A stretch of DNA of 64,000 nucleotides from Kineococcus endophyticus (GTDB lineage: Bacteria; Actinomycetota; Actinomycetes; Actinomycetales; Kineococcaceae): NCBI RefSeq assembly GCF_040796495.1, contig NZ_JBFNQN010000011.1, forward strand, positions 124,001-188,000, in the 5' to 3' direction. The translations under genes and the position numbers were made by a program. The notes beneath the pieces are model-generated. The model did not search any database. It worked only from the letters and a program-made list of their open reading frames with translations, and had not been told where the DNA came from. Below, in pieces: positions 1 to 64,000 of this stretch (positions within the stretch are counted from its first letter, which is position 1; each line of letters begins with the position of its first letter).

Positions 1-1333
1 GGGCGTCGCGGACGGCGTCGGTGGCCTCGTCGAGGGCACGGCCCATGGTGCCGATCTCGTCGTCGCCGTGGCGTTCGCCCGGGGCCAGGGTGGTCGCCGA
101 CAGGTCGCGGGCCGCGACGCGGCGCAGGACGTCGGTGAGGCGGCCGATGCGGCGCACGAGGGTCCGGGCGAGCAGGGCGATGACGGCCGCCATGAGGACG
201 GCGATGCCCAGGCCCAGCAGCGCCGTGTGCCGCACGAGGGCGGCCCCGCCCTCGGTGACGCGGCCGGTGACGGCGGCGGTGTCGGCGTCGGGCAGCCAGC
301 TCGTGACGACCCAGTTGTAGGCCGGGTAGCGCGAGACGCCGACGGTGTAGCTGCCCGAGGCGAGCCGCACGGTCGTCGTCGTGGTCCCGTCGGCGGGCAG
401 CGCCTTGGCGGCGGCCAGGATGTCCTTGACGTAGGCCTTGCCGTCGGCGTCGGTCGCGTCGGCCATCGGCTGGCCGTCCTGGGCGCCGTCCGGGGCGACG
501 ACCGCGGTCCCGGCGCTCGCGGCGGCGTCGGAGAACACGGCGTAGAACCCGTTGCTGCCCAGGGTGGACGCGGACAGGGCCTGGCGCAGCGACGCCGTGA
601 CGTCGGCCTGCGGGAGCCCGACGAAGACCGCACCGACGACCTCGTCGCCGACCTTCAGCGGGGCGTAGACCGTGACGTACGGCTTGTCCACGACGGTCGC
701 GGTGCCGTGGTAGGTGTTCCCGGCCAGCAGGGAGGCGACGACGGCGTTCTTGCTGCCGTCCGCGCCCGTGGCGGGGATGTAGGTCCCGATGGCGCGCGAG
801 CCGCTCGTGCCGACGACGGTCGTCGCGACGCGGAGCATGTCCCCGGCGTCGTTCATCTTCTGGAAGACGGTGACGGCGGCGCCGGTCAGGCGGGCGGACT
901 CGTCGATGGCCGGCACGAGGGCCTGCGGGTCGGCCTGCTGGCCCAGCCACGTGCCGCCGAACTCGAGGCGAGGCAGCGTGACGGTGGTCTTGTCCTTGGT
1001 GACCTGGTTCGTCGCGGTCCACGTCGCCGACTCCCCGGCGTCCAGCCGCGCCGCACCGAACTGGCCGAGGCGGTCGGAGGTGACGCGCAGGTCGGAGTCC
1101 AGCCAGTTCTGCACGGCCGCAGCCTGGGCCGCGACCGTCGTCTGCACCTGGGAGCCGGTGTCGCGCAGGGACCGTTCGGACATCGCCCGCACGTCACCGG
1201 ACGTGTCGCCGGACAGGTCGTGCACCTGCAGGGCGGACAGACCGCTCATCAGGCCGGCGGTGACGACGACGGCGCCCACACCGGGCAGGAGGAGTTGCGA
1301 ACGCAGCGAGCGGGGACGGAGGGAGAAGACCAC
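1..1333 (-). CDS. Methyl-accepting chemotaxis protein, partial (C-terminus off the left edge)
   Basis: Transmembrane chemoreceptor feeding a CheA/CheW pathway. Read from the GTG at 1333, an N-terminal membrane segment (LLLPGVGAVVVTAGLM) precedes a large extracytoplasmic region of about 300 residues with Cache-type features (VTVFQKMND, RAIGTYIP, YVTVYAPLKVGDEVVGAVFVG). A second membrane segment (LLGLGIAVLMAAVIALLA) and a HAMP region (RIGRLTDVLRRVAARDL) follow, and then the frame leaves the window. The signalling hairpin is therefore not visible here. The sensor resembles the Cache_3/Cache_2 fusion type, whose ligands are usually small organic acids; the ligand here is unknown. The start codon is uncertain because no strong ribosome site precedes it. 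A second, complete chemoreceptor lies at 18446. Confidence 0.85.
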   Translation of the reverse strand, partial: MVFSLRPRSLRSQLLLPGVGAVVVTAGLMSGLSALQVHDLSGDTSGDVRAMSERSLRDTGSQVQTTVAAQAAAVQNWLDSDLRVTSDRLGQFGAARLDAGESATWTATNQVTKDKTTVTLPRLEFGGTWLGQQADPQALVPAIDESARLTGAAVTVFQKMNDAGDMLRVATTVVGTSGSRAIGTYIPATGADGSKNAVVASLLAGNTYHGTATVVDKPYVTVYAPLKVGDEVVGAVFVGLPQADVTASLRQALSASTLGSNGFYAVFSDAAASAGTAVVAPDGAQDGQPMADATDADGKAYVKDILAAAKALPADGTTTTTVRLASGSYTVGVSRYPAYNWVVTSWLPDADTAAVTGRVTEGGAALVRHTALLGLGIAVLMAAVIALLARTLVRRIGRLTDVLRRVAARDLSATTLAPGERHGDDEIGTMGRALDEATDAVRDA

Positions 1334-1377
1334 GACCCTGGATCGGCCGTGACCAGCTAGAACCTGAGTAGAACGTC

Positions 1378-1896
1378 TCAGCGCACGGCCGTGGTGCCCT
1401 CGCGGTGGTCGCCGGTCCGCCCGTCGACGAGTTCGCGCAGGACGTCCACGTGCCCGGCGTGCCGCGCCGTCTCCTCGACCATGTGCAGCAGCACCCACCG
1501 CAGCGTGACCGTCGCCCCGTGCCAGGCGGTCCCGCGCTCGGTGATCTTCAGCTCGCGCACGACCTCGTCGGCCGCCGCGCGGGCGCGCTCGTAGTACGCG
1601 AGGACGCCCTCGGTCGTCTCCCAGGGGTGGATGCGCCAGTCGGCCTGCGGGTCCTCGTCCAGGACGGCGGACGGGATCTCGTCGCTGGGACGCCCGAAGG
1701 TCGAGCAGAACCATCCGTACTCGACGCTCGCGAGGTGCTTCACCGTGCCGAGGAGGGTGATCTCCGAGCCCACGACCCGTCGCCGCAGCTGCTCGTCGTC
1801 CAGGCCCTCCAGCTTCCACAGGACGGCTTCGCGGTGGCGCTGGAGGCTGGCCACCAGGCTCGGCTTCTCTCCCGCCGTGTACGGAACGAGCGTCAT
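1378..1896 (-). CDS. DinB/DUF664 family protein
   Basis: A 172-residue four-helix-bundle protein of the DinB-like superfamily. The sequence shows the DUF664 pattern: a first helix with LQRHREAVLWKLEGLDDEQL, then HLASVEYGWF, and a C-terminal HMVEETARHAGHVDVLREL. The spaced histidines are the expected metal ligands. Family members in actinobacteria include mycothiol-dependent transferases, but the substrate here cannot be named. The ATG at 1896 is chosen over an upstream in-frame start because a TAGATT hexamer (complement of 1904-1909) ends seven bases before it, the arrangement of a leaderless transcript. The gene is divergent from the DUF3626 gene at 1956. Confidence 0.85.
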   Translation of the reverse strand: MTLVPYTAGEKPSLVASLQRHREAVLWKLEGLDDEQLRRRVVGSEITLLGTVKHLASVEYGWFCSTFGRPSDEIPSAVLDEDPQADWRIHPWETTEGVLAYYERARAAADEVVRELKITERGTAWHGATVTLRWVLLHMVEETARHAGHVDVLRELVDGRTGDHREGTTAVR

Positions 1897-1955
1897 GCCG
1901 GCGAATCTACGGGGGCGCCCAGGCCTCGGCCACACCTGCGGGTGTCGGGGACGAT

Positions 1956-2837
1956 GTGTCCGTGGAGGAACCCGACGGGGACCGCGCGGCGCGCGCCATC
2001 GCGCACGTCCGGGCCCGGGCGCGCGGTGGTCCGCTGCCCCCCGACGTCCGCGTGACCGTGCACTTCCACCCCGACCGACCGGCCGGCGTCGACCGGTCCG
2101 GCCAGCCGCGCACGACGCTGGAGGCGATCGCGGCCGACGGTGTCCACCTGTCGCAGTTCGCGACCGGGACGAGCGGCGGCGGGCTCACCGCCCACCCGGG
2201 CGGGGACCGGTGGGTCTGGGAGAGCCGGCTGTTCGGCGGCGCCTACGACGACGCGCCGCCGCGGGAGCGTCCGGTGTACGGCTCGCTCGACCACCGGCAC
2301 CTGCCGGCCGGGGGTTCGGTGCGGTTCGGGTCCGCGCACCTGCGGCTGCGGGCGGAGGTGCTGCGCCGCACCACCTCCTGCTGGCCCGACTCCGCGTTCC
2401 ACCCCGTGGACGTGGGGACCGCCGACCGCTGCGACCTCCTCGGTCTGGCGGACGCGGCGAGGGGTGCCGACCCGCCGGCCGACCCGCTCGACGACTACGT
2501 GGAGGCGCACGTCCACGGCCCCCTCCTCATCGCCCGCGACGTCGAGGCGCTCGTGCTCGACCCGTCGTTCCGCGGCCCCGCCGTGCCGGGGGTCCCCGTC
2601 GAGCGGCACGCCGGGTTCGCGCTGCGCCGCAGCGACTTCACCCGTCCCGAGATCGTCGCGTACCGCGGGCCGGACGTCGCGGCCGCGGGTGCGGAGCTGG
2701 CCGCGCGGTCGGGGGGGACCCTGGACCCGGCGGGGATCGGGGCGGCCGCGTGGGCGGGGGAGCGGGCCGGGGGAGTGGACGGGCAGACCCTCAAGCGGGT
2801 CTGGCACTGCCTCGCGCGCTTCGGGTTCCGGGGGTGA
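1956..2837 (+). CDS. DUF3626 domain protein
   Basis: A 293-residue protein matching the DUF3626 family as I recall it: TVHFHPDR near residue 33, then a HLSQFATGTSGGGL block, a GERPVYGSLDHR-like segment and a C-terminal region ending in an LKRVWHCLARFG helix. The biochemical function of this family is not known to me. The conserved histidine of TVHFHPDR and the SQFxTGTSxGGL loop suggest an enzyme, which is inference only. It has no signal peptide or membrane segment, so it should be cytoplasmic. GTG at 1956 is used as start. The gene is followed by a 260-base intergenic stretch that contains the tandem repeats at 2860-3047. Confidence 0.75.
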   Translation: MSVEEPDGDRAARAIAHVRARARGGPLPPDVRVTVHFHPDRPAGVDRSGQPRTTLEAIAADGVHLSQFATGTSGGGLTAHPGGDRWVWESRLFGGAYDDAPPRERPVYGSLDHRHLPAGGSVRFGSAHLRLRAEVLRRTTSCWPDSAFHPVDVGTADRCDLLGLADAARGADPPADPLDDYVEAHVHGPLLIARDVEALVLDPSFRGPAVPGVPVERHAGFALRRSDFTRPEIVAYRGPDVAAAGAELAARSGGTLDPAGIGAAAWAGERAGGVDGQTLKRVWHCLARFGFRG

Positions 2838-2859
2838 GGGGTCCGGGGAACGCGGTTCT

Positions 2860-2903
2860 GGGACACCCACGGGGACACCGACGGGGACACCCACGGGGAC
2901 ACT
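2860..2903. repeat. Tandem 12-bp repeat, about 3.7 copies
   Basis: Units GGGACACCCACG / GGGACACCGACG / GGGACACCCACG / GGGACACT follow each other without spacers between the DUF3626 and MOSC genes. The same motif returns in the opposite orientation at 2987-3047. No coding frame through it looks like protein. Confidence 0.9.
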
Positions 2904-2986
2904 CGTGGAACTGGGCGTGGGTGCATCCGTGAGTGTCCGCTGCGCGTCGCCGGGGCGACGTCGAGGGGCACCCACGCCTCACCCCA

Positions 2987-3047
2987 CGTGGTGACACCGG
3001 TGGGTGTCCCGAGCGTGCGTCGTGGTGACACCGGTGGGTGTCCCGAG
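2987..3047. repeat. Direct repeat of 27 bp, two copies, containing an inverted form of the 12-bp unit
   Basis: Two identical 27-bp copies at 2987-3013 and 3021-3047 (34-bp period). Each contains GACACCGGTGGGTGTC, which can fold as a GACACC/GGTGTC hairpin. Each also contains GTGGGTGTCCC, the reverse complement of the unit tandemly repeated at 2860-2903. The second copy ends 50 bp before the MOSC gene, close to its predicted -10 element at 3086. Confidence 0.9.
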
Positions 3048-3097
3048 GCCGCGCGAGGCGACGGACCACTGGCGGCGCGCCCCCGTAGGCTGCCCCC

Positions 3098-3868
3098 GTG
3101 ACTGCGCACGTCGACGGGTTGTTCGTCCACCCCGTCAAGGGGATGACGCCGCAGCCCCTGGACCGCGTGACGCTCACCGCGGGCCGAGGTGTGCCGCACG
3201 ACCGCACGATCGCGCTCGCCCGGCCTGGTGGGGCGTACGAACCGGGGATGCAGCACGGGATCTCCAAGAGCGAGTTCTACGTCCTCGTCGCCGAGGAGCG
3301 GCTGGCGGCGCTGACGACGCACCTGGACCCGGCGACGGGGGAGTACACCGTCGACGTCCGCGGGCACCGCGTCCTGGCCGCCGACCTCGGCACCGCAGAA
3401 GGCGTGGCGCAGCTGCGGGAGTTCTACGCGCGCGTCCTCGACCTGCCGCCCGGGACCGAACCGGTCCTCGCCCGCGATCCGGGGCGCCGGTACACCGACA
3501 CCGCGCACTCCTCGGACGAGGCCATGGAGTGGATCTCGGTCCTGAACCTCGCCTCGGTGCGCGACCTCGCCCAGCGAACGGGGACCGTGCTCGACCCGCA
3601 CCGGTTCCGCGCCAACGTCCACCTCGACGGGCTCGACGCGTGGGCCGAGCTCGACCTCGTGGGCCGGGAGTTCTCCCTCGGCGGGGTGCGGGTGCGCGGC
3701 ACGTCCCCGACCGTGCGGTGCGCCGCGACGGAGGTCGACCCGGCCACCGGCCGGCGCGACCTGCCCGTGCCGCAGCTCCTCTCGCGCACCTACGGCCACG
3801 AAGTCATGGGTTTCTACGTCGAGGTCGTCGACGGTGGGGACCTCGCGGTGGGAGACACCCTTGAGTGA
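3098..3868 (+). CDS. MOSC domain protein (mARC/YcbX-like molybdenum cofactor sulfurase C-terminal family)
   Basis: A 256-residue protein with the N-terminal MOSC beta-barrel (VDGLFVHPVKGM, then GRGVPHDRTIALAR) and a C-terminal MOSC domain. Near residue 208 it has VRCAATEVDPATGRRD. In mARC and YcbX enzymes the cysteine of this RC...DPxTG motif binds the molybdenum cofactor, so the protein is probably a small molybdoenzyme reducing N-hydroxylated compounds (inference). E. coli YcbX carries a fused ferredoxin domain that is absent here; the overlapping next gene supplies a 2Fe-2S flavin reductase instead. The start is GTG 3098, with TAGGCT exactly six bases upstream, indicating a leaderless transcript. 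Confidence 0.88.
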   Translation: MTAHVDGLFVHPVKGMTPQPLDRVTLTAGRGVPHDRTIALARPGGAYEPGMQHGISKSEFYVLVAEERLAALTTHLDPATGEYTVDVRGHRVLAADLGTAEGVAQLREFYARVLDLPPGTEPVLARDPGRRYTDTAHSSDEAMEWISVLNLASVRDLAQRTGTVLDPHRFRANVHLDGLDAWAELDLVGREFSLGGVRVRGTSPTVRCAATEVDPATGRRDLPVPQLLSRTYGHEVMGFYVEVVDGGDLAVGDTLE

Positions 3869-4811
3869 CGTGCAGCCCGACCCGATGCGCCTCGTCGTCG
3901 CGGACCGGACCGACCTGACGGCCGCCGTCGCCCGGTTCGTCCTGCGCGACCCCGACGGGGCACCGCTGCCGGCCTACCGCGGCGGCGCGCACGTCACCGT
4001 CACGACCCCGTCGGGGGAGCGCCGGAGCTACAGCCTCGTCGAACCCGGCGGCCGCCGTCCTCAGGAGTACGTCGTCTGCGTGCGCCGCGACGCCGGCGGC
4101 CGGGGCGGGTCGGTCAGCCTGCACGACGACGTCCGCCCCGGGGACACCCTCGAGGTGACGTGGCCCGCGAACGGCTTCTCCCTGCAGCGCGCGAAGCGAT
4201 ACCTGTTCATCGCCGGCGGGATCGGCATCACCCCCGTGCGGGCGCTCGTCGCCGAGGCGCGGGCCCGTGGCGGCGCGGACGTCCAGCTCGTCTACCTGAC
4301 GCGCACCCGCGAGGACACCGCCTTCCTCGACGAGTTCGACGGGGCGGACGGCACGCTGCTGCACCACAGCGCCGAGCGCGGCCGCCTCGACCTGTGGCCG
4401 TTCCTGGAGCACCCCGACGACGACGCCCGCGTCTACTGCTGCGGTCCCACCGCGCTCGTGGACGAGGTGCTCGCCCTCACCGCCCACTGGCGGCCCAGCC
4501 GCGTCCACGTCGAGGACTTCGCCGGCGTCGACCCCCTCGGCGGCCGGCGCACCCCCTTCACCGTCGTCTGGGAGCCCACGGGAGCGCGGGTCGAGGTCCC
4601 GGCGGACCGCACCATGCTCGCGGCCCTGCGCGAGGCCGGGGTGGGCGTCGACGCCTCGTGCCGGTCCGGCACCTGCGGCACCTGCCGGTTGCGGCTCCTG
4701 GGCGGGGCGGCGGACCACCGCGACCTCGTCCTGACCTCCGAGCAGCGCGCCGACCACGTCATGCCCTGCGTCTCCCGCGCCCTCGACGACGAACTGCTGG
4801 TCGGTCCCTGA
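3861..4811 (+). CDS. Phthalate dioxygenase reductase-type oxidoreductase (FMN, NADH, 2Fe-2S)
   Basis: Electron transfer protein passing electrons from NAD(P)H through flavin to a 2Fe-2S cluster and on to a partner oxygenase or reductase. Domains in order are a flavin-binding barrel with RRSYSLVEPGG, an NAD-binding domain starting at FIAGGIGITPVRAL and ending at VYCCGPTALVDEV, and a C-terminal plant-type ferredoxin with CRSGTCGTCRLR plus a distal Cys (MPCVSRAL). The 316 residues fit the family. The TTG at 3861 is favoured because GGGAG lies six bases upstream; GTG at 3870 is an alternative. The gene overlaps the MOSC gene by eight bases, so the two are translationally linked and the MOSC protein is the likely electron acceptor (inference). 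Confidence 0.88.
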   Translation: MSDVQPDPMRLVVADRTDLTAAVARFVLRDPDGAPLPAYRGGAHVTVTTPSGERRSYSLVEPGGRRPQEYVVCVRRDAGGRGGSVSLHDDVRPGDTLEVTWPANGFSLQRAKRYLFIAGGIGITPVRALVAEARARGGADVQLVYLTRTREDTAFLDEFDGADGTLLHHSAERGRLDLWPFLEHPDDDARVYCCGPTALVDEVLALTAHWRPSRVHVEDFAGVDPLGGRRTPFTVVWEPTGARVEVPADRTMLAALREAGVGVDASCRSGTCGTCRLRLLGGAADHRDLVLTSEQRADHVMPCVSRALDDELLVGP

Positions 4812-4858
4812 GCGTCGGCCCCTAGCCAGCGCCCCGCCCCGGTGGGACGCTGCGGTTC

Positions 4859-5665
4859 GTGGACACAGTCACCACCGACCGCATCGGCGGGCTCGCCGTG
4901 CGGCGCAGCGGGACCGGCGAACCCGTCCTGGCCCTGCACGGTTCCGGCGGCGGCCTGCACTCCCTGGCCCCGCTCGCGGCCCACCTGGACGGTTTCGAGG
5001 TGTGGCGGTTCGCCCGCCGCGGCTACCCGCCCAGCCCCAACGGCTTCGGCCGCAAGAGCTTCGAGGCCGAGGTGCACGACGTGCGGACCCTGCTGGAGAC
5101 CGTCCGGGCCGTCACCGAGTCCGACGTGCACCTGCTCGGCGTCAGCTACGGGGCGACGCTCGCCCTGCACACGGCGCTCGCGGAACCGGCCGGGATCCGC
5201 TCGCTCGCCCTCGTCGAACCGCCGTTGCTGCTGGCCGGCCCGCACCTGGAGGACGTCCTCGTCCGGTACCGGGGCCTCGTGGCGGCGCAGGAGCACCGCG
5301 CCGCGGCGGACCTGCTGGCCCGGGAGGTCTCCCGCGTCCCCGAACCCCTGCTGGCCGCGATGTCGACCCTCGCCGACCCGGACCCGTTGGAGGCGGCCCG
5401 GCTGGAGGAGGGCTGGACCCACGACCTGGAGGCCCTCGCCGGCGACGCCGTCGACGTGACGCGCTGGTCGGCGCTGCGGCCGGCGGTGCCGGTCCTGCTG
5501 GCCGAGGGCGCCGACACCTGGGAACCGCTGGCCTCGGGCATGGACGCCCTGGCGGCGGCCCTCCCGCACGCCCGTCGGGTCGTGTGGGAGGGCCAGTCGC
5601 ACGTCGCGGCCAGCGCCGCTCCCGGCGTCGTCGCCGGGAGCCTGCGGGAGTTCTGGCGCGGCTAG
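4859..5665 (+). CDS. Alpha/beta hydrolase
   Basis: A 268-residue alpha/beta-hydrolase fold protein. Visible are the oxyanion strand [13 protein letters not shown], the nucleophile elbow GVSYGA (Ser near residue 98), and a late GQSHVAAS holding the probable catalytic His. An acidic residue in the [10 protein letters not shown] loop can complete the triad. The substrate cannot be assigned. The GTG start at 4859 follows GACGCT by seven bases, consistent with a leaderless message. Its stop overlaps the stop of the opposing ABC ATPase gene: both are read from the same CTAG at 5662-5665, so the two convergent genes have no intergenic space. Confidence 0.85.
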
Positions 5666-6465
5666 GCCGGGGGCTGGTCCTGCGCGTCGTGCAGCATCCG
5701 GGCCAGGAACGTCCGGGTGCGTTCCTCGCGCGGGTTGCCGATGACGTCGGCCGGGGCGCCGCGTTCCACGACGACCCCGCCGTCCATGAACACGACCTGG
5801 TCGGCCACGTCCCGGGCGAACGCCACCTCGTGCGTCACGACGAGCATCGTCGTGCCGTCGGCCGCGAGCTCGCGCATGACGGCCAGCACCTCGCCCACGA
5901 GTTCGGGGTCCAGCGCCGAGGTGGGCTCGTCGAACAGCATGAGCTTGGGCTGCATCGCCAGCGCCCGGGCGATCGCGACGCGCTGCTGCTGGCCGCCGGA
6001 CAACTGGGCGGGGTAGTTCTGCGCCCGGTCGGCCAGGCCGACCCGCTCGAGCAGTTCGTGCGCGCGCCGGTGCGCCTCGGCCTTGGCGACGCCGCGGACC
6101 CGGATGGGCGCCTCGACGACGTTCTCCAGGGCGCTCATGTGCGGGAACAGGTTGAACCGCTGGAACACCATGCCGATGTCGCGGCGCTGCCGGGCGATCT
6201 CCACGTCGTTCAGCCGGTGCAGCCGGCCCCCGCGCTCGGCCAGGCCCACGAGGTCGCCGTCGACCCAGATGCGGCCCGCCTCGATGCGTTCCAGGGAGTT
6301 GATGCAGCGCAGGAACGTCGTCTTGCCCGACCCCGACGGACCGAGCAGGCAGACGACCTCGCCGGCGTGGACGTCGAGGTCGATGCCCTTCAGCACCTCG
6401 ACCGCGCCGAAGTTCTTGTGGACGTTGCGCGCCTTCACCAGCGGCTGGGTCTGGGGTCCGTTCAC
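5662..6465 (-). CDS. Polar amino acid ABC transporter, ATP-binding protein
   Basis: Cytoplasmic ATPase of a GlnQ/HisP-like importer, 267 residues. Walker A is [10 protein letters not shown] near residue 41, the Q-loop is in [14 protein letters not shown], the ABC signature is [15 protein letters not shown], Walker B is [12 protein letters not shown] and the switch His is in VVTHEVAFA. The phrase [18 protein letters not shown] is typical of amino acid importers. The GTG start at 6465 overlaps the permease stop in a GTGA junction, and the order on the minus strand is binding lipoprotein, permease, ATPase. The substrate is inferred only as a polar amino acid. Confidence 0.95.
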
Positions 6466-7439
6466 TTGGCACCCCCGGGGCCCAGGGAGACGCCGGCGGC
6501 CGCGGGACGTCGCGCGGGTGTCCCGCCGTACCCGCGGCTGAACCGCTTCTCCAGGAAGTACTGCCCGACCATGAGGATCGAGGTGACGATGAGGTAGTAC
6601 AGGACGGCCGCCATGTTCCCGGCCATGACCTGGTAGGTCGTGTTCTTGATCTGGCTCACCCGGAAGAACAGTTCCGTCGTGACGGGGATCGCCGCCAGCA
6701 ACGAGGTGTCCTTCAGCATGGCGATGACCTCGTTGCCCGTGGGGGGCACGATGACGCGCATCGCCTGCGGCAGGACGATCCGCCGCATCGCGAGCCGCTT
6801 GGACATGCCGAGGGCCTCGGCGGCCTCGTGCTGGCCCTTGTCGACGCTGAGGAGCCCGGCGCGGGCGATCTCGGCCATGTACGCGGCCTCGGACGCGCCG
6901 AGGCCCACGATGCCGCCGAACACGCCGCCGAACAGGGCGTACAGGCTCGTCTGGGAGATCGTCAGCAGCCGCAGGTCGGGGGTCCCGAACCACTGCGTCA
7001 GCAGGAAGTCGAACGGCACGCCGATCGAGAGCCCCGTCGCGAACAGGGCGCCGAGACCGCCGGTGATGGACAGCAGGACGTAGCGCGGGACGGCCCGGAA
7101 GAACCAGGTGAACGCCCACGCCGTCCCGGCCAGCACGCGGTTGTCGGACAACCGCAGCACGGCGAGGAGAACCCCGCCGACGATGCCGATGACCATCGCG
7201 CACACCGTCGTGAACAGGGTTCCGACGAGCAGGCCGCGGATGACGATCGTCTGGTTCATCACCTCGAGGGTGAACGGCCAGTCGAACGCCGGGTTCGTCA
7301 CCAGCAGGTGCACGAGCATGAGCGCGAGCACGGCGATGACGGCGAGCGCCACCCACCGCCACGGGTGGCGCACCTCGACCGCGTCGATCCGCCCGGGTCG
7401 CTCGTCCTCCGCAGCGCCCGGGCCGTCCGGGGTCGTCAC
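6462..7439 (-). CDS. Polar amino acid ABC transporter, permease
   Basis: Inner membrane permease of the HisM/GlnP family, 325 residues. After about 30 cytoplasmic residues come a membrane segment ([18 protein letters not shown]) and further hydrophobic helices. The coupling loop is [33 protein letters not shown], preceded by [17 protein letters not shown]. The region after the first helix, with the [18 protein letters not shown] block, is the usual periplasmic entry and first core helix. It begins with GTG in a GTGA overlap with the binding-protein gene and ends in another GTGA overlap with the ATPase gene, so all three subunits are translationally coupled. Confidence 0.95.
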
Positions 7440-8365
7440 GACGCGGCGGGGTTGACCGGGAACTCGGTGACGGCCCCGTTCTCCCCGCCCCACGGGGTCA
7501 GCGCGGCCTCGTACGCGCCGTCCTTCGCGATCTCCCCGAGGGCGGTCGAGATGGCCTGCGCGGCCTGCGTCTCGGCCTTGGGGACGACGATGCCGTAGGG
7601 GGCGGCGTCGTAGACGTCCCCGGCGAGCTGGAGCTTGTCGCCGGTCTGCTTGACGGCGTACGCGGCGATCGGGGAGTCGGCGAGCATGGCCTTGGACCGG
7701 CCCTGGACGACGGCCGCGGTGGCGTCCTCCTGGGAGTCGAACGACAGGACCTGGATCTCCGGCTTGCCGGCGGCCTTGCAGGCCTCCTGGCGCTTGGGCA
7801 GGTCGTCGTCGGACTGGGTGGTGCCGGTCTGGACCGAGACGGCCTGGCCGCAGGCGTTGTCGGGGTCGATGCCCTCGGGGTTCCCCTTGGCGACGACCCA
7901 CTGGGTGCCGGCGTTGTAGTACTGGACCATGTTCACCGCCTCGAGCCGTTTGGCGTTGATGGTGAACGAGGAGATGGCCGCGTCGTAGCGGTTGCCGGTG
8001 ACGCCGGTGATGAGGGAGTCGAAGCTGGCGTTGGAGTACTCCACCTTCACGCCGAGCTTGGCGCCCACGGCGTTCATGATGTCGATGTCCATGCCCTTGA
8101 TCGTCGTGCCCTCGAGGAACTCGTTGGGCGCGTACTCGGCGTTGGTGCCCACGCGCAGGACACCACTGTCCTGGACGCTCTGGGGCAGCATCGCCTTCAG
8201 GGACGCGTCGGCGCTGCCCGAGGGCGCGGCCGACGTGGTGGAGGAGGAGGAGCCGGACCCCCCGGACAGGGAGTCGGAGCCGCAGCCGGCGGCGGTGAGG
8301 CCGACCGCGGCGAGGGCACCGACGGTGACCAGCAGGGAGCGGCGGACGGTGGGACGAGCAGGCAC
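7436..8365 (-). CDS. Polar amino acid ABC transporter, substrate-binding lipoprotein
   Basis: Extracytoplasmic solute-binding protein family 3, 309 residues. It starts with a basic n-region and hydrophobic stretch ending in the lipobox LTAAGC, so the Cys is probably lipidated and anchors the protein outside the membrane. A Gly/Ser linker follows. The binding domain shows [59 protein letters not shown] and a C-terminal YGIVVPKAE. The GTG at 8365 is chosen because CCGGAGG sits five bases upstream and because the n-region then begins correctly; a longer frame exists upstream. It is the first gene of the three-gene transporter unit. Confidence 0.95.
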
Positions 8366-8439
8366 GGGTACCTCCGGTGGCGGGTGTCGAGCGAGCACAG
8401 TGTGGACCAGGTGAACGGGTGGATGTGCAACCCGCCCGG

Positions 8440-10182
8440 TCAAACCCCCGTTCGTAACGCACTCGTCACACTAGGACCCGGTGCGCCACGCATCGTGCGC
8501 GTGCGGGGGCGCGTGAGCGTGCGGGTGAGCGTGCGGCGCAACCGGGGCAGCCCCTGGCAGCGTCCGGCGTGCTCCACCTCGACCCCGGCCGTCCCGTCCG
8601 GACCCAGCACGACGGTCATGACGCCGTTGTCGAACCACGGTCCGTGCTCGACCTCCCACGCGACGTCCGCCTCGCGGACACCGGCCAGGAGCGCCAGCCC
8701 GCGCACCAGCGCCCGGACGGGACCGCGGTCCAGGACGCGGTTGGCGATCTGCATGCCGCGTTCGAGGGGGTTGCGGAAGGGGGACATCACGAGCTGGTGG
8801 ACGACCGTGCGGTCCGGGTCCACGCCGGGGACGTCGACGCGTGCGGTGTAGCTGCAGTGCACGTCACCGGACAGCACGAGGACGCTGGCGGGGGGTTCCG
8901 GCGCGCGGCCGACCTGCCCGAGGAGGGCGACGAGGTCGACGAACGAGGGGTGGAAGGCCGCCCAGTGCTCCAGGTCGGCGGCCTGCCGCAACCGTTCGCC
9001 CCACCCCGCCGCCCGACGGCCGAACCGCCCGTCCGCGACGGCGGCGTCGAACGTCTCGGCGTGGTGGATGCCGTGCAGGAGGAACGCGGGCAGCGTCGTC
9101 GCCAGCAGCAGGTGGCGGGCACCGGGGGCCAGGGCCTCCTCGCGGATCCACTCCCACTCGGTCGCGTCGGTCATCCGCCGCTCGCCGGGCGTCAGACGGC
9201 GGGCGCACCGGGAGTCGACCGCGACGAGCCGCGTCGTGCCGAGCTCGCGGGTGAAGCTCCACCGCGCCGAGGACGGGTCGGCGTCGGCGGTGCGGGCGAA
9301 CTCGTCGAGGACCTCGTCCCGTTCGTCGTCGTCCTCGATCTCGCGCAGCACAGCCAGCAGGCGGTCCCGGGCCAGTTCGGCGGGGGAGAGGTTGCCGAGG
9401 TGCTGGTAGATCCAGTAGCTGCCGAAGGCGCCGGTGACCCGTTCGCGCCACCACGGCCGCTGCGAGACCTCCGCGCGCCACACGTCGGAGGTGTTCCAGT
9501 CGTCACGCAGGTCGTGGTCGTCCAGGAGCATGCACGTCGGCACGGTCGACAGCAGCCAGCGCACCGGGTCCGGCCCCCACGTCTCGTGGTAGAGCCAGGT
9601 GTACTCCTCGAAGTCCCCGATCTCGTCGCGGACCTCGGGGTCCTCGTCGGGGCGTCCGGCGTGCCGCTCCCGCAGCCGGTCGACGATGCCGGGGTTGGGG
9701 TCGTCGGCGTAGACCTGGTCCCCGACGAAGAGCAGGAGGTCCGGCGGCGGGGCCAGCGCGTCGTCGCGCAGCCGGTGCGCCATGGCCGACAGCGCGTCGA
9801 CGCCGACGAGCCGCGTGGACTCCTCACCGTCGTCGCCCGCGCGGCGGCAGGACCCGAAGGCGATGCGGACCTCGGCCCCCGGGGAGGCGGTCCGGATGCG
9901 GCTCTTCGGCCACGCCCAGCCCGCGCGCGGCGGCGGCCACACCGGGGCCTCGTCGAGCCGGACCCCGTAGGGCAGCGACGCCCCGGCCGGCAGGTCCTCG
10001 ACGACGACGAGCCCGAAGTGGTGGGCGTGCAGGGTCAGCGTGGGGCTCGAGGCGGTGCGCACGGTGCCGTCGGGCAGCCGCACGTCGACGTGGACGAGAC
10101 CGGGTTCGTCGACCTCGACCCACACCGTGGCGCTGGTGGCGTCGACGTGGCGCAGGACCGGACCGAGGAGGGCGACGGGCAC
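8440..10182 (-). CDS. PhoD-like alkaline phosphatase / metallophosphatase
   Basis: A 580-residue protein related to PhoD. An N-terminal domain (residues 1 to about 100) resembles the immunoglobulin-like PhoD N-domain (VDATSATVWVEVDEPG). The catalytic part has IAFGSCR, FVGDQVYADDPNP, LLDDHDLRDDWN and VLSGDVHCSYTAR, which supply metal ligands as in PhoD phosphodiesterases. No signal peptide or Tat motif is visible, unlike exported PhoD, so a cytoplasmic role is likely. The C-terminus ends in an Arg/Thr-rich tail (TLTRTLTRPRTRT). The GTG start at 10182 is six bases after CAGGAT, and this -10 overlaps the opposing -10 of the AAA ATPase gene. Confidence 0.88.
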   Translation of the reverse strand: MPVALLGPVLRHVDATSATVWVEVDEPGLVHVDVRLPDGTVRTASSPTLTLHAHHFGLVVVEDLPAGASLPYGVRLDEAPVWPPPRAGWAWPKSRIRTASPGAEVRIAFGSCRRAGDDGEESTRLVGVDALSAMAHRLRDDALAPPPDLLLFVGDQVYADDPNPGIVDRLRERHAGRPDEDPEVRDEIGDFEEYTWLYHETWGPDPVRWLLSTVPTCMLLDDHDLRDDWNTSDVWRAEVSQRPWWRERVTGAFGSYWIYQHLGNLSPAELARDRLLAVLREIEDDDERDEVLDEFARTADADPSSARWSFTRELGTTRLVAVDSRCARRLTPGERRMTDATEWEWIREEALAPGARHLLLATTLPAFLLHGIHHAETFDAAVADGRFGRRAAGWGERLRQAADLEHWAAFHPSFVDLVALLGQVGRAPEPPASVLVLSGDVHCSYTARVDVPGVDPDRTVVHQLVMSPFRNPLERGMQIANRVLDRGPVRALVRGLALLAGVREADVAWEVEHGPWFDNGVMTVVLGPDGTAGVEVEHAGRCQGLPRLRRTLTRTLTRPRTRTMRGAPGPSVTSALRTGV

Positions 10183-10187
10183 CGGGC

Positions 10188-10194
10188 CATCCTG
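10188..10194. promoter_or_regulatory. Symmetric bidirectional promoter core shared by two divergent leaderless genes
   Basis: The seven bases CATCCTG read as CATCCT on the plus strand (10188-10193) and as CAGGAT on the minus strand (10194-10189). Each hexamer is followed by exactly six bases and then GTG: at 10200 for the ATPase and at 10182 for the phosphatase. The two start codons are only 17 bases apart, so the -10 elements must overlap almost entirely. Confidence 0.6.
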
Positions 10195-10199
10195 GACCC

Positions 10200-10952
10200 G
10201 TGACCCCCGCTGCCGCTGCCCGCCGCGCGGACCGGTTGCTGCGCGGCCTGCGGCCCGCTCCGGGTGCGGTCGTGGACGCCGCGCGGTGGCCGGACGCGGT
10301 CCCGGCGGTGGCGCAGCTGCTGACCCGCGGTCTGGAGGTCCCGGCGGGGGTCACGTTCCTCGTCGGGGAGAACGGGGCCGGGAAGTCGACGCTCGTGGAG
10401 GGGATCGGCCACGCGCTCGGGGTCCACTTTGAGGGCGGGCTGCGCCGCCACGCGCCGGGGCGGGACGAGGACCCGGTGGACGGCTCGGGGCTGGGGGAGC
10501 GGCTGCAGGTGGTGCGCGGGACGTCCCGGTTCCGCGAGGTGTTCTTCCTGCGGGCCGAGACGATGCACCGCTTCTACTCCTGGTTGCGCGACGTGGGGTC
10601 CGAGGCGCACTCCGGGCTGCACGACCTCAGCCACGGCGAGTCGTTCCTCGGCGTGCTCGAGGCGGCGTGGATGCGCCAGGTCGGCCTGCTGCTGCTCGAC
10701 GAACCGGAGTCGGCGCTGTCCTTCGAGAACCAGCTCGTCCTGGGTGCCTCGTTCGCGCGCATGGCGGCCGAGGGCCGGCAGGTGCTGTGCGCCACGCACT
10801 CCCCGCTGCTGACGGCGCTGCCCGGGGCGCGGATCCTGCAGGTCGACGAGCGGGGGCTGACGCCCGTCGACTGGGAGGACCTGCCGGTCGTCAGGAACTG
10901 GCGGTTCTTCCTGGACGCTCCGGAGCGGTACTGGCGGCGGGTCCTGGGCTGA
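10200..10952 (+). CDS. AAA family ATPase (ABC/SMC-like nucleotide-binding fold)
   Basis: A soluble 250-residue ATPase. Walker A is VGENGAGKST near residues 55-64, a short signature-like HDLSHGESFL lies near 145, Walker B is LLLLDEPES, and a switch His lies in LCATHSPLL. The DEPESALS...HSPLL arrangement is that of the small stand-alone AAA_21/AAA_15 proteins, whose functions are diverse and largely unknown, some acting in defence or DNA metabolism. There is no membrane segment. It is divergent from the PhoD-like gene with a shared promoter core, and its 3' end overlaps the convergent uridine kinase-like gene by 62 bases. No specific role can be assigned. Confidence 0.85.
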   Translation: MTPAAAARRADRLLRGLRPAPGAVVDAARWPDAVPAVAQLLTRGLEVPAGVTFLVGENGAGKSTLVEGIGHALGVHFEGGLRRHAPGRDEDPVDGSGLGERLQVVRGTSRFREVFFLRAETMHRFYSWLRDVGSEAHSGLHDLSHGESFLGVLEAAWMRQVGLLLLDEPESALSFENQLVLGASFARMAAEGRQVLCATHSPLLTALPGARILQVDERGLTPVDWEDLPVVRNWRFFLDAPERYWRRVLG

Positions 10953-11598
10953 CCTCGAAGGTCCCGGGGGCCTGAGCGCCGCGGGAGCCGGCGACGACGA
11001 GCGTGGCGCGGTCCCACGGCCGTTCCGCCGCCTGGAACGGCACCTCCTCGCGGTCCCACTCGTCCCAGAACGCCTCCGTCTGCGCCGCGTCGCCGTTCAC
11101 CCCGGAGGCGACGTCCCGCGCCAGTCCCCGCACGCGCGCCACGTCGACGTCGGACTGGACCCACACGACGGCGTCGAGCAGCGCGCTCACCGCGCGGCGG
11201 CCGGCGCCGACCCCCTCGACGAGCAGCAGGCGGGTCCCGGCGGCCACCTCGACGGCCCCCTCGCGGCCGCGGGGCCGCCAGGCGGGCGGGACGAAGTGCA
11301 CGGCGCCGTCGGCGCGGAAGGGACGCAGGACGCCGTCGGCGAGCAGGTCGGCCCAGTCGAAGAACGCGTGGAACCAGGCGATGTCGTCGGTGTGGACGAC
11401 GGCGCAGGGCACGCCCCGCCGCGTCGCCTCGGTGTGCAGGGCCGCGGTCAGCGTCGTCTTGCCGGCCGCGCTGCGGCCGTCGACCGCGACGACCGTCCGG
11501 CCCGCCGGGTCGAGCCCGGCCAGCAGGACGTCGAGGACCTCGCCGGCCGTGGCGCGACGCCACGGCCCGGCGGGCGGTTCCCCGTCGTGCAACCTCAC
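10891..11598 (-). CDS. Uridine kinase-like P-loop protein
   Basis: A 235-residue P-loop kinase of the uridine kinase/phosphoribulokinase type. Walker A is VDGRSAAGKTTL near residue 40, a substrate-side loop is VVHTDDIAWFHAFFDW, and a Walker B-like strand is LLLVEGVGAGR. The DDIAWFH motif is typical of actinobacterial proteins annotated as uridine kinase, but true nucleoside specificity is not shown. The last 20 residues (Ala/Pro/Arg-rich) lie inside the 62-base overlap with the convergent ATPase gene and may be a read-through tail. The start is GTG at 11598. Confidence 0.82.
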   Translation of the reverse strand: MRLHDGEPPAGPWRRATAGEVLDVLLAGLDPAGRTVVAVDGRSAAGKTTLTAALHTEATRRGVPCAVVHTDDIAWFHAFFDWADLLADGVLRPFRADGAVHFVPPAWRPRGREGAVEVAAGTRLLLVEGVGAGRRAVSALLDAVVWVQSDVDVARVRGLARDVASGVNGDAAQTEAFWDEWDREEVPFQAAERPWDRATLVVAGSRGAQAPGTFEVSPGPAASTAPERPGRTASS

Positions 11599-11617
11599 CG
11601 GGGGACGACCGGGCGGG

Positions 11618-12220
11618 TCACGGCTGCGGGACGCCCAGCCAGTCGTACCAACCGCTGTGCAGCACGAGCCACGCCAGCAGCCCGTACCCGGCCTGGCCGG
11701 GGTGCGTGCCGTCGGAGGCGGCGAGGTCGGCGTACCAGTCCTCGTGCTCCAGCAGCGGGGAGAACGTGTCGACGTAGGCGATCCGGCGGCGCGCGCAGAC
11801 GTCGGCGAACGCGTCGGCGAGGTCGCCGATCCGGTCGTTGCGCTCGGCGTCGGAGACGGGCGTGGGGCCCACGACGAGGGTCGGCAGCCCGCGGGCCTCG
11901 CACTCGTCGAGGACGTTGGCGAGGTTGAGGCGGCTGCGCGCCAGCGTCGTCCCCGCGTCGAGGTCGGCGTGGCCGAGACCCACGACGAGGCGGTGCTCGT
12001 CGCCGCCGACGAACCGGCGGGAGGTCTCCTCGCGCCAGCGGTTGTTCAGCTCGGTCGTCGTCTCCCCGGGCACGCCGAGCGGGAAGAACGTCACGTCGCG
12101 GTCCTCGCGCGGGGTGCGGGCCGAGACGCGACCCACCCAGCCCAGCGCTCGGGGGTCGCCGACCCCGGTGACGAACTCGTCGCCCACGAGGCACACCCGC
12201 ACGTCGTAGCGGCCGTTCAC
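11618..12220 (-). CDS. SGNH/GDSL-type hydrolase
   Basis: A 200-residue GDSL-like esterase fold. The usual GDSL block appears as VGDEFVTGVGD, so the position of the nucleophilic Ser is occupied by Glu, which is unusual. Block II (LGVPGETT), a GLGHAD segment where GxND normally sits, and block V (SDGTHPGQAGY) with its Asp-His pair are present. The protein has no signal peptide. The replacement in block I leaves its activity uncertain: it may use another residue or be non-catalytic. The GTG at 12220 is chosen because GAGGA lies six bases upstream. It lies downstream of kgd, separated by a terminator-like hairpin. Confidence 0.82.
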   Translation of the reverse strand: MNGRYDVRVCLVGDEFVTGVGDPRALGWVGRVSARTPREDRDVTFFPLGVPGETTTELNNRWREETSRRFVGGDEHRLVVGLGHADLDAGTTLARSRLNLANVLDECEARGLPTLVVGPTPVSDAERNDRIGDLADAFADVCARRRIAYVDTFSPLLEHEDWYADLAASDGTHPGQAGYGLLAWLVLHSGWYDWLGVPQP

Positions 12221-12312
12221 TGCTGGTCCTCGCTCACGCGGGTCGTGCTCCTCGTCGTCCGTGGGGCCCGGTGGTCTCCGGGTCCGGGGCGAGGATAGTC
12301 GGTCGGACGCAA

Positions 12313-12344
12313 GGACCCCGCCACCCTCTCGGGTGACGGGGTCC
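12313..12344 (-). terminator. Stem-loop downstream of kgd
   Basis: Stem GGACCCCG paired with CGGGGTCC, one C·A mismatch, then CACCC paired with GGGTG around a TCTC loop. It begins 19 bases past the kgd stop. It has no real T-run, as is common for GC-rich actinobacterial terminators. Confidence 0.7.
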
Positions 12345-12362
12345 CTGGTCGACGGCGGGTGG

Positions 12363-15300
12363 TCAGCGGCGGAAGGCGTCCTCGACGATCGCGCGCTGCT
12401 CGGCCTGGTGGCGCTTGGCCGACCCGGCCGCGGGGGAGGCCGAGGCCGGCCGCGACACGAGGCGCAGCTTGGCGGCCAGCGACGGGAACAGGCCCATCGC
12501 GACGTGCCACCAGCCGCCCTGGTTCGCCGGCTCCTCCTGCACCCACACCGGTTCGGCGTTCGGGAACTGGGACAGGACCGCGAGCACCTGCTGCACCGGC
12601 AGCGGGGCCAGCTGCTCCAGGCGCACGATCGCGGTGGAGGTGTCACCGCGCGCGGTGCGCTCGGCGACGAGGTCCCAGTAGACCTTCCCCGAGCACAGCA
12701 GCACCCGGTCGACGGTGGCGGGGTCCAGCCCGCCCTGGTCGCCGATGACCTCCTGGAACGTGCCCGTCGTGAAGTCCTCGACGGCCGACGTCGCGGCCTT
12801 CAGGCGCAGCATCGACTTCGGGGTGAAGACGATGAGCGGACGGCGAGGCCGCGCGTACGCCTGCCGGCGCAGCAGGTGGAAGTAGCTGGCGGGCGTGGAC
12901 GGGACCGCGACGGTCATGTTGTCCTCGGCGCACAGCTGCAGGAACCGCTCGATGCGGCCCGAGGAGTGGTCCGGGCCCTGGCCCTCGTAGCCGTGCGGCA
13001 GGAGCAGGACGACGGAGGACCGCTGGCCCCACTTCTGCTCACCGGCGGCGATGAACTCGTCGATGACGGTCTGCGCGCCGTTGAAGAAGTCGCCGAACTG
13101 CGCCTCCCACAGCACGAGGGCGTCGGGGCGCTCGACGGAGTACCCGTACTCGAAGCCCATCGCGGCGTACTCCGAGAGCAGGGAGTCGTAGATCCAGAAC
13201 TTGCCCTGCTCGGCGCCCTCGCGGCCCAGGTACAGCAGCGGGGTCCACTCCGCGCCGGTCACGCGGTCGGTGAGGACCGCGTGCCGGGAGACGAACGTCC
13301 CGCGGCGGGAGTCCTGGCCCGAGAGCCGGATCGGCGTGCCCTCCATGAGCAGCGAGCCGAAGGCGAGCAGTTCGCCCCAGCCCCAGTCGATCCCGCCCTC
13401 GGTCGACATCTGCGCGCGCTTGTCGAGGAGCTGGCGCAGCTTGGGGTGCACGGTGAAACCCTCCGGCGGGTTCGCCTGCACCTGGCCGATGTGCTTGAGC
13501 ACGGCCGCGTCGACGGCCGTCTCGCGCGCCTGCGCGGGCGCCTGCTCGTCGGCCTCCTGCGCGGACGGCTTCTCCAGGCCACCGCGGCTGTCGCCGTCGC
13601 CGGAACCGCCGTTCTTGGTGCCCTTGGTCTCGGCGAACGCGCGCTCGAGCTGGGCCGAGTAGTCGCGCAGCGCCTCCTCGGCCTCCTCCACGGAGATGTC
13701 CCCGCGGCCGATGAGGCCCTCGGTGTAGCTCTTGCGCACCGAGCGCTTCTTCTCGATGAGGTTGTACATGAGCGGCTGGGTCATCGAAGGGTCGTCGCCC
13801 TCGTTGTGGCCGCGGCGGCGGTAGCAGACCATGTCGATGACGACGTCCTTGTCGAACTCCTGGCGGAACTCGAACGCCAGCTGCGCCACGCGGACGCACG
13901 CCTCGGGGTCGTCGCCGTTCACGTGGAAGATCGGCGCCTGGATCATCCGGCCGACGTCGGTGCAGTACACCGACGAGCGCGAGGACGCCGGGGCCGTGGT
14001 GAACCCGACCTGGTTGTTGATGACGACGTGCACCGTGCCGCCCGTGCGGTACCCGCGCAGCTGCGACAGGTTCAGCGTCTCGGCCACGACGCCCTGACCG
14101 GCGAAGGCCGCGTCCCCGTGGATGAGGACGGGCAGCACCGGGAACGAGGCGCCCGCGAGGTTGATGCGGTCCTGCTTGGCCCGCGCCACGCCCTCGAGCA
14201 CCGGGTCGACGGCCTCGAGGTGGGAGGGGTTCGCGGCGACGTAGACCTTCGTCTGCTCGCCGTCCTCGCCGGTGAACGTGCCCTCGGTGCCCAGGTGGTA
14301 CTTCACGTCGCCGGACCCCTGCACCGTGCGCGGGTCCTGCATGCCCTCGAACTCGCGGAACACCTGCGAGTAGCTCTTGCCGGCCACGTTCGTCAGCACG
14401 TTGAGGCGGCCGCGGTGGGCCATGCCGAGGCAGACCTCGTCCATCCCGTTCGTCGCCGCGCGCGAGAGCAGCGCGTCGAGGAGGGCGATGACGGACTCCC
14501 CGCCCTCGAGGGAGAAGCGCTTCTGCCCCACGTACTTCGTCTGCAGGAACGTCTCGAACGCCTCGGCCGCGTTGAGGCGGCGCAGGATGCGCAGCTGCTC
14601 GGCCGCGGTCGGCTTGGCGTAGGGACGTTCCACCCGGTCCTGGATCCACTTGCGCTGGTCCGGTTCCTGGATGTGCATGTACTCGATGCCGACGGTGCGG
14701 CAGTAGGAGTCGCGCAGCACCCCGAGCACGTCGCGCAGCTTCATGTGCGCCTTGCCGCCGAAACCCCCGGTGGGGAACTCGCGGTCGAGGTCCCACAGCG
14801 TCAGGCCGTGCGTCTCGATCTCGAGGTCGGGGTGCATCCGCTGCTTGTACTCCAGCGGGTCGGTGTCGGCCATGAGGTGGCCGCGCACCCGGAACGCGTG
14901 GATCAGCTCGACCAGCCGCGCGGTCTTGTTGATCTGGTCGTCGTGGCTGATGGAGATGTCCGGCGTCCAGCGGATGGGCTGGTACGGGATGTGCAGCGCC
15001 TGGAAGACGCGGTCGTAGAACCCGTCCTCACCGAGCAGCTTGGTGTGCACGATCCGCAGGAACTCCCCGGACCCGGCGCCCTGGATGATGCGGTGGTCGT
15101 ACGTCGAGGTCAGGGTGATGACCTTGCTGACGGCCAGCCGGGTCAGCGTCTCCTCGCTGGCGCCCTGGTACTCGGCCGGGTACTCCATCGCGCCGACGCC
15201 GATGATGGCGCCCTGGCCCTTGACCAGGCGGGGGACCGAGTGGACCGTCCCGATGGTGCCGGGGTTCGTCAGCGAGATCGACGTGCCGGCGAAGTCCTGC

Positions 15301-16205
15301 GTCGTCAGCTTGCCCCCGCGGGCCCGTCGCACGACGTCCTCGTAGGCGGCCCAGAACTCCGCGAAGTCCTTGCTCTCGCAGTTCTTCACCGCGGGCACCA
15401 TGAGCTGGCGCGAACCGTCGGACTTGGGCAGGTCGATCGCGATGCCGAGGTTGACGTGCGCGGGCTGCAGGACGGCCGGCTTGCCCTTGGCGTCCGTCGT
15501 GTACGCAGCGTTCATCGACGGCATGGCCGACAGGGCCTCGACGACCGCGAAGCCGATGAGGTGCGTGAAGGACACCTTGCCGCCGCGGGCGCGCTTGAGG
15601 TGGTTGTTGATGACGATGCGGTTGTCGACCAGCAGCTTGGCCGGCACGGCCCGCACGCTCGTCGCCGTGGGGACCTCGAGGGACTCCTCCATGTTCGTCA
15701 CGACCCGGGCGGCGGGGCCGCGCAGCGGGGAGACGGTGTCCTCGGCCGGGGCCGCCGGCGCGTCCGCGGGCTTCTCGGGGGCCTTCGCGGCGGGCTTCTC
15801 GACCGGCTTGGCCGGGGCCTTCGCGGGGGCCTTCTCCGAAGCCTTCTCGGGGGCCTTCTCGGGAGCCTTCGCCGCCGGCTCCGCGGGCGCCTCCGCCGGG
15901 GCGGGGGTGGGGGCGGGCGTGGGAGCGGGCGGCGGAGGGGTGGTCGAGGTGGTGGACCCCGTCGTCCCCTTGTCGAGCGTGCCCTGGGCCGAGCCGTTGG
16001 TGCCGTTCGTCCCGTTCGCGCCCGAGGACCTCGTCGACCCGGCCGGGTTCTCCGCCGGGGAGTAGTCCTCGAAGAAGTCCCACCACGCCTTGTCGACGGA
16101 GTTCTTGTCGGCCTTGTACTGCTCGAACAGCTCGTCCACGAGCCACTCGTTGGGACCGAAGGTGGCTGCGATCTTGTCCTCGTGGTGCGAGGGCTGTGAT
16201 GGCAC
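12363..16205 (-). CDS. kgd: Multifunctional 2-oxoglutarate metabolism enzyme (Kgd; 2-oxoglutarate dehydrogenase E1 with fused E2-like domain)
   Basis: A 1280-residue fusion enzyme of the TCA cycle. The N-terminal E1 helix is [19 protein letters not shown] Pro/Ala/Lys-rich linker with EKAPEKA repeats follows, then an E2-type acyltransferase domain ([17 protein letters not shown], and TYDHRIIQG with the catalytic His). The E1 part has [26 protein letters not shown] and [13 protein letters not shown] for thiamine diphosphate binding and catalysis. The layout matches mycobacterial Kgd, which also binds the E2/E3 complex and is regulated by GarA; no garA is in this window. A hydrophilic insert ([13 protein letters not shown] region) is unusual. 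GTG 16205 is chosen because a TAGGGT element covers the alternative start at 16271. Confidence 0.97.
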
Positions 16206-16269
16206 GGCGGTGTCGCCTTCTTCCTGGATGACCGAACGGGTGTTCGTGATCGACTGCGGGCGCTCGTCC

Positions 16270-16275
16270 ACCCTA
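16270..16275 (-). promoter_or_regulatory. Probable -10 element for kgd
   Basis: TAGGGT on the minus strand, about 64 bases before the chosen GTG start. It overlaps the more distal GTG at 16271, so a transcript starting some seven bases later could not encode that start. Confidence 0.45.
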
Positions 16276-16305
16276 TCCCGGTGTGGTATGCGGCTGCCCG
16301 CCGCC

Positions 16306-17484
16306 CTAGGGGCGGGCCGCCGCCGACCCTGCGGTCTTCGTCACACCAGGTGCGTCGTCCGTGACTCTGGGGAGGTGGACGTCGATGCGGCACCCGCCCT
16401 CAGGCGGGGTCGGCGCGACACGGATGGTGCCCCCGTGCAGCTGCACCGCCCACCGCGCGATGGCCAGACCCAGACCGGTGCCCCCGTCGGTGCGCGCGCT
16501 CCCGCGCTGGAAGCGCTCGAAGACGCGTTCGCGGTCGGCGTCGGCGATGCCCGGGCCCTGGTCCTGCACGGTGATGCGGACGACCTGACCCACCGCCACG
16601 GCCGAGACGAAGACCTTCCCGCCCGGCGGGGAGTGCCGGGAGGCGTTGTCCAGCAGGTTCGCCACCACCTGGTGCAGGCGCGCGGAGTCGACGAGCACGT
16701 CGAGGTCCGGCGGGTCGACGTCGAGCACGAACTCCACGTCGCGGCCCGTCATCTTCATCGCGCGGGTCGCCTGCGCCAGGAACGGCTCCAGCGCCAGGTA
16801 CTCGCGGTCCAGCTCGACGGCCCCGGCGTCCAGCCGGGACAGGTCCAGCAGCTGCTCGACGAGCCGGCCCAGCCGCTCCGTCTGCGCCAGCGCGGTGTTG
16901 AGCGTCTCCTGGTCCGGCTCGGTCACCCCGTCGACGAGGTTCTCCATGACGGCGTGCAGCGCCGAGACGGGCGTGCGCAGCTCGTGGCTGACGTTCGCGA
17001 CGAGCTCGCGGCGCTCGCGGTCGACGGCCTCGAGGTCCTCGGCCATGCGGTTGAAGGCGTCGGCCAGCTCGCCGACCTCGTCGTTGGACGTCGAGCGCAC
17101 CCGCCGGGAGTAGTCACCGGTCGCCATCGCCCGCGCCGCGGCCGTCATCTCGCGCAGCGGCGACGTCATGCCGCGGGCCAGGAGCTGGGTGAAGACGAGC
17201 GTCACGACGATCGAGGCGGGCAGCGTGTAGCGGGGACCGATGTGGATCTCGGCCAGCCGCAGGCCCGCCCACACCAGCAGCGAGGCGAGCGTCACCGACG
17301 CCGCGACGAGCAGGCCGAGCTTGGTCTTGATCGAGTGGACCGGGTCCAGCGGCCGGACGTCCGGCCAGGGCCGGCGGGTCGCGGTCTTCGCCGCGCGGAC
17401 CCGGGCGTCGTGGGCGGCCCCGCTGATGGGGATCGGGCCGGTCAGGCCCGTGCCCGCGGGGTCGGGGGAGGCGCCGCTCGTCAC
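16306..17484 (-). CDS. Sensor histidine kinase
   Basis: A 392-residue membrane kinase. It has two membrane segments ([20 protein letters not shown] near residue 60, and the [17 protein letters not shown] stretch) with only a short loop between them, so little extracellular sensor is present. A HAMP domain ([21 protein letters not shown]), an HisKA domain with phospho-acceptor [16 protein letters not shown], and an HATPase_c domain ([50 protein letters not shown]) follow. It starts with GTG in a GTGA overlap with the response regulator gene, so the pair forms one two-component system. The minimal loop suggests it senses a membrane-associated signal (inference). Confidence 0.95.
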
Positions 17485-18254
17485 AGGGCCTCCTGGCCGC
17501 CGGAGGGCTCGAAGGCGTAGCCGACGCCGTGCACGGTGCGCACGAGGTCGGCACCGAGCTTGCGGCGCAACGCCTTCACGTGGCTGTCGACGGTCCGGGT
17601 GCCGGAGGCGTCCACCCAGTCCCACACCTCCTCGAGCAGCTTCTCGCGGGTCAGGACCGTGCGCGGGGACTCGGCCAGGCACACGAGCAGGTCGAACTCC
17701 GTCGGCGTCAGGTGCACCTCGTTCCCGGCCCGGCGGACCCGGCGCTGGGCGCGGTCGATCTCCAGCTCGCCGTCGGAGACCGCGAAGCGCATGGCCTCCG
17801 TCGCCGGCTCCGGCGCCCCCACGAGGGCCCGGGCGCGCTCCACGCGCCGCACGAGGCCGTTGACGCGGGCGACCAGCTCGCGCATCGAGAAGGGTTTGGT
17901 CATGTAGTCGTCGGCGCCCACGCCGAGGCCCACGAGCTTGTCGGTCTCGTCGTCGCGCGCGGTGAGCATGAGGACCGGCACCGGCCGCGACGCCTGCACC
18001 CGGCGGCAGACCTCGAGGCCGTCGAACCCCGGGAGCATGACGTCGAGCACCACGACGTCGGGGGAGACCCGCTCGCACAGCTCCACTCCCGACGGGCCGT
18101 CCCCGGCCGTCTCCACGGTGTAGCCCTCTGCGCGCAGCCGGCGGGCGACGGCGTCGGCGATGGTGGGTTCGTCCTCGACGACGACGGCCGTGCGCGGCGG
18201 CTGACCGTTCTGGTGCCCGCCACCCTGGGGCGCCGACGTGGTTCCGATGCTCAT
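17481..18254 (-). CDS. OmpR-family response regulator
   Basis: A 257-residue regulator. The receiver domain has the acidic pair in VVVEDEPTIAD, the phospho-Asp in VVVLDVMLPGFDG, Thr in LMLTARDDE and Lys in DYMTKPFSMRELVARV. The C-terminal winged helix has VHLTPTEFDLLVCLAESPRTVLTREKLLEEVW and SHVKALRRKLG with RTVHGVGYAFE. It partners the histidine kinase encoded by the overlapping next gene. ATG 18254 is chosen because TACGCT ends eight bases upstream, fitting a leaderless transcript. The regulon is unknown. It is divergent from the chemoreceptor gene at 18446. Confidence 0.95.
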   Translation of the reverse strand: MSIGTTSAPQGGGHQNGQPPRTAVVVEDEPTIADAVARRLRAEGYTVETAGDGPSGVELCERVSPDVVVLDVMLPGFDGLEVCRRVQASRPVPVLMLTARDDETDKLVGLGVGADDYMTKPFSMRELVARVNGLVRRVERARALVGAPEPATEAMRFAVSDGELEIDRAQRRVRRAGNEVHLTPTEFDLLVCLAESPRTVLTREKLLEEVWDWVDASGTRTVDSHVKALRRKLGADLVRTVHGVGYAFEPSGGQEAL

Positions 18255-18445
18255 GACGGCCAGCGTAGGACGGTCCGGGCCCGGTGAACCCGGACAGCAG
18301 CCGGACGGCGGCTGTGTGCACGAGCCCTGCACACGCTCTCCGCGAGCACGCTGCGTGACCTGCGTCTCAGGAGGCGTCCCGGCCCGTCGATGGAGCTGAG
18401 CGCCGCTCGTCCGACGGCGCTCGCGCGACGCACCCGGGAGACGAC

Positions 18446-21548
<3,103 letters not shown>

Positions 21549-21552
21549 CCGG

Positions 21553-22377
21553 TTGATCCTCGAGGGCGTGCGGCGCGCGGACGGTTCGCCCGTCGACGTC
21601 GTCACGTCCGGCGCCGGGCCGGGGCTCGTCCTCGTCCACGGCGCCCGGCCCGCGGCCGACTACGGCAAGCTCGCCGACCGGCTCGCGGCCCGCTTCACCG
21701 TGCACCGCTACGACCGGGAGCAGACCGGCCGGGACGGGGCGGGCTACGCCGTGGCCGACGACGTCGCCCTGCTCGGTGCGGTCCTCACGCGCACGGGGGC
21801 CCGGCTCGTCCTCGGCCACGGGCTCGGGGGGCTCGTCGCGCTGCTGGCCACGGCCGGGCTGCTCGACCGGTGCGTCGACCGCGTCGCCGTCTACGACGCC
21901 GTCCTGCCCATCGACGGGTCGGTGCCGGAGGAAGCGCTGGAGCAGGCCGCCCGGGCGCTCGCGACGAACGCCCCCGAGCTGGCGCTGGCCCACCTGGACC
22001 GGCACCTGCGGACGTCCTCGCTGCAGGCCGTGGCCCGCACCGAGCGCGTCCAGCGGCTCCTCGGCGGTGTGCTCGCCCGTACCGAGTGGGGACGCTCCAC
22101 GGCCGCCCGGCTGCCGCAGGTGCTCGCCGAGACGCGCGCCGGTCTGCAGTTCGACGGGCCCGCCGACGTCTACGCCGACCTGCCGGCGCGCGCCCTGCTG
22201 CTCACGGGGGAGAAGTCCCCGGCGTTCTTCGGCGCCGCCGCACACGCGATGGCCGCCGCCGTCCCGACCGCGACGGCCCTGGTGGCCGGTGGGTGCGGCC
22301 ACGACTCCCTGCTGCGGGCGGCGCGCCGTTGCGTCACCCCGCTCGAGACGTTCCTCGGCGGGGACACGCTGTTCTGA
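21553..22377 (+). CDS. Alpha/beta hydrolase-fold protein lacking the nucleophile serine
   Basis: A 274-residue alpha/beta-hydrolase homologue. The oxyanion strand LVLVHGARPAADY and a late GGCGHDSLL with the catalytic-type His are clear. The nucleophile elbow, normally GxSxG, reads GHGLGG (in RLVLGHGLGGLVALL), so Ser is replaced by Gly. The fold is otherwise intact, so this is probably a non-catalytic or cofactor-free-oxygenase-like member rather than a decayed gene. The TTG at 21553 is used because it follows the guaB1 stop by four bases; GTG 21568 is an alternative. Co-transcription with guaB1 is likely. Confidence 0.78.
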   Translation: MILEGVRRADGSPVDVVTSGAGPGLVLVHGARPAADYGKLADRLAARFTVHRYDREQTGRDGAGYAVADDVALLGAVLTRTGARLVLGHGLGGLVALLATAGLLDRCVDRVAVYDAVLPIDGSVPEEALEQAARALATNAPELALAHLDRHLRTSSLQAVARTERVQRLLGGVLARTEWGRSTAARLPQVLAETRAGLQFDGPADVYADLPARALLLTGEKSPAFFGAAAHAMAAAVPTATALVAGGCGHDSLLRAARRCVTPLETFLGGDTLF

Positions 22378-24604
22378 GGCGCGGCGACCCCGCTCCCGCC
22401 GTCAGCGGGAGGAACCGACGAGGGTCCCCAGGAAGCCCGTCACCGACAGGACGACCGCACCCGAGAAGGTGCCGCTGTCCCAGTGCGCTCCGGACAGGTT
22501 GGTCAGCAGCAGGGTCGCCCCGCGGAACGTCGCCCCGCGCAGGTCCGCGCCGTTGAGGTTCGCGAGGGTCAGGGTGGTGCGGTCCAGGACCGCCCCGCGC
22601 AGGTCCGAGCCCGAGAGGTTCGCGCCGGTGAGGTCGCTCCCCGCGAGGACCGCTCCCCGCAGGTCGCGGCCGCTGAGGTTCACCCCGGACAGGCTGCACC
22701 CGTCCAGCCGTGCCCCGGACAGGTCCCGGGCACCGGCGCGGGCCCGCGCGCAGTCCGCGCCGGCGCTCTTCGTGGGGCTGGCGGTGGGACCGGCGGTCGG
22801 GCTCGTCGTGGGGGTGCGGGTCGGGCTCGCTGTCGGGCTGGTGCTGGTCGGGCTCGCGGTCGGGGTGCGGGTCGGGCTGGTGGTGGGGCTGGTGGTGGGC
22901 GTGCCGGTCGGGGTCGACGTGGGCGTCGGGGCGCTCGTCGGGGTGGTGGGCGTCGCGCTCGGGGCGGACGTCGGTGCCGAGGTGGGGGCGCTGGTGGGTG
23001 CCGTGGTGGGCGCGGTGGTGGGCGCGGCCGTCGGTGCGGTGGTGGGTGCGGCGGTGGGTGCGGGGGTGGGGGCCGACGTGGGGCGGCCGGTCGGGGCGGC
23101 GGGCGTCCCGGCCGGAGCCGCCACCACCGTCCCCACCACCGCCCGAGGGGGTGCCCGACGGGCTGCTCGGGGTCGGAGAGGGCGTGCCGGAGGGGGTGCC
23201 CGCGGGGGTGGGCGCGGGGGTGGGCGCAGGGGTGCCCGCGGACGACGAACCGCCGGACGGCGCGGCCCCCGTGGACGCGCCCGCACCGCTGAGGGTCGTC
23301 AGCGGGCGGAAGGGGTCGGCCCCCGCCCGGGGCGTCCACGTGGAGGCCGGGTCGGCCGGGACGCCAGGAGCGGTCGGGGTGCCCGGGGAGACGGGGGCCG
23401 TGGCGAGCGTGCTGGTGGGCGGCGGGGCCGCAGGAGTGGGGGCCGTCGACGCGCTGTCGACCGCGGCCTGCGCCACCTGGGCGGGCAGCACGTCGGCGAC
23501 GGCCCCGGCGGCCACGGCACCGGTGCCGACCCCGAGCGAGGCCGTCAGGACGGCCCCGAGCAGGTGCCCGCCGGCCGTCTGCGCGGCCGCGGACAGCCCG
23601 GAGGCCGCCTGCGCCGGTGCGGAACCCACCCCGGGCAGGGACGCGAGCAGCGTCGTCGGTCCGGCGACGAAGCGCAGCCGGCCGATCCCGACGCCGAGCA
23701 GCGCACGGACGACGTCGGGGTCGAACTGCGCTCCGGCGCAACGGGTCAGCTCGGCCCGCGCCTGCTCGGCCGACATCGGCTTCTTGTAGGAGCGGGCCGA
23801 GGTGATCACGTCGTAGGTGTCCGCGACGGCGATGACACGCGCCGCGAGGGAGATCCCGGTGCCGGCCAGACCCGTCGGGTAGCCCTGCCCGTCCCAGCGC
23901 TCGTGGTGCTGCACGACCCCGTCCAGCCAGTCGCCCAGCCAGTCCCGCAACGGTTCCACGAGGTGCTCGCCGTGGGCCGGGTGCTGCTGAAGGCAGGCCC
24001 ACTCCTCGGCGGTGGGGCGGCTGGCCTTGTTGATGATCTCGACGGGGACGTGCACCTTGCCGACGTCGTGCAGCAGCGCCACCCAGCTGAGCCGGTCGAC
24101 GTCCTGCGACGACAGGCCCATCTCGCGGCCGATGAGGGCGGCGTACGCCTGGACGCGCTCGGCGTGGGCGCGCGTGCGGGCGTCGTGGCTGGCCAGCGTG
24201 CCGACGAGGTGCAGCAGCCAGTCGCCCGCCCCGCCGGTCGCGGCGCGGGGGAGCGCTGAGGGGGACCACGTCCGGCGCGCCACGGCGAAGCGGCTCGGGA
24301 CCTTGTCCGGCACGACGAGGCTCAGTCGCAGCAGGGCCGACAGCGGGACGAGGCGCCGCAGCCAGCGGGTCAGGCCGAACAGGACGGCGCTCGACCCGGT
24401 GACGACGAGGACCAGCCACGCGAGCCCGGGCAGACCCACGCGGTCGGCGGGGAGCCACCGGGCGGCCGCGGCCCCCAGGGCGAGGGCGACGAGGACCGGT
24501 CCGAAGGTCGCCGTGAGGCGGACCAGGACCGCCAGCACCGGACGGGAACGCCAGCGGACGGCCGGCGCCTGTCGGCCGTAGCTCTGGGTGGGTCCTGCGG
24601 TCAC
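22334..24604 (-). CDS. HD-GYP domain membrane protein (cyclic-di-GMP phosphodiesterase-like), frameshifted near 23135
   Basis: Two N-terminal membrane segments (LVRLTATFGPVLVALALGAA and AWLVLVVTGSSAVLFGL) precede an HD-GYP domain: HDARTRAHAERVQAYAALIG, LLHDVGKVHVP near residue 178, HHERWDGQGYP near 238, and DTYDVITSARSYKK. All metal-binding and GYP signatures are intact, so c-di-GMP or a related nucleotide is the likely substrate. A Pro/Thr/Ser-rich region starts near residue 395. From about 23135 the open frame continues to 22334 as Arg/His-rich sequence that looks out of phase, while the plus-one frame encodes a Pro/Thr tail and pentapeptide repeats. The start is uncertain: GTG 24604 has AGGA upstream, and GTG 24658 is possible. 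Confidence 0.75.
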   Translation of the reverse strand: MTAGPTQSYGRQAPAVRWRSRPVLAVLVRLTATFGPVLVALALGAAAARWLPADRVGLPGLAWLVLVVTGSSAVLFGLTRWLRRLVPLSALLRLSLVVPDKVPSRFAVARRTWSPSALPRAATGGAGDWLLHLVGTLASHDARTRAHAERVQAYAALIGREMGLSSQDVDRLSWVALLHDVGKVHVPVEIINKASRPTAEEWACLQQHPAHGEHLVEPLRDWLGDWLDGVVQHHERWDGQGYPTGLAGTGISLAARVIAVADTYDVITSARSYKKPMSAEQARAELTRCAGAQFDPDVVRALLGVGIGRLRFVAGPTTLLASLPGVGSAPAQAASGLSAAAQTAGGHLLGAVLTASLGVGTGAVAAGAVADVLPAQVAQAAVDSASTAPTPAAPPPTSTLATAPVSPGTPTAPGVPADPASTWTPRAGADPFRPLTTLSGAGASTGAAPSGGSSSAGTPAPTPAPTPAGTPSGTPSPTPSSPSGTPSGGGGDGGGGSGRDARRPDRPPHVGPHPRTHRRTHHRTDGRAHHRAHHGTHQRPHLGTDVRPERDAHHPDERPDAHVDPDRHAHHQPHHQPDPHPDREPDQHQPDSEPDPHPHDEPDRRSHRQPHEERRRGLRAGPRRCPGPVRGTAGRVQPVRGEPQRPRPAGSGPRGERPHRREPLGLGPARGGPGPHHPDPREPQRRGPARGDVPRGDPAADQPVRSALGQRHLLGCGRPVGDGLPGDPRRFLPLTAGAGSPRLRTACPRRGTSRAG
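22393..22411. terminator. Short hairpin at the convergent end of two genes
   Basis: CTCCCGC and GCGGGAG arms around CGTCA, lying between the hydrolase stop at 22377 and the end of the pentapeptide-repeat frame at 22402. It can serve transcripts from both sides. Confidence 0.5.
22402..23139 (-). CDS. Pro/Thr-rich linker plus pentapeptide-repeat domain (3' part of a frameshifted HD-GYP gene, or a separate small gene)
   Basis: This frame reads as real protein: an APTTAP/TPTTSP-type low-complexity stretch of about 110 residues, then pentapeptide repeats (DLSGARLDGCSLSGVNLSGRDL, then ADLRGATFRGATL) forming a right-handed quadrilateral helix. It lies one base off the frame of the HD-GYP gene upstream. 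The HD-GYP frame turns into Arg/His-rich nonsense exactly where this one becomes sensible, near a GGGG run (complement of 23131-23134). The simplest reading is one protein split by a single-base insertion. The GTG at 23139 is only a nominal start and has no ribosome site. Confidence 0.6.
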   Translation of the reverse strand: MVGTVVAAPAGTPAAPTGRPTSAPTPAPTAAPTTAPTAAPTTAPTTAPTSAPTSAPTSAPSATPTTPTSAPTPTSTPTGTPTTSPTTSPTRTPTASPTSTSPTASPTRTPTTSPTAGPTASPTKSAGADCARARAGARDLSGARLDGCSLSGVNLSGRDLRGAVLAGSDLTGANLSGSDLRGAVLDRTTLTLANLNGADLRGATFRGATLLLTNLSGAHWDSGTFSGAVVLSVTGFLGTLVGSSR

Positions 24605-24756
24605 GGTCCTGTCTCGGCGCGGTGGGCGCCCTCCTGAGCCGTTCCCGGGACGTTTCACCCGCCCGGGGGCGCGCGGGCCGGTGCCGCTGCGCCGTCCGTG
24701 GACGCCGGGCCTGGGCGGGCCCGGTCCCGGAACGTGCCACTACCATCGCTATCGCC

Positions 24757-24858
24757 ATGAGCTCAGATGCACGGGTCGACCCCGACCCTCACTCCAGCAG
24801 CCACCATCCGCGCCCGGCGGTCGCCGGGGAGCTCTCACCGGGGGACCCCGGGTGCTGA
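24757..24858 (+). CDS. Possible 33-codon acidic/proline-rich leader ORF upstream of the CNNM genes
   Basis: An ATG ORF of 33 codons, about ten bases after TACCAT, whose TGA (24856-24858) overlaps the GTG start (24852) of the first CNNM/CorC gene. Its N-terminus is MSSDARVDPDPHSSS, and it carries 7 Pro and 5 Asp/Glu in 33 residues. Alternating Asp/Glu-Pro near the N-terminus is how the MgtL leader of enterobacteria senses low magnesium. The peptide has no recognisable fold. It could be a chance ORF, but its position, overlap and composition justify listing it. Confidence 0.4.
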   Translation: MSSDARVDPDPHSSSHHPRPAVAGELSPGDPGC

Positions 24859-26210
24859 CCGAGTGGCTCCTCCTGCTCGTCGGGATCCTCCTCACCCTCG
24901 GCACCGCCGTCTTCGTCGCGGCCGAGTTCGCGTTCGTCACCCTCGACCGGTTCACCGTCGAGAAGGCCGTCGAGGACGGCGACCGGCGCGCCGCCGGCGT
25001 CCTGCCCGCGCTGCGGACGCTGTCGACCCAGCTGTCGGGCGCCCAGGTCGGCATCACGCTCACGACGCTGCTCGTCGGCTACCTCACCGAACCCTCCCTG
25101 GCCTCCCTGCTGAACGGCCCGCTGACCTCCCTCGGCCTTTCCGAACGGCTCGCCGACACCGTCGCCGGGATCGTCAGCGTCGTCATCGCCGCGGCGTTCT
25201 CGATGGTGGTGGGCGAGCTCATCCCCAAGAACCTCGCGCTGTCGGTGCCGCTGCGGACGGCGGGTGTCGTCGCGCCGCTGCAGCGCGGGTTCACCTGGTT
25301 CACGGGACCGCTCATCCGCGTCCTCAACGGCAGCGCCAACTGGTTCCTGCGCACCATCGGCGTCGAACCGCAGGAGGAGCTGTCCGGGGCCCGCTCGGCC
25401 CGGGAGCTGGCGGCGCTGGTCCGCCGCTCGGCCGACATGGGCACCCTCGACGAGGGCACGGCGAACCTCATCAGCCGCTCGCTGCTGTTCGGCGACCAGA
25501 CCGCCGCCGACGTGATGACCCCGCGGGTGCGGATGGAGGTCGTGCGGCTGGAGGACTCCGCGGCCGACGTCGTCGCGCGCGCCCGCGCGACGGGGCACTC
25601 CCGCTTCCCCGTGACCGGGGACGACGACGACGACGTGCGCGGCGTCGTCCACCTCAAGGCGGCCGTGGCCGTCCCGCCGTCGCGCCGGCACGACGTGCCC
25701 GCGGCGGCGCTCATGACCGACGCCCGGCGCGTGCCGGACTCCCTCACGCTCGAACCGCTGCTGCTGCAGCTGCGGCAGAAGGGGTTGCAGCTCGCCGTGG
25801 TGGTGGACGAGTACGGCGGCACGGCCGGGGTCGTGACGTTGGAGGACCTCGTGGAGGAGATCGTCGGCGACGTCTCCGACGAGCACGACCGCGACCGCGG
25901 GGGGCTGCGCCAGCACCGCGACGCGTCCTGGACGGTGCCCGGCCTCGCGCGGCCCGACGAGGTCCGCGACGCCACCGACGTCGAGGTGCCGGACGACCCG
26001 GCCTACGAGACGGTCGGCGGGTTCGTCATGGCCCGGCTCGGCCGCATCCCCGTCGTCGGGGACGAGGTCGAGGTCGACGGTGCGGTCCTGCGCGTGGCGC
26101 GCATGGAGGGCCGGCGGGTGGAGCGGCTGCGGTTGCGGCCCCGCCCCTCCCCGGGCCCTGCGGTCGGCGCGGAGCCGGCCGGGGCCGTGGCGGACGGGGG
26201 TCCGGCGTGA
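24852..26210 (+). CDS. CNNM/CorC-type transporter protein (DUF21, CBS pair, CorC_HlyC domain)
   Basis: A 452-residue membrane protein of the hemolysin C/CNNM family, whose bacterial members export or transport magnesium. Residues 1-200 are the DUF21 transmembrane domain (VAAEFAFVTLDR, LSGAQVGITLTTLLVGYL, and SMVVGELIPKNLALS with the conserved Pro-Lys-Asn). A CBS pair follows (ADVMTPRVRMEVVRL, and LAVVVDEYGGTAGVVTLEDLVEEIVGD), then a C-terminal CorC_HlyC transporter-associated domain (YETVGGFVMARLGRIPVVGD). The GTG start at 24852 follows GGGGGAC and overlaps a small upstream ORF. It ends in a GTGA overlap with a paralogue, so the two products are made together and may form a heterodimer (inference). 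Confidence 0.93.
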   Translation: MLTEWLLLLVGILLTLGTAVFVAAEFAFVTLDRFTVEKAVEDGDRRAAGVLPALRTLSTQLSGAQVGITLTTLLVGYLTEPSLASLLNGPLTSLGLSERLADTVAGIVSVVIAAAFSMVVGELIPKNLALSVPLRTAGVVAPLQRGFTWFTGPLIRVLNGSANWFLRTIGVEPQEELSGARSARELAALVRRSADMGTLDEGTANLISRSLLFGDQTAADVMTPRVRMEVVRLEDSAADVVARARATGHSRFPVTGDDDDDVRGVVHLKAAVAVPPSRRHDVPAAALMTDARRVPDSLTLEPLLLQLRQKGLQLAVVVDEYGGTAGVVTLEDLVEEIVGDVSDEHDRDRGGLRQHRDASWTVPGLARPDEVRDATDVEVPDDPAYETVGGFVMARLGRIPVVGDEVEVDGAVLRVARMEGRRVERLRLRPRPSPGPAVGAEPAGAVADGGPA

Positions 26211-27259
26211 GCAACCAGGCATCCCTCGTCGTGGCCGCCCTGCTGATCCTGGGCAACGCCTTCTTCGTCGGCGCCGAGTTCGCGGTGCTGTCCGCCCGGC
26301 GCAGCCAGATCGAGCCGCTCGCCGAGACCAGCGCCCGCGCCCGGTCGGCCCTGCTGGCCATGGAGCACGTCTCGCTCATGCTGGCGGCCTGCCAGCTCGG
26401 GGTCACGCTGTGCTCCCTGGGCCTGGGGGCCGTGGCCGAACCGGCCATCGCGCACCTGCTCGAACCGCTGTTCCACGCCGTGCACCTGCCCGAGGTGCTC
26501 GTGCACCCCGTCTCCCTCGTCATCGCGCTGTCGATCGTGACGTACCTGCACGTCGTGGTCGGGGAGATGATCCCCAAGAACCTCTCGATCGCCGGCCCGG
26601 ACCGCGCGGTCCTCGTCCTGGCCCCGCCCCTCGTCGCGATCGGCCGGGTCATCGGCCCGCTCATCCGGGCGCTGAACGCGCTGACGAACGCGGCGCTGCG
26701 GCTCATGGGCGTCGAGCCCAAGGACGAGGTGTCCAGCGCGTTCACCGTCGAGGAGGTGCAGTCGATCGTCGCGGAGTCCCGCCGGGAGGGGACGCTCGAC
26801 GACTCCGGCGGCCTGGTCACCGGTGCGCTGGAGTTCTCCGACCGGACGGTCGGCGACATCGCCGTCCCGCTGGCGGACCTGCGGACGCTGCCCGTCGGCT
26901 CCTCGCCCGCCGACGTGGAGGCCCTCGTGGCCCGCACGGGGTTCAGCCGGTTCCCGCTCGTGGACACCGCCGGCGACCTGCACGGGTACCTGCACCTGAA
27001 GGACATCCTGTACGCCGACCCCGGTGAGCACCCCGACCGCTACGCCGAGCCCGTGCCCGAGAAGCGCATCCGCGCGCTCGGGACCCTCGGCGCGGGCGAG
27101 GAGGTCGAGGACGCCCTGGCCGCGATGCGCCGCACCGGCGCGCACCTCGCGCGCGTCGTGGACGCCGACGGGGCGGTGACCGGCGTCGTCTTCCTCGAGG
27201 ACGTGCTCGAGGAGCTCGTCGGCGAGGTCAGCGACGCCATGCAGCGCGCCCGCTCCTGA
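26207..27259 (+). CDS. CNNM/CorC-type transporter protein, second paralogue, without CorC_HlyC domain
   Basis: A 350-residue DUF21 plus CBS protein: FFVGAEFAVLSARRSQIEPL, CQLGVTLCSLGLGAVAEPAI and HVVVGEMIPKNLSIA in the membrane domain, then a CBS pair ending in ARVVDADGAVTGVVFLEDVLEELVGEVSD. Compared with the first paralogue it lacks the C-terminal CorC_HlyC domain and ends shortly after the CBS pair. Tandem CNNM pairs with one short and one long member are common in actinobacteria. It begins with GTG in a GTGA overlap. The stop codon lies inside the hairpin at 27245-27274. Confidence 0.93.
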   Translation: MSNQASLVVAALLILGNAFFVGAEFAVLSARRSQIEPLAETSARARSALLAMEHVSLMLAACQLGVTLCSLGLGAVAEPAIAHLLEPLFHAVHLPEVLVHPVSLVIALSIVTYLHVVVGEMIPKNLSIAGPDRAVLVLAPPLVAIGRVIGPLIRALNALTNAALRLMGVEPKDEVSSAFTVEEVQSIVAESRREGTLDDSGGLVTGALEFSDRTVGDIAVPLADLRTLPVGSSPADVEALVARTGFSRFPLVDTAGDLHGYLHLKDILYADPGEHPDRYAEPVPEKRIRALGTLGAGEEVEDALAAMRRTGAHLARVVDADGAVTGVVFLEDVLEELVGEVSDAMQRARS

Positions 27260-27274
27260 GCAGGAGCGGGCGCG
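27245..27274. terminator. Perfect 14-bp stem hairpin between convergent genes
   Basis: The arms CGCGCCCGCTCCTG and CAGGAGCGGGCGCG flank AG. It overlaps the last codons of the second CNNM gene and precedes the end of the convergent PRC-barrel gene, so it can terminate transcription from both sides. Confidence 0.7.
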
Positions 27275-27292
27275 AGTGAGGGAGCGGGTGGG

Positions 27293-27655
27293 TCAGCGGC
27301 GCGCGAGCCGCCGCCCGCTCGGGGTGTCGGCAGGGGCGTAGTCCATGGCGTAGTGGGCGTAGATGCGCGGTTCGTCGTCCGGGCCGAGCTCCTCGTCGGT
27401 GCCGAACGTGGGGGCCGCCTTGACGGTCTCCTTGGGGAAGGCGACCCGGATGTCGTGACGGCCGACCGCGGCGCCGTCCAGCGGGACGAGGACGACCTTC
27501 TTGAACCCCACCAGGCCGGTCTCGACGGCGGCGAACAGCCACTCGTCGGTGGCGGCCTCCACGTACACGGACGCGAGGGTCCCGACCTTGGCGTCGCTCA
27601 CGTCGAGGACGGGCGCGCCCTTCCACTGGTTCAGGTCCTGCACGAGGATCGTCAT
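27293..27655 (-). CDS. PRC-barrel domain protein
   Basis: A 120-residue small protein. Residues 13-75 form a PRC-barrel-like beta domain (APVLDVSDAKVGTLASVYVEAATDEWLFAAVETG, then KKVVLVPLDGA). PRC-barrel proteins of this kind in actinobacteria are often stress-related or RNA/photosystem-associated, but the role here is unknown. The C-terminal part (EPRIYAHYAMDYAP) is conserved in similar actinobacterial proteins as I recall. There is no membrane segment. The start is ATG 27655; a longer frame upstream is not protein-like. It is convergent with the CNNM genes. Confidence 0.75.
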   Translation of the reverse strand: MTILVQDLNQWKGAPVLDVSDAKVGTLASVYVEAATDEWLFAAVETGLVGFKKVVLVPLDGAAVGRHDIRVAFPKETVKAAPTFGTDEELGPDDEPRIYAHYAMDYAPADTPSGRRLARR

Positions 27656-27787
27656 GGCCCACACTCTGGCGGGGCCGGAGCCTCGGCGCGACCCCGCTCC
27701 CGGCGGGGCCCGGACCAGGGCCTTCACAGGACCCGACCGGGGCGTTGCCCGGACCGCCGTGGGACGCCTGCGACCATGGGTGGCGGC

Positions 27788-28645
27788 ATGAGCGAGCAGA
27801 CACCCCCCACGCGGACGACCCTGACCATCAACTGGCTGCAGATCGCGGGCGGAGCCGGCGCGGCCGTGACCTCCGCCGTCCTGCTGGCCGGACTGAAGTC
27901 CCTCGGCACCTACGGCACCCTCGTCGGCGCGGCCCTCGGCAGCGTCATCGCGTCGACGGCCGCGGCGGTCTACGGGCACTACCTCGGCGCGAGCCGCGAC
28001 CGTGTCCTGGAGGCCGCCCGCAAGGCCCGCGAGCGGCGCACCGGGCCCGTCCCGCCCGCCCAGGACGAGCACCCCGACCGCGCGGACCCGCCGGTCGAGG
28101 AGGGCCAGCCCGTGCCGACCCCCGGGTCCCCGACGCCGGAACCGCCGCGGCGCAGGGGGTTCCGCGCGCGCAACGCCGTTCTGCTGGGCGTCCTCGCCTT
28201 CGTGCTGAGCGTCGGCGGGATCTTCGTCTACGAGTCCGTCAGCGGGCAGAGCGTCGCGGCCGAGCGGCAGGGGACCACCTCGCCCGTCAGCCAGGGCATC
28301 GTCGGGAACTCCCTGACCCAGGCTCCGTCCACCCCGACCCCGACGGACACCCCGTCGGCGACCCCGACGGACACCGCGACCGCCACGGACACCGCGACGG
28401 CCACGAGCACGGACACGGCGACGGCCGACTCGACGGACGAGCCCACCTCGTCCGCCACCGCGACCGCGACGGACGACCCGACCTCGACGAGCTCGCCCAC
28501 GGACACCCCGACCTCGGGCAGCCGGTCGACGTCGGAGCCGACGGCCACCTCGACGGGACGGTCCGCCGCCCAGCAGGACGCGAGCGCCCCGGCGTCCGCG
28601 CTGCCGGCGGCCCGCTCGAGCGCCGACGCCACCGCGGCGGACTGA
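27788..28645 (+). CDS. Membrane protein with long Ser/Thr/Asp-rich C-terminal tail
   Basis: A 285-residue protein of unknown function. Residues 1-65 contain a Gly/Ala-rich segment with two weak membrane helices (GGAGAAVTSAVLLAGL and TLVGAALGSVIASTAAAVYG). A Pro-rich cytoplasmic stretch, a strong membrane helix (AVLLGVLAFVLSVGGIFVY near residue 140) and about 120 residues of TDTATATSTDT-type low-complexity sequence outside the cell follow. Such tails are typical of wall-spanning stalks or O-glycosylated segments. ATG 27788 is used; an in-frame ATG lies at 27776. It ends at a bidirectional hairpin opposite the NAD kinase gene. Confidence 0.75.
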   Translation: MSEQTPPTRTTLTINWLQIAGGAGAAVTSAVLLAGLKSLGTYGTLVGAALGSVIASTAAAVYGHYLGASRDRVLEAARKARERRTGPVPPAQDEHPDRADPPVEEGQPVPTPGSPTPEPPRRRGFRARNAVLLGVLAFVLSVGGIFVYESVSGQSVAAERQGTTSPVSQGIVGNSLTQAPSTPTPTDTPSATPTDTATATDTATATSTDTATADSTDEPTSSATATATDDPTSTSSPTDTPTSGSRSTSEPTATSTGRSAAQQDASAPASALPAARSSADATAAD

Positions 28646-28655
28646 GACCGCCGCT

Positions 28656-28692
28656 CCCGCTGACCCCGCCGAACCCCGCGCGGGTCAGCGGG
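28656..28692. terminator. Bidirectional stem-loop between convergent genes
   Basis: CCCGCTGACCC pairs with GGGTCAGCGGG across a 15-base loop. It lies between the membrane protein stop (28645) and the NAD kinase stop (28685) and overlaps the last codons of the latter. Confidence 0.65.
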
Positions 28693-29623
28693 TGCGCGTG
28701 GACTCGCTGCGGCGCAGCTCCTTCGGCACGAGTTCGAGCATCTCCTCGGGCAGCAGCGGCAGGTCGAGGAGGCTGAGCTTCACGCGCGCCCGCCGGCCGT
28801 GACCGGCGGCGTCGAGGCGGATGACGTGCCCGGCGTCGCGCTCGGCGCGCACCTCGATGACCGACCCCGGCGGCAGTTCGCCGGCGGCGATCCCGTCGAC
28901 CTCGACCACGGGCGGTCCGGACCCCTCCAGCAGCTCCAGGCGGACGGTCTCGTCGACGCCGAGGACGATCGGCCGCCCGATGCCGGACATCGGCGCCACG
29001 GGGGTGACGAGGAGGGCGTCGGCGGCGGGGGAGACGACGGGCCCGCCCGCCGCGTAGCTGTAGGCCGTCGACCCCGTCGGGGTGGCCAGCACGATGGCGT
29101 CGCAGCGCAGGTAGCCGATGCGCTGGTCGGCCACCGACAGCGCGGCCGTCACGGTCCCCTTGCCGGGCGTGCGGGCCAGCGCGATGTCGTTGAACGCCAC
29201 GGCCTCGCGCCGCTCGTCGCCGGTGTGCAGCTCGGTGCGCAGCGACAGGTGCGGTTCGACGGTGAAGTCCCCGGCGGCGATGCGCTCCAGGGCGCCGGGC
29301 AGCTCGCTCGGCTCGAGCTCGACGAGGAACCCCAGGTGGCCGAGGTTCACGCCCAGCACGGGCACCTTGCTCCCCGCGACGAGGCGCAGGGCGCCGAGCA
29401 TCGTGCCGTCGCCGCCCAGGCTCACGACGGCGTCGACGGTGGCGGCGAACTCCTCGACACCGACCCGCGTCACGGAGTCCGGCAGCCGGGTCGCGTCCGT
29501 GCGGAGCCCGACGACCTCCTTGCCGTGCTCGCTCGCCCAGCGTTCGACGACGCGGGCCTGCTCGACGGTGTCGCGCACGGGGTGCACGACGAGTCCGAGG
29601 CGGCCGACGTGTCCGGGGTGCAC
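28685..29623 (-). CDS. nadK: NAD kinase
   Basis: ATP- or polyphosphate-dependent phosphorylation of NAD to NADP, 312 residues, cytoplasmic. The signatures are GGDGTMLGALR (catalytic Asp), VNLGHLGFLVEL, AFNDIALAR and ATPTGSTAYSYAAGGPVVSP. GTG 29623 is preferred over GTG 29632 because TAGCGT on the coding strand (complement of 29631-29636) sits seven bases before it, giving a leaderless transcript, and the distal GTG would lie within that hexamer. In many actinobacteria nadK lies next to recN and a TlyA-type methyltransferase; neither is here. Confidence 0.96.
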   Translation of the reverse strand: MHPGHVGRLGLVVHPVRDTVEQARVVERWASEHGKEVVGLRTDATRLPDSVTRVGVEEFAATVDAVVSLGGDGTMLGALRLVAGSKVPVLGVNLGHLGFLVELEPSELPGALERIAAGDFTVEPHLSLRTELHTGDERREAVAFNDIALARTPGKGTVTAALSVADQRIGYLRCDAIVLATPTGSTAYSYAAGGPVVSPAADALLVTPVAPMSGIGRPIVLGVDETVRLELLEGSGPPVVEVDGIAAGELPPGSVIEVRAERDAGHVIRLDAAGHGRRARVKLSLLDLPLLPEEMLELVPKELRRSESTRTR

Positions 29624-29676
29624 CTGCGACACGCTAAGGGGCCTGCGCGCGGGCCCGGGACCGGGGGGTCGAGGGC

Positions 29677-30525
29677 TCAGGCCGGTTCCCGCGTGCCCAC
29701 GCCGTGCTGGGAGTGCTGCGGGGCGTCCCGGCCGAGGCGGCTGGTGCGGGCGCGGGGCACGACGAGCGGCGTCCCCGTCTCCGGGTCCGGCACGACGACG
29801 CAGGGCAGACCGAAGACGGCCTCGACGAGTTCGGCCGTCACCACCTGCGACGGGTCGCCCTGGGCCAGCACCGCGCCGTCCTTCATCGCGACGAGGTGCG
29901 TGGCGTAGCGCGCGGCGTGGTTGAGGTCGTGCAGGACGGCCACCATCGTCCGGTCCTGCTCCTCGTGCAGCTGCGCGCAGAGGTTGAGCACCTCGATCTG
30001 GTGCGCGATGTCGAGGTACGTCGTCGGCTCGTCGAGCAGCAGGATGGGCGTCTCCTGCGCCAGGGCCATCGCGATCCACACGCGCTGGCGCTGCCCGCCG
30101 GACAGCTCGTCGACGGTGCGGTCGGCCAGGTCGCCCACCCGGGTCCACGCCATCGCTGCGTCGACGGCGCGTTCGTCGTCGCGCGACCACTGGCGCAGCA
30201 GCTTCTGGTGCGGGAACCGGCCACGGGCCACGAGGTCGGCCACCGTGATGCCGTCGGGGGCGGTCGCGGTCTGCGGCAGCAGGCCCAGTCGCCGCGCGAC
30301 CTCCTTGCCGGGCAGCGAGTGGATCTCCTCCCCGTCGAGGTAGACCGCTCCCCGCTTCGGCTTGAGCATCCGCGCCAGGGCCCGCAGCAGCGTCGACTTC
30401 CCGCACGCGTTGGGCCCGATGATGACGGTGAAGGACCCGTCGGGGATCTCCACGCCGAGGTCCTGGGCGATGGTGCGGTCGTCGTAGGCGAGGGTGAGGT
30501 CGACGCCGCGCAGCCGGGTGTCCAC
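29677..30525 (-). CDS. Iron-siderophore ABC transporter, ATP-binding protein
   Basis: A FepC/FhuC-like ATPase, 282 residues. Walker A is GPNACGKSTLLRAL near residue 40, the signature is LSGGQRQRVWIAMALAQ, Walker B is ILLLDEPTTYLDIAHQ and the switch region is AVLHDLNHAARYATH; the EPTTYLDI phrase is typical of siderophore importers. GTG 30525 has GGAGAA four bases upstream. It is the third gene of the permease-permease-ATPase run. A substrate-binding lipoprotein is not encoded nearby, so it must be elsewhere on the genome. Confidence 0.95.
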   Translation of the reverse strand: MDTRLRGVDLTLAYDDRTIAQDLGVEIPDGSFTVIIGPNACGKSTLLRALARMLKPKRGAVYLDGEEIHSLPGKEVARRLGLLPQTATAPDGITVADLVARGRFPHQKLLRQWSRDDERAVDAAMAWTRVGDLADRTVDELSGGQRQRVWIAMALAQETPILLLDEPTTYLDIAHQIEVLNLCAQLHEEQDRTMVAVLHDLNHAARYATHLVAMKDGAVLAQGDPSQVVTAELVEAVFGLPCVVVPDPETGTPLVVPRARTSRLGRDAPQHSQHGVGTREPA

Positions 30526-30554
30526 GGGATTCTCCGATCGTTGGGTCAATGCGT

Positions 30555-31646
30555 TCAGCCGCGACCGCGGCGCCACTGCGAGACGAGCAGCCAGGCGAGG
30601 TAGAGCCCGCCGACGGCGCCGGTGACGACGCCGACGGGCAGCTGGGTGGGGGCGAACACGCGCTGGGCGGCGAGGTCGCTGACGAGCAGCAGGAGCGCGC
30701 CGGTCAGGCCGGCGGTGACCAGCCCGGCCCCGACCGCGCCCGTGAGCCGTCGCGCCACCTGCGGGGCGGCGAGGGCGACGAAGGCGATGGGACCGGCGGC
30801 CATGGCGGCCAGGGCCGTCAGCGCGGTCGCCAGGACGAGGACGAGCGCCCGGGTGCGGCCGACGTCGACGCCGAGGGCCCGGGCCGCGTCGTCGCCGAGG
30901 TCGAGCAGGGTCAGCGAGCGGCCCGCCACGAGCAGCACGGGCAGCAGGACCGCCAGGCCGATCCCCAGGGGCGTCGCCTGCTCCCAGCCCCGCCCGTTGA
31001 GCGAACCCGTGATCCACAGCTGGGCGGACTGGGCGTCCTCCACGCGCGAGCGGGTGAGCAGGTAGCTGTTGCCCGCCTGCAGGACGGCCGAGGCGCCGAT
31101 GCCGACGAGGATCAGCCGGTAGCCCTGCACGCCGCCGCGACTGGACAGCAGGTAGACGAGGGCCGCGGTGACGCCGCCGCCGACCAGCGCCCCGAAGGAC
31201 ACGGCCCAGCCGCCGAGCTGCAGGACGAGCAGGACCACGAGCGCGCCCGTGACGGCCCCGGAGGTGAACCCGATGACGTCGGGCGAGCCCAGCGGGTTGC
31301 GCGTCACGAGCTGGAAGACGGCCCCGGCGACGCCGAGCGCGGCCCCGACGAGCAGGCCCGTCACGACGCGGGGCAGACGCAGGCCCAGGACGATGAACTC
31401 GTCCGCCCGCTCGCCCCGGCCGAGGAGCGTGCGCAGGACGTCGGGGACGGAGATCGGGTAGTCGCCCGTGGTGAGGCTGACGGACACGACGGCCGCCAGC
31501 AGCAGGAGGAGCACGACGCAGACCGTCAGCGTGCGGCCCTCGACCCGCACGGACAGCGCGCGCCCGGCCCGGACGGTGCGTCCGGCACGCGCCCCGTCGG
31601 CCACGCGCGGGCGGGGGACGGCCCCGTCGAAGCTCGCGGCGCTCAC
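30555..31646 (-). CDS. Iron-siderophore ABC transporter permease (FecCD family), second subunit
   Basis: A 363-residue polytopic membrane protein of the FecCD family. Seen are the first helix TVCVVLLLLLAAVVSVSL, then LRLPRVVTGLLVGAALGVAGAVFQLVTRNPLGSPDVIGFTSGA, the core pattern of the family, and a late GPIAFVALAAPQVARRL that contacts the ATPase. About ten hydrophobic helices are predicted by eye. Its GTG start overlaps the stop of the first permease gene (GTGA). With that protein it should form a heterodimeric channel. Confidence 0.95.
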   Translation of the reverse strand: MSAASFDGAVPRPRVADGARAGRTVRAGRALSVRVEGRTLTVCVVLLLLLAAVVSVSLTTGDYPISVPDVLRTLLGRGERADEFIVLGLRLPRVVTGLLVGAALGVAGAVFQLVTRNPLGSPDVIGFTSGAVTGALVVLLVLQLGGWAVSFGALVGGGVTAALVYLLSSRGGVQGYRLILVGIGASAVLQAGNSYLLTRSRVEDAQSAQLWITGSLNGRGWEQATPLGIGLAVLLPVLLVAGRSLTLLDLGDDAARALGVDVGRTRALVLVLATALTALAAMAAGPIAFVALAAPQVARRLTGAVGAGLVTAGLTGALLLLVSDLAAQRVFAPTQLPVGVVTGAVGGLYLAWLLVSQWRRGRG

Positions 31647-32728
31647 AGCTGGGCCAGCCGGCGACGACGGACGAGGGCGATGAGGACTGGAGCCCCCAGG
31701 ATCGCGGTGACGATGCTGACCTCCAGCTCACCGGGGCGGACGACGACGCGCCCCAGGACGTCTCCGAACAGCAGCAGGGCGGGGGAGACGAGGCAGGACA
31801 GGGGCAGGACCCAGCGCTGGTCCGGGCCGGTGAGGGCGCGGACCAGGTGCGGCACGGCCAGCCCGACGAACGCGATGGGGCCGGCGGCCGCCGTCGCGGC
31901 GCCGCACAGCAGCGTGACCGCGACGGCCGTCAGGACGCGCGTGCGGCCGACGTGCGCGCCCAGGGCCCGGCCGGAGTCCTCGCCGAGCGCGAGGGCGTTG
32001 AGGGAGCGGGCCTGGCTCAGCGCGAGGACCGTCCCGACGACGAAGAAGGGCAGGAGCTGGGTGACGACGGTGAGGTCGTGCCCGGCGAGCGTGCCGACCT
32101 GCCAGAACCGGAACCGGTCGAAGGTCCGGGTGTCCAGCAGGACCATCCCGCTGACGTAGGCGTAGAGCGCCGCCGAGATCGCCGTGCCCGCGAGCGCCAG
32201 GCGCACCGGGGTGGCGCCGCCGCGTCCGGTCGCCCCCAGCAGGTAGACGAGGACCGAGACGACGGCCGCCCCCGCCACGGCCGCCCAGACGAGCTGCAGC
32301 CGCGAGGTCAGGCCCAGGACGCCGACCGCGGTGACCATCGCGGCGGCCGCCCCGGCGTTGACGCCGAGGAGGCCGGGGTCGGCGAGCGGGTTGCGGGTCA
32401 GGGCCTGCATGAGCGCGCCCGACAGTCCCAGCGCGACGCCGACCGCGATGCCGACGAGGGTCCGCGGCACCCGCAGCTCGCGGACCACGAGGACGTCCTG
32501 GGCGTTCCCGCCGGCACCGCGCAGGGCGTCGACGACGGTGCCCAGCGGGATCTCGCGGGACCCGACGGCCAGGCTGGCCGTGACGGCGACGAGCAGGAGG
32601 ACGAGCGCGACCAGCAGGGCCGTGGGGCGGTGCACGCGCCGACGCCGGGTCGGCAGCGGACTCGCGTCGGGACCCGGGGCGGGGCCGGGCGCGGGGCCGG
32701 CCGGCCGCGGTGGCGTCGAGGTGGGCAC
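31643..32728 (-). CDS. Iron-siderophore ABC transporter permease (FecCD family), first subunit
   Basis: A 361-residue FecCD-family permease: helix LLVALVLLLVAVTASLAVG, then LRVPRTLVGIAVGVALGLSGALMQALTRNPLADPGLLGVNAGA, and GPIAFVGLAVPHLVRALTG near the C-terminus. The GTG at 32728 is chosen over a 30-codon longer frame because the IdeR-like box and its TAACCT -10 lie immediately upstream: TAACCT is eight bases before the GTG, so the message is probably leaderless and iron-repressed. It is the first gene of the unit, and the helicase gene is transcribed divergently. Confidence 0.93.
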   Translation of the reverse strand: MPTSTPPRPAGPAPGPAPGPDASPLPTRRRRVHRPTALLVALVLLLVAVTASLAVGSREIPLGTVVDALRGAGGNAQDVLVVRELRVPRTLVGIAVGVALGLSGALMQALTRNPLADPGLLGVNAGAAAAMVTAVGVLGLTSRLQLVWAAVAGAAVVSVLVYLLGATGRGGATPVRLALAGTAISAALYAYVSGMVLLDTRTFDRFRFWQVGTLAGHDLTVVTQLLPFFVVGTVLALSQARSLNALALGEDSGRALGAHVGRTRVLTAVAVTLLCGAATAAAGPIAFVGLAVPHLVRALTGPDQRWVLPLSCLVSPALLLFGDVLGRVVVRPGELEVSIVTAILGAPVLIALVRRRRLAQL

Positions 32729-32734
32729 GAGAGG

Positions 32735-32753
32735 TGAGGTTAGCCTCTCCACT
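32735..32753 (-). promoter_or_regulatory. IdeR/DtxR-like iron box upstream of the siderophore permease genes
   Basis: The core AGGTTAGCCT (32737-32746) matches the centre of the 19-bp consensus TTAGGTTAGSCTAACCTAA exactly. Over the full 19 bp, 13 positions agree. On the minus strand it covers the TAACCT -10 hexamer, so an iron-loaded DtxR-family repressor would block RNA polymerase. Confidence 0.75.
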
Positions 32754-32975
32754 CCCAGGAGCGCACCGCCGGTGACTGAGGTCTGGAGTGGGGGCGCCGA
32801 TGGAGGGGTGGCGGCCACCTCCCCGTCGGCCCACTAGGGTGGTTGCCGGCGGTCACCGGAGGTGACCGCGGTCGAGTGTTCAGTCCGGGTGCGCCCGGGC
32901 GCAGGTCCCCCGTGGTCCACGGGTGCGGTCGGGCACCACGGCCGATCCCCGTGTCCGACCACCGGAAGGCTCTCC

Positions 32976-34577
32976 GTGACTTCGTCCGCGTCCCGCGGCT
33001 CCCGCACGTCCACCACCACCCCCGGCACCACCCCCGGCACCACCCGTGGCGTCCCCGCCGACGGCTCCGTGCCCCAGCCGCGTCGCCGTCGCCGCGCGAC
33101 CGCCCCGGGCACCGCTCCCCGCGAGCAGGCCGCCCGCCCGGCGCGTCCCGAGGTCGTCTCCGACGCCGTGACCGAGGTCGTCGCCGACGACCGGTCCTTC
33201 GCCGAGCTCGGTGTCCCGCAGGCCCTCGTCGACGTCCTCGCCGCCCGCGGGGTCTCCAGCCCGTTCCCGATCCAGACCGCCACGCTGCCGGACTCCCTCG
33301 CGGGGCGCGACGTCCTGGGCCGCGGCCGCACGGGCAGCGGCAAGACGATCGCCTTCGCCCTGCCGCTCGTGGCGCGGCTCGCGGCGTCGAAGACCCCGCG
33401 CCGCAGCACGCGTCCCCGATCCCTCGTCCTCGTGCCGACCCGGGAGCTCGCCAACCAGGTCGCGGCCTCGGTGACGCCGATGGCGCAGGCCGTGGGTCTG
33501 CGCACGGCGGTCGTCTTCGGCGGCGTCGGACAGAACCCGCAGGTCACGGCGCTCGCGCAGGGCGTCGACGTCCTCATCGCCTGCCCGGGCCGGCTCGAGG
33601 ACCTGATCGGCCAGGGCCACTGCCGCCTCGACGCCGTCGAGGTCACCGTGCTCGACGAGGCCGACCACATGGCCGACCTCGGCTTCCTGCCCGGCGTGAA
33701 GCGCCTCATGGACGCGACCCCGGTCGTCGGCCAGCGCCTGCTGTTCTCGGCGACGCTGGACAACGGCATCGACGTCCTCGTGAAGCGGTACCTGTCCGAG
33801 CCCGTCGTGCACTCGGTCGACCCGGCCGTCGCCCCCGTCTCGACGATGGAGCACCACGTCCTCGAGGTCGCCACCGACACCAAGGCCGCCCTCGTGCGTG
33901 AGCTGGCCGCCGGCCGGGGCCGCACGGTCCTGTTCACCCGGACCAAGCACTCCGCGAAGAAGCTGGCCAAGCAGCTCACCGCGGCCGGGATCCCCGCCGT
34001 CGACCTGCACGGCAACCTCAGCCAGAACGCCCGCGAGCGCAACCTCGGCGCCTTCTCCGACGGGTCGGTCCGGGTGCTGTGCGCCACCGACATCGCGGCC
34101 CGCGGCATCCACGTCGACGAGGTCGGTCTCGTCGTGCACGTCGACCCGCCGACCGAGCACAAGGCCTACCTGCACCGCTCCGGCCGCACGGCGCGCGCCG
34201 GCGCCGGCGGTCTCGTCGTCACGGTGGCGACCCCCGACCAGCGCGGCGACGTCCGCACGCTGGCGCGCCAGGCGGGCATCGCGCCGCGGTGGACGCCCGT
34301 CGGCACCGGTCACGCGCTCACCGCGCAGCTGGTCGGCCCGACCGCCGCCTACGTCGACCCCGCCGACTCGCCCGTCCCGACCGCCCCGCCGCAGCCGCAG
34401 CGGACGGCCAAGCCGCGGACGGCACCCGCGACGAGCGGTGGCCGTGCTCCGGCGGCCGCGAGCCGTCCGGCCGCGGCCGGTGCCGGGGCGGCTCCCGGCG
34501 GCGCGCCGCGTCGCCGTCGTCGCGGGGGTCGTGGTGGCCGCGGGGGCGCGGGCTCGCCCGGTACCGCGACGCGCTGA
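32976..34577 (+). CDS. DEAD-box ATP-dependent RNA helicase
   Basis: A 533-residue RNA helicase. After a basic, disordered N-terminus (about 70 residues, TPGTTPGTT repeats) come the Q-motif area (FAELGVPQALVDVLAARGVSSPFPIQ), Walker A in GRGRTGSGKT near residue 116, PTRELA, CPGRLEDL, DEADHM, SAT, and in the second lobe HGNLSQNARERN, ATDIAARGIHV and HRSGRTARAG. The C-terminus is an RGG-like basic tail ([13 protein letters not shown]), as in cold-shock and ribosome-assembly helicases. GTG 32976 has GGAAGG six bases upstream. Its leader of about 130 bases carries a perfect 9-bp inverted repeat at 32849-32869. Confidence 0.95.
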   Translation: MTSSASRGSRTSTTTPGTTPGTTRGVPADGSVPQPRRRRRATAPGTAPREQAARPARPEVVSDAVTEVVADDRSFAELGVPQALVDVLAARGVSSPFPIQTATLPDSLAGRDVLGRGRTGSGKTIAFALPLVARLAASKTPRRSTRPRSLVLVPTRELANQVAASVTPMAQAVGLRTAVVFGGVGQNPQVTALAQGVDVLIACPGRLEDLIGQGHCRLDAVEVTVLDEADHMADLGFLPGVKRLMDATPVVGQRLLFSATLDNGIDVLVKRYLSEPVVHSVDPAVAPVSTMEHHVLEVATDTKAALVRELAAGRGRTVLFTRTKHSAKKLAKQLTAAGIPAVDLHGNLSQNARERNLGAFSDGSVRVLCATDIAARGIHVDEVGLVVHVDPPTEHKAYLHRSGRTARAGAGGLVVTVATPDQRGDVRTLARQAGIAPRWTPVGTGHALTAQLVGPTAAYVDPADSPVPTAPPQPQRTAKPRTAPATSGGRAPAAASRPAAAGAGAAPGGAPRRRRRGGRGGRGGAGSPGTATR

Positions 34578-34601
34578 GCGGCACCGTCCTAGATTGCTGA
34601 G

Positions 34602-35414
34602 GTGGGCGGGCGGCGTCGCTGGTGGGGGTACACCCATCCGCACAGCCGCGCCGCCGTCCACATCGTCTTCTGGGTCCTCGTCGCCGGCGTCCTCGGCGCC
34701 CTGTGGTGGTGGTTCCGCGGCCGGCACGCGCCGCTGCGACCGGCGCCCGTGCGGGTCCTGCAGGGGGTCGTGGCCGGTCTCGCGGTCGGGCTGATCCTCG
34801 TCGGGACCACCTGGCGCAGCGTCACTGACCTCGGCGACGCCCCCGTCTGCTCGGCCCCGCCGGGGGAGGAGTGGGAGTCCACGAGCGACGTCGGGGCGCT
34901 CACGCCCAGCGTCCTGGCGCAGAAGGTGGCGACCTGGCCCGAGACCGGGCTGGCGATGCTCTACGCCGACGCCCGCGGCCTGTCCGTGTGCCGGTACGCG
35001 GCGGCCGACTACTACGTCGGGGTCGTCCCCGTCGCGGTCGCCGGCAAGCGGACGACGAACTTCGGGGACATGGTCATCTCCCCGCGCTTCCCGACCGTCC
35101 CGGCCGAGGCGGCCGCCCTGGCCCGGCACGAGTCGCACCACCGGCCGCAGTGGGCCGTCGCCACCGTCCTGGCCGGCCCGGCCGCCTTCCCGCTCGCCTA
35201 CGGCGTCGACGACTTCTTCTTCCCCGGCGCGCGCAACCACTTCGAGCGCCTCGCGGGCCTCGACGAGGGCGGCTACGTCGCCGAACCGGCCGGTCCGGTG
35301 CTCGGTCCGCCCCAGTGGGCGGTGCTCGCGGGTGTCCTGGCGGGGGCCGTGGCGCTCGGCGTCCGGTTCCTGCGGCACCGCAGGCGGAGACGGGGCCGGC
35401 ACCCGGCAGGATGA
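34602..35414 (+). CDS. Membrane protein with HExxH motif (possible zincin)
   Basis: A 270-residue protein I do not recognise. It has two N-terminal membrane helices (HIVFWVLVAGVLGALWWWF and LQGVVAGLAVGLILVGTTW), an extracytoplasmic region of about 140 residues, and a C-terminal helix (WAVLAGVLAGAVALGVRFL) with a basic tail. The loop holds ARHESHHRPQWA near residue 171, a literal HExxH, followed about 40 residues later by NHFERLAGLDEGGY, where a Glu could be the third metal ligand. Two cysteines flank the loop (APVCSAPP and LSVCRYAA). The GTG start at 34602 is six bases after TAGATT, so leaderless. Confidence 0.75.
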   Translation: MGGRRRWWGYTHPHSRAAVHIVFWVLVAGVLGALWWWFRGRHAPLRPAPVRVLQGVVAGLAVGLILVGTTWRSVTDLGDAPVCSAPPGEEWESTSDVGALTPSVLAQKVATWPETGLAMLYADARGLSVCRYAAADYYVGVVPVAVAGKRTTNFGDMVISPRFPTVPAEAAALARHESHHRPQWAVATVLAGPAAFPLAYGVDDFFFPGARNHFERLAGLDEGGYVAEPAGPVLGPPQWAVLAGVLAGAVALGVRFLRHRRRRRGRHPAG

Positions 35415-35418
35415 CCCG

Positions 35419-37965
35419 GTGCCGCCGGGACCCACCACCTCGCTCGACGTCCTCGTCGCCACCCTCCTCGCCTCCCACCGCGACGCGCTGCCGGTCGGCG
35501 CCGTCGTCCCCGAGCTCCTCGCCACCCTGCAGGCGCACGGGGCCGCGGTCCTGCAGGCGCCGCCCGGCACCGGCAAGACGACGCTCGTCCCCCTGGCGCT
35601 GGCGGCGCAGGCTCCCGGCGGCGGTGTCCCGGGCCGCGTCGTCGTCGCCGAACCCCGCCGCGTGGCAGCCCGGGCCGCGGCCGCCCGGATGGCCTCGCTG
35701 CTCGGCGAACCGGTCGGCGGCACGGTCGGGTACGCCGTCCGCGGCGACCGGCGCGTCGGGCCGGGCACCCGTGTCGAGGTCGTGACGACGGGCCTGCTGC
35801 TGCGCCGGCTGCTGCGCGACCCCGAGCTGCCCGGGGTCTCGGTCCTCCTGCTCGACGAGGTGCACGAGCGCCAGCTCGACGCCGACCTCGTCCTCGCCTT
35901 CGCGCTGCAGACCCGTGAGCTGCTGCGCGAGGACCTCCGCCTGGTCGCGGCCTCGGCGACCCTCGACGTCCCGCGCCTGGCCGAGCTGCTCGCAGCGCCC
36001 GTCGTGACGGCGACCGCCCCCGTCCACCCCCTCGACGTGCAGTGGTGCCCGCCCGCGCGGCCCGTGCGCCCGCCGGACGGCCTGCGCGTGGACCCGGCCC
36101 TCCTCGACCACGTCGCCGGACTCGTGCGGCGGGCGCTGGCCGAACGCGACGGGGACGTCCTGGTGTTCCTGCCCGGGACCGGGGAGATCCGCGCCGTCGG
36201 GGGGCGCCTGGCGGGCGTCGATGCGGAGGTCGTCCCGTTGCACGGCAGGCGGTCTGCGGCCGAGCAGGACGCCGCCCTCAGGCCGGGGGAGCGGCGCCGC
36301 GTCGTGCTGGCCACCGCCGTCGCCGAGTCCAGCCTCACCGTCCCCGGCGTCCGCGTCGTCGTCGACGCGGGGCTCGCCCGGGTGCCCCGCTTCGACCACG
36401 CGCGCGGGTTCGGCGGGCTCGACACCGTCCGGGTCTCGCGGGCGGGCGCCGACCAGCGCGCCGGCCGCGCGGCCCGCGAGGCTCCCGGGGCGGTCTACCG
36501 CGCGTGGTCGGCCGCCGAGCACGCGCTGCTGACCCCGCACACGGCGCCGGAGGTCCTCACCGCCGACCTCACCGCCTTCGCGCTGCTGTGCGCGGGGTGG
36601 GGCGACGTCGACGACCTGCCCCTGCTGGACGCCCCGCCGCCCGGTCCGCTCGCGGCCGCGCGCGAGGTCCTTTACCGCCTGGGTGCGCTCGCGGACGGCG
36701 CCCTCACCCCGCTCGGGCGGCGCATGGCCGACGTCGGTCTGCACCCGCGGCTGGCCCGCGCCCTGCTCGACGGCGCCGACCGGGTCGGGGCCCGCCCCGC
36801 CGCGGAGGTCGTCGCGCTGCTGTCCGAAGAGGGCGGTCCCGGTTCCGGCGACGACCTCGTCGCGCGCTGGCGCGCGGCCCACCGCGAGCACCGGACCCCG
36901 TGGCACCGCGAGGTGGACCGGCTCCTCGCCGCGCTGCCCGCGGGGGCGTCGAGCCGGAGGGGGCCGGGGACGCCCCGGGACGCGGCCGCGGGGCTCGTCG
37001 TCGCCCTGGCCCACCCCGAGCGGGTCGCCCGGCGCCGCAGCGAGGACGGGACCGCCTACGCGACCGCGGGCGGGACGGGGGTCGAGCTCGCGCCCGGCAG
37101 CGGGCTGCGCGGCGCGCCGTGGCTGGCCGTGGCCGCCGCCGACCGCGCCCCCGGCCGGGCCGCGGCCCGGGTCCGGGCGGCGGCGCCCCTCGACGAGGAC
37201 AGCGCCCGCCAGGTCGTCGGTGTGCGCGTGGTCGACGAGGTCGTCTGGGACGGCGACGTGCGGGCCCGTCGCGTCGAGCGGCTGGGGGAGCTGGAGCTGT
37301 CCGCCCGCCCCCTCGCCGACCCGCCCGCCGAGGCCGTCGCCGCGGCGGTCGCCGACGGCGTCCGGCGCGAGGGGCTGCAGCTGCTGACCTTCGGCGCCGC
37401 GGCCCGGTCGTTGCGGGCCCGCGTCGCGTGCTGCCGTGCGGCGCAGGGCGGTCCGTGGCCGGACCTGTCCGACGAGCACCTGCTGGCGACCCTGCCGCAG
37501 TGGCTCGGCGCGCAGCTGGCGGGGGTCCGCTCGCGCCGCGACCTGGCGCGCATCGACGTGCTCACCGCGATGCGCGCGCTCCTGCCCTGGCCGCAGGCGG
37601 GCCGCCTCGACGAGCTCGCCCCCGTCGACCTGCCGGTCCCGTCCGGCCGGCGCGTGGCGCTCGACTACACCGACCCGGCCGCGCCCGTCCTCGCCCTGAA
37701 GCTGCAGGAGGCGTTCGGCTGGACGGCGACGCCCCGGCTCGTCGAGGGCCGGGTCCCCGTCGTCCTGCACCTGCTCTCACCCGCGGGCCGGCCGCTGGCG
37801 GTGACGGCGGACCTGGAGTCGTTCTGGCGCGGCGTCTACCCGTCGGTCCGGGCGGAGAACCGCGGCCGCTACGTCAAGCACCCCTGGCCGGAGGACCCGT
37901 CCACCGCCGTCCCCACGGCGCGCACCACGCGCGCCGCGAGAGGTCCGGGACGCGGCTCAGGCTGA
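35419..37965 (+). CDS. hrpB: ATP-dependent helicase HrpB
   Basis: An 848-residue DExH-box helicase. Walker A is APPGTGKTTLVPLAL near residue 50, then EPRRVAARAAA, VTTGLLLRRLL, DEVHER and SATLD. In the second lobe come VFLPGTGEI, AESSLTVPGVRVVVD and AGRAAREAPG. The C-terminal HrpB-specific region (PLAVTADLESFWRGVYPSVRAENRGRY and KHPWPEDP) is diagnostic. It is an RNA helicase of the DEAH/RHA group with no firmly known substrate. The GTG at 35419 is six bases after CAGGAT. The last 9 bases overlap the convergent phosphoribosyltransferase gene. Confidence 0.95.
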   Translation: MPPGPTTSLDVLVATLLASHRDALPVGAVVPELLATLQAHGAAVLQAPPGTGKTTLVPLALAAQAPGGGVPGRVVVAEPRRVAARAAAARMASLLGEPVGGTVGYAVRGDRRVGPGTRVEVVTTGLLLRRLLRDPELPGVSVLLLDEVHERQLDADLVLAFALQTRELLREDLRLVAASATLDVPRLAELLAAPVVTATAPVHPLDVQWCPPARPVRPPDGLRVDPALLDHVAGLVRRALAERDGDVLVFLPGTGEIRAVGGRLAGVDAEVVPLHGRRSAAEQDAALRPGERRRVVLATAVAESSLTVPGVRVVVDAGLARVPRFDHARGFGGLDTVRVSRAGADQRAGRAAREAPGAVYRAWSAAEHALLTPHTAPEVLTADLTAFALLCAGWGDVDDLPLLDAPPPGPLAAAREVLYRLGALADGALTPLGRRMADVGLHPRLARALLDGADRVGARPAAEVVALLSEEGGPGSGDDLVARWRAAHREHRTPWHREVDRLLAALPAGASSRRGPGTPRDAAAGLVVALAHPERVARRRSEDGTAYATAGGTGVELAPGSGLRGAPWLAVAAADRAPGRAAARVRAAAPLDEDSARQVVGVRVVDEVVWDGDVRARRVERLGELELSARPLADPPAEAVAAAVADGVRREGLQLLTFGAAARSLRARVACCRAAQGGPWPDLSDEHLLATLPQWLGAQLAGVRSRRDLARIDVLTAMRALLPWPQAGRLDELAPVDLPVPSGRRVALDYTDPAAPVLALKLQEAFGWTATPRLVEGRVPVVLHLLSPAGRPLAVTADLESFWRGVYPSVRAENRGRYVKHPWPEDPSTAVPTARTTRAARGPGRGSG

Positions 37966-38517
37966 GACGACCCCGGGGACGGGACCCAGCGCCGACCAGG
38001 GGAACTCGATCCACCGGTCGGTCTCGCGCCAGGCCCAGTCCGGCTCCCGGGTCGTCGTCGGCTTGCGGTAGACGACGACCGAACGCGCCCGCACGCCCGC
38101 GTCGGCGCACAGCGCGACGACGACGCCGAGGGTGCGGCCGGTGTCGGCGACGTCGTCCACGACGAGCACGTCGCGGCCGGCGAGCTCGGTGAGGTCCACC
38201 GACGGCGCGAGCACGACCGGTTCCGGCAGCCGGGAGTCGACGCCGGTGTAGAACTCGACGTTGATGGTGGCCGTCTCCTTGACGTCCAGCGCGTACGCCA
38301 GGCCCGCGGCCAGCGGCAGCCCGCCCCGGGCGATGCCGAGCACGACGCCGGGCCGGAAGCCGTCACGGGCGATGTTCGTCGCGAGGTCGCGGACGGCGTC
38401 GCCGAAGGTCGACCACGTCAGCACCTCCCGGTCGGCGGGAGCGGGCCCGGTGTCGGGCCCGGAGTCGGGCTCGGAGTCGGGCTCGGAGTCGGGCTGGGAG
38501 GCGGACGGTGCGGTCAC
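37957..38517 (-). CDS. Phosphoribosyltransferase (hypoxanthine/xanthine type)
   Basis: A 186-residue type I phosphoribosyltransferase. The PRPP-binding motif is VLVVDDVADTGRTL near residue 115, the flexible-loop region and GIARGGLPLAAGLAYAL lie before it, and the hood ends with DRWIEFPW, as in Gpt-like enzymes that salvage xanthine or guanine. The first 28 residues are an acidic tandem (DSEPDSEPDSGPD) encoded by a 12-bp DNA repeat, unusual for the family. GTG 38517 follows TAGCCT by six bases, so leaderless. It is divergent from the flavoprotein gene at 38624. Confidence 0.9.
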   Translation of the reverse strand: MTAPSASQPDSEPDSEPDSGPDTGPAPADREVLTWSTFGDAVRDLATNIARDGFRPGVVLGIARGGLPLAAGLAYALDVKETATINVEFYTGVDSRLPEPVVLAPSVDLTELAGRDVLVVDDVADTGRTLGVVVALCADAGVRARSVVVYRKPTTTREPDWAWRETDRWIEFPWSALGPVPGVVSA

Positions 38518-38623
38518 GGGGCGAGGCTAGCTGCGGGCCGTTCCCCGACGCGCGAGCCCGCGGGACATTACGATCACTCTTCGTGACGACTGGTGCACGC
38601 ACTCGACGGTGCCGGGGGTGGAC

Positions 38624-39676
38624 GTGAGTCCCGCCCTGCACACCGTCGACGTGGCCGTCGTCGGTGCGGGCCAGGGGGGTCTGTCGGCCGCCTTCTTCCT
38701 CGACCGCGCCGGGCTGGACCCCGGACGCGGCTACGTCGTCCTCGACGGGGACGACGAACCCGGCGGCGCGTGGCGCCACCGCTGGCCCGGGCTCGTCATG
38801 GCGCGCGTGAACGGCGTCCACGACCTGCCCGGCTTCCCCCTCGGGGCGGTGGACCCGCAGGCCCCGGCCCGCGAGGTCGTGCCCGCCTACTTCGCCGAGT
38901 ACGAACTGCGGCTCGGCATGCCCGTGCGGCGGCCCGTCGTCGTGCACGACGTCCGTCCCGCCGGGGCCCGCCTGCTCGTCACGTCCTCGGCGGGGACCTT
39001 CGCGGCCCGCGCGGTCGTCAACGCCACCGGGACGTGGACCCGGCCGTTCTGGCCGTCCTACCCCGGCCGCGGGAGCTTCCGCGGCCGGCAGCTGCACACG
39101 GCCGACTACGCCGGCCCGCAGGAGTTCACGGGGCAGCACGTCGTCGTCGTCGGCGGGGGCATCTCCGCGGTGCAGCACCTGGAGGACCTCGCCGCCCACG
39201 GCGTCGGCACGACGTGGGTCACGCGCCACGAGCCCGTCTTCCGCGAGGACTTCGACGTCGAGGCGCGCCGGGCCGCCGTGGAGGTCGTGGCCCAGCGGGT
39301 GGCGGCGGGGGAGCCACCCGGCAGCGTCGTCTCGGCCACCGGTCTCCTGCTGACCCCCGAGGTCGCCGCCCTGCGCGACCGCGGCGTCCTCAAGCGCCAC
39401 CCCGCGTTCTCCCGCATCACGCCCGACGGCGTCGAGTGGGCCGACGGCTCCCGGCAGGGCGCGGACGCGATCCTGTGGGCCACCGGGTTCCGCCCGGCCC
39501 TGGACCACCTCCGCAGCCTGCACCTGCGCGAACCCGGCGGCGGCATCCTCGTCGACGGCACCCGCGTGGTCCGCGAACCCCGGTTGCACCTCGTCGGGTA
39601 CGGCCCGTCGGCCAGCACCGTGGGGGCGAGCCGCGCCGCGCGGCAGGCCGTCCACGAGGTCCTCGCGGGGCGCTGA
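38624..39676 (+). CDS. FAD/NAD(P)-dependent flavoprotein (flavin monooxygenase-like)
   Basis: A 350-residue two-dinucleotide-binding protein. The N-terminal FAD motif is VAVVGAGQGGLSAAFFL, the FAD signature is DGDDEPGGAWRHRW, and an NADPH motif (VVVVGGGISAVQHLEDL) lies near residue 170. Further on, ILWATGFRPALDHL and LHLVGYGPSASTVGASRAAR match the ATG/GD motifs. This is the arrangement of small bacterial FMO-like or thioredoxin reductase-like proteins, and the substrate is unknown. GTG 38624 is chosen for the short lead into the dinucleotide fold; GTG 38609 or 38618 are alternatives. TACGAT at 38569 is a possible -10. Confidence 0.88.
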   Translation: MSPALHTVDVAVVGAGQGGLSAAFFLDRAGLDPGRGYVVLDGDDEPGGAWRHRWPGLVMARVNGVHDLPGFPLGAVDPQAPAREVVPAYFAEYELRLGMPVRRPVVVHDVRPAGARLLVTSSAGTFAARAVVNATGTWTRPFWPSYPGRGSFRGRQLHTADYAGPQEFTGQHVVVVGGGISAVQHLEDLAAHGVGTTWVTRHEPVFREDFDVEARRAAVEVVAQRVAAGEPPGSVVSATGLLLTPEVAALRDRGVLKRHPAFSRITPDGVEWADGSRQGADAILWATGFRPALDHLRSLHLREPGGGILVDGTRVVREPRLHLVGYGPSASTVGASRAARQAVHEVLAGR

Positions 39677-39701
39677 CGGGGCGCGGGTACGTTCTGCGCC
39701 C

Positions 39702-40193
39702 ATGAGCTCCCCCTTCTCCGTGCCCCTCACGGCGCTCGCCGGCGGACCGCTGCCCGCGGACGCCCTCGACGGTCGTGCCGTCCTCGTCGTCAACGTGGCC
39801 TCCCGGTGCGGGCTGACCCCGCAGTACGAGGCCCTGGAAGCCCTGCACCGGGAGTTCGCCGACCGCGGGTTCACCGTCCTCGGCGTGCCCTGCAACCAGT
39901 TCAACGGCCAGGAACCCGGGACCGACGAGGAGATCGCCGAGTACTGCTCGGCCACCTGGGGCACGACGTTCCCCATGACGACGAAGGCCGACGTCAACGG
40001 TCCCGACCGCCACCCGCTGTACGACGTCCTGAGCGCCACCCCCGACGCGGACGGCGAGGCCGGCGACGTCACCTGGAACTTCGAGAAGTTCCTCGTCGCC
40101 CCCGACGGGCGCGTCGTGGGCCGCTTCCGCCCGCGCACGACCCCCGACGACCCGGCCCTGCGGGCCGCGGTCGAGGAGGTCCTGCCGGCCTGA
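39702..40193 (+). CDS. Glutathione peroxidase family protein (thioredoxin-type)
   Basis: A 163-residue peroxidase of the GPx family. [15 protein letters not shown] holds the peroxidatic Cys (Cys rather than selenocysteine), and [22 protein letters not shown] holds further Cys residues that can act in resolution. WNFEKFLV provides the catalytic Trp and Asn. Since actinobacteria use mycothiol and thioredoxin rather than glutathione, the reductant is probably thioredoxin (inference). It is cytoplasmic and 26 bases after the flavoprotein gene. ATG 39702 follows TACGTT by eight bases, so it may also have its own leaderless promoter. Confidence 0.93.
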
Positions 40194-40200
40194 GCGCCGT

Positions 40201-40890
40201 TCACGTGCGGCGCAACGGTTCGGCGAGCGCGAAGGGCACCGTGAGGACGCCCCGCCGCACCCGGACGTGGTAGCGCGACCGCCCCACCTTCACGACCTCG
40301 CCCGTGGCGCCCGCGTGCGGCCCGCCGCCCCCGACCCGCACGCGGGCGCCGACCGGCAGCCGGTCCCGGACGACGGGGCCGACGCTCCCGGCGGCCAGGT
40401 GGGCCCAGTCCTCCTGGTAGCTGGCGGGCAGCGCGGACGGGGCCACCGGGCGGCCGTGGAAGGTCCAGCTGACGACGTGGGACGGGTCGAAGCCCGGCCC
40501 GCAGCGCGCGCACGAGACGACGCGCGCCGGGCGGCGGTGGCGGGTCGCGACGTGGCCCGCGGGGCAGGTCCCCGTCCACGGGCCGGGCGGGCGCGGTCCC
40601 TGGGAGGTGCGCTCGGCCGAGCAGCCGATGCGCCGCGCCGTCGCCCGCCAGACGGCGTCGTGGCCGTGCCGGGGACCGACGAGCGCGTGCGCGATCTCGT
40701 GCAGGACGGTGTCCCGGACCTCGGCCTCGTCGTGCAGCGCCGTGAGCGGTCCGCTCAGCCCGATCTCGCGCCGGTCGGCCCGGCAGACCCCGGCCCGCGT
40801 CTTGGCCCGGTCGAGCACCACCGTCCAGCCGTGCAGCCCGTGCTGGGCGACCAGCTCCCGCGCCATGACCAGCGCCTCGCGCACGTCCAC
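40201..40890 (-). CDS. SprT-like zinc-dependent domain protein
   Basis: A 229-residue protein. Residues 1-95 resemble SprT-like metalloprotease domains ([30 protein letters not shown], then [20 protein letters not shown] with HExxH and a third His). A short Cys/His cluster follows (TGTCPAGH...CARCGPGF) that may bind zinc, then a C-terminal KOW- or SH3-like segment ([32 protein letters not shown]). Related eukaryotic proteases cut DNA-crosslinked proteins; the bacterial role is unknown. GTG 40890 has GAGGGG five bases upstream; GTG 40908 is an alternative. Confidence 0.85.
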
Positions 40891-41006
40891 CCGCACCCCT
40901 CGCCTCACCCCGGCCCTGTCCGACGCGCCGCATCAGAGCACAGCCGTCCGACACGGGGGGTCCTGCCCGGGAGCGCCCTGGGGACGGACGTCCCCCGGGG
41001 ACGAGA

Positions 41007-41035
41007 AAGGGCGTCGCACGGTGTGCGACGCCCTT
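41007..41035 (-). terminator. Terminator of tRNA-Arg
   Basis: A perfect 13-bp stem (AAGGGCGTCGCAC with GTGCGACGCCCTT) around a three-base loop, starting six bases after the encoded CCA end of the tRNA. The minus-strand sequence that follows is TTTCTCGT. Confidence 0.85.
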
Positions 41036-41040
41036 CGTGG

Positions 41041-41115
41041 TGGTGCCCCCGGCAGGACTCGAACCTGCGCACACGGCTCCGGAGGCCGATGCTCTATCCG
41101 CTGAGCTACGGGGGC
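41041..41115 (-). tRNA. tRNA-Arg (anticodon CCG)
   Basis: A 75-nt cloverleaf on the minus strand. The acceptor arm is GCCCCCG with CGGGGGC and discriminator A, and CCA is encoded (41041-41043). The D arm is GCTC/GAGC, the anticodon loop is CTCCGGA with anticodon CCG reading CGG codons, and the T arm is GCAGG-TTCGAGT-CCTGC. Base pair 27-43 appears as U·U, a slight weakness in an otherwise standard structure. It is followed by a strong hairpin and stands alone between sprT-like and argS. Confidence 0.96.
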
Positions 41116-41244
41116 CCTGCGGTGCGTCGCAGACACTACCAGCGATGGGTGCCCGCCCCGACCAGGACCGCCCCGCCCGGCGTCCGGTTCGTCCCTGTGG
41201 GTGGCGGACGGAGGGGAGGCGCTGCGCCGGTAGGCTTGCCACTC

Positions 41245-42909
41245 GTGACTCCCGCCGAGCTCTCAGCTGCCCTGAGGGACGCCCTGACCACGGCCGTGAC
41301 GGCCGGAGAGCTGTCCCTCGACCCCGCCGACGTGCCGGCCGAGGTCCGCGTGGAGCGCCCCAAGAACCGCGACCACGGCGACTGGGCCACCAACGTCGCC
41401 CTCCAGCTGGCGAAGAAGGCCGGGACGGCGCCGCGCGAGGTCGCCGCCGTCCTGCAGCGCCGCCTCCTGCAGGTCGAGGGCGTGCAGGCCGTCGACATCG
41501 CCGGCCCCGGGTTCCTCAACATCACCCTCGAGGCCGCCGCCGCGGGCGACCTCGCGCGCGTCGTCGTCGAGGCCGGCCCGGCCTTCGGCCGCGCCGCCGC
41601 ACCGAGCGGGGAGAAGGTCAACCTCGAGTTCGTCTCGGCCAACCCGACCGGCCCGATCCACCTCGGCGGCACGCGCTGGGCCGCCGTCGGCGACTCCCTG
41701 GCCCGGGTCCTGCAGGCTGCGGGGGCCGAGGTCACCCGCGAGTACTACTTCAACGACCACGGCGCCCAGATCGACCGGTTCGCACGGTCCCTGCTGGCCC
41801 GCGCCCACGGGGAACCCGCGCCCGAGGACGGGTACGGCGGCGACTACATCGGCGACATCGCCGACGCCGTGCTGGCCCGCGTGCCCGGGTTGCGGGACCT
41901 GCCGCGCGAGCAGCAGCAGGAGACGTTCCGCCGCGAGGGCGTCGACCTCATGTTCACCGAGATCAAGCAGTCCCTCGCCGAGTTCGGCGTCGAGTTCGAC
42001 GTCTACTTCCACGAGGACTCCCTGCACAGCACCGGCGCCGTCGACCGCGCCGTGCAGCGCCTGCGCGACCTCGGCCGGATGTACGAGGCCGACGGCGCGA
42101 CCTGGCTGCGCACCAGCGACTTCGGCGACGACAAGGACCGCGTGGTCCTCAAGAGCGACGGCAACCCGGCCTACATCTCCGGCGACCTGGCGTACTACCT
42201 CGACAAGCGCGAACGCGGGTTCGACCGCTGCGTGATCATGCTCGGCGCTGACCACCACGGGTACGTCGGCCGGATGATGGCGATGTGCGCGGCGTTCGGC
42301 GACGAACCCGGTGTGAACCTCGAGATCCTCATCGGCCAGATGGTGAACCTCGTCCGCGACGGCGTCCCGGTCCGGATGAGCAAGCGCGCCGGCACGGTCG
42401 TGACGATGGAGGACCTCGTCGGCGCCGTCGGCGTCGACGCGGCCCGGTACTCCCTCGTGCGCTCCAGCGTCGACTCGAGCATCGACATCGACCTGGACCT
42501 GCTGACGAAGCGGACCAACGACAACCCCGTCTTCTACGTGCAGTACGCCCACGCCCGGACGGCGAACGTCGGCGTGAACGCGGCCACGGCCGGGGTGCGC
42601 CGCGAGGACGCCTTCGACCCCTCGCTGCTGACCGACGAGACGGAGTCCCTCCTGCTCGCCGCCCTCGCCGAGTTCCCCGAGGTCGTGCGCCGCGCCGGGG
42701 AGCTGCGCGAACCGCACCGCGTCGCGCGGTACCTGGAGGAGCTCGCCGGCCGGTTCCACAAGTTCTACGACGCCTGCCGCGTCACGCCCCGCGCGGGCGA
42801 GGACGTGACCGACGTGCACCGCACCCGGTTGTGGCTCAACGACGCCACCCGCCAGGTGCTCGCCAACGGTCTGGCCCTGCTCGGCGTCTCGGCGCCGGAA
42901 CGCATGTGA
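41245..42909 (+). CDS. argS: Arginyl-tRNA synthetase
   Basis: A class I aminoacyl-tRNA synthetase, 554 residues, charging tRNA-Arg. The N-terminal additional domain (residues 1-100) leads to the HIGH-type motif [18 protein letters not shown], then [20 protein letters not shown], the catalytic [33 protein letters not shown] and the KMSKS-like MSKRAG. It ends with the DALR anticodon domain (YVQYAHART to [20 protein letters not shown]). Having argS beside tRNA-Arg(CCG) may be chance. GTG 41245 follows TAGGCT by eight bases, so it may be leaderless. It heads the run argS-lysA-hom-thrC-thrB. Confidence 0.97.
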
Positions 42910-42923
42910 GGGGAGGGACACCC

Positions 42924-44315
42924 GTGGCGGACATCGCCGTCGTCCCCGCGTGGCTCACGCCGCCGGCCGACGTCAACGAACTGCTCCCGCAGCTGTGGGC
43001 CCGCACCGTCGCCCGCGGCGACGACGGGGCCCTGCGCGTCGGCGGGGTCGGCGTGGCCGACCTCGCGCGCGAGCACGGCACCCCGCTGTTCGTCGTCGAC
43101 GAGCTGGACTTCCGCTCGCGCGCGACGGCGTTCCGCGACGCCTTCGCCGACGCCTTCGCCGACCTGTGCGGCGGTGCGGACGTCTACTACGCGTCCAAGG
43201 CGTTCCTCGCCACGGGCGTCGCGCGCTGGATCGCCCAGGACGGCCTGCACCTGGACACGGCGTCGGGCGGTGAGCTCGAGCTCGGCCTGCGCGGCGGTGT
43301 CCTGCCGGGACGGATCGCCCTGCACGGCAACAACAAGTCGCGCCGCGAGATCGCGACGGCGCTCGAGGCCGGCGTCGGCCGGATCGTCGTGGACTCCCTG
43401 GGCGAGATCGACCTCGTCGCCGACCTGGCCCGTGAGCGGGGCGTCGTGGCGCCCGTGATGCTGCGGGTCACCGTGGGCGTGGAGGCGCACACGCACCAGT
43501 ACGTCGCGACGGCGCACGAGGACCAGAAGTTCGGGCTGTCGCTGGCCTCGGGCCAGGCGGAGGCCGCCGTCGCCCGCGCCCTGGCCCGGCCCGAGCTGCA
43601 GCTCCTCGGACTGCACAGCCACATCGGTTCGCAGATCTTCGACATGGGCGGCTTCGAGGTCTCGGCCCGCCGGCTGCTGGAGCTGCACCGCCGCGTGGAG
43701 CGCGTGCACGGGGTCGAACTGCCCGAGATCGACCTCGGCGGCGGCTACGGCGTGGCCTACACCTCCGCGGACAAGCCGCTGGCCCCCCGCGAGATCGCCG
43801 GCCGGATGGCCGAGATCGTGGCCCGCGAGTGCCTCGTCCAGGGCATCGCCGTGCCCCGCGTCTCCGTCGAGCCGGGCCGCGCCATCGCGGCCCCGAGCAC
43901 CTTCACGCTCTACGAGGTCGGGGCGACGAAGGACGTCGAGCTCGACGGCGGGACGCGCCGACGGTACGTCTCGGTCGACGGCGGCATGAGCGACAACATC
44001 CGCACCGCGCTCTACGACGCGGACTACTCCGCGACGATCGCCTCGCGCGCCTCGGACGCGACGGGCGTGCTGTCCCGCGTGGTCGGGAAGCACTGCGAGA
44101 GCGGGGACGTCGTCGTGCGCGACGAGTTCCTGCCCGACGACGCCGGCGCGGGTGACCTGCTCGCCGTGCCCGGTACCGGCGCCTACTGCCGCAGCATGGC
44201 GAGCAACTACAACCAGGTGCCGCGACCGGCGGTCGTCTCGGTGCGGGACGGGGCGACGTCCCTGCTGGTGCGCCGCGAGACGCCGGAGGACCTGCTCGCG
44301 CTCGACGCAGGCTGA
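42924..44315 (+). CDS. lysA: Diaminopimelate decarboxylase
   Basis: A PLP-dependent fold III decarboxylase converting meso-diaminopimelate to lysine, 463 residues. PLP Lys lies in DVYYASKAFLATGV near residue 93. HGNNKSRREI, GLHSHIGSQIFD, IDLGGGYGVAYT and SVEPGRAIAAPSTFTLYEVG (phosphate and substrate binding) follow, and the second-subunit residues are in GAYCRSMASNYNQVPRPAVV. The GTG start at 42924 has GGGGAGGG five bases upstream, 14 bases after argS, so co-transcription is likely. It is the last enzyme of the lysine branch, followed by the threonine branch. Confidence 0.97.
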   Translation: MADIAVVPAWLTPPADVNELLPQLWARTVARGDDGALRVGGVGVADLAREHGTPLFVVDELDFRSRATAFRDAFADAFADLCGGADVYYASKAFLATGVARWIAQDGLHLDTASGGELELGLRGGVLPGRIALHGNNKSRREIATALEAGVGRIVVDSLGEIDLVADLARERGVVAPVMLRVTVGVEAHTHQYVATAHEDQKFGLSLASGQAEAAVARALARPELQLLGLHSHIGSQIFDMGGFEVSARRLLELHRRVERVHGVELPEIDLGGGYGVAYTSADKPLAPREIAGRMAEIVARECLVQGIAVPRVSVEPGRAIAAPSTFTLYEVGATKDVELDGGTRRRYVSVDGGMSDNIRTALYDADYSATIASRASDATGVLSRVVGKHCESGDVVVRDEFLPDDAGAGDLLAVPGTGAYCRSMASNYNQVPRPAVVSVRDGATSLLVRRETPEDLLALDAG

Positions 44316-44428
44316 GGGGCCCGCGCACCGCGGGTGAGAGGGTTGGCCCGGTTCCTGCCGGACGGGCCGGGGCACGAGTGGCTGGACGGCGGGACGACGT
44401 TGCTGGACGGAAGTGGGGAGCACACGCT

Positions 44429-45727
44429 GTGGAGCCGGTGAAGGTCGCGCTGCTCGGGTGCGGTGTCGTGGGCACCGAGGTGGCACGGCTGCTGACGACG
44501 CAGGCCGACGAACTCGCGGCGCGCGTGGGTGCGCCGCTGGAGCTGGTGGGCATCGCGGTGCGGCGCCTGGGGCGCGACCGCGGGCTGGGGGTCGACCCCT
44601 CGCTCTTCACGACCGACGCCGAGGAGCTCGTGACGCGCGCCGACGTCGTCGTGGAGGTCATCGGCGGCATCGAGCCCGCGCGCTCGCTCATCCTGCGGGC
44701 CGTCGAGCACGGCGCCTCCGTCGTGACGGCCAACAAGGCGCTCCTCGCCGCGGACGGCCCGGCGCTGTACGAGGCGGCCGCCAAGGCCGGGGTCGACCTC
44801 TACTACGAGGCCTCCGTCGCCGGGGCGATCCCGCTGCTGCGTCCCCTGCGCGAGTCCCTCGTCGGCGACCGCGTCACGCGCGTGCTCGGCATCGTCAACG
44901 GGACGACGAACTACGTCCTGGACCAGATGGACACCTCGGGCATGGGCTTCTCCGAGGCCGTCGAGCAGGCCCAGGCCCTCGGGTACGCCGAGGCCGATCC
45001 GACCGCCGACGTCGAGGCCTTCGACGCGGCCGCCAAGGCCGCGATCCTGGCCTCCCTGGCCTTCCACACGCGCGTCAGCCTCGACGACGTGCACCGCGAG
45101 GGCATCACCGAGGTCAGCGCGGCGGACGTGCGCGCGGCCCAGCTGCAGGGCTGCGTCGTCAAGCTGCTGGCGATCTGCGAGCGCGGCACGGACGCCGACG
45201 GCGGCGAGGCCGTGTCCGTGCGCGTGCACCCGGCGATGCTGCCGCGCGAGCACCAGCTCGCGGGCGTCCGCGGTGCCTTCAACGCCGTCTACGTCGAGGC
45301 CGAGTCGGCCGGGCAGCTCATGTTCTACGGCCCCGGCGCCGGGGGGCAGCCCACGGCCAGCGCGGTCATGGGTGACGTCGTCGCCGTGGCCCGCCACAAG
45401 GTCGTCGGCGGCCGGGGGCCGGGGGAGTCGGCGTACGCGCAGCTCGCCGTGCAGCCCATGGCCGACACGGTCACCCGCTACCACGTGCGCCTCGACGTCG
45501 CCGACAAGCCGGGGGTGCTGGCCCAGGTCGCGGGCGTGTTCGCCGCGCACGGCGTCTCCATCGAGGCCGTGCAGCAGCGGCACGACGACGCCGGGCGCGC
45601 CGTCCTGGTCGTCGTGACGCACAGCGCCACCGACGCGGCCCTGTCGGCCACCGTCGACGAACTCGAACAGCTGGACATCGTGGACTCCGTGGCCGGTGTG
45701 CTGCGGGTCGAGGGAGGGGACGCCTGA
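44429..45727 (+). CDS. hom: Homoserine dehydrogenase
   Basis: Reduces aspartate semialdehyde to homoserine with NAD(P)H, 432 residues. The Rossmann start is [18 protein letters not shown], then [23 protein letters not shown], catalytic [13 protein letters not shown] and [15 protein letters not shown]-terminal ACT domain ([21 protein letters not shown] from about residue 350) provides allosteric control, usually by threonine. GTG 44429 has GGGGAG nine bases upstream; GTG 44438 is possible and would make a GTGA overlap with a small upstream ORF. It ends in a TGATG overlap with thrC. Confidence 0.97.
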
Positions 45728-46806
45728 TGGCGCACGTGTGGCGGGGTCTCATCGAGGAGTACCGGGACCGGCTGCCCGTGACCGAGGCCACCCCGGTGGT
45801 CACCCTGGGCGAGGGCGGCACGCCGCTGGTCCCCGCGCGCCACCTGTCCGAGCTCGTGCGCGGCCGCGTCCTCATCAAGGTCGAGGGCTGCAACCCGACC
45901 GCGTCCTTCAAGGACCGCGGGATGACGATGGCCATGAGCAAGGCCAAGGAGAACGGCGCCGAGGTCGTCATCTGCGCCTCGACGGGCAACACCTCGGCCT
46001 CGGCCGCGGCCTACGCCACCGCCGCGGGCATCCGCTGCGCGGTCCTCGTGCCCGACGGCAAGATCGCCATGGGCAAGCTGTCGCAGGCCGTCGCCCACGG
46101 CGCGACGATCCTGCAGGTCGACGGGAACTTCGACGACTGCCTGAACCAGGCCCGCAAGCTCGCCGAGGCGTACCCGGTCGAACTCGTGAACTCGGTCAAC
46201 CCCTACCGCATCGAGGGCCAGAAGACGGGTGCCTTCGAGGTCGTCGACGTCCTCGGTGACGCCCCCGACATCCACGCCCTGCCCGTCGGCAACGCCGGCA
46301 ACATCACGGCCTACTGGAAGGGCTACACCGAGTACGCGGCGGACGGTGTCGCGACCCGCACCCCGAAGATGTGGGGCTTCCAGGCCGCCGGCGCCGCGCC
46401 CATCGTCAAGGGCCACCCCGTCGACGAGCCGGAGACGATCGCCACGGCCATCCGCATCGGGCACCCCGCGTCGTGGACCGGGGCCACCACCGCCCGCGAC
46501 GACTCCGGCGGCCGCATCGACGCCGTGAGCGACGAGCAGATCCTCGCCGCGCACCGCTGGCTGTCCGCGCGCGAGGGCGTCTTCGTCGAACCCGCCTCCG
46601 CTGCGGGGGTCGCCGGACTGCTCGCCGCGCACGAGGCCGGCGAGGTCGAGCCGGGCCAGACCATCGTCATCACGGTGACCGGGCACGGGCTCAAGGACCC
46701 GCAGTGGGCGCTGCAGCTGGCCGCCGGCGCCGAGGGGTCGGTCGAGCCGGTCCGCGTCCAGCCCGACGCCGTCACGATCGCCCGCGCCATCGGCGTGGAG
46801 GTCTGA
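45727..46806 (+). CDS. thrC: Threonine synthase
   Basis: A PLP enzyme converting O-phosphohomoserine to threonine, 359 residues, fold type II. The PLP Lys is in [18 protein letters not shown] near residue 60, with [14 protein letters not shown] binding the substrate, [15 protein letters not shown] the phosphate loop and [10 protein letters not shown] the C-terminal PLP contact. This short form, without the long N-terminal domain of the enterobacterial type, is usual in actinobacteria. Its ATG overlaps the hom stop (TGATG), and thrB follows six bases after its stop. Confidence 0.97.
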
Positions 46807-46811
46807 GGAGC

Positions 46812-47813
46812 GTGGACCCCCGCTCCAGCTCCGGGTCCGGCCCCGTGCCGGGCCCGTCCCGCCAAGGGTCGTTGGCGGCGTTGCCGGTCGGCACGACCGC
46901 GACCGTCCGGGTGCCGGCGACGAGCGCGAACCTCGGGCCGGGGTTCGACGCCTTCGGCCTCGCGCTCGACCTCTGCGACGAGGTCCGGGCGGAGGTGGTC
47001 GCGGACGCGGGTCTGCGGGTGCGCGTCGAGGGACAGGGCGCCGGTGCGGTGCCGACCGACGAGCGCCACCTCGTCGTGCGCGTCCTGCGCGAGGAGCTGG
47101 CCGCCGCCGGGCACACCGCCCCCGGGCTGGACGTGGTGTGCCGCAACGTCATCCCGCACGGACGCGGCCTGGGATCGTCCGCGTCGGCGATCGTCGCGGG
47201 CCTGGCCGCGGCCCGGGCGCTGCTCCTGGCGGCCGGGGCGGTCGTCGAGGACGAGCAGGAGACCCGGGCGCGCATCCTCCTGGAGGCGTCCCGCCGCGAG
47301 GGGCACCCGGACAACGCCGCGCCCGCCGTGCACGGCGGCTTCACCATCGCCTGGACGCGCGGTGACGACCCGACCCACCCCTACGCCGTGCGCTCGGTCC
47401 GCCTGCCCGTCCACCCCGACGTGCGTGCCGTCGTGTGCGTGCCGGCCGAGGAGCTGGCGACGTCGCGGGCGCGGGCGCTGCTGCCCGCCACCGTTCCCCA
47501 CGCCGACGCCGCGCTGACGGCGGGCCGGGCCGGTCTGCTCGTGCACGCGCTGACGGCCGACCCCTCGCTCCTGCTCGACGCGACCGAGGAGCGCCTGCAC
47601 CAGACCCAGCGGGCCCCGGCGATGCCGCGGTCGGCGGAGCTGTTGCGGGCGTTGCGGTCCGAGGGTCTGGCGGCCGTCGTCTCCGGTGCGGGGCCGAGCG
47701 TGCTCGTGCTGACCGACGCGCCGGGTGTCGACCGCGTCCGCGCCGTGGCCGCGGGGGGCGCGTGGGACGTGCACGCACGGCCCGTGCACGCCGACGGCGT
47801 CGCCTGGTCCTGA
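46812..47813 (+). CDS. thrB: Homoserine kinase
   Basis: A GHMP-family kinase phosphorylating homoserine, 333 residues. The ATP motif is VIPHGRGLGSSASAIVAGLA near residue 117. VRVPATSANLGPGFDAFGLAL opens the fold and a late VVSGAGPSVLVL is motif 3. The first 28 residues (Ser/Gly/Pro-rich) look like an extra N-terminal extension; an internal start at the VGTTATVRVP segment is possible. GAGGAG sits immediately before GTG 46812. It is the last gene of the hom-thrC-thrB block. Confidence 0.95.
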   Translation: MDPRSSSGSGPVPGPSRQGSLAALPVGTTATVRVPATSANLGPGFDAFGLALDLCDEVRAEVVADAGLRVRVEGQGAGAVPTDERHLVVRVLREELAAAGHTAPGLDVVCRNVIPHGRGLGSSASAIVAGLAAARALLLAAGAVVEDEQETRARILLEASRREGHPDNAAPAVHGGFTIAWTRGDDPTHPYAVRSVRLPVHPDVRAVVCVPAEELATSRARALLPATVPHADAALTAGRAGLLVHALTADPSLLLDATEERLHQTQRAPAMPRSAELLRALRSEGLAAVVSGAGPSVLVLTDAPGVDRVRAVAAGGAWDVHARPVHADGVAWS

Positions 47814-47888
47814 CGCTCCGCGGCGGATCGGGGGCGCGACGCGCCGTGCGCCGAACGGGGGACGGTGACTGCGCCCGCGCCGCCGGGT

Positions 47889-47894
47889 GTTAGC
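47889..47894 (+). promoter_or_regulatory. Probable -10 element of the rho promoter; 47814-48125 is the rho leader
   Basis: TAGCAT, with TGACTG some 19 bases upstream as a weak -35. A transcript from here would have a leader of about 225 bases before rho. The leader contains a 48-codon GTG ORF (47983-48129) whose TGA overlaps the rho start. I see no recognisable riboswitch class in it. Confidence 0.5.
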
Positions 47895-48125
47895 ATTGGA
47901 GGCAGCACCCACGGCGGGACACTCACGGTGGGGCTCTCTCGAGCCGAGAACCGTCCCTGCTGCGTCCGTTCCCCGTCTCCGGGTGCGTCTCCACGTTCTC
48001 GCCGCGCTTCTTCGCGTGGCCGTGGATTTCCCATCCTGCCCATCGGGCAGTCACCGCGACACCCCCGGACCCGACGAAGCGCCGGATCCACCGGTCAGTC
48101 GCACCGACGAGGGGGAAGGACCTTC

Positions 48126-50306
48126 GTGACCGACACCACCGACATCGCCGCCACCGACGGCACGGCGACAGACGCCTCCGGGGCGCCCGCGCGCCGCACG
48201 GGCAGCCTGTCCGCGTTGCGGCTCCCGCAGCTGCAGGCCCTGGCGTCCGAGCTGGGCATCACCGGCACCGGCCGCATGCGCAAGGTGGACCTGCTCGCCG
48301 CCATCCGCGAGCACGAGTCCGGCACGGCGCAGCGCAGCGCGCGTGCGGAGGCTCCCGCCGCCGCGGCCCCCGCCGTCCAGCAGCCCACGGTGCAGCAGCC
48401 CGCAGTGCAGCAGCCGGTCGAGCAGCCCGCCGCCGTGCAGCAGCCCACCGAGCCGGCCGAGCAGCAGCCCGCCGAGCAGCCCGTCCAGCAGGCTCCCCGC
48501 TCGCGGTCGCGCCGCGCCGGTGCTCCCGCAGGGGCTCCGCCGGCCACGACGCCCGAGCCCGCCGTCGCCGACGAGCAGCCCGCGGCCCAGGTGCCCGCGC
48601 AGCCGTCGTCCCCCGAGGCCGACCCCGCCCCGCGCACCGAGCCCACGCTCGACGACTTCACCCGCGGCCGCGGTGACCGCCCCGAGCGCGGCGAGCGCTC
48701 CGACCGTGCTGAGCGCGGCGAGCGTGGCGAGGACTCCTCCCCGCGCCTGTCCCGCCGCGAGCGCGCCCGTCGTGACCGTGTCCGTGAGCCCGACCAGCAG
48801 GTCGAGCTGCCGAACATGCCGCGTCGCGACGCCGCCGACGGCGAGTCCCGCCGTGACCGCCAGGACCGCCAGGACCGCCAGGACCGCCAGGACCGGCCGG
48901 AGCGCACCGCGGACCGGGGCGCGGACCGGGGCGAGGGTCGCTCCGACAACCGTCCCGAGGGCCGCGAGGACCGGAGCGAGCGTTCCGGCGACCGCACGGA
49001 GCGCACCGAGCGTCCGCAGGCCGCGCAGAACGGGCCGGACGACTTCGACGGCGAGGGCGGCCGCCGCGGCCGTCGCAACCGCTACCGCGACCGCAAGGGC
49101 CGCCGCGGCGGCCGTGACGGCGGCGGCGCGCCCGAGGTCGACGAGAACGTCTCCGAGGACGACGTCCTGCTGCCCGTCGCGGGCATCCTCGACGTCCTCG
49201 ACAACTACGCGTTCATCCGCACCTCCGGCTACCTCGCCGGCGCGAACGACGTCTACGTCTCCCTCGGCCAGGTGAAGAAGAACAACCTGCGCCCCGGCGA
49301 CGCCGTCACCGGTGCGGTCCGTCAGCCCCGCGAGGGTGAGCAGACGGGGGCCCGCGCGAAGTTCAACGCGCTCGTCCGCGTCGACACCGTCAACGGCGCG
49401 GCGCCCGAGCAGGCCCGGCACCGTCCGGAGTTCACGAAGCTGACGCCGCTGTACCCGCAGGAGCGGCTCCGCCTGGAGACCGAGCCCAACGTCCTGACGA
49501 CGCGCATCATCGACCTGATGTCGCCGCTCGGGAAGGGGCAGCGCGGTCTGATCGTCGCGCCGCCGAAGGCGGGGAAGACGATGGTCATGCAGGCCATCGC
49601 CAACGCGATCACGACGAACAACCCCGAGTGCCACCTCATGGTCGTCCTCGTGGACGAGCGGCCCGAAGAGGTCACCGACATGCAGCGGACGATCAAGGGT
49701 GAGGTCATCGCCTCCACCTTCGACCGTCCCGCGTCGGACCACACGGCCGTCGCCGAGCTCGCCATCGAGCGGGCCAAGCGCCTCGTGGAGCTCGGCAACG
49801 ACGTCGTCGTGCTGCTGGACTCCCTGACCCGCCTGTCCCGCGCCTACAACATCTCGGCGCCCGCCAGCGGCCGCATCCTGTCCGGTGGTGTCGACGCCTC
49901 GGCGTTGTACCCGCCGAAGCGGTTCTTCGGGGCGGCCCGCAACGTCGAGAACGGCGGCTCGCTGACGATCCTGGCCTCGGCCCTGGTCGAGACGGGCTCG
50001 AAGGCCGACGAGGTCATCTTCGAGGAGTTCAAGGGCACCGGGAACATGGAGGTCCGCCTGTCGCGCCAGCTGGCCGACAAGCGCATCTTCCCCGCCGTCG
50101 ACGTGCCGGCCTCCGGCACGCGGCGCGAGGAGATCCTCATGTCCCGCGAGGAGCTGCAGACCGTCTGGAAGCTGCGCCGCGTCGTCACCGCGCTCGACGC
50201 GCAGGCCTCCATCGAGCTGCTGCTCGACCGCCTCAAGAAGACCCGCAGCAACCTCGAGTTCCTGCACCAGGTCCAGACGTCCACCCCGCTGGTCAACAAG
50301 GACTGA
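48126..50306 (+). CDS. rho: Transcription termination factor Rho with long basic insertion
   Basis: A 726-residue hexameric RNA translocase, far longer than the 419 residues of E. coli Rho. The N-terminal helix bundle is LSALRLPQLQALASELGI (residues 25-65). Next comes a low-complexity insert of about 270 residues: Gln/Pro repeats (VQQPTVQQPAVQQP), then an Arg/Asp-rich stretch (RDRQDRQDRQDRQDRPER) and a Gly/Arg stretch. The cold-shock RNA-binding domain is GILDVLDNYAFIRTSGYL, Walker A is PPKAGKTMV, Walker B is VVVLLDSLTR, and the R-loop and Q-loop are in SGGVDASALYPPKRFFGAARN. Such inserts are a known actinobacterial trait. GTG 48126 has GGGGGAAGG upstream. Confidence 0.97.
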   Translation: MTDTTDIAATDGTATDASGAPARRTGSLSALRLPQLQALASELGITGTGRMRKVDLLAAIREHESGTAQRSARAEAPAAAAPAVQQPTVQQPAVQQPVEQPAAVQQPTEPAEQQPAEQPVQQAPRSRSRRAGAPAGAPPATTPEPAVADEQPAAQVPAQPSSPEADPAPRTEPTLDDFTRGRGDRPERGERSDRAERGERGEDSSPRLSRRERARRDRVREPDQQVELPNMPRRDAADGESRRDRQDRQDRQDRQDRPERTADRGADRGEGRSDNRPEGREDRSERSGDRTERTERPQAAQNGPDDFDGEGGRRGRRNRYRDRKGRRGGRDGGGAPEVDENVSEDDVLLPVAGILDVLDNYAFIRTSGYLAGANDVYVSLGQVKKNNLRPGDAVTGAVRQPREGEQTGARAKFNALVRVDTVNGAAPEQARHRPEFTKLTPLYPQERLRLETEPNVLTTRIIDLMSPLGKGQRGLIVAPPKAGKTMVMQAIANAITTNNPECHLMVVLVDERPEEVTDMQRTIKGEVIASTFDRPASDHTAVAELAIERAKRLVELGNDVVVLLDSLTRLSRAYNISAPASGRILSGGVDASALYPPKRFFGAARNVENGGSLTILASALVETGSKADEVIFEEFKGTGNMEVRLSRQLADKRIFPAVDVPASGTRREEILMSREELQTVWKLRRVVTALDAQASIELLLDRLKKTRSNLEFLHQVQTSTPLVNKD
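48855..48890 (+). repeat. Exact 9-bp tandem repeat inside rho (four copies)
   Basis: GACCGCCAG is repeated four times without change and encodes the Asp-Arg-Gln triplets of the Rho insertion. The identity at third codon positions points to recent expansion. Confidence 0.9.
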
Positions 50307-50324
50307 CGGGAACATCCCCGGGGG

Positions 50325-50350
50325 GCCGCCGGTTGTGAAGGACCGGCGGC
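50325..50350 (+). terminator. Rho-gene terminator hairpin
   Basis: GCCGCCGGT pairs with ACCGGCGGC around an eight-base loop, 19 bases after the rho stop, followed by TTCCTG. Confidence 0.7.
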
Positions 50351-50443
50351 TTCCTGTGGGAGACTGCTTTGACACCGCAGGCACCGGCTCACGCCAGCAG
50401 GATCGGCGACCCGGTGCCGACTGAGCGCCTTGAGGAGAGAACC

Positions 50444-50659
50444 ATGAAGGCTGGGATCCACCCGGACTACGTCGAGACCCAGGTCACCTGCACCTGCGGC
50501 GCGACGTTCACCACCCGCAGCACCGAGAAGAGCGGCGAGATGCGCGCCGACGTGTGCAGCGCCTGCCACCCCTTCTACACGGGCAAGCAGAAGATCCTGG
50601 ACACCGGTGGCCGCGTGGCCCGCTTCCAGCAGCGCTACGGCAAGAAGACCGCCAAGTAG
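50444..50659 (+). CDS. rpmE: Ribosomal protein bL31, zinc-binding (C+) form
   Basis: A 71-residue large-subunit ribosomal protein. [31 protein letters not shown], then [14 protein letters not shown], gives a CxC...CxxC zinc site, so this is the C+ form. In actinobacteria its paralogue without cysteines is induced by Zur when zinc is scarce; no paralogue is visible here. The ATG at 50444 is preceded by GAGGAGA. TTGACA at 50369 is a possible -35. It sits between rho and prfA, the usual order in actinobacteria. Confidence 0.97.
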
Positions 50660-50667
50660 TCCGCTCG

Positions 50668-50711
50668 CAGCGCCGGTCCCACCGCCCCACGGGGTGGAGG
50701 GGCCGGCGCTG
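50668..50711 (+). terminator. Hairpin between rpmE and prfA
   Basis: CAGCGCCGG pairs with CCGGCGCTG, with an inner CCACGGGGTGG that can fold further. It lies nine bases after the rpmE stop and may be an attenuator, since prfA follows closely with its own AGGAG. Confidence 0.6.
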
Positions 50712-50750
50712 TCGCGTTCCCACCCCACCCCGTCCTCTCAGGAGCTCTGC

Positions 50751-51812
50751 GTGTTCGAGACCGTCCAGCCGCTGCTCGACGAGCACGCCGAGCTCGAACG
50801 CCGCCTGGGCGACCCCGCCGTGCACGCCGACGCAGGACTGGCCCGCCGGCTCGGCCGGCGCTACGCCGAGCTGCAGCAGGTCGTCGAGGCGCACACCGCC
50901 TGGCGTGCGGCCACGGACGACGCCGAGGCCGCCCGCGAGCTGGCCGCCGAAGACCCCGGTTTCGCCGCCGAGCTGCCGGTGCTCGAGCAGGCGGCCACGG
51001 ACGCGGGTGAGCGGTTGCGCCGCGTCCTCCTGCCGCGCGACCCCGACGACGCCCGCGACGTGATCCTCGAGATCAAGGCCGGTGAGGGCGGGGAGGAGTC
51101 CGCCCTCTTCGCCGGGGACATGCTGCGCATGTACCTGCGGTACGCCGAGCAGCGCGGCTGGGCGACCGAACTGCTCGACGCCACCCCCAGCGACCTCGGC
51201 GGCTACAAGGACGTGTCCGTGGCCGTGAAGAGCCGCGGTGCCGCGGCCGAGGGCGTCTGGCACCGCCTGAAGTACGAGGGCGGGGTCCACCGCGTCCAGC
51301 GCGTCCCCGTCACGGAGTCCCAGGGGCGCATCCACACGTCGGCGGTCGGGGTGCTCGTGGTCCCCGAGGCCGAGGAGGTCGAGGTGGACGTGGACCCGAA
51401 CGACCTGCGGATCGACGTCTTCCGCTCGTCGGGCCCCGGCGGTCAGAGCGTCAACACCACCGACTCCGCCGTGCGCATCACCCACCTGCCCACCGGCATC
51501 GTCGCCAGCTGCCAGAACGAGAAGTCTCAGCTGCAGAACAAGGAGTCGGCGCTGCGGATCCTGCGCGCCCGGCTGCACGCGGTGGCCCAGGAAGCCGCGG
51601 ACGCGGAGGCGTCGGCCGCCCGCCGGTCCCAGGTGCGCACCGTCGACCGCTCCGAGCGCATCCGCACGTACAACTACGGCGAGAACCGCATCGCCGACCA
51701 CCGCACGGGCTTCAAGGCGTACAACCTCGACACGGTGCTCGACGGCGAGCTCGACCCCGTCATCCAGTCGGCCATCGACGCCGACGAGGCCGCCCAGCTC
51801 GCCGCCCCCTGA
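50751..51812 (+). CDS. prfA: Peptide chain release factor 1
   Basis: A class I release factor reading UAA and UAG, 353 residues. Domain 2 has [18 protein letters not shown] in the tRNA-mimic region, and domain 3 has the universal GGQ in [18 protein letters not shown] near residue 230. The GGQ glutamine is methylated by PrmC, whose gene lies 1.7 kb downstream. The C-terminal helix ([25 protein letters not shown]) is conserved. GTG 50751 has AGGAG six bases upstream. Confidence 0.97.
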
Positions 51813-51828
51813 CCTCAGGCCCCGTTCC

Positions 51829-51896
51829 CTCGTGGAAAACACACTTTCCGCCCTCGACATCGGCGTGTCGAGGGCGGAAAGAGTGTTTTCCACGAG
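51829..51896. repeat. Large hairpin: 31-bp inverted repeat with one mismatch and a 6-base loop
   Basis: The left arm 51829-51859 and right arm 51866-51896 are complementary over 31 positions except one A·A pair at 51843/51882. The loop is TCGGCG. Ends read CTCGTGGAAAACAC and GTGTTTTCCACGAG. It starts 16 bases after the prfA stop. The length, AT-rich outer stem and absence of a T-run make it more than an ordinary terminator, although it may act as one. Confidence 0.9.
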
Positions 51897-51914
51897 CCTC
51901 GCGCCACGGGGATG

Positions 51915-51927
51915 CGTAGTCGCTACG
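51915..51927. promoter_or_regulatory. Inverted repeat, possible operator of the ArsR-type regulator
   Basis: CGTAG-TCG-CTACG, followed by another GCGTAG at 51934. It ends nine bases before the TAGGAT -10 of the regulator gene (51936-51941, six bases before GTG 51948), so a bound protein would cover the promoter. Confidence 0.45.
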
Positions 51928-51947
51928 GTTGTGCGTAGGATCGACGC

Positions 51948-52433
51948 GTGGACGACGAACGGTGGGCCCTCCTCGAGAAGCGCCTCGCGGCGCTCGAGGC
52001 CCGCGTCGCCGACGGGGCGGACCCCCGGGACGACGACACCTTCTGGGCGCTGCGGGAGCTGAAGCGGCAGGCGGAGGGGCGCTCGCACGTCCTCTTCACC
52101 GGCAGCGTCACGCTGCCCACGGGCGCGCAGTACGAGTGGCAGGAGACCGTCGAGGTGTCCTCGATGCTCGAGGCCGACCCGACGCAGGCCGTCGCCGCGC
52201 TGTCCGCCCTGGCCCACCCGGTCCGTCTGCAGCTGCTGCACAAGGTGCTCCACGGCCGGCGCACCGTCCCGGAGCTGGGGGAGGGCCTCGGCACCTCCGG
52301 TCAGCTCTACCACCACCTGCGCCAGCTCGTCGCCGAAGGCTGGCTGACCACGTCCGGTCGGGGCCTGTACGACGTCCCGGCTGAGCGCGTGGTCCCGCTC
52401 CTGACCCTGCTCGCCACCGCTGGACTGAGGTGA
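51948..52433 (+). CDS. ArsR-like winged helix-turn-helix regulator
   Basis: A 161-residue DNA-binding protein. The first 45 residues form an acidic helical segment (DERWALLEKRLAALEARV). A beta-rich stretch (VLFTGSVTLPTGAQYEWQETV) follows, then a winged helix: ALSALAHPVRLQLLHKVL, RRTVPELGEGLGTSGQLYHHLRQLVAEGWL and GRGLYDV. No metal-binding Cys motif is present, so the signal is unknown. GTG 51948 follows TAGGAT by six bases. It overlaps the next gene by four bases (GTGA), so it is co-expressed with the secreted hydrolase and may regulate it. Confidence 0.85.
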   Translation: MDDERWALLEKRLAALEARVADGADPRDDDTFWALRELKRQAEGRSHVLFTGSVTLPTGAQYEWQETVEVSSMLEADPTQAVAALSALAHPVRLQLLHKVLHGRRTVPELGEGLGTSGQLYHHLRQLVAEGWLTTSGRGLYDVPAERVVPLLTLLATAGLR

Positions 52434-53557
52434 TCGCGTTGTCCGTCAACCCCTTCCGACCCGTCCTGCGCACGAGCGGCCTGCTGGCCGCCCTCTGCGC
52501 CGCTGTCCTCGGTCTCACCGCCGCGGCCGCGCCGACCCGAGCGACCCCACCGACACCGTCGGTGGACGCGACCGGCGACCCGGCCCTCGCCGAGCGCCTC
52601 CGGGCCGCCACGGCGGACGTGGCGGGCCAGGGGTTCGCGGTCGCCGCCGGCGACGCCACCACGAGCGCGTCCGCCGCCATCGGGACCGTCGCCCCCGGAC
52701 GGGCCCTGACGTCCGCCACGCCGCAGGAGATCGGTTCGGTGACGAAGGGGCTCACGGGCCTCCTGTTCGCCGACGCCGTGGAGCGCGGGGAGGTCGCTCC
52801 CACCACGACGCTCGGTGACGTGTACCCGTGGCTGTCCGGACCCCTCGCCGCCACGACGCTCGAGGAGCTGGCCACGCACACGTCGGGGCTGCCGCGGCTC
52901 AGCACACGCGCAGCGCTCGCCGCGCCGCTCACGGCCATCACCTACGGAAATCCGTACCGGTGGGACACCCCCGAGAACCTGCTGCGCGACGCCGCCTGGA
53001 CGCCGTTGCGTGGGCCGAAGGGGCAGTACGCCTACTCCAACCTCGGCTACGCGCTGCTGGGCAACGCCCTCGCCCAGCGGCTGGGGGAGCCCTACCCCCA
53101 GCTCGTGCACGACCGCGTCCTGCAGCCGCTGGGGATGGCTGCCACGGAGGCCGCCCCCGCGCAGCTCCCCGCCGACCGCGCCCGTGAGCTCGGCCCGGAC
53201 GGTCGGCCCAGCGCGCCCTGGCGCTCGACCGGCAGCACCCCGGCCGGGGTCGGCGTCTACTCCACCGCTGACGACCTGGGGCGACTGGCGGCGGCCGTCG
53301 CGCGCGGCGAGGTGCCGGGCGCCCGCGCGCTGCAGCCCGTCGTGCAGACCCCGGGTGCGGGCATCGGGTGGGGGTGGCTGTCCGCCGACCTCGGTGGACG
53401 GCAGGTCGTCGGCGTCAACGGCGCCACGACGGGCGTCCGCACGTCCGTCTGGGCCGTCCCCTCGACGGGGCAGTGGGTGGCGGTCACCTCCCCGAGCGGC
53501 AGCACCGACGAGGCGGACACCCAGACCGTGGCCTTCCGCCTGCTCGGCCTGGCCTAG
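52430..53557 (+). CDS. Secreted serine hydrolase, beta-lactamase class C/DD-peptidase-like
   Basis: A 375-residue protein. An N-terminal signal peptide (TSGLLAALCAAVLGLTAAAAPTRA) exports it. The beta-lactamase-related domain has SxxK in EIGSVTKGLTGLLF near residue 103, ATHTSGLPRLS, and YxN in YAYSNLGYALLGNAL near residue 204. A third KTG-like box appears as VNGATTG. Substrates of this family include peptidoglycan stem peptides, esters and beta-lactams. Its GTG lies in a GTGA overlap with the ArsR-like gene. Its TAG stop provides the first three bases of the prmC -10 hexamer. Confidence 0.9.
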   Translation: MIALSVNPFRPVLRTSGLLAALCAAVLGLTAAAAPTRATPPTPSVDATGDPALAERLRAATADVAGQGFAVAAGDATTSASAAIGTVAPGRALTSATPQEIGSVTKGLTGLLFADAVERGEVAPTTTLGDVYPWLSGPLAATTLEELATHTSGLPRLSTRAALAAPLTAITYGNPYRWDTPENLLRDAAWTPLRGPKGQYAYSNLGYALLGNALAQRLGEPYPQLVHDRVLQPLGMAATEAAPAQLPADRARELGPDGRPSAPWRSTGSTPAGVGVYSTADDLGRLAAAVARGEVPGARALQPVVQTPGAGIGWGWLSADLGGRQVVGVNGATTGVRTSVWAVPSTGQWVAVTSPSGSTDEADTQTVAFRLLGLA

Positions 53558-53566
53558 CCTGCGCGG

Positions 53567-54412
53567 GTGGTCACCGCGCGTCAGCTGCTCGTCGAGGCCG
53601 AGCGGCGGCTCGCCGAGGCCGGCGTTCCCACCCCCGCCGCGGACGCCGAGACGCTGCTCGCGCACGCGCTCGGCGTCACCCGCTCCCGGCTCGGGGTTCT
53701 CGTGGCGCTGGGGGACCCGGTGGACCCCGGTGCGTTCGCCGACCTGCTCGACCAGCGCGCCGACCGGGTGCCGCTGCAGCACCTGACCGGTCGCGCCGGG
53801 TTCCGGGCGCTGGAGCTGCGCGTCGGTCCGGGCGTGTTCGTCCCGCGGCCCGAGACCGAGACGGTGGCCGGTCTGGCGATCGCGGAGGCCTCGCGTCTCG
53901 ACGGTCCCCGCGTCGTCGACCTCTGCACCGGGTCCGGGGCCATCGCCCTGGCGGTGGCGACGGAGGTGCCGTCGGCCCGCGTGCACGCCGTCGAGCTCGA
54001 CCCGATGGCGCACGCCTGGGCCCGGCGCAACGTCGAGGACCTCGCCCCCACGGTCGAGCTGCGCCTGGGCGACGCGGCCACGGCCTTCGACGACCTCGAC
54101 GGAACGGTCGACGTCGTCGTCAGCAACCCGCCGTACGTCCCGCCGGGCGCGGTGCCCGTCGACCCCGAGGTCGCCCAGCACGACCCCGAGGTCGCGCTCT
54201 ACGGCCTGGGGGACGACGGACTGCAGGTGCCGCGCCGGGTCGTGGCCGCGGCCGCGCGGTTGCTGAGGCCCGGCGGGTACGTCGTCGTCGAGCACGCCGA
54301 GGTCCAGGAGCGGTCGGCCCGGGAGATGTTCGGCGCTGCCTCGTGGACGGACGTGGAGAGCCACCGGGACCTCACGGGTCGTCCCCGCGCGACCACGGCC
54401 CGGCGCCGCTGA
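53567..54412 (+). CDS. prmC: Release factor glutamine methyltransferase
   Basis: Methylates the GGQ glutamine of release factors with S-adenosylmethionine, 281 residues. The N-terminal helical domain is ARQLLVEAERRLAEAGVPTPAADAETLLAHALG. The catalytic part has GVFVPRPETETV, the SAM loop VVDLCTGSGAIALAVA, and NPPYVPPGAVP, whose NPPY binds the substrate glutamine. GTG 53567 follows TAGCCT by six bases. In most actinobacteria prmC follows prfA directly; here a regulator and a hydrolase intervene. Confidence 0.97.
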   Translation: MVTARQLLVEAERRLAEAGVPTPAADAETLLAHALGVTRSRLGVLVALGDPVDPGAFADLLDQRADRVPLQHLTGRAGFRALELRVGPGVFVPRPETETVAGLAIAEASRLDGPRVVDLCTGSGAIALAVATEVPSARVHAVELDPMAHAWARRNVEDLAPTVELRLGDAATAFDDLDGTVDVVVSNPPYVPPGAVPVDPEVAQHDPEVALYGLGDDGLQVPRRVVAAAARLLRPGGYVVVEHAEVQERSAREMFGAASWTDVESHRDLTGRPRATTARRR

Positions 54413-54469
54413 CGCGCCGACGCACGCCTGCCGTTCCGCGCAGCGGCCGCGGTGGGAGACTCTTGCCCC

Positions 54470-55201
54470 GTGAGACCCCCGTTCGACTGCGCCGACCCCG
54501 TCATCCGCGACCGCGGGCTGTCCGCCGCGCACAACGCCGTGAAGCGCGGTGAGGTCGTCGTGCTGCCGACCGACACCGTCTACGGCATCGGTGCCGACGC
54601 GTTCAACGCCGCCGCGGTCAAGCGCCTGCTCGAGGCCAAGGGTCGCGGCCGCGACATGCCGCCTCCGGTCCTCGTGCCCGAGACGCGTACGATCGACGGC
54701 CTCGCCAGCTCCATCCCCTTCGCCGTGCGCGAGCTCGTCGACGCGTTCTGGCCTGGCGCCCTCACCATCGTGTGCCGGGCCCAGCCGTCGCTGACGTGGG
54801 ACTTGGGGGAGACGAACGGCACGGTCGCCCTGCGGATGCCGCTGCACCCCGTCGCACTGGAACTGCTGCAGCGCACCGGTCCCATGGCGGTCTCGAGCGC
54901 CAACAAGTCGGGCCGACCGGCGGCGACCCTCGTCGAGGAGGCCGTCGCGCAGCTCGGTGAGTCGGTGCGCGTCTACCTCGACGGCGGCGCCAGCCCCAAG
55001 GGCGCACCCTCGACCATCGTCGACGCCTCCGACGGGCCCCTGCGCATCCTGCGGCTCGGGGCGATCAGCGAGGCCGAGCTGCGCGCCGCCGTCCCCGACG
55101 GCTGGGCCGAGCCCGAGCAGCCCCTCGACCGGCCTGGCGACCAGCCGGACGGCGACGCACCGGAGCAGGAGCCCGGGACGGCGCCGCTCACCAGCGGATG
55201 A
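54470..55201 (+). CDS. sua5: L-threonylcarbamoyladenylate synthase (Sua5/YciO/YrdC family)
   Basis: Makes threonylcarbamoyl-AMP for the t6A37 tRNA modification, 243 residues. The YrdC domain (residues 15-205) shows GEVVVLPTDTVYGIGADAFNAAAVKRLLEAKGR, WPGALTIV and MAVSSANKSGRPAA, with KxR and SxN motifs for nucleotide binding. The acidic C-terminal tail (PDGWAEPEQP and beyond) is shorter than a full Sua5 domain. GTG 54470 is chosen because GACTCT is six bases upstream. It ends in an ATGA overlap with wecA. Confidence 0.95.
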   Translation: MRPPFDCADPVIRDRGLSAAHNAVKRGEVVVLPTDTVYGIGADAFNAAAVKRLLEAKGRGRDMPPPVLVPETRTIDGLASSIPFAVRELVDAFWPGALTIVCRAQPSLTWDLGETNGTVALRMPLHPVALELLQRTGPMAVSSANKSGRPAATLVEEAVAQLGESVRVYLDGGASPKGAPSTIVDASDGPLRILRLGAISEAELRAAVPDGWAEPEQPLDRPGDQPDGDAPEQEPGTAPLTSG

Positions 55202-56373
55202 GGGCCTACCTGCTCGTCATCGTCGTGGCCGCGGCCGTGACGTACCTGACGACGCCGCTCGTGCGGCGCATCGCCCAGCGCGTGGGTGCGGTGACGCCGC
55301 TGCGGGACCGGGACGTGCACACCGTCCCGATCCCGCGGCTCGGAGGGCTCGCCATGCTCTTCGGGATGGTGGCGGCGCTCGTCGTCGCCAGCCGCATCCC
55401 CTTCCTGTCCCGCGTGTTCGACACCGACCCGGGCCCGCTGTGGGTGCTGGTCGGCGCCGCGGTGGTCGTTGCCGTCGGGGTCGCCGACGACATCGTCCAG
55501 CTCGACGCCGTCACCAAGCTGGCCGGCCAGGTGCTCGCCGCCGGGATCATGGGCTGGCAGGGGGTCAGCCTGCTCCAGCTGCCCATCGGCGGTGTCACGC
55601 TGCTGTCCGGCCGGACGATGATGATCATCACGATCCTCGTCGTGCTCGTGTCGGTGAACGCGGTGAACTTCGTCGACGGTCTCGACGGCCTCGCGGCGGG
55701 GATCGTCGGCATCGGCGCCATCGCCTTCTTCGGCTACTCCTACACGCTGCAGCGGGGGAGCGTGCCGGACGACTTCTCCTCCCTGGCCACGCTCATCGCC
55801 GCCATCACGGTCGGCGTGTGCCTGGGTTTCCTGCCGCACAACTTCCACCCCGCACGCATCTTCATGGGCGACTCCGGCTCGATGCTGCTCGGCCTGCTCA
55901 TGGCGAGCTCGACCATCGCGGCGACGAGCACGGTGGACCCCGAGACGGTGGAGAACGAGCAGATCGCGCCCGCCTTCTTCCCGCTGCTGCTGCCCATCGC
56001 GGTCCTGCTCGTGCCGTTCATGGACATGGTCCTGGCCGTCGTGCGCCGCACCCGCGCGGGCAAGGCGTTCTGGCACCCCGACAAGAAGCACCTGCACCAC
56101 CGCCTGCTGCAGATCGGCCACTCCCACCGCGTCGCCGTGCTCGTCATGTACTCGTGGGCGGCGTTCCTCAGCTTCGGCGCCGCCACCTCGGCCTTCCTGC
56201 CGCTGCCGCAGGCGCTCGCGGTGGCCTTCGCGGCCGGCTGCCTGGTGCTGGCTCTGACGTTCCTGCCCCTGTACTGGCGGCGGAAGCGGCCGACGGTCGA
56301 GGACCTCGGGGTGCCGGCCCCGGAGGCGCCGGACCGTCCCGCCCCGGCCCCGAGTGAGACGTCGCGCACATGA
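55198..56373 (+). CDS. wecA: Undecaprenyl-phosphate sugar-1-phosphate transferase (WecA/TagO/MraY family)
   Basis: A polytopic enzyme transferring a sugar phosphate, probably GlcNAc-1-P, from UDP-sugar to the lipid carrier to start cell-wall polymer synthesis. It has 391 residues with about ten helices. Motifs of the superfamily are HTVPIPRLGGLAM, VGVADDIVQLDA (DDxxD-like), VNAVNFVDGLDGLAAG, ARIFMGDSGSMLLG and HPDKKHLHHRLLQIGHSH, the last being the HLHH of WecA-type enzymes. The ATG at 55198 overlaps the sua5 stop. Lying upstream of atpI is the standard actinobacterial position. Confidence 0.93.
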   Translation: MRAYLLVIVVAAAVTYLTTPLVRRIAQRVGAVTPLRDRDVHTVPIPRLGGLAMLFGMVAALVVASRIPFLSRVFDTDPGPLWVLVGAAVVVAVGVADDIVQLDAVTKLAGQVLAAGIMGWQGVSLLQLPIGGVTLLSGRTMMIITILVVLVSVNAVNFVDGLDGLAAGIVGIGAIAFFGYSYTLQRGSVPDDFSSLATLIAAITVGVCLGFLPHNFHPARIFMGDSGSMLLGLLMASSTIAATSTVDPETVENEQIAPAFFPLLLPIAVLLVPFMDMVLAVVRRTRAGKAFWHPDKKHLHHRLLQIGHSHRVAVLVMYSWAAFLSFGAATSAFLPLPQALAVAFAAGCLVLALTFLPLYWRRKRPTVEDLGVPAPEAPDRPAPAPSETSRT

Positions 56374-56414
56374 CCTCAGGTCGACGACGACGCGGTGTAG
56401 GAGGTGCCGGAGCT

Positions 56415-56430
56415 CGTGATAGCTTTCACG
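56415..56430 (+). promoter_or_regulatory. Candidate promoter and palindrome upstream of the atp genes
   Basis: CGTGA-TAGCTT-TCACG: a 5-bp inverted repeat whose centre, TAGCTT, resembles a -10. It lies about 90 bases before the first atp-associated start. The rest of the 143-base gap shows nothing else recognisable. Confidence 0.4.
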
Positions 56431-56516
56431 AAGTCTCCCCGGTTCGCGACGGACCTGGGGCTGCCGCCGATGAGCCTGTCCAGCCGGACGACCCGCCGAC
56501 GACGAAAGTGGAATCC

Positions 56517-56954
56517 GTGAGCACGAGCACCGACGCAGGGGTCCAGGCCGCGCAGGCCTTCGGCTTCCTGCTGCGCCGGGCGTCCCTCGTGACCGGCATC
56601 GCCGCCGTCGTCTGCGTCGCGGTCGCGTGGGTCTGGAAGGGTCCGTCCGCGGGGCTCTCGTCGCTGATCGGCGCCGCCATCGTCATCGCGTTCTTCGGGG
56701 CGCGGTTGGTGGTGATGCGCAAGGTCACCGAGAAGAACCCGCACATGATCATGCTGACCGCGATGGTCGTCTACAGCGTCAAGATCGTCCTGCTGGGCGT
56801 CGCGATGCTGCTGCTCATCCGCGTCGACGGGATCTCCGGCCCGGCGCTGGGGTTCACCGTCATCCTCACGGCCGTCGTCTGGCTCGCCGCGGAACTGCGC
56901 GGGTTCATGACGATGCGCATCCCGGTCTTCATGGGCGGTGAGCAGTCGAAGTGA
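56517..56954 (+). CDS. atpI: ATP synthase I-like membrane protein
   Basis: A 145-residue protein with four membrane helices: RASLVTGIAAVVCVAVAWVW, LSSLIGAAIVIAFFGARLVV, HMIMLTAMVVYSVKIVLLGVAMLLLI and ALGFTVILTAVVWLAAELRG. Length and topology match the AtpI-type proteins that precede atpB in actinobacteria and assist assembly or ion supply of the ATP synthase. The start is GTG 56517. It overlaps the next gene by a GTGA, so it belongs to the atp unit. Confidence 0.85.
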   Translation: MSTSTDAGVQAAQAFGFLLRRASLVTGIAAVVCVAVAWVWKGPSAGLSSLIGAAIVIAFFGARLVVMRKVTEKNPHMIMLTAMVVYSVKIVLLGVAMLLLIRVDGISGPALGFTVILTAVVWLAAELRGFMTMRIPVFMGGEQSK

Positions 56955-57181
56955 GCCTCGCCAAGCCCTCGGACGACCCGAGCACCGACATCGGCAACGG
57001 CCTCACCGAGAAGGTGGCGTGGAGCATCACGTCCTACCTCATCTCCGGGGCCATCCTCGGCGGCCTCGCCGGCTGGGGAGTGGACCACCTGCTCGGCACC
57101 CACTTCATCGTGGGGATCGGGTTGGTCCTCGGCAAGGCGTTGACTTTGTACTACGTGTGGCTCCGGTACGGTACGCACTGA
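56951..57181 (+). CDS. atpZ: AtpZ/AtpI-like small membrane protein
   Basis: A 76-residue protein with two helices (ITSYLISGAILGGLAGWGVDHLLG and FIVGIGLVLGKALTLYYVW) joined by a short loop with WGVDHLLGTHF, the AtpZ-like signature. AtpZ-type proteins are linked to c-ring assembly and magnesium/calcium handling in other bacteria. It is translationally coupled to the preceding AtpI-like gene and lies 88 bases before atpB. The presence of two AtpI-like members is notable. Confidence 0.88.
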   Translation: MSLAKPSDDPSTDIGNGLTEKVAWSITSYLISGAILGGLAGWGVDHLLGTHFIVGIGLVLGKALTLYYVWLRYGTH

Positions 57182-57269
57182 CCGCGGGACGCCCGACCAC
57201 TGTTCAGGGGGCCACGCGGCCGGCAGACCGGCCCCGTTCCCACGATGAAGTTCGCACGGAGGAGTTGAC

Positions 57270-58058
57270 GTGAGCCTGGCCATGCTGGCTGCCGCGGAAC
57301 ACGGGTACACCGCGCCCGACCAGAAGATCTTCTGGCAGCCGCTCATCGGGAGCGGGCCGTTCGCCATCACGCGGCCGGCCATCGTCTTCGCGCTGTCCGC
57401 CGTGCTCATCATCTGGCTGCTGCTCGCCGGGACCAAGCGTCTGAGCGTCGTGCCGGGCAAGAAGCAGATGGTCGTCGAGGCGGGTTACGGCTTCGTCCGC
57501 AACTCCATCGGCCGGGACATCATCGGGTCCAAGGAGTTCCTGAAGTTCGTCCCGCTGCTCTTCACGTTCTTCTCGGTCATCCTCGTCAACAACCTCTTCG
57601 GCGTCATCCCGCCGATCCAGTACCCGACGATGGCGCGCATCGGTTTCCCGCTCGCGCTGACCATCATCCTGTACCTGACCTACCACACGGTCGGGATCCG
57701 CAAGAAGGGCTTCGCGGCCTACTTCGCGGGCGTCGTGCCGCACGGCCTGCCCAAGCCGATCGTGCCGCTGGTCTTCCTGCTCGAGGTCCTCTCGATCGTG
57801 GTCATCCAGCCCATCACGATCACGCTGCGGCTCTTCGGCAACATGTTCGCCGGCCACCTGATCCTCGTGCTGTTCATCAGCGGCGCCGAGTACATGCTGC
57901 TCGACGGTGGTCTGGGCCTGAAGATCGTCGGCATCCCGACCATCGTCATGGCCTTCGCCCTGACCCTCTTCGAACTCTTCGTCGAGTTCCTCCAGGCGTA
58001 CGTCTACACGATGCTCGCCGCCACGTTCATCGCCAGCGCCCTCGCTGACGAGCACTGA
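57270..58058 (+). CDS. atpB: ATP synthase Fo subunit a
   Basis: The proton channel subunit, 262 residues with about six helices. The essential Arg is in [19 protein letters not shown] near residue 190, and polar residues in the last helix ([21 protein letters not shown]) line the second half-channel. The N-terminus is extracellular. The GTG start at 57270 is preceded by GGAGGAG. The order B-E-F-H-A-G-D-C is standard. Confidence 0.97.
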
Positions 58059-58123
58059 CCCGCCCCACCCAGGACTCCGGGGCGCGGACGTGCGCACCGG
58101 CAACGAAAGGAAGACGCAGGACC

Positions 58124-58336
58124 ATGACTGGCTCCCTCGCCATCGTCGGCTACGGCCTCTCCGCCATCGGCCCGGGCATCGGCATCGGCCTCATCTTCGC
58201 GGCGTACATCAACGGCGCCGCCCGTCAGCCCGAGGCCCGCGGCATGCTCCAGAGCATCGCCATCCTCGGCTTCGTCCTCGCGGAAGCGCTGGCCATCTTC
58301 GGCATCGCCCTCGCCTTCGTCTTCCAGGGCAGCTGA
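58124..58336 (+). CDS. atpE: ATP synthase Fo subunit c
   Basis: A 70-residue helical hairpin forming the rotor ring. The first helix has the Gly-rich [23 protein letters not shown] with the polar RQP loop. The second helix carries Glu54 in [15 protein letters not shown], which carries the proton. This residue is the diarylquinoline target in mycobacteria. AGGAAG precedes ATG 58124. Confidence 0.97.
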
Positions 58337-58382
58337 CCAGCCTGACGGCTCGTCACAGCAGCCCTAGCCCGAAGGAGGAAAC

Positions 58383-58958
58383 GTGCTCGTAGCAGGCTTC
58401 GCCGCCGCCGGTGAGGAAACCGAAGCGGTCCCGGGCGACCCGCTGTACCCGATCCTGCCGCACCTCGGTGAGCTGATCGTCGGCATCATCTTCGCGATCA
58501 TCATCTACGCGGTGGTCGCCAAGAAGGTCGTCCCGCGCCTCGAAGCGATGTACGAGGAGCGGCGCGCGGCCATCGAGGGCAACGTCGAGAAGGCGGAGAA
58601 GGCCCAGGCCGAGGCCCAGGCCGCCCTCGAGGAGTACAAGGCCCAGCTCGCGGACGCCCGCGGCGAGGCCAACCGCATCCGTGAGGAGGCGCGCCAGCAG
58701 GGTGCGCAGATCCTCGCCGAGATGCGGGAGCAGGCGCAGGCCGAGTCCGAGCGCATCACGACCGCGGCTCGCGCCACGATCGAAGCGGAGCGCGCGCAGG
58801 CGACTGCGCAGCTGCGTGCCGAGGTGGGTCGCCTCGCGACCGACCTGGCGTCCCGCATCGTCGGTGAGTCGCTGCAGGACTCCGCTCGCCAGAGCGGCGT
58901 CGTGGACCGCTTCCTCGCCGACCTCGAGCGCAGCGAGTCGGGGGCGACCTCCCGATGA
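58383..58958 (+). CDS. atpF: ATP synthase Fo subunit b
   Basis: A 191-residue stator subunit. A short extracellular segment is followed by one membrane helix (GELIVGIIFAIIIYAVVAKKVV) and a long coiled coil (EAMYEERRAAIEGNVEKAEKAQAEAQ and on) reaching to F1. No delta fusion is present, unlike the mycobacterial b-delta protein. GAAGGAGG precedes GTG 58383. The stop overlaps the atpH ATG (ATGA). Confidence 0.97.
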   Translation: MLVAGFAAAGEETEAVPGDPLYPILPHLGELIVGIIFAIIIYAVVAKKVVPRLEAMYEERRAAIEGNVEKAEKAQAEAQAALEEYKAQLADARGEANRIREEARQQGAQILAEMREQAQAESERITTAARATIEAERAQATAQLRAEVGRLATDLASRIVGESLQDSARQSGVVDRFLADLERSESGATSR

Positions 58959-59782
58959 GCGAGCTCGACTCCGGCGTCGCGAAGGCGAGCCTCGCCGCCG
59001 CGCAGCGGGTGCTCGACGCGCAGCTCGCCACCGAGGGGGCCGACGCAGGCCGGACGGGGGAGGACCTCTTCGCCGTCACCAGCCTGCTCGACTCCTCGGT
59101 GGGGCTGCGCCGGGCGCTGACCGACCCGTCGCGGGAGAGCTCGGCCAAGGCCGAGTTCGTCCGTCGCACGTTCACCGGCAAGATCGGCACGGCCGCCGTC
59201 GAGACGGTCGCCGCGCTGGCGTCCTCGCGCTGGACGGCCGGTCGTGACCTGTCGGACGCCACCGAGCGGCTCGCAGTCGTCGCGGTCGTGACGCAGGCGG
59301 AGCGGTCGGGGCACCTGGACGCGCTGGAGGACGAGCTCTTCCGGTTCTCCCGCACCATCGCCGGCAACGCGCAGCTGCGCGACGCCCTGGCCGACCGCAC
59401 GGCTCCGGACGCGAACCGCGCCTCGCTGGTCTCCCGGCTGCTGCTCGACAAGGCGGCGCCCGAGACGGTCCAGCTGGCCCGCCGGGTGGCGGTCTCGCCG
59501 CGCGGCATGCGCGCCGAGCGGCTGCTCGAGGAGTGGGTCGAGGTCGTGGCCGCGCGCCGCGAGCAGCTCGTCGCCCACGTCGTGAGCGCCACCCCCCTGA
59601 GCGAGACCCAGCGCGAGCGCCTCGCGGCCTCGCTGTCGCGCCAGTACGGCCGGGCCATCAGCGTCACGGTCGACGTCGACCCCCACCTCGTGGGCGGTCT
59701 GCGCGTGAGCATCGGCGACGACGTCATCGACGGGTCGATCTCGACCCGCATCGACGAGGCCCGTCGCCGCCTGGCCGGCTGA
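58955..59782 (+). CDS. atpH: ATP synthase F1 subunit delta
   Basis: A 275-residue stator hinge linking b to the alpha3beta3 head, longer than the 177 residues of E. coli. It has the helical N-domain (ALTDPSRESSAKAEFVRRTF) and the C-domain VVSATPLSETQRERLAASLSRQYGRAISVTVDVDPHLVGGLRVSIGDDVIDGSI, which is the OSCP signature. The extra length sits in the N-terminal half. It overlaps atpF by four bases. Confidence 0.97.
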   Translation: MSELDSGVAKASLAAAQRVLDAQLATEGADAGRTGEDLFAVTSLLDSSVGLRRALTDPSRESSAKAEFVRRTFTGKIGTAAVETVAALASSRWTAGRDLSDATERLAVVAVVTQAERSGHLDALEDELFRFSRTIAGNAQLRDALADRTAPDANRASLVSRLLLDKAAPETVQLARRVAVSPRGMRAERLLEEWVEVVAARREQLVAHVVSATPLSETQRERLAASLSRQYGRAISVTVDVDPHLVGGLRVSIGDDVIDGSISTRIDEARRRLAG

Positions 59783-59869
59783 GCCCGCCCTGAACACCCC
59801 ACCCCGCGGGACGCGGGGGATGATGGACTTCGAGAACTGCAGGACCCGAGAAGGAGAGCAGGGCTTCCC

Positions 59870-61507
59870 ATGGCCGAGCTGACCATCCGCCCGGAGGAGA
59901 TCCGGGACGCTCTCGACGCCTTCGTGGCGTCGTACGACCCCGGCACCGCCGCGCGTGAGGAAGTCGGCCGCGTGACCGACGCGGGCGACGGCATCGCCCA
60001 CGTCGAGGGCCTTCCCTCGGTCATGGCGAACGAGCTGCTGCGCTTCGAGGACGGCACCCTCGGCCTCGCGCAGAACCTCGACGTCCGCGACATCGGTGTC
60101 GTCGTCCTGGGCGACTACGCCGGCATCGAGGAGGGCCAGGAGGTCCACCGCACGGGCGAGGTCCTCTCCGTCCCCGTCGGTGACAACTTCCTCGGCCGCG
60201 TCGTCGACCCCCTCGGTGCGCCGATCGACGGCATGGGCCCGATCGAGGCCGAGACCCGTCGTGCGCTCGAGCTGCAGGCCCCCTCGGTCGTGCAGCGCCA
60301 GGAGGTCCGCGAGCCGCTGCAGACCGGCATCAAGGCGATCGACGCCATGATCCCCGTCGGCCGCGGCCAGCGTCAGCTGATCATCGGTGACCGCCAGACC
60401 GGCAAGACGGCGATCGCGATCGACACGATCATCAACCAGAAGGACAACTGGGCCTCGGGCGACCCGAAGCAGCAGGTCCGCTGCATCTACGTCGCCATCG
60501 GTCAGAAGGGCTCCACGATCGCTTCGGTGAAGCGCTCGCTGGAGGAGGCCGGCGCGATGGAGTACACGACCATCGTCGCGGCCCCCGCGTCCGACCCGGC
60601 CGGGTTCAAGTACCTCGCGCCCTACACCGGTTCGGCCATCGGCCAGCACTGGATGTACGCGGGCAAGCACGTCCTCATCGTGTTCGACGACCTGTCCAAG
60701 CAGGCCGAGGCCTACCGCGCCGTGTCGCTGCTGCTGCGCCGCCCGCCGGGCCGCGAGGCCTACCCCGGTGACGTCTTCTACCTGCACTCCCGTCTGCTGG
60801 AGCGTTGCGCGAAGCTGTCCGACGAGCTCGGCGCCGGGTCGATGACGGGTCTGCCGTTCATCGAGACCAAGGGCAACGACGTCTCGGCGTACATCCCGAC
60901 CAACGTCATCTCCATCACCGACGGCCAGATCTTCCTGCAGTCGGACCTGTTCAACGCGAACCAGCGTCCGGCGATCGACGTCGGCATCTCGGTGTCCCGC
61001 GTCGGTGGTGCGGCCCAGACGAAGGCCATCAAGGGCATCTCCGGGACGCTGAAGCTGGACCTGGCGCAGTTCCGCGCCATGGAGGCGTTCGCGATGTTCG
61101 CCTCCGACCTGGACCAGGCCTCCCGCAACCAGCTCGCCCGCGGTGCGCGCCTCGTCGAGCTGCTCAAGCAGCCGCAGTACACGCCGTTCTCCCTCGAGGA
61201 GCAGGTCGTCTCGATCTGGGCCGGCACCACCGGTCAGCTGGACTCCGTCGAGGTCTCGGACATCTCCCGCTTCGAGCGCGAGTTCCTCGAGTACGTCAAG
61301 CGCAACCACGGCGAGCTCATGCAGGGCATCCGCGAGACCAAGCAGTTCTCCGACGGCGCCAAGGACGAGCTGAAGAAGGCCGTCGACGCCTTCAAGCCGC
61401 AGTTCTCGGCGGGCTCGACCGACTCGGCCGTCCCGGCCGACGAGGACCACGGCCGGACCGACGCGGACGACATCTCGCAGGAGCGCATCACCACCACCAA
61501 GCGCTGA
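59870..61507 (+). CDS. atpA: ATP synthase F1 subunit alpha
   Basis: A 545-residue non-catalytic nucleotide-binding subunit. The N-terminal beta barrel is [26 protein letters not shown]. Walker A is [14 protein letters not shown] near residue 172, and ALKDGASTLY-like contacts are replaced by the usual [43 protein letters not shown]; the arginine finger lies in the [15 protein letters not shown] region. It carries an acidic C-terminal extension of about 30 residues ([16 protein letters not shown]), seen in actinobacterial alpha subunits. GAAGGAGAG precedes ATG 59870. Confidence 0.98.
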
Positions 61508-61556
61508 GTCGCGTGGCAGTCGCAGGACCGAGCGGAGCAAGGAAGAGGAGCAGGAC

Positions 61557-63990
<2,434 letters not shown>

Positions 63991-63991
<1 letters not shown>

Positions 63992-64000
63992 TGGCTCTGC
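63991..64000 (+). CDS. atpC: Start of ATP synthase F1 subunit epsilon (partial, right edge)
   Basis: Only ATG GCT CTG and one more base are inside the window. The ATG overlaps the atpD stop in TGATG, and atpC follows atpD in bacterial operons, so the assignment rests on position alone. Confidence 0.6.

What the first reader, a model, noticed from the sequence alone, without database searches (positions are those of the whole stretch)
22334..23160. HD-GYP protein and pentapeptide-repeat tail separated by a one-base frame difference
The HD-GYP frame turns to Arg/His nonsense near 23135, exactly where the plus-one frame turns into a Pro/Thr linker and then pentapeptide repeats. Joining them by dropping one base from the GGGG run gives a coherent protein: two membrane helices, HD-GYP, disordered linker, pentapeptide repeats. 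A c-di-GMP phosphodiesterase fused to a DNA-mimic-like repeat domain would be unusual. The split could be mutation, sequencing error or a slippage switch.
Basis: partly seen in the sequence, partly recalled or inferred. Interest (0 to 1): 0.6.

Follow-up and report, generated by a model that had tools for sequence, protein, structure and literature searches.

The report
Membrane signalling enzyme with repeat cap
A bacterial membrane enzyme predicted to break down a signalling molecule carries a stalk and a coiled repeat domain that probably sits outside the cell; in this genome a one-base frame break splits it, while relatives keep the same protein in one piece.

Summary
On the minus strand an HD-GYP frame (likely start 24604) loses coding character at 23117-23147, and the neighbouring frame takes over with a Pro/Thr stalk and a pentapeptide-repeat cap ending at 22402.

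The fused protein is real. Fourteen other genomes hold HD-GYP, stalk and cap in one open frame: G009 in the genus and 13 in another family of the order. The cap models as a pentapeptide solenoid. A cysteine pair is invariant in the 11 caps aligned. In six pairs of relatives the cap is more constrained than the stalk in five.

A hydrophobic segment follows HD-GYP at a near-constant distance in 31 proteins. The cap is therefore probably outside the membrane, and a DNA-mimic role is unlikely; this is prediction.

The break is most likely a sequencing or assembly error, or a recent mutation, in GC-rich repeat DNA. It is the only break called in 384 kb of this assembly, and the window cap shows no decay. 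Only reads can separate error from mutation. A programmed slip is not supported.

Verdict: a new architecture of a known enzyme class, with an ordinary break.

The parts
23148..24604 (-). HD-GYP gene, first frame, from the likely GTG start to the break
24482..24538 (-). hydrophobic segment 1
   Evidence: Kyte-Doolittle mean 2.12 over 19 residues
24371..24427 (-). hydrophobic segment 2, followed by a positively charged stretch
   Evidence: Kyte-Doolittle mean 1.99; four K/R in the next 15 residues
23711..24196 (-). HD-GYP domain (Pfam HD_5)
   Evidence: E 8.9e-36; HD dyad and HHE/DG/GYP residues invariant in 8 of 8 aligned copies
23507..23563 (-). hydrophobic segment 3, after HD-GYP
   Evidence: Kyte-Doolittle mean 1.74; same position in 31 proteins
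23148..23506 (-). stalk, part in the first frame (Pro/Ser/Thr/Gly/Ala rich)
23117..23147 (-). interval in which the coding frame changes; holds the four-base G run at 23131-23134
22777..23116 (-). stalk, part in the neighbouring frame (Pro/Thr/Ala/Ser rich)
22405..22776 (-). pentapeptide-repeat cap; cysteine codons at 22750-22752 and 22696-22698
   Evidence: Pfam Pentapeptide E 4.1e-31; model and fold search; cysteines invariant in the 11 caps aligned
22402..22404 (-). stop codon of the cap frame
22334..23116 (-). out-of-frame Arg/His-rich remainder of the first frame with its stop; overlaps the end of the neighbouring plus-strand gene

Best explanation
The locus encodes one protein: two membrane helices, a cytoplasmic HD-GYP cyclic-dinucleotide phosphodiesterase domain, a third membrane helix, and a disordered stalk that carries a cysteine-paired pentapeptide-repeat solenoid outside the membrane. 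Inferred mechanism: cap and stalk reach into or across the cell wall; ligand binding, anchoring or tension there is passed through helix 3 to HD-GYP and changes the local level of c-di-GMP. In this assembly a one-base frame difference in the GC-rich stalk DNA uncouples the cap. It is a local lesion (sequencing or assembly error about 0.55, recent mutation about 0.38), not a programmed event. Shown: the break, the unbroken relatives, the domains, constraint on the cap in close relatives. Inferred: location outside the membrane, sensing, enzyme activity and substrate, cause of the break.
For: Unbroken fusion in G009, in G262 and G146 and in 13 of the 16 matching f9 genomes, G262 and G146 included. 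HD-GYP residues invariant in 8 of 8 copies. Cap pN/pS below that of the stalk in five of six pairs. The window cap is closer than the G009 cap to each of nine f9 caps, mean 0.404 against 0.370, so it shows no decay. Cysteine pair. Solenoid model, pLDDT 89.3; fold matches to pentapeptide proteins. Segment 3 at +109 to +129 residues in 31 proteins. 71 GGDEF matches over the cut-off in this genome. Only break called in 384 kb. Other assemblies have stalks cut by contig ends (L112, L117, L132, L137, L198) or holding an N run (L138).
Against: Window against G009: cap pN 0.41 and pS 0.45, so no constraint visible in that pair (core 0.17 and 0.42). One of six pairs has a higher cap than stalk ratio (0.67 against 0.63), and the pairs share members. 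Segment 3 is only moderately hydrophobic: 27 of 31 reach 1.6, its apparent insertion energy is +2.2 to +3.0 kcal/mol in eight proteins, and charges around it (0-2 K/R before, 0-9 in the 60 residues after) do not fix its orientation. The core model is poor, pLDDT 58. The closest solved relative by sequence is a 3'3'-cGAMP phosphodiesterase, so the substrate is open.
Confidence: 0.8

Rival explanations
1. The break is a real recent mutation: the strain makes an uncapped HD-GYP protein with an Arg/His-rich out-of-frame tail, functionally like relatives that lack the cap.
For: Six of eight other genus copies reach a stop without a cap, so the enzyme can do without one. Frame breaks are otherwise rare in this assembly. 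A degraded copy exists in G001.
Against: The cap frame keeps its GC pattern and has not drifted. Stalk DNA is awkward in several other assemblies.
Confidence: 0.35
2. Slippage switch or programmed frameshift: cells make capped and uncapped forms from one gene.
For: A short G run and repeat-rich DNA lie in the interval. Capped and uncapped proteins both exist in the genus.
Against: 14 of 14 complete capped relatives need no shift. The run is only four G. No known shift signal was recognised by eye; none was searched for by tool.
Confidence: 0.04
3. Two separate genes: an HD-GYP gene and an independent pentapeptide gene that happens to follow it.
For: The second frame has a GTG-started ORF of 294 aa from 23286.
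Against: The part of that ORF before the break has no coding character. Relatives are fused.
Confidence: 0.02
4. The cap is a cytoplasmic DNA mimic of the Qnr/MfpA type coupled to c-di-GMP breakdown.
For: Same general fold; MfpA and Qnr are among the Foldseek matches, e.g. 2bm4_A, TMq 0.60.
Against: Scores far below the equivalog cut-offs: MfpA 34.5 against 360, Qnr 39.9 against 240. Predicted outside the membrane, with a conserved cysteine pair.
Confidence: 0.03

Closest known systems
HdgA of Streptomyces venezuelae (6TM-HD-GYP; PMC6205966, passages read)
   Same: Membrane-bound HD-GYP protein; found only in the membrane fraction in that paper
   Different: Six membrane helices by its table; no stalk or cap is mentioned in the passages read
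HD-GYP phosphodiesterases of known structure (4r8z, 4mcw, 5z7c, 9rbz)
   Same: Same catalytic domain by profile match, E 1.7e-39 to 7e-23
   Different: The match covers the HD-GYP domain only; 5z7c is named a 3'3'-cGAMP enzyme, so substrate does not follow from the match
Pentapeptide-repeat proteins NP275 (2j8i_A) and the lumenal Rfr-domain protein (2f3l)
   Same: Solenoid fold (2j8i_A TMq 0.69, rmsd 1.9); 2f3l is called lumenal in its title, a non-cytoplasmic precedent
   Different: Matched as single-domain entries; no signalling enzyme is named in their titles
Cyanobacterial Ser/Thr kinases with C-terminal pentapeptide repeats (PMC1262709 and PMC2877116, passages read)
   Same: A signalling enzyme fused to pentapeptide repeats
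   Different: Another enzyme class and another phylum; no HD-GYP
Uncapped HD-GYP relatives of the same family, e.g. L005, L008, L012 and the own-genome paralogue L002
   Same: Same two segments, HD-GYP, segment 3 and low-complexity stalk
   Different: No pentapeptide cap; some tails end in a short stretch with two cysteines

Membership tests
HD-GYP phosphodiesterase | HD_5 / HD domain match above the curated cut-off | tested here: met
   123.6 bits against 27.2
HD-GYP phosphodiesterase | HD dyad and HHExxDGxGYP motif (motif recalled) | tested here: met
   Invariant in 8 of 8 aligned copies; one relative, L209, has Asn for Asp
HD-GYP phosphodiesterase | Hydrolysis of c-di-GMP | not testable with these tools
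   Needs an assay
Pentapeptide-repeat protein | PF00805 match above the cut-off | tested here: met
   106.6 bits against 20.2 for the second-frame ORF
Pentapeptide-repeat protein | Right-handed solenoid fold | tested here: met
   Model pLDDT 89.3; 49 PDB matches at E 0.001 or better, many of them pentapeptide proteins
Qnr/MfpA DNA-mimic proteins | NCBIfam equivalog cut-off | tested here: not met
   MfpA 34.5 against 360; Qnr 39.9 against 240
Qnr/MfpA DNA-mimic proteins | Binding to DNA gyrase | not testable with these tools
   Needs an assay
Programmed frameshift gene | Frame change conserved among orthologues | tested here: not met
   14 of 14 complete capped relatives are in one frame
Receptor with an outside sensory part | Stalk and cap outside the membrane | tested here: inconclusive
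   Third hydrophobic segment in 31 proteins (27 reach 1.6), but charges do not fix its orientation

The most novel reading that the evidence does not exclude
A pentapeptide-repeat solenoid, held by a cysteine pair on a wall-spanning disordered stalk outside the membrane, is an input module for cyclic-dinucleotide breakdown in this order; the stalk evolves freely while cap and enzyme are kept.
Probability: 0.4. Interest if true: 0.65.

Novelty: new variant of a known kind. Interest (0 to 1): 0.5.

Why it matters
Pentapeptide repeats are best known (recalled) as cytoplasmic DNA mimics or as proteins of unknown role. A conserved form outside the membrane and tied to a cyclic-dinucleotide enzyme would give the fold a testable function, sensing or anchoring at the cell wall, and would give a signal input to HD-GYP proteins that carry no recognised sensory domain. 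The frame break matters mainly as a warning: read as it stands, the gene gives a product with a spurious Arg/His tail, and the cap is lost from view.

Tried and rejected
Genome-contig scan with the HD-GYP part: 232 confirmed relatives, 80 kept, no record of the genus recognised in the titles. A first motif scan of those 80 ORFs failed its own positive control and was replaced by a period-5 score that gave 16 of 16 for six positive controls. The 80 reached at most 15, in a hydrophobic stretch. The score is not specific: it also gave 16 to L147, whose tail is a VSVP low-complexity repeat.

Gene neighbourhood: 17 window proteins (the predicted set lacked the genes at 20-24.5 kb) against ten loci gave four matches, two of them to a chemoreceptor-like gene (name recalled). 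No help in deciding orthology.

Tree of 15 cores: 7 of 12 inner branches are open, so gain or loss of the cap cannot be placed.

Cap search in the order: 25 rows; besides the window and G009, nine were opened from this search, two with HD-GYP; one more (G011) had been seen; the others were not opened. Class search: 24 of 394 genomes; of 29 loci checked none shows the HD-GYP motif in any frame. This negative is soft: about 1500 bases or fewer upstream were held, and the motif misses variants such as that of L209.

Core structure model: poor, not used. The fitted organism name is recall only.

Papers: no held paper contains both 'HD-GYP' and 'pentapeptide repeat'. Other searches; there I saw listings with abstract starts. 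Passages were read of PMC6205966, PMC1262709, PMC10333796 and PMC2877116. No paper was read whole. Most subscription papers are not in that library.

Slips: one search failed on a file name, on coordinates. In one search the G528 row carried extra upstream residues into the alignment; the identities use aligned columns only. Against it I now give the score of the second frame throughout, the pair that goes against cap constraint, the weak points of segment 3 and the loci not opened. The overall confidence is set at 0.8, and the interest score is now 0.5 instead of 0.48.
Full report
WHAT IS THERE. On the minus strand a frame opens at 24658 and runs to 22334, 774 aa. The likely start is GTG 24604, where the residues match the GPTQNY N-terminus of relatives. 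The frame encodes two hydrophobic segments, an HD_5 domain (E 8.9e-36) whose HD dyad and HHE/DG/GYP residues are invariant in 8 of 8 aligned copies, a third hydrophobic segment and a Pro/Ser/Thr/Gly stalk. At 23117-23147 coding character passes to the neighbouring frame: one switch scores 93.7, against -108.0 for the first frame throughout and -11.6 for the second frame throughout. The second frame continues the stalk and ends in a pentapeptide cap (E 4.1e-31) with its stop at 22402-22404. The G run at 23131-23134 lies inside the interval, but the data do not single it out.

IS IT MORE THAN CHANCE. A six-frame model with a frameshift penalty, run over the window and 16 stretches of 20 kb of the same assembly (384 kb, 354,811 coding bases), called one frame break, in this gene. 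The caller found 66 of 80 simulated one-base deletions. The break is real in the assembly, and such breaks are rare in the part sampled (384 kb of 5.04 Mb).

RELATIVES IN THE GENUS. 8 of 11 genomes match: ten full copies and one degraded copy in G001. Two have a cap: the window (broken) and G009, where HD-GYP, stalk and cap form one 717-residue frame. Of the other eight, six reach a stop without a cap and two (L007, L010) are cut by the end of the sequence held.

RELATIVES IN THE ORDER. 17 of 99 genomes match the core alignment. Fourteen tail-bearing loci outside the genus were read: low-complexity tails, no pentapeptide cap, two cut short (L132, L137). Five shorter matches had no tail stretch to read. 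A cap alignment matched 23 of 396 order genomes. Of nine loci opened, two (G262, G146) hold the whole architecture in one frame. In their family 16 of 221 genomes match four caps. Thirteen carry HD-GYP in the same open frame: 12 by motif, and L209, seen by eye, with HHEQWNGAGYP. L198 is cut inside the stalk; L210 and L211 show no HD-GYP. With G009, 14 genomes other than the window's hold the unbroken fusion.

THE CAP. The 11 caps aligned share two cysteines and 13 other invariant positions. Five further caps were left out of that alignment (L198, L206-L209); each also shows two cysteines near its start, closer together in L208 and L209. In six pairs of f9 relatives pN/pS for the cap is 0.29, 0.37, 0.34, 0.26, 0.67, 0.49; for the core 0.23, 0.30, 0.24, 0.14, 0.48, 0.33; for the stalk 1.00, 0.65, 0.61, 0.73, 0.63, 0.65. 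So the cap is under more constraint than the stalk in five of six; the pairs share members and the stalk alignments are short (53-103 codons). Window against G009 shows no constraint on the cap (pN 0.41, pS 0.45; core 0.17 and 0.42), perhaps because of distance. The window cap is closer than the G009 cap to each of nine f9 caps (mean 0.404 against 0.370), so it has not decayed. AlphaFold gives a solenoid with an N-terminal helix (pLDDT 89.3, two-sequence alignment). Foldseek returns synthetic solenoids and pentapeptide proteins; NP275 2j8i_A has TMq 0.69.

TOPOLOGY. In the 31 proteins measured the best hydrophobic segment after HD-GYP lies 109-129 residues past the HHE motif; 27 of 31 reach a Kyte-Doolittle mean of 1.6 (range 1.34-2.25; a best segment is always returned). 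The stretch after segment 2 carries one to five K/R in 15 residues. With HD-GYP in the cytoplasm, where its substrate is, the stalk and cap fall outside, and a cysteine pair fits an oxidising place. Charges around segment 3 do not decide its direction, and its insertion energy is only moderate. This step is prediction.

THE BREAK. The cap frame shows no decay, and the DNA is GC-rich repeat; two weaker stretches like it occur elsewhere in the genome. In other assemblies the sequence held ends inside such a tail in five cases: L112 and L117 at their contig ends, L132, L137 and L198 inferred from short loci. One tail has an N run (L138), after which it reads out of frame. I put sequencing or assembly error at about 0.55, recent real mutation at about 0.38, and the rest on a slip or separate genes. 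No reads were at hand.

MECHANISM. Most likely a wall- or surface-coupled phosphodiesterase: the cap meets a ligand or anchors in the wall, the stalk spans the distance, and helix 3 passes the state to HD-GYP. The genome has 71 GGDEF matches over the cut-off, so c-di-GMP signalling is plausible. The closest solved relative is a 3'3'-cGAMP enzyme, followed by two other phosphodiesterase-type entries, so the substrate is open. Activity, location and ligand are inferred.

AGAINST WHAT IS KNOWN. HD-GYP and pentapeptide membership tests by sequence are met; the MfpA and Qnr cut-offs are not. HdgA of Streptomyces is a membrane HD-GYP protein, listed as 6TM-HD-GYP. Kinases with C-terminal pentapeptide repeats are described in cyanobacteria. 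No held paper contains both 'HD-GYP' and 'pentapeptide repeat'. The genus is probably Kineococcus: the G004 contig of 4,761,183 bases has the length I recall for the K. radiotolerans chromosome. That is recall; one search found no record.

Noticed in passing
L184 (G012:C1:2624968-2625285): A small ORF with a signal-peptide-like start followed by about 20 near-perfect GASLT repeats: a possible secreted pentapeptide-repeat protein in the same order.
   Followed up: no
G000, whole genome: 72 GGDEF matches, 71 over the Pfam cut-off, in a 5.04 Mb genome: a very large c-di-GMP repertoire.
   Followed up: no
L012, L008, L006 (tails of uncapped relatives): Tails end in short stretches with two cysteines in place of a pentapeptide cap; perhaps a minimal cap.
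   Followed up: no
L147 and L130 (G018, G093): HD-GYP tails made of VSVP-type five-residue low-complexity repeats, not pentapeptide-family repeats.
   Followed up: no
L009 and L011 (G001:C2:31470-32300): A degraded HD-GYP copy with stops on a 174.6 kb contig.
   Followed up: no
L208 and L209 (G411, G408): Longer caps ending in a CPSGD..SS..CW stretch; L209 has Asn for Asp in the HHExxDG motif.
   Followed up: no
L206 and L207 (G488, G483): The cap is followed by a second Pro/Ala-rich low-complexity stretch.
   Followed up: no
L103 (G009:C1:5351677-5351823): A run of identical CGPDL five-residue repeats in a short frame; a DNA tandem repeat that mimics a pentapeptide match.
   Followed up: no
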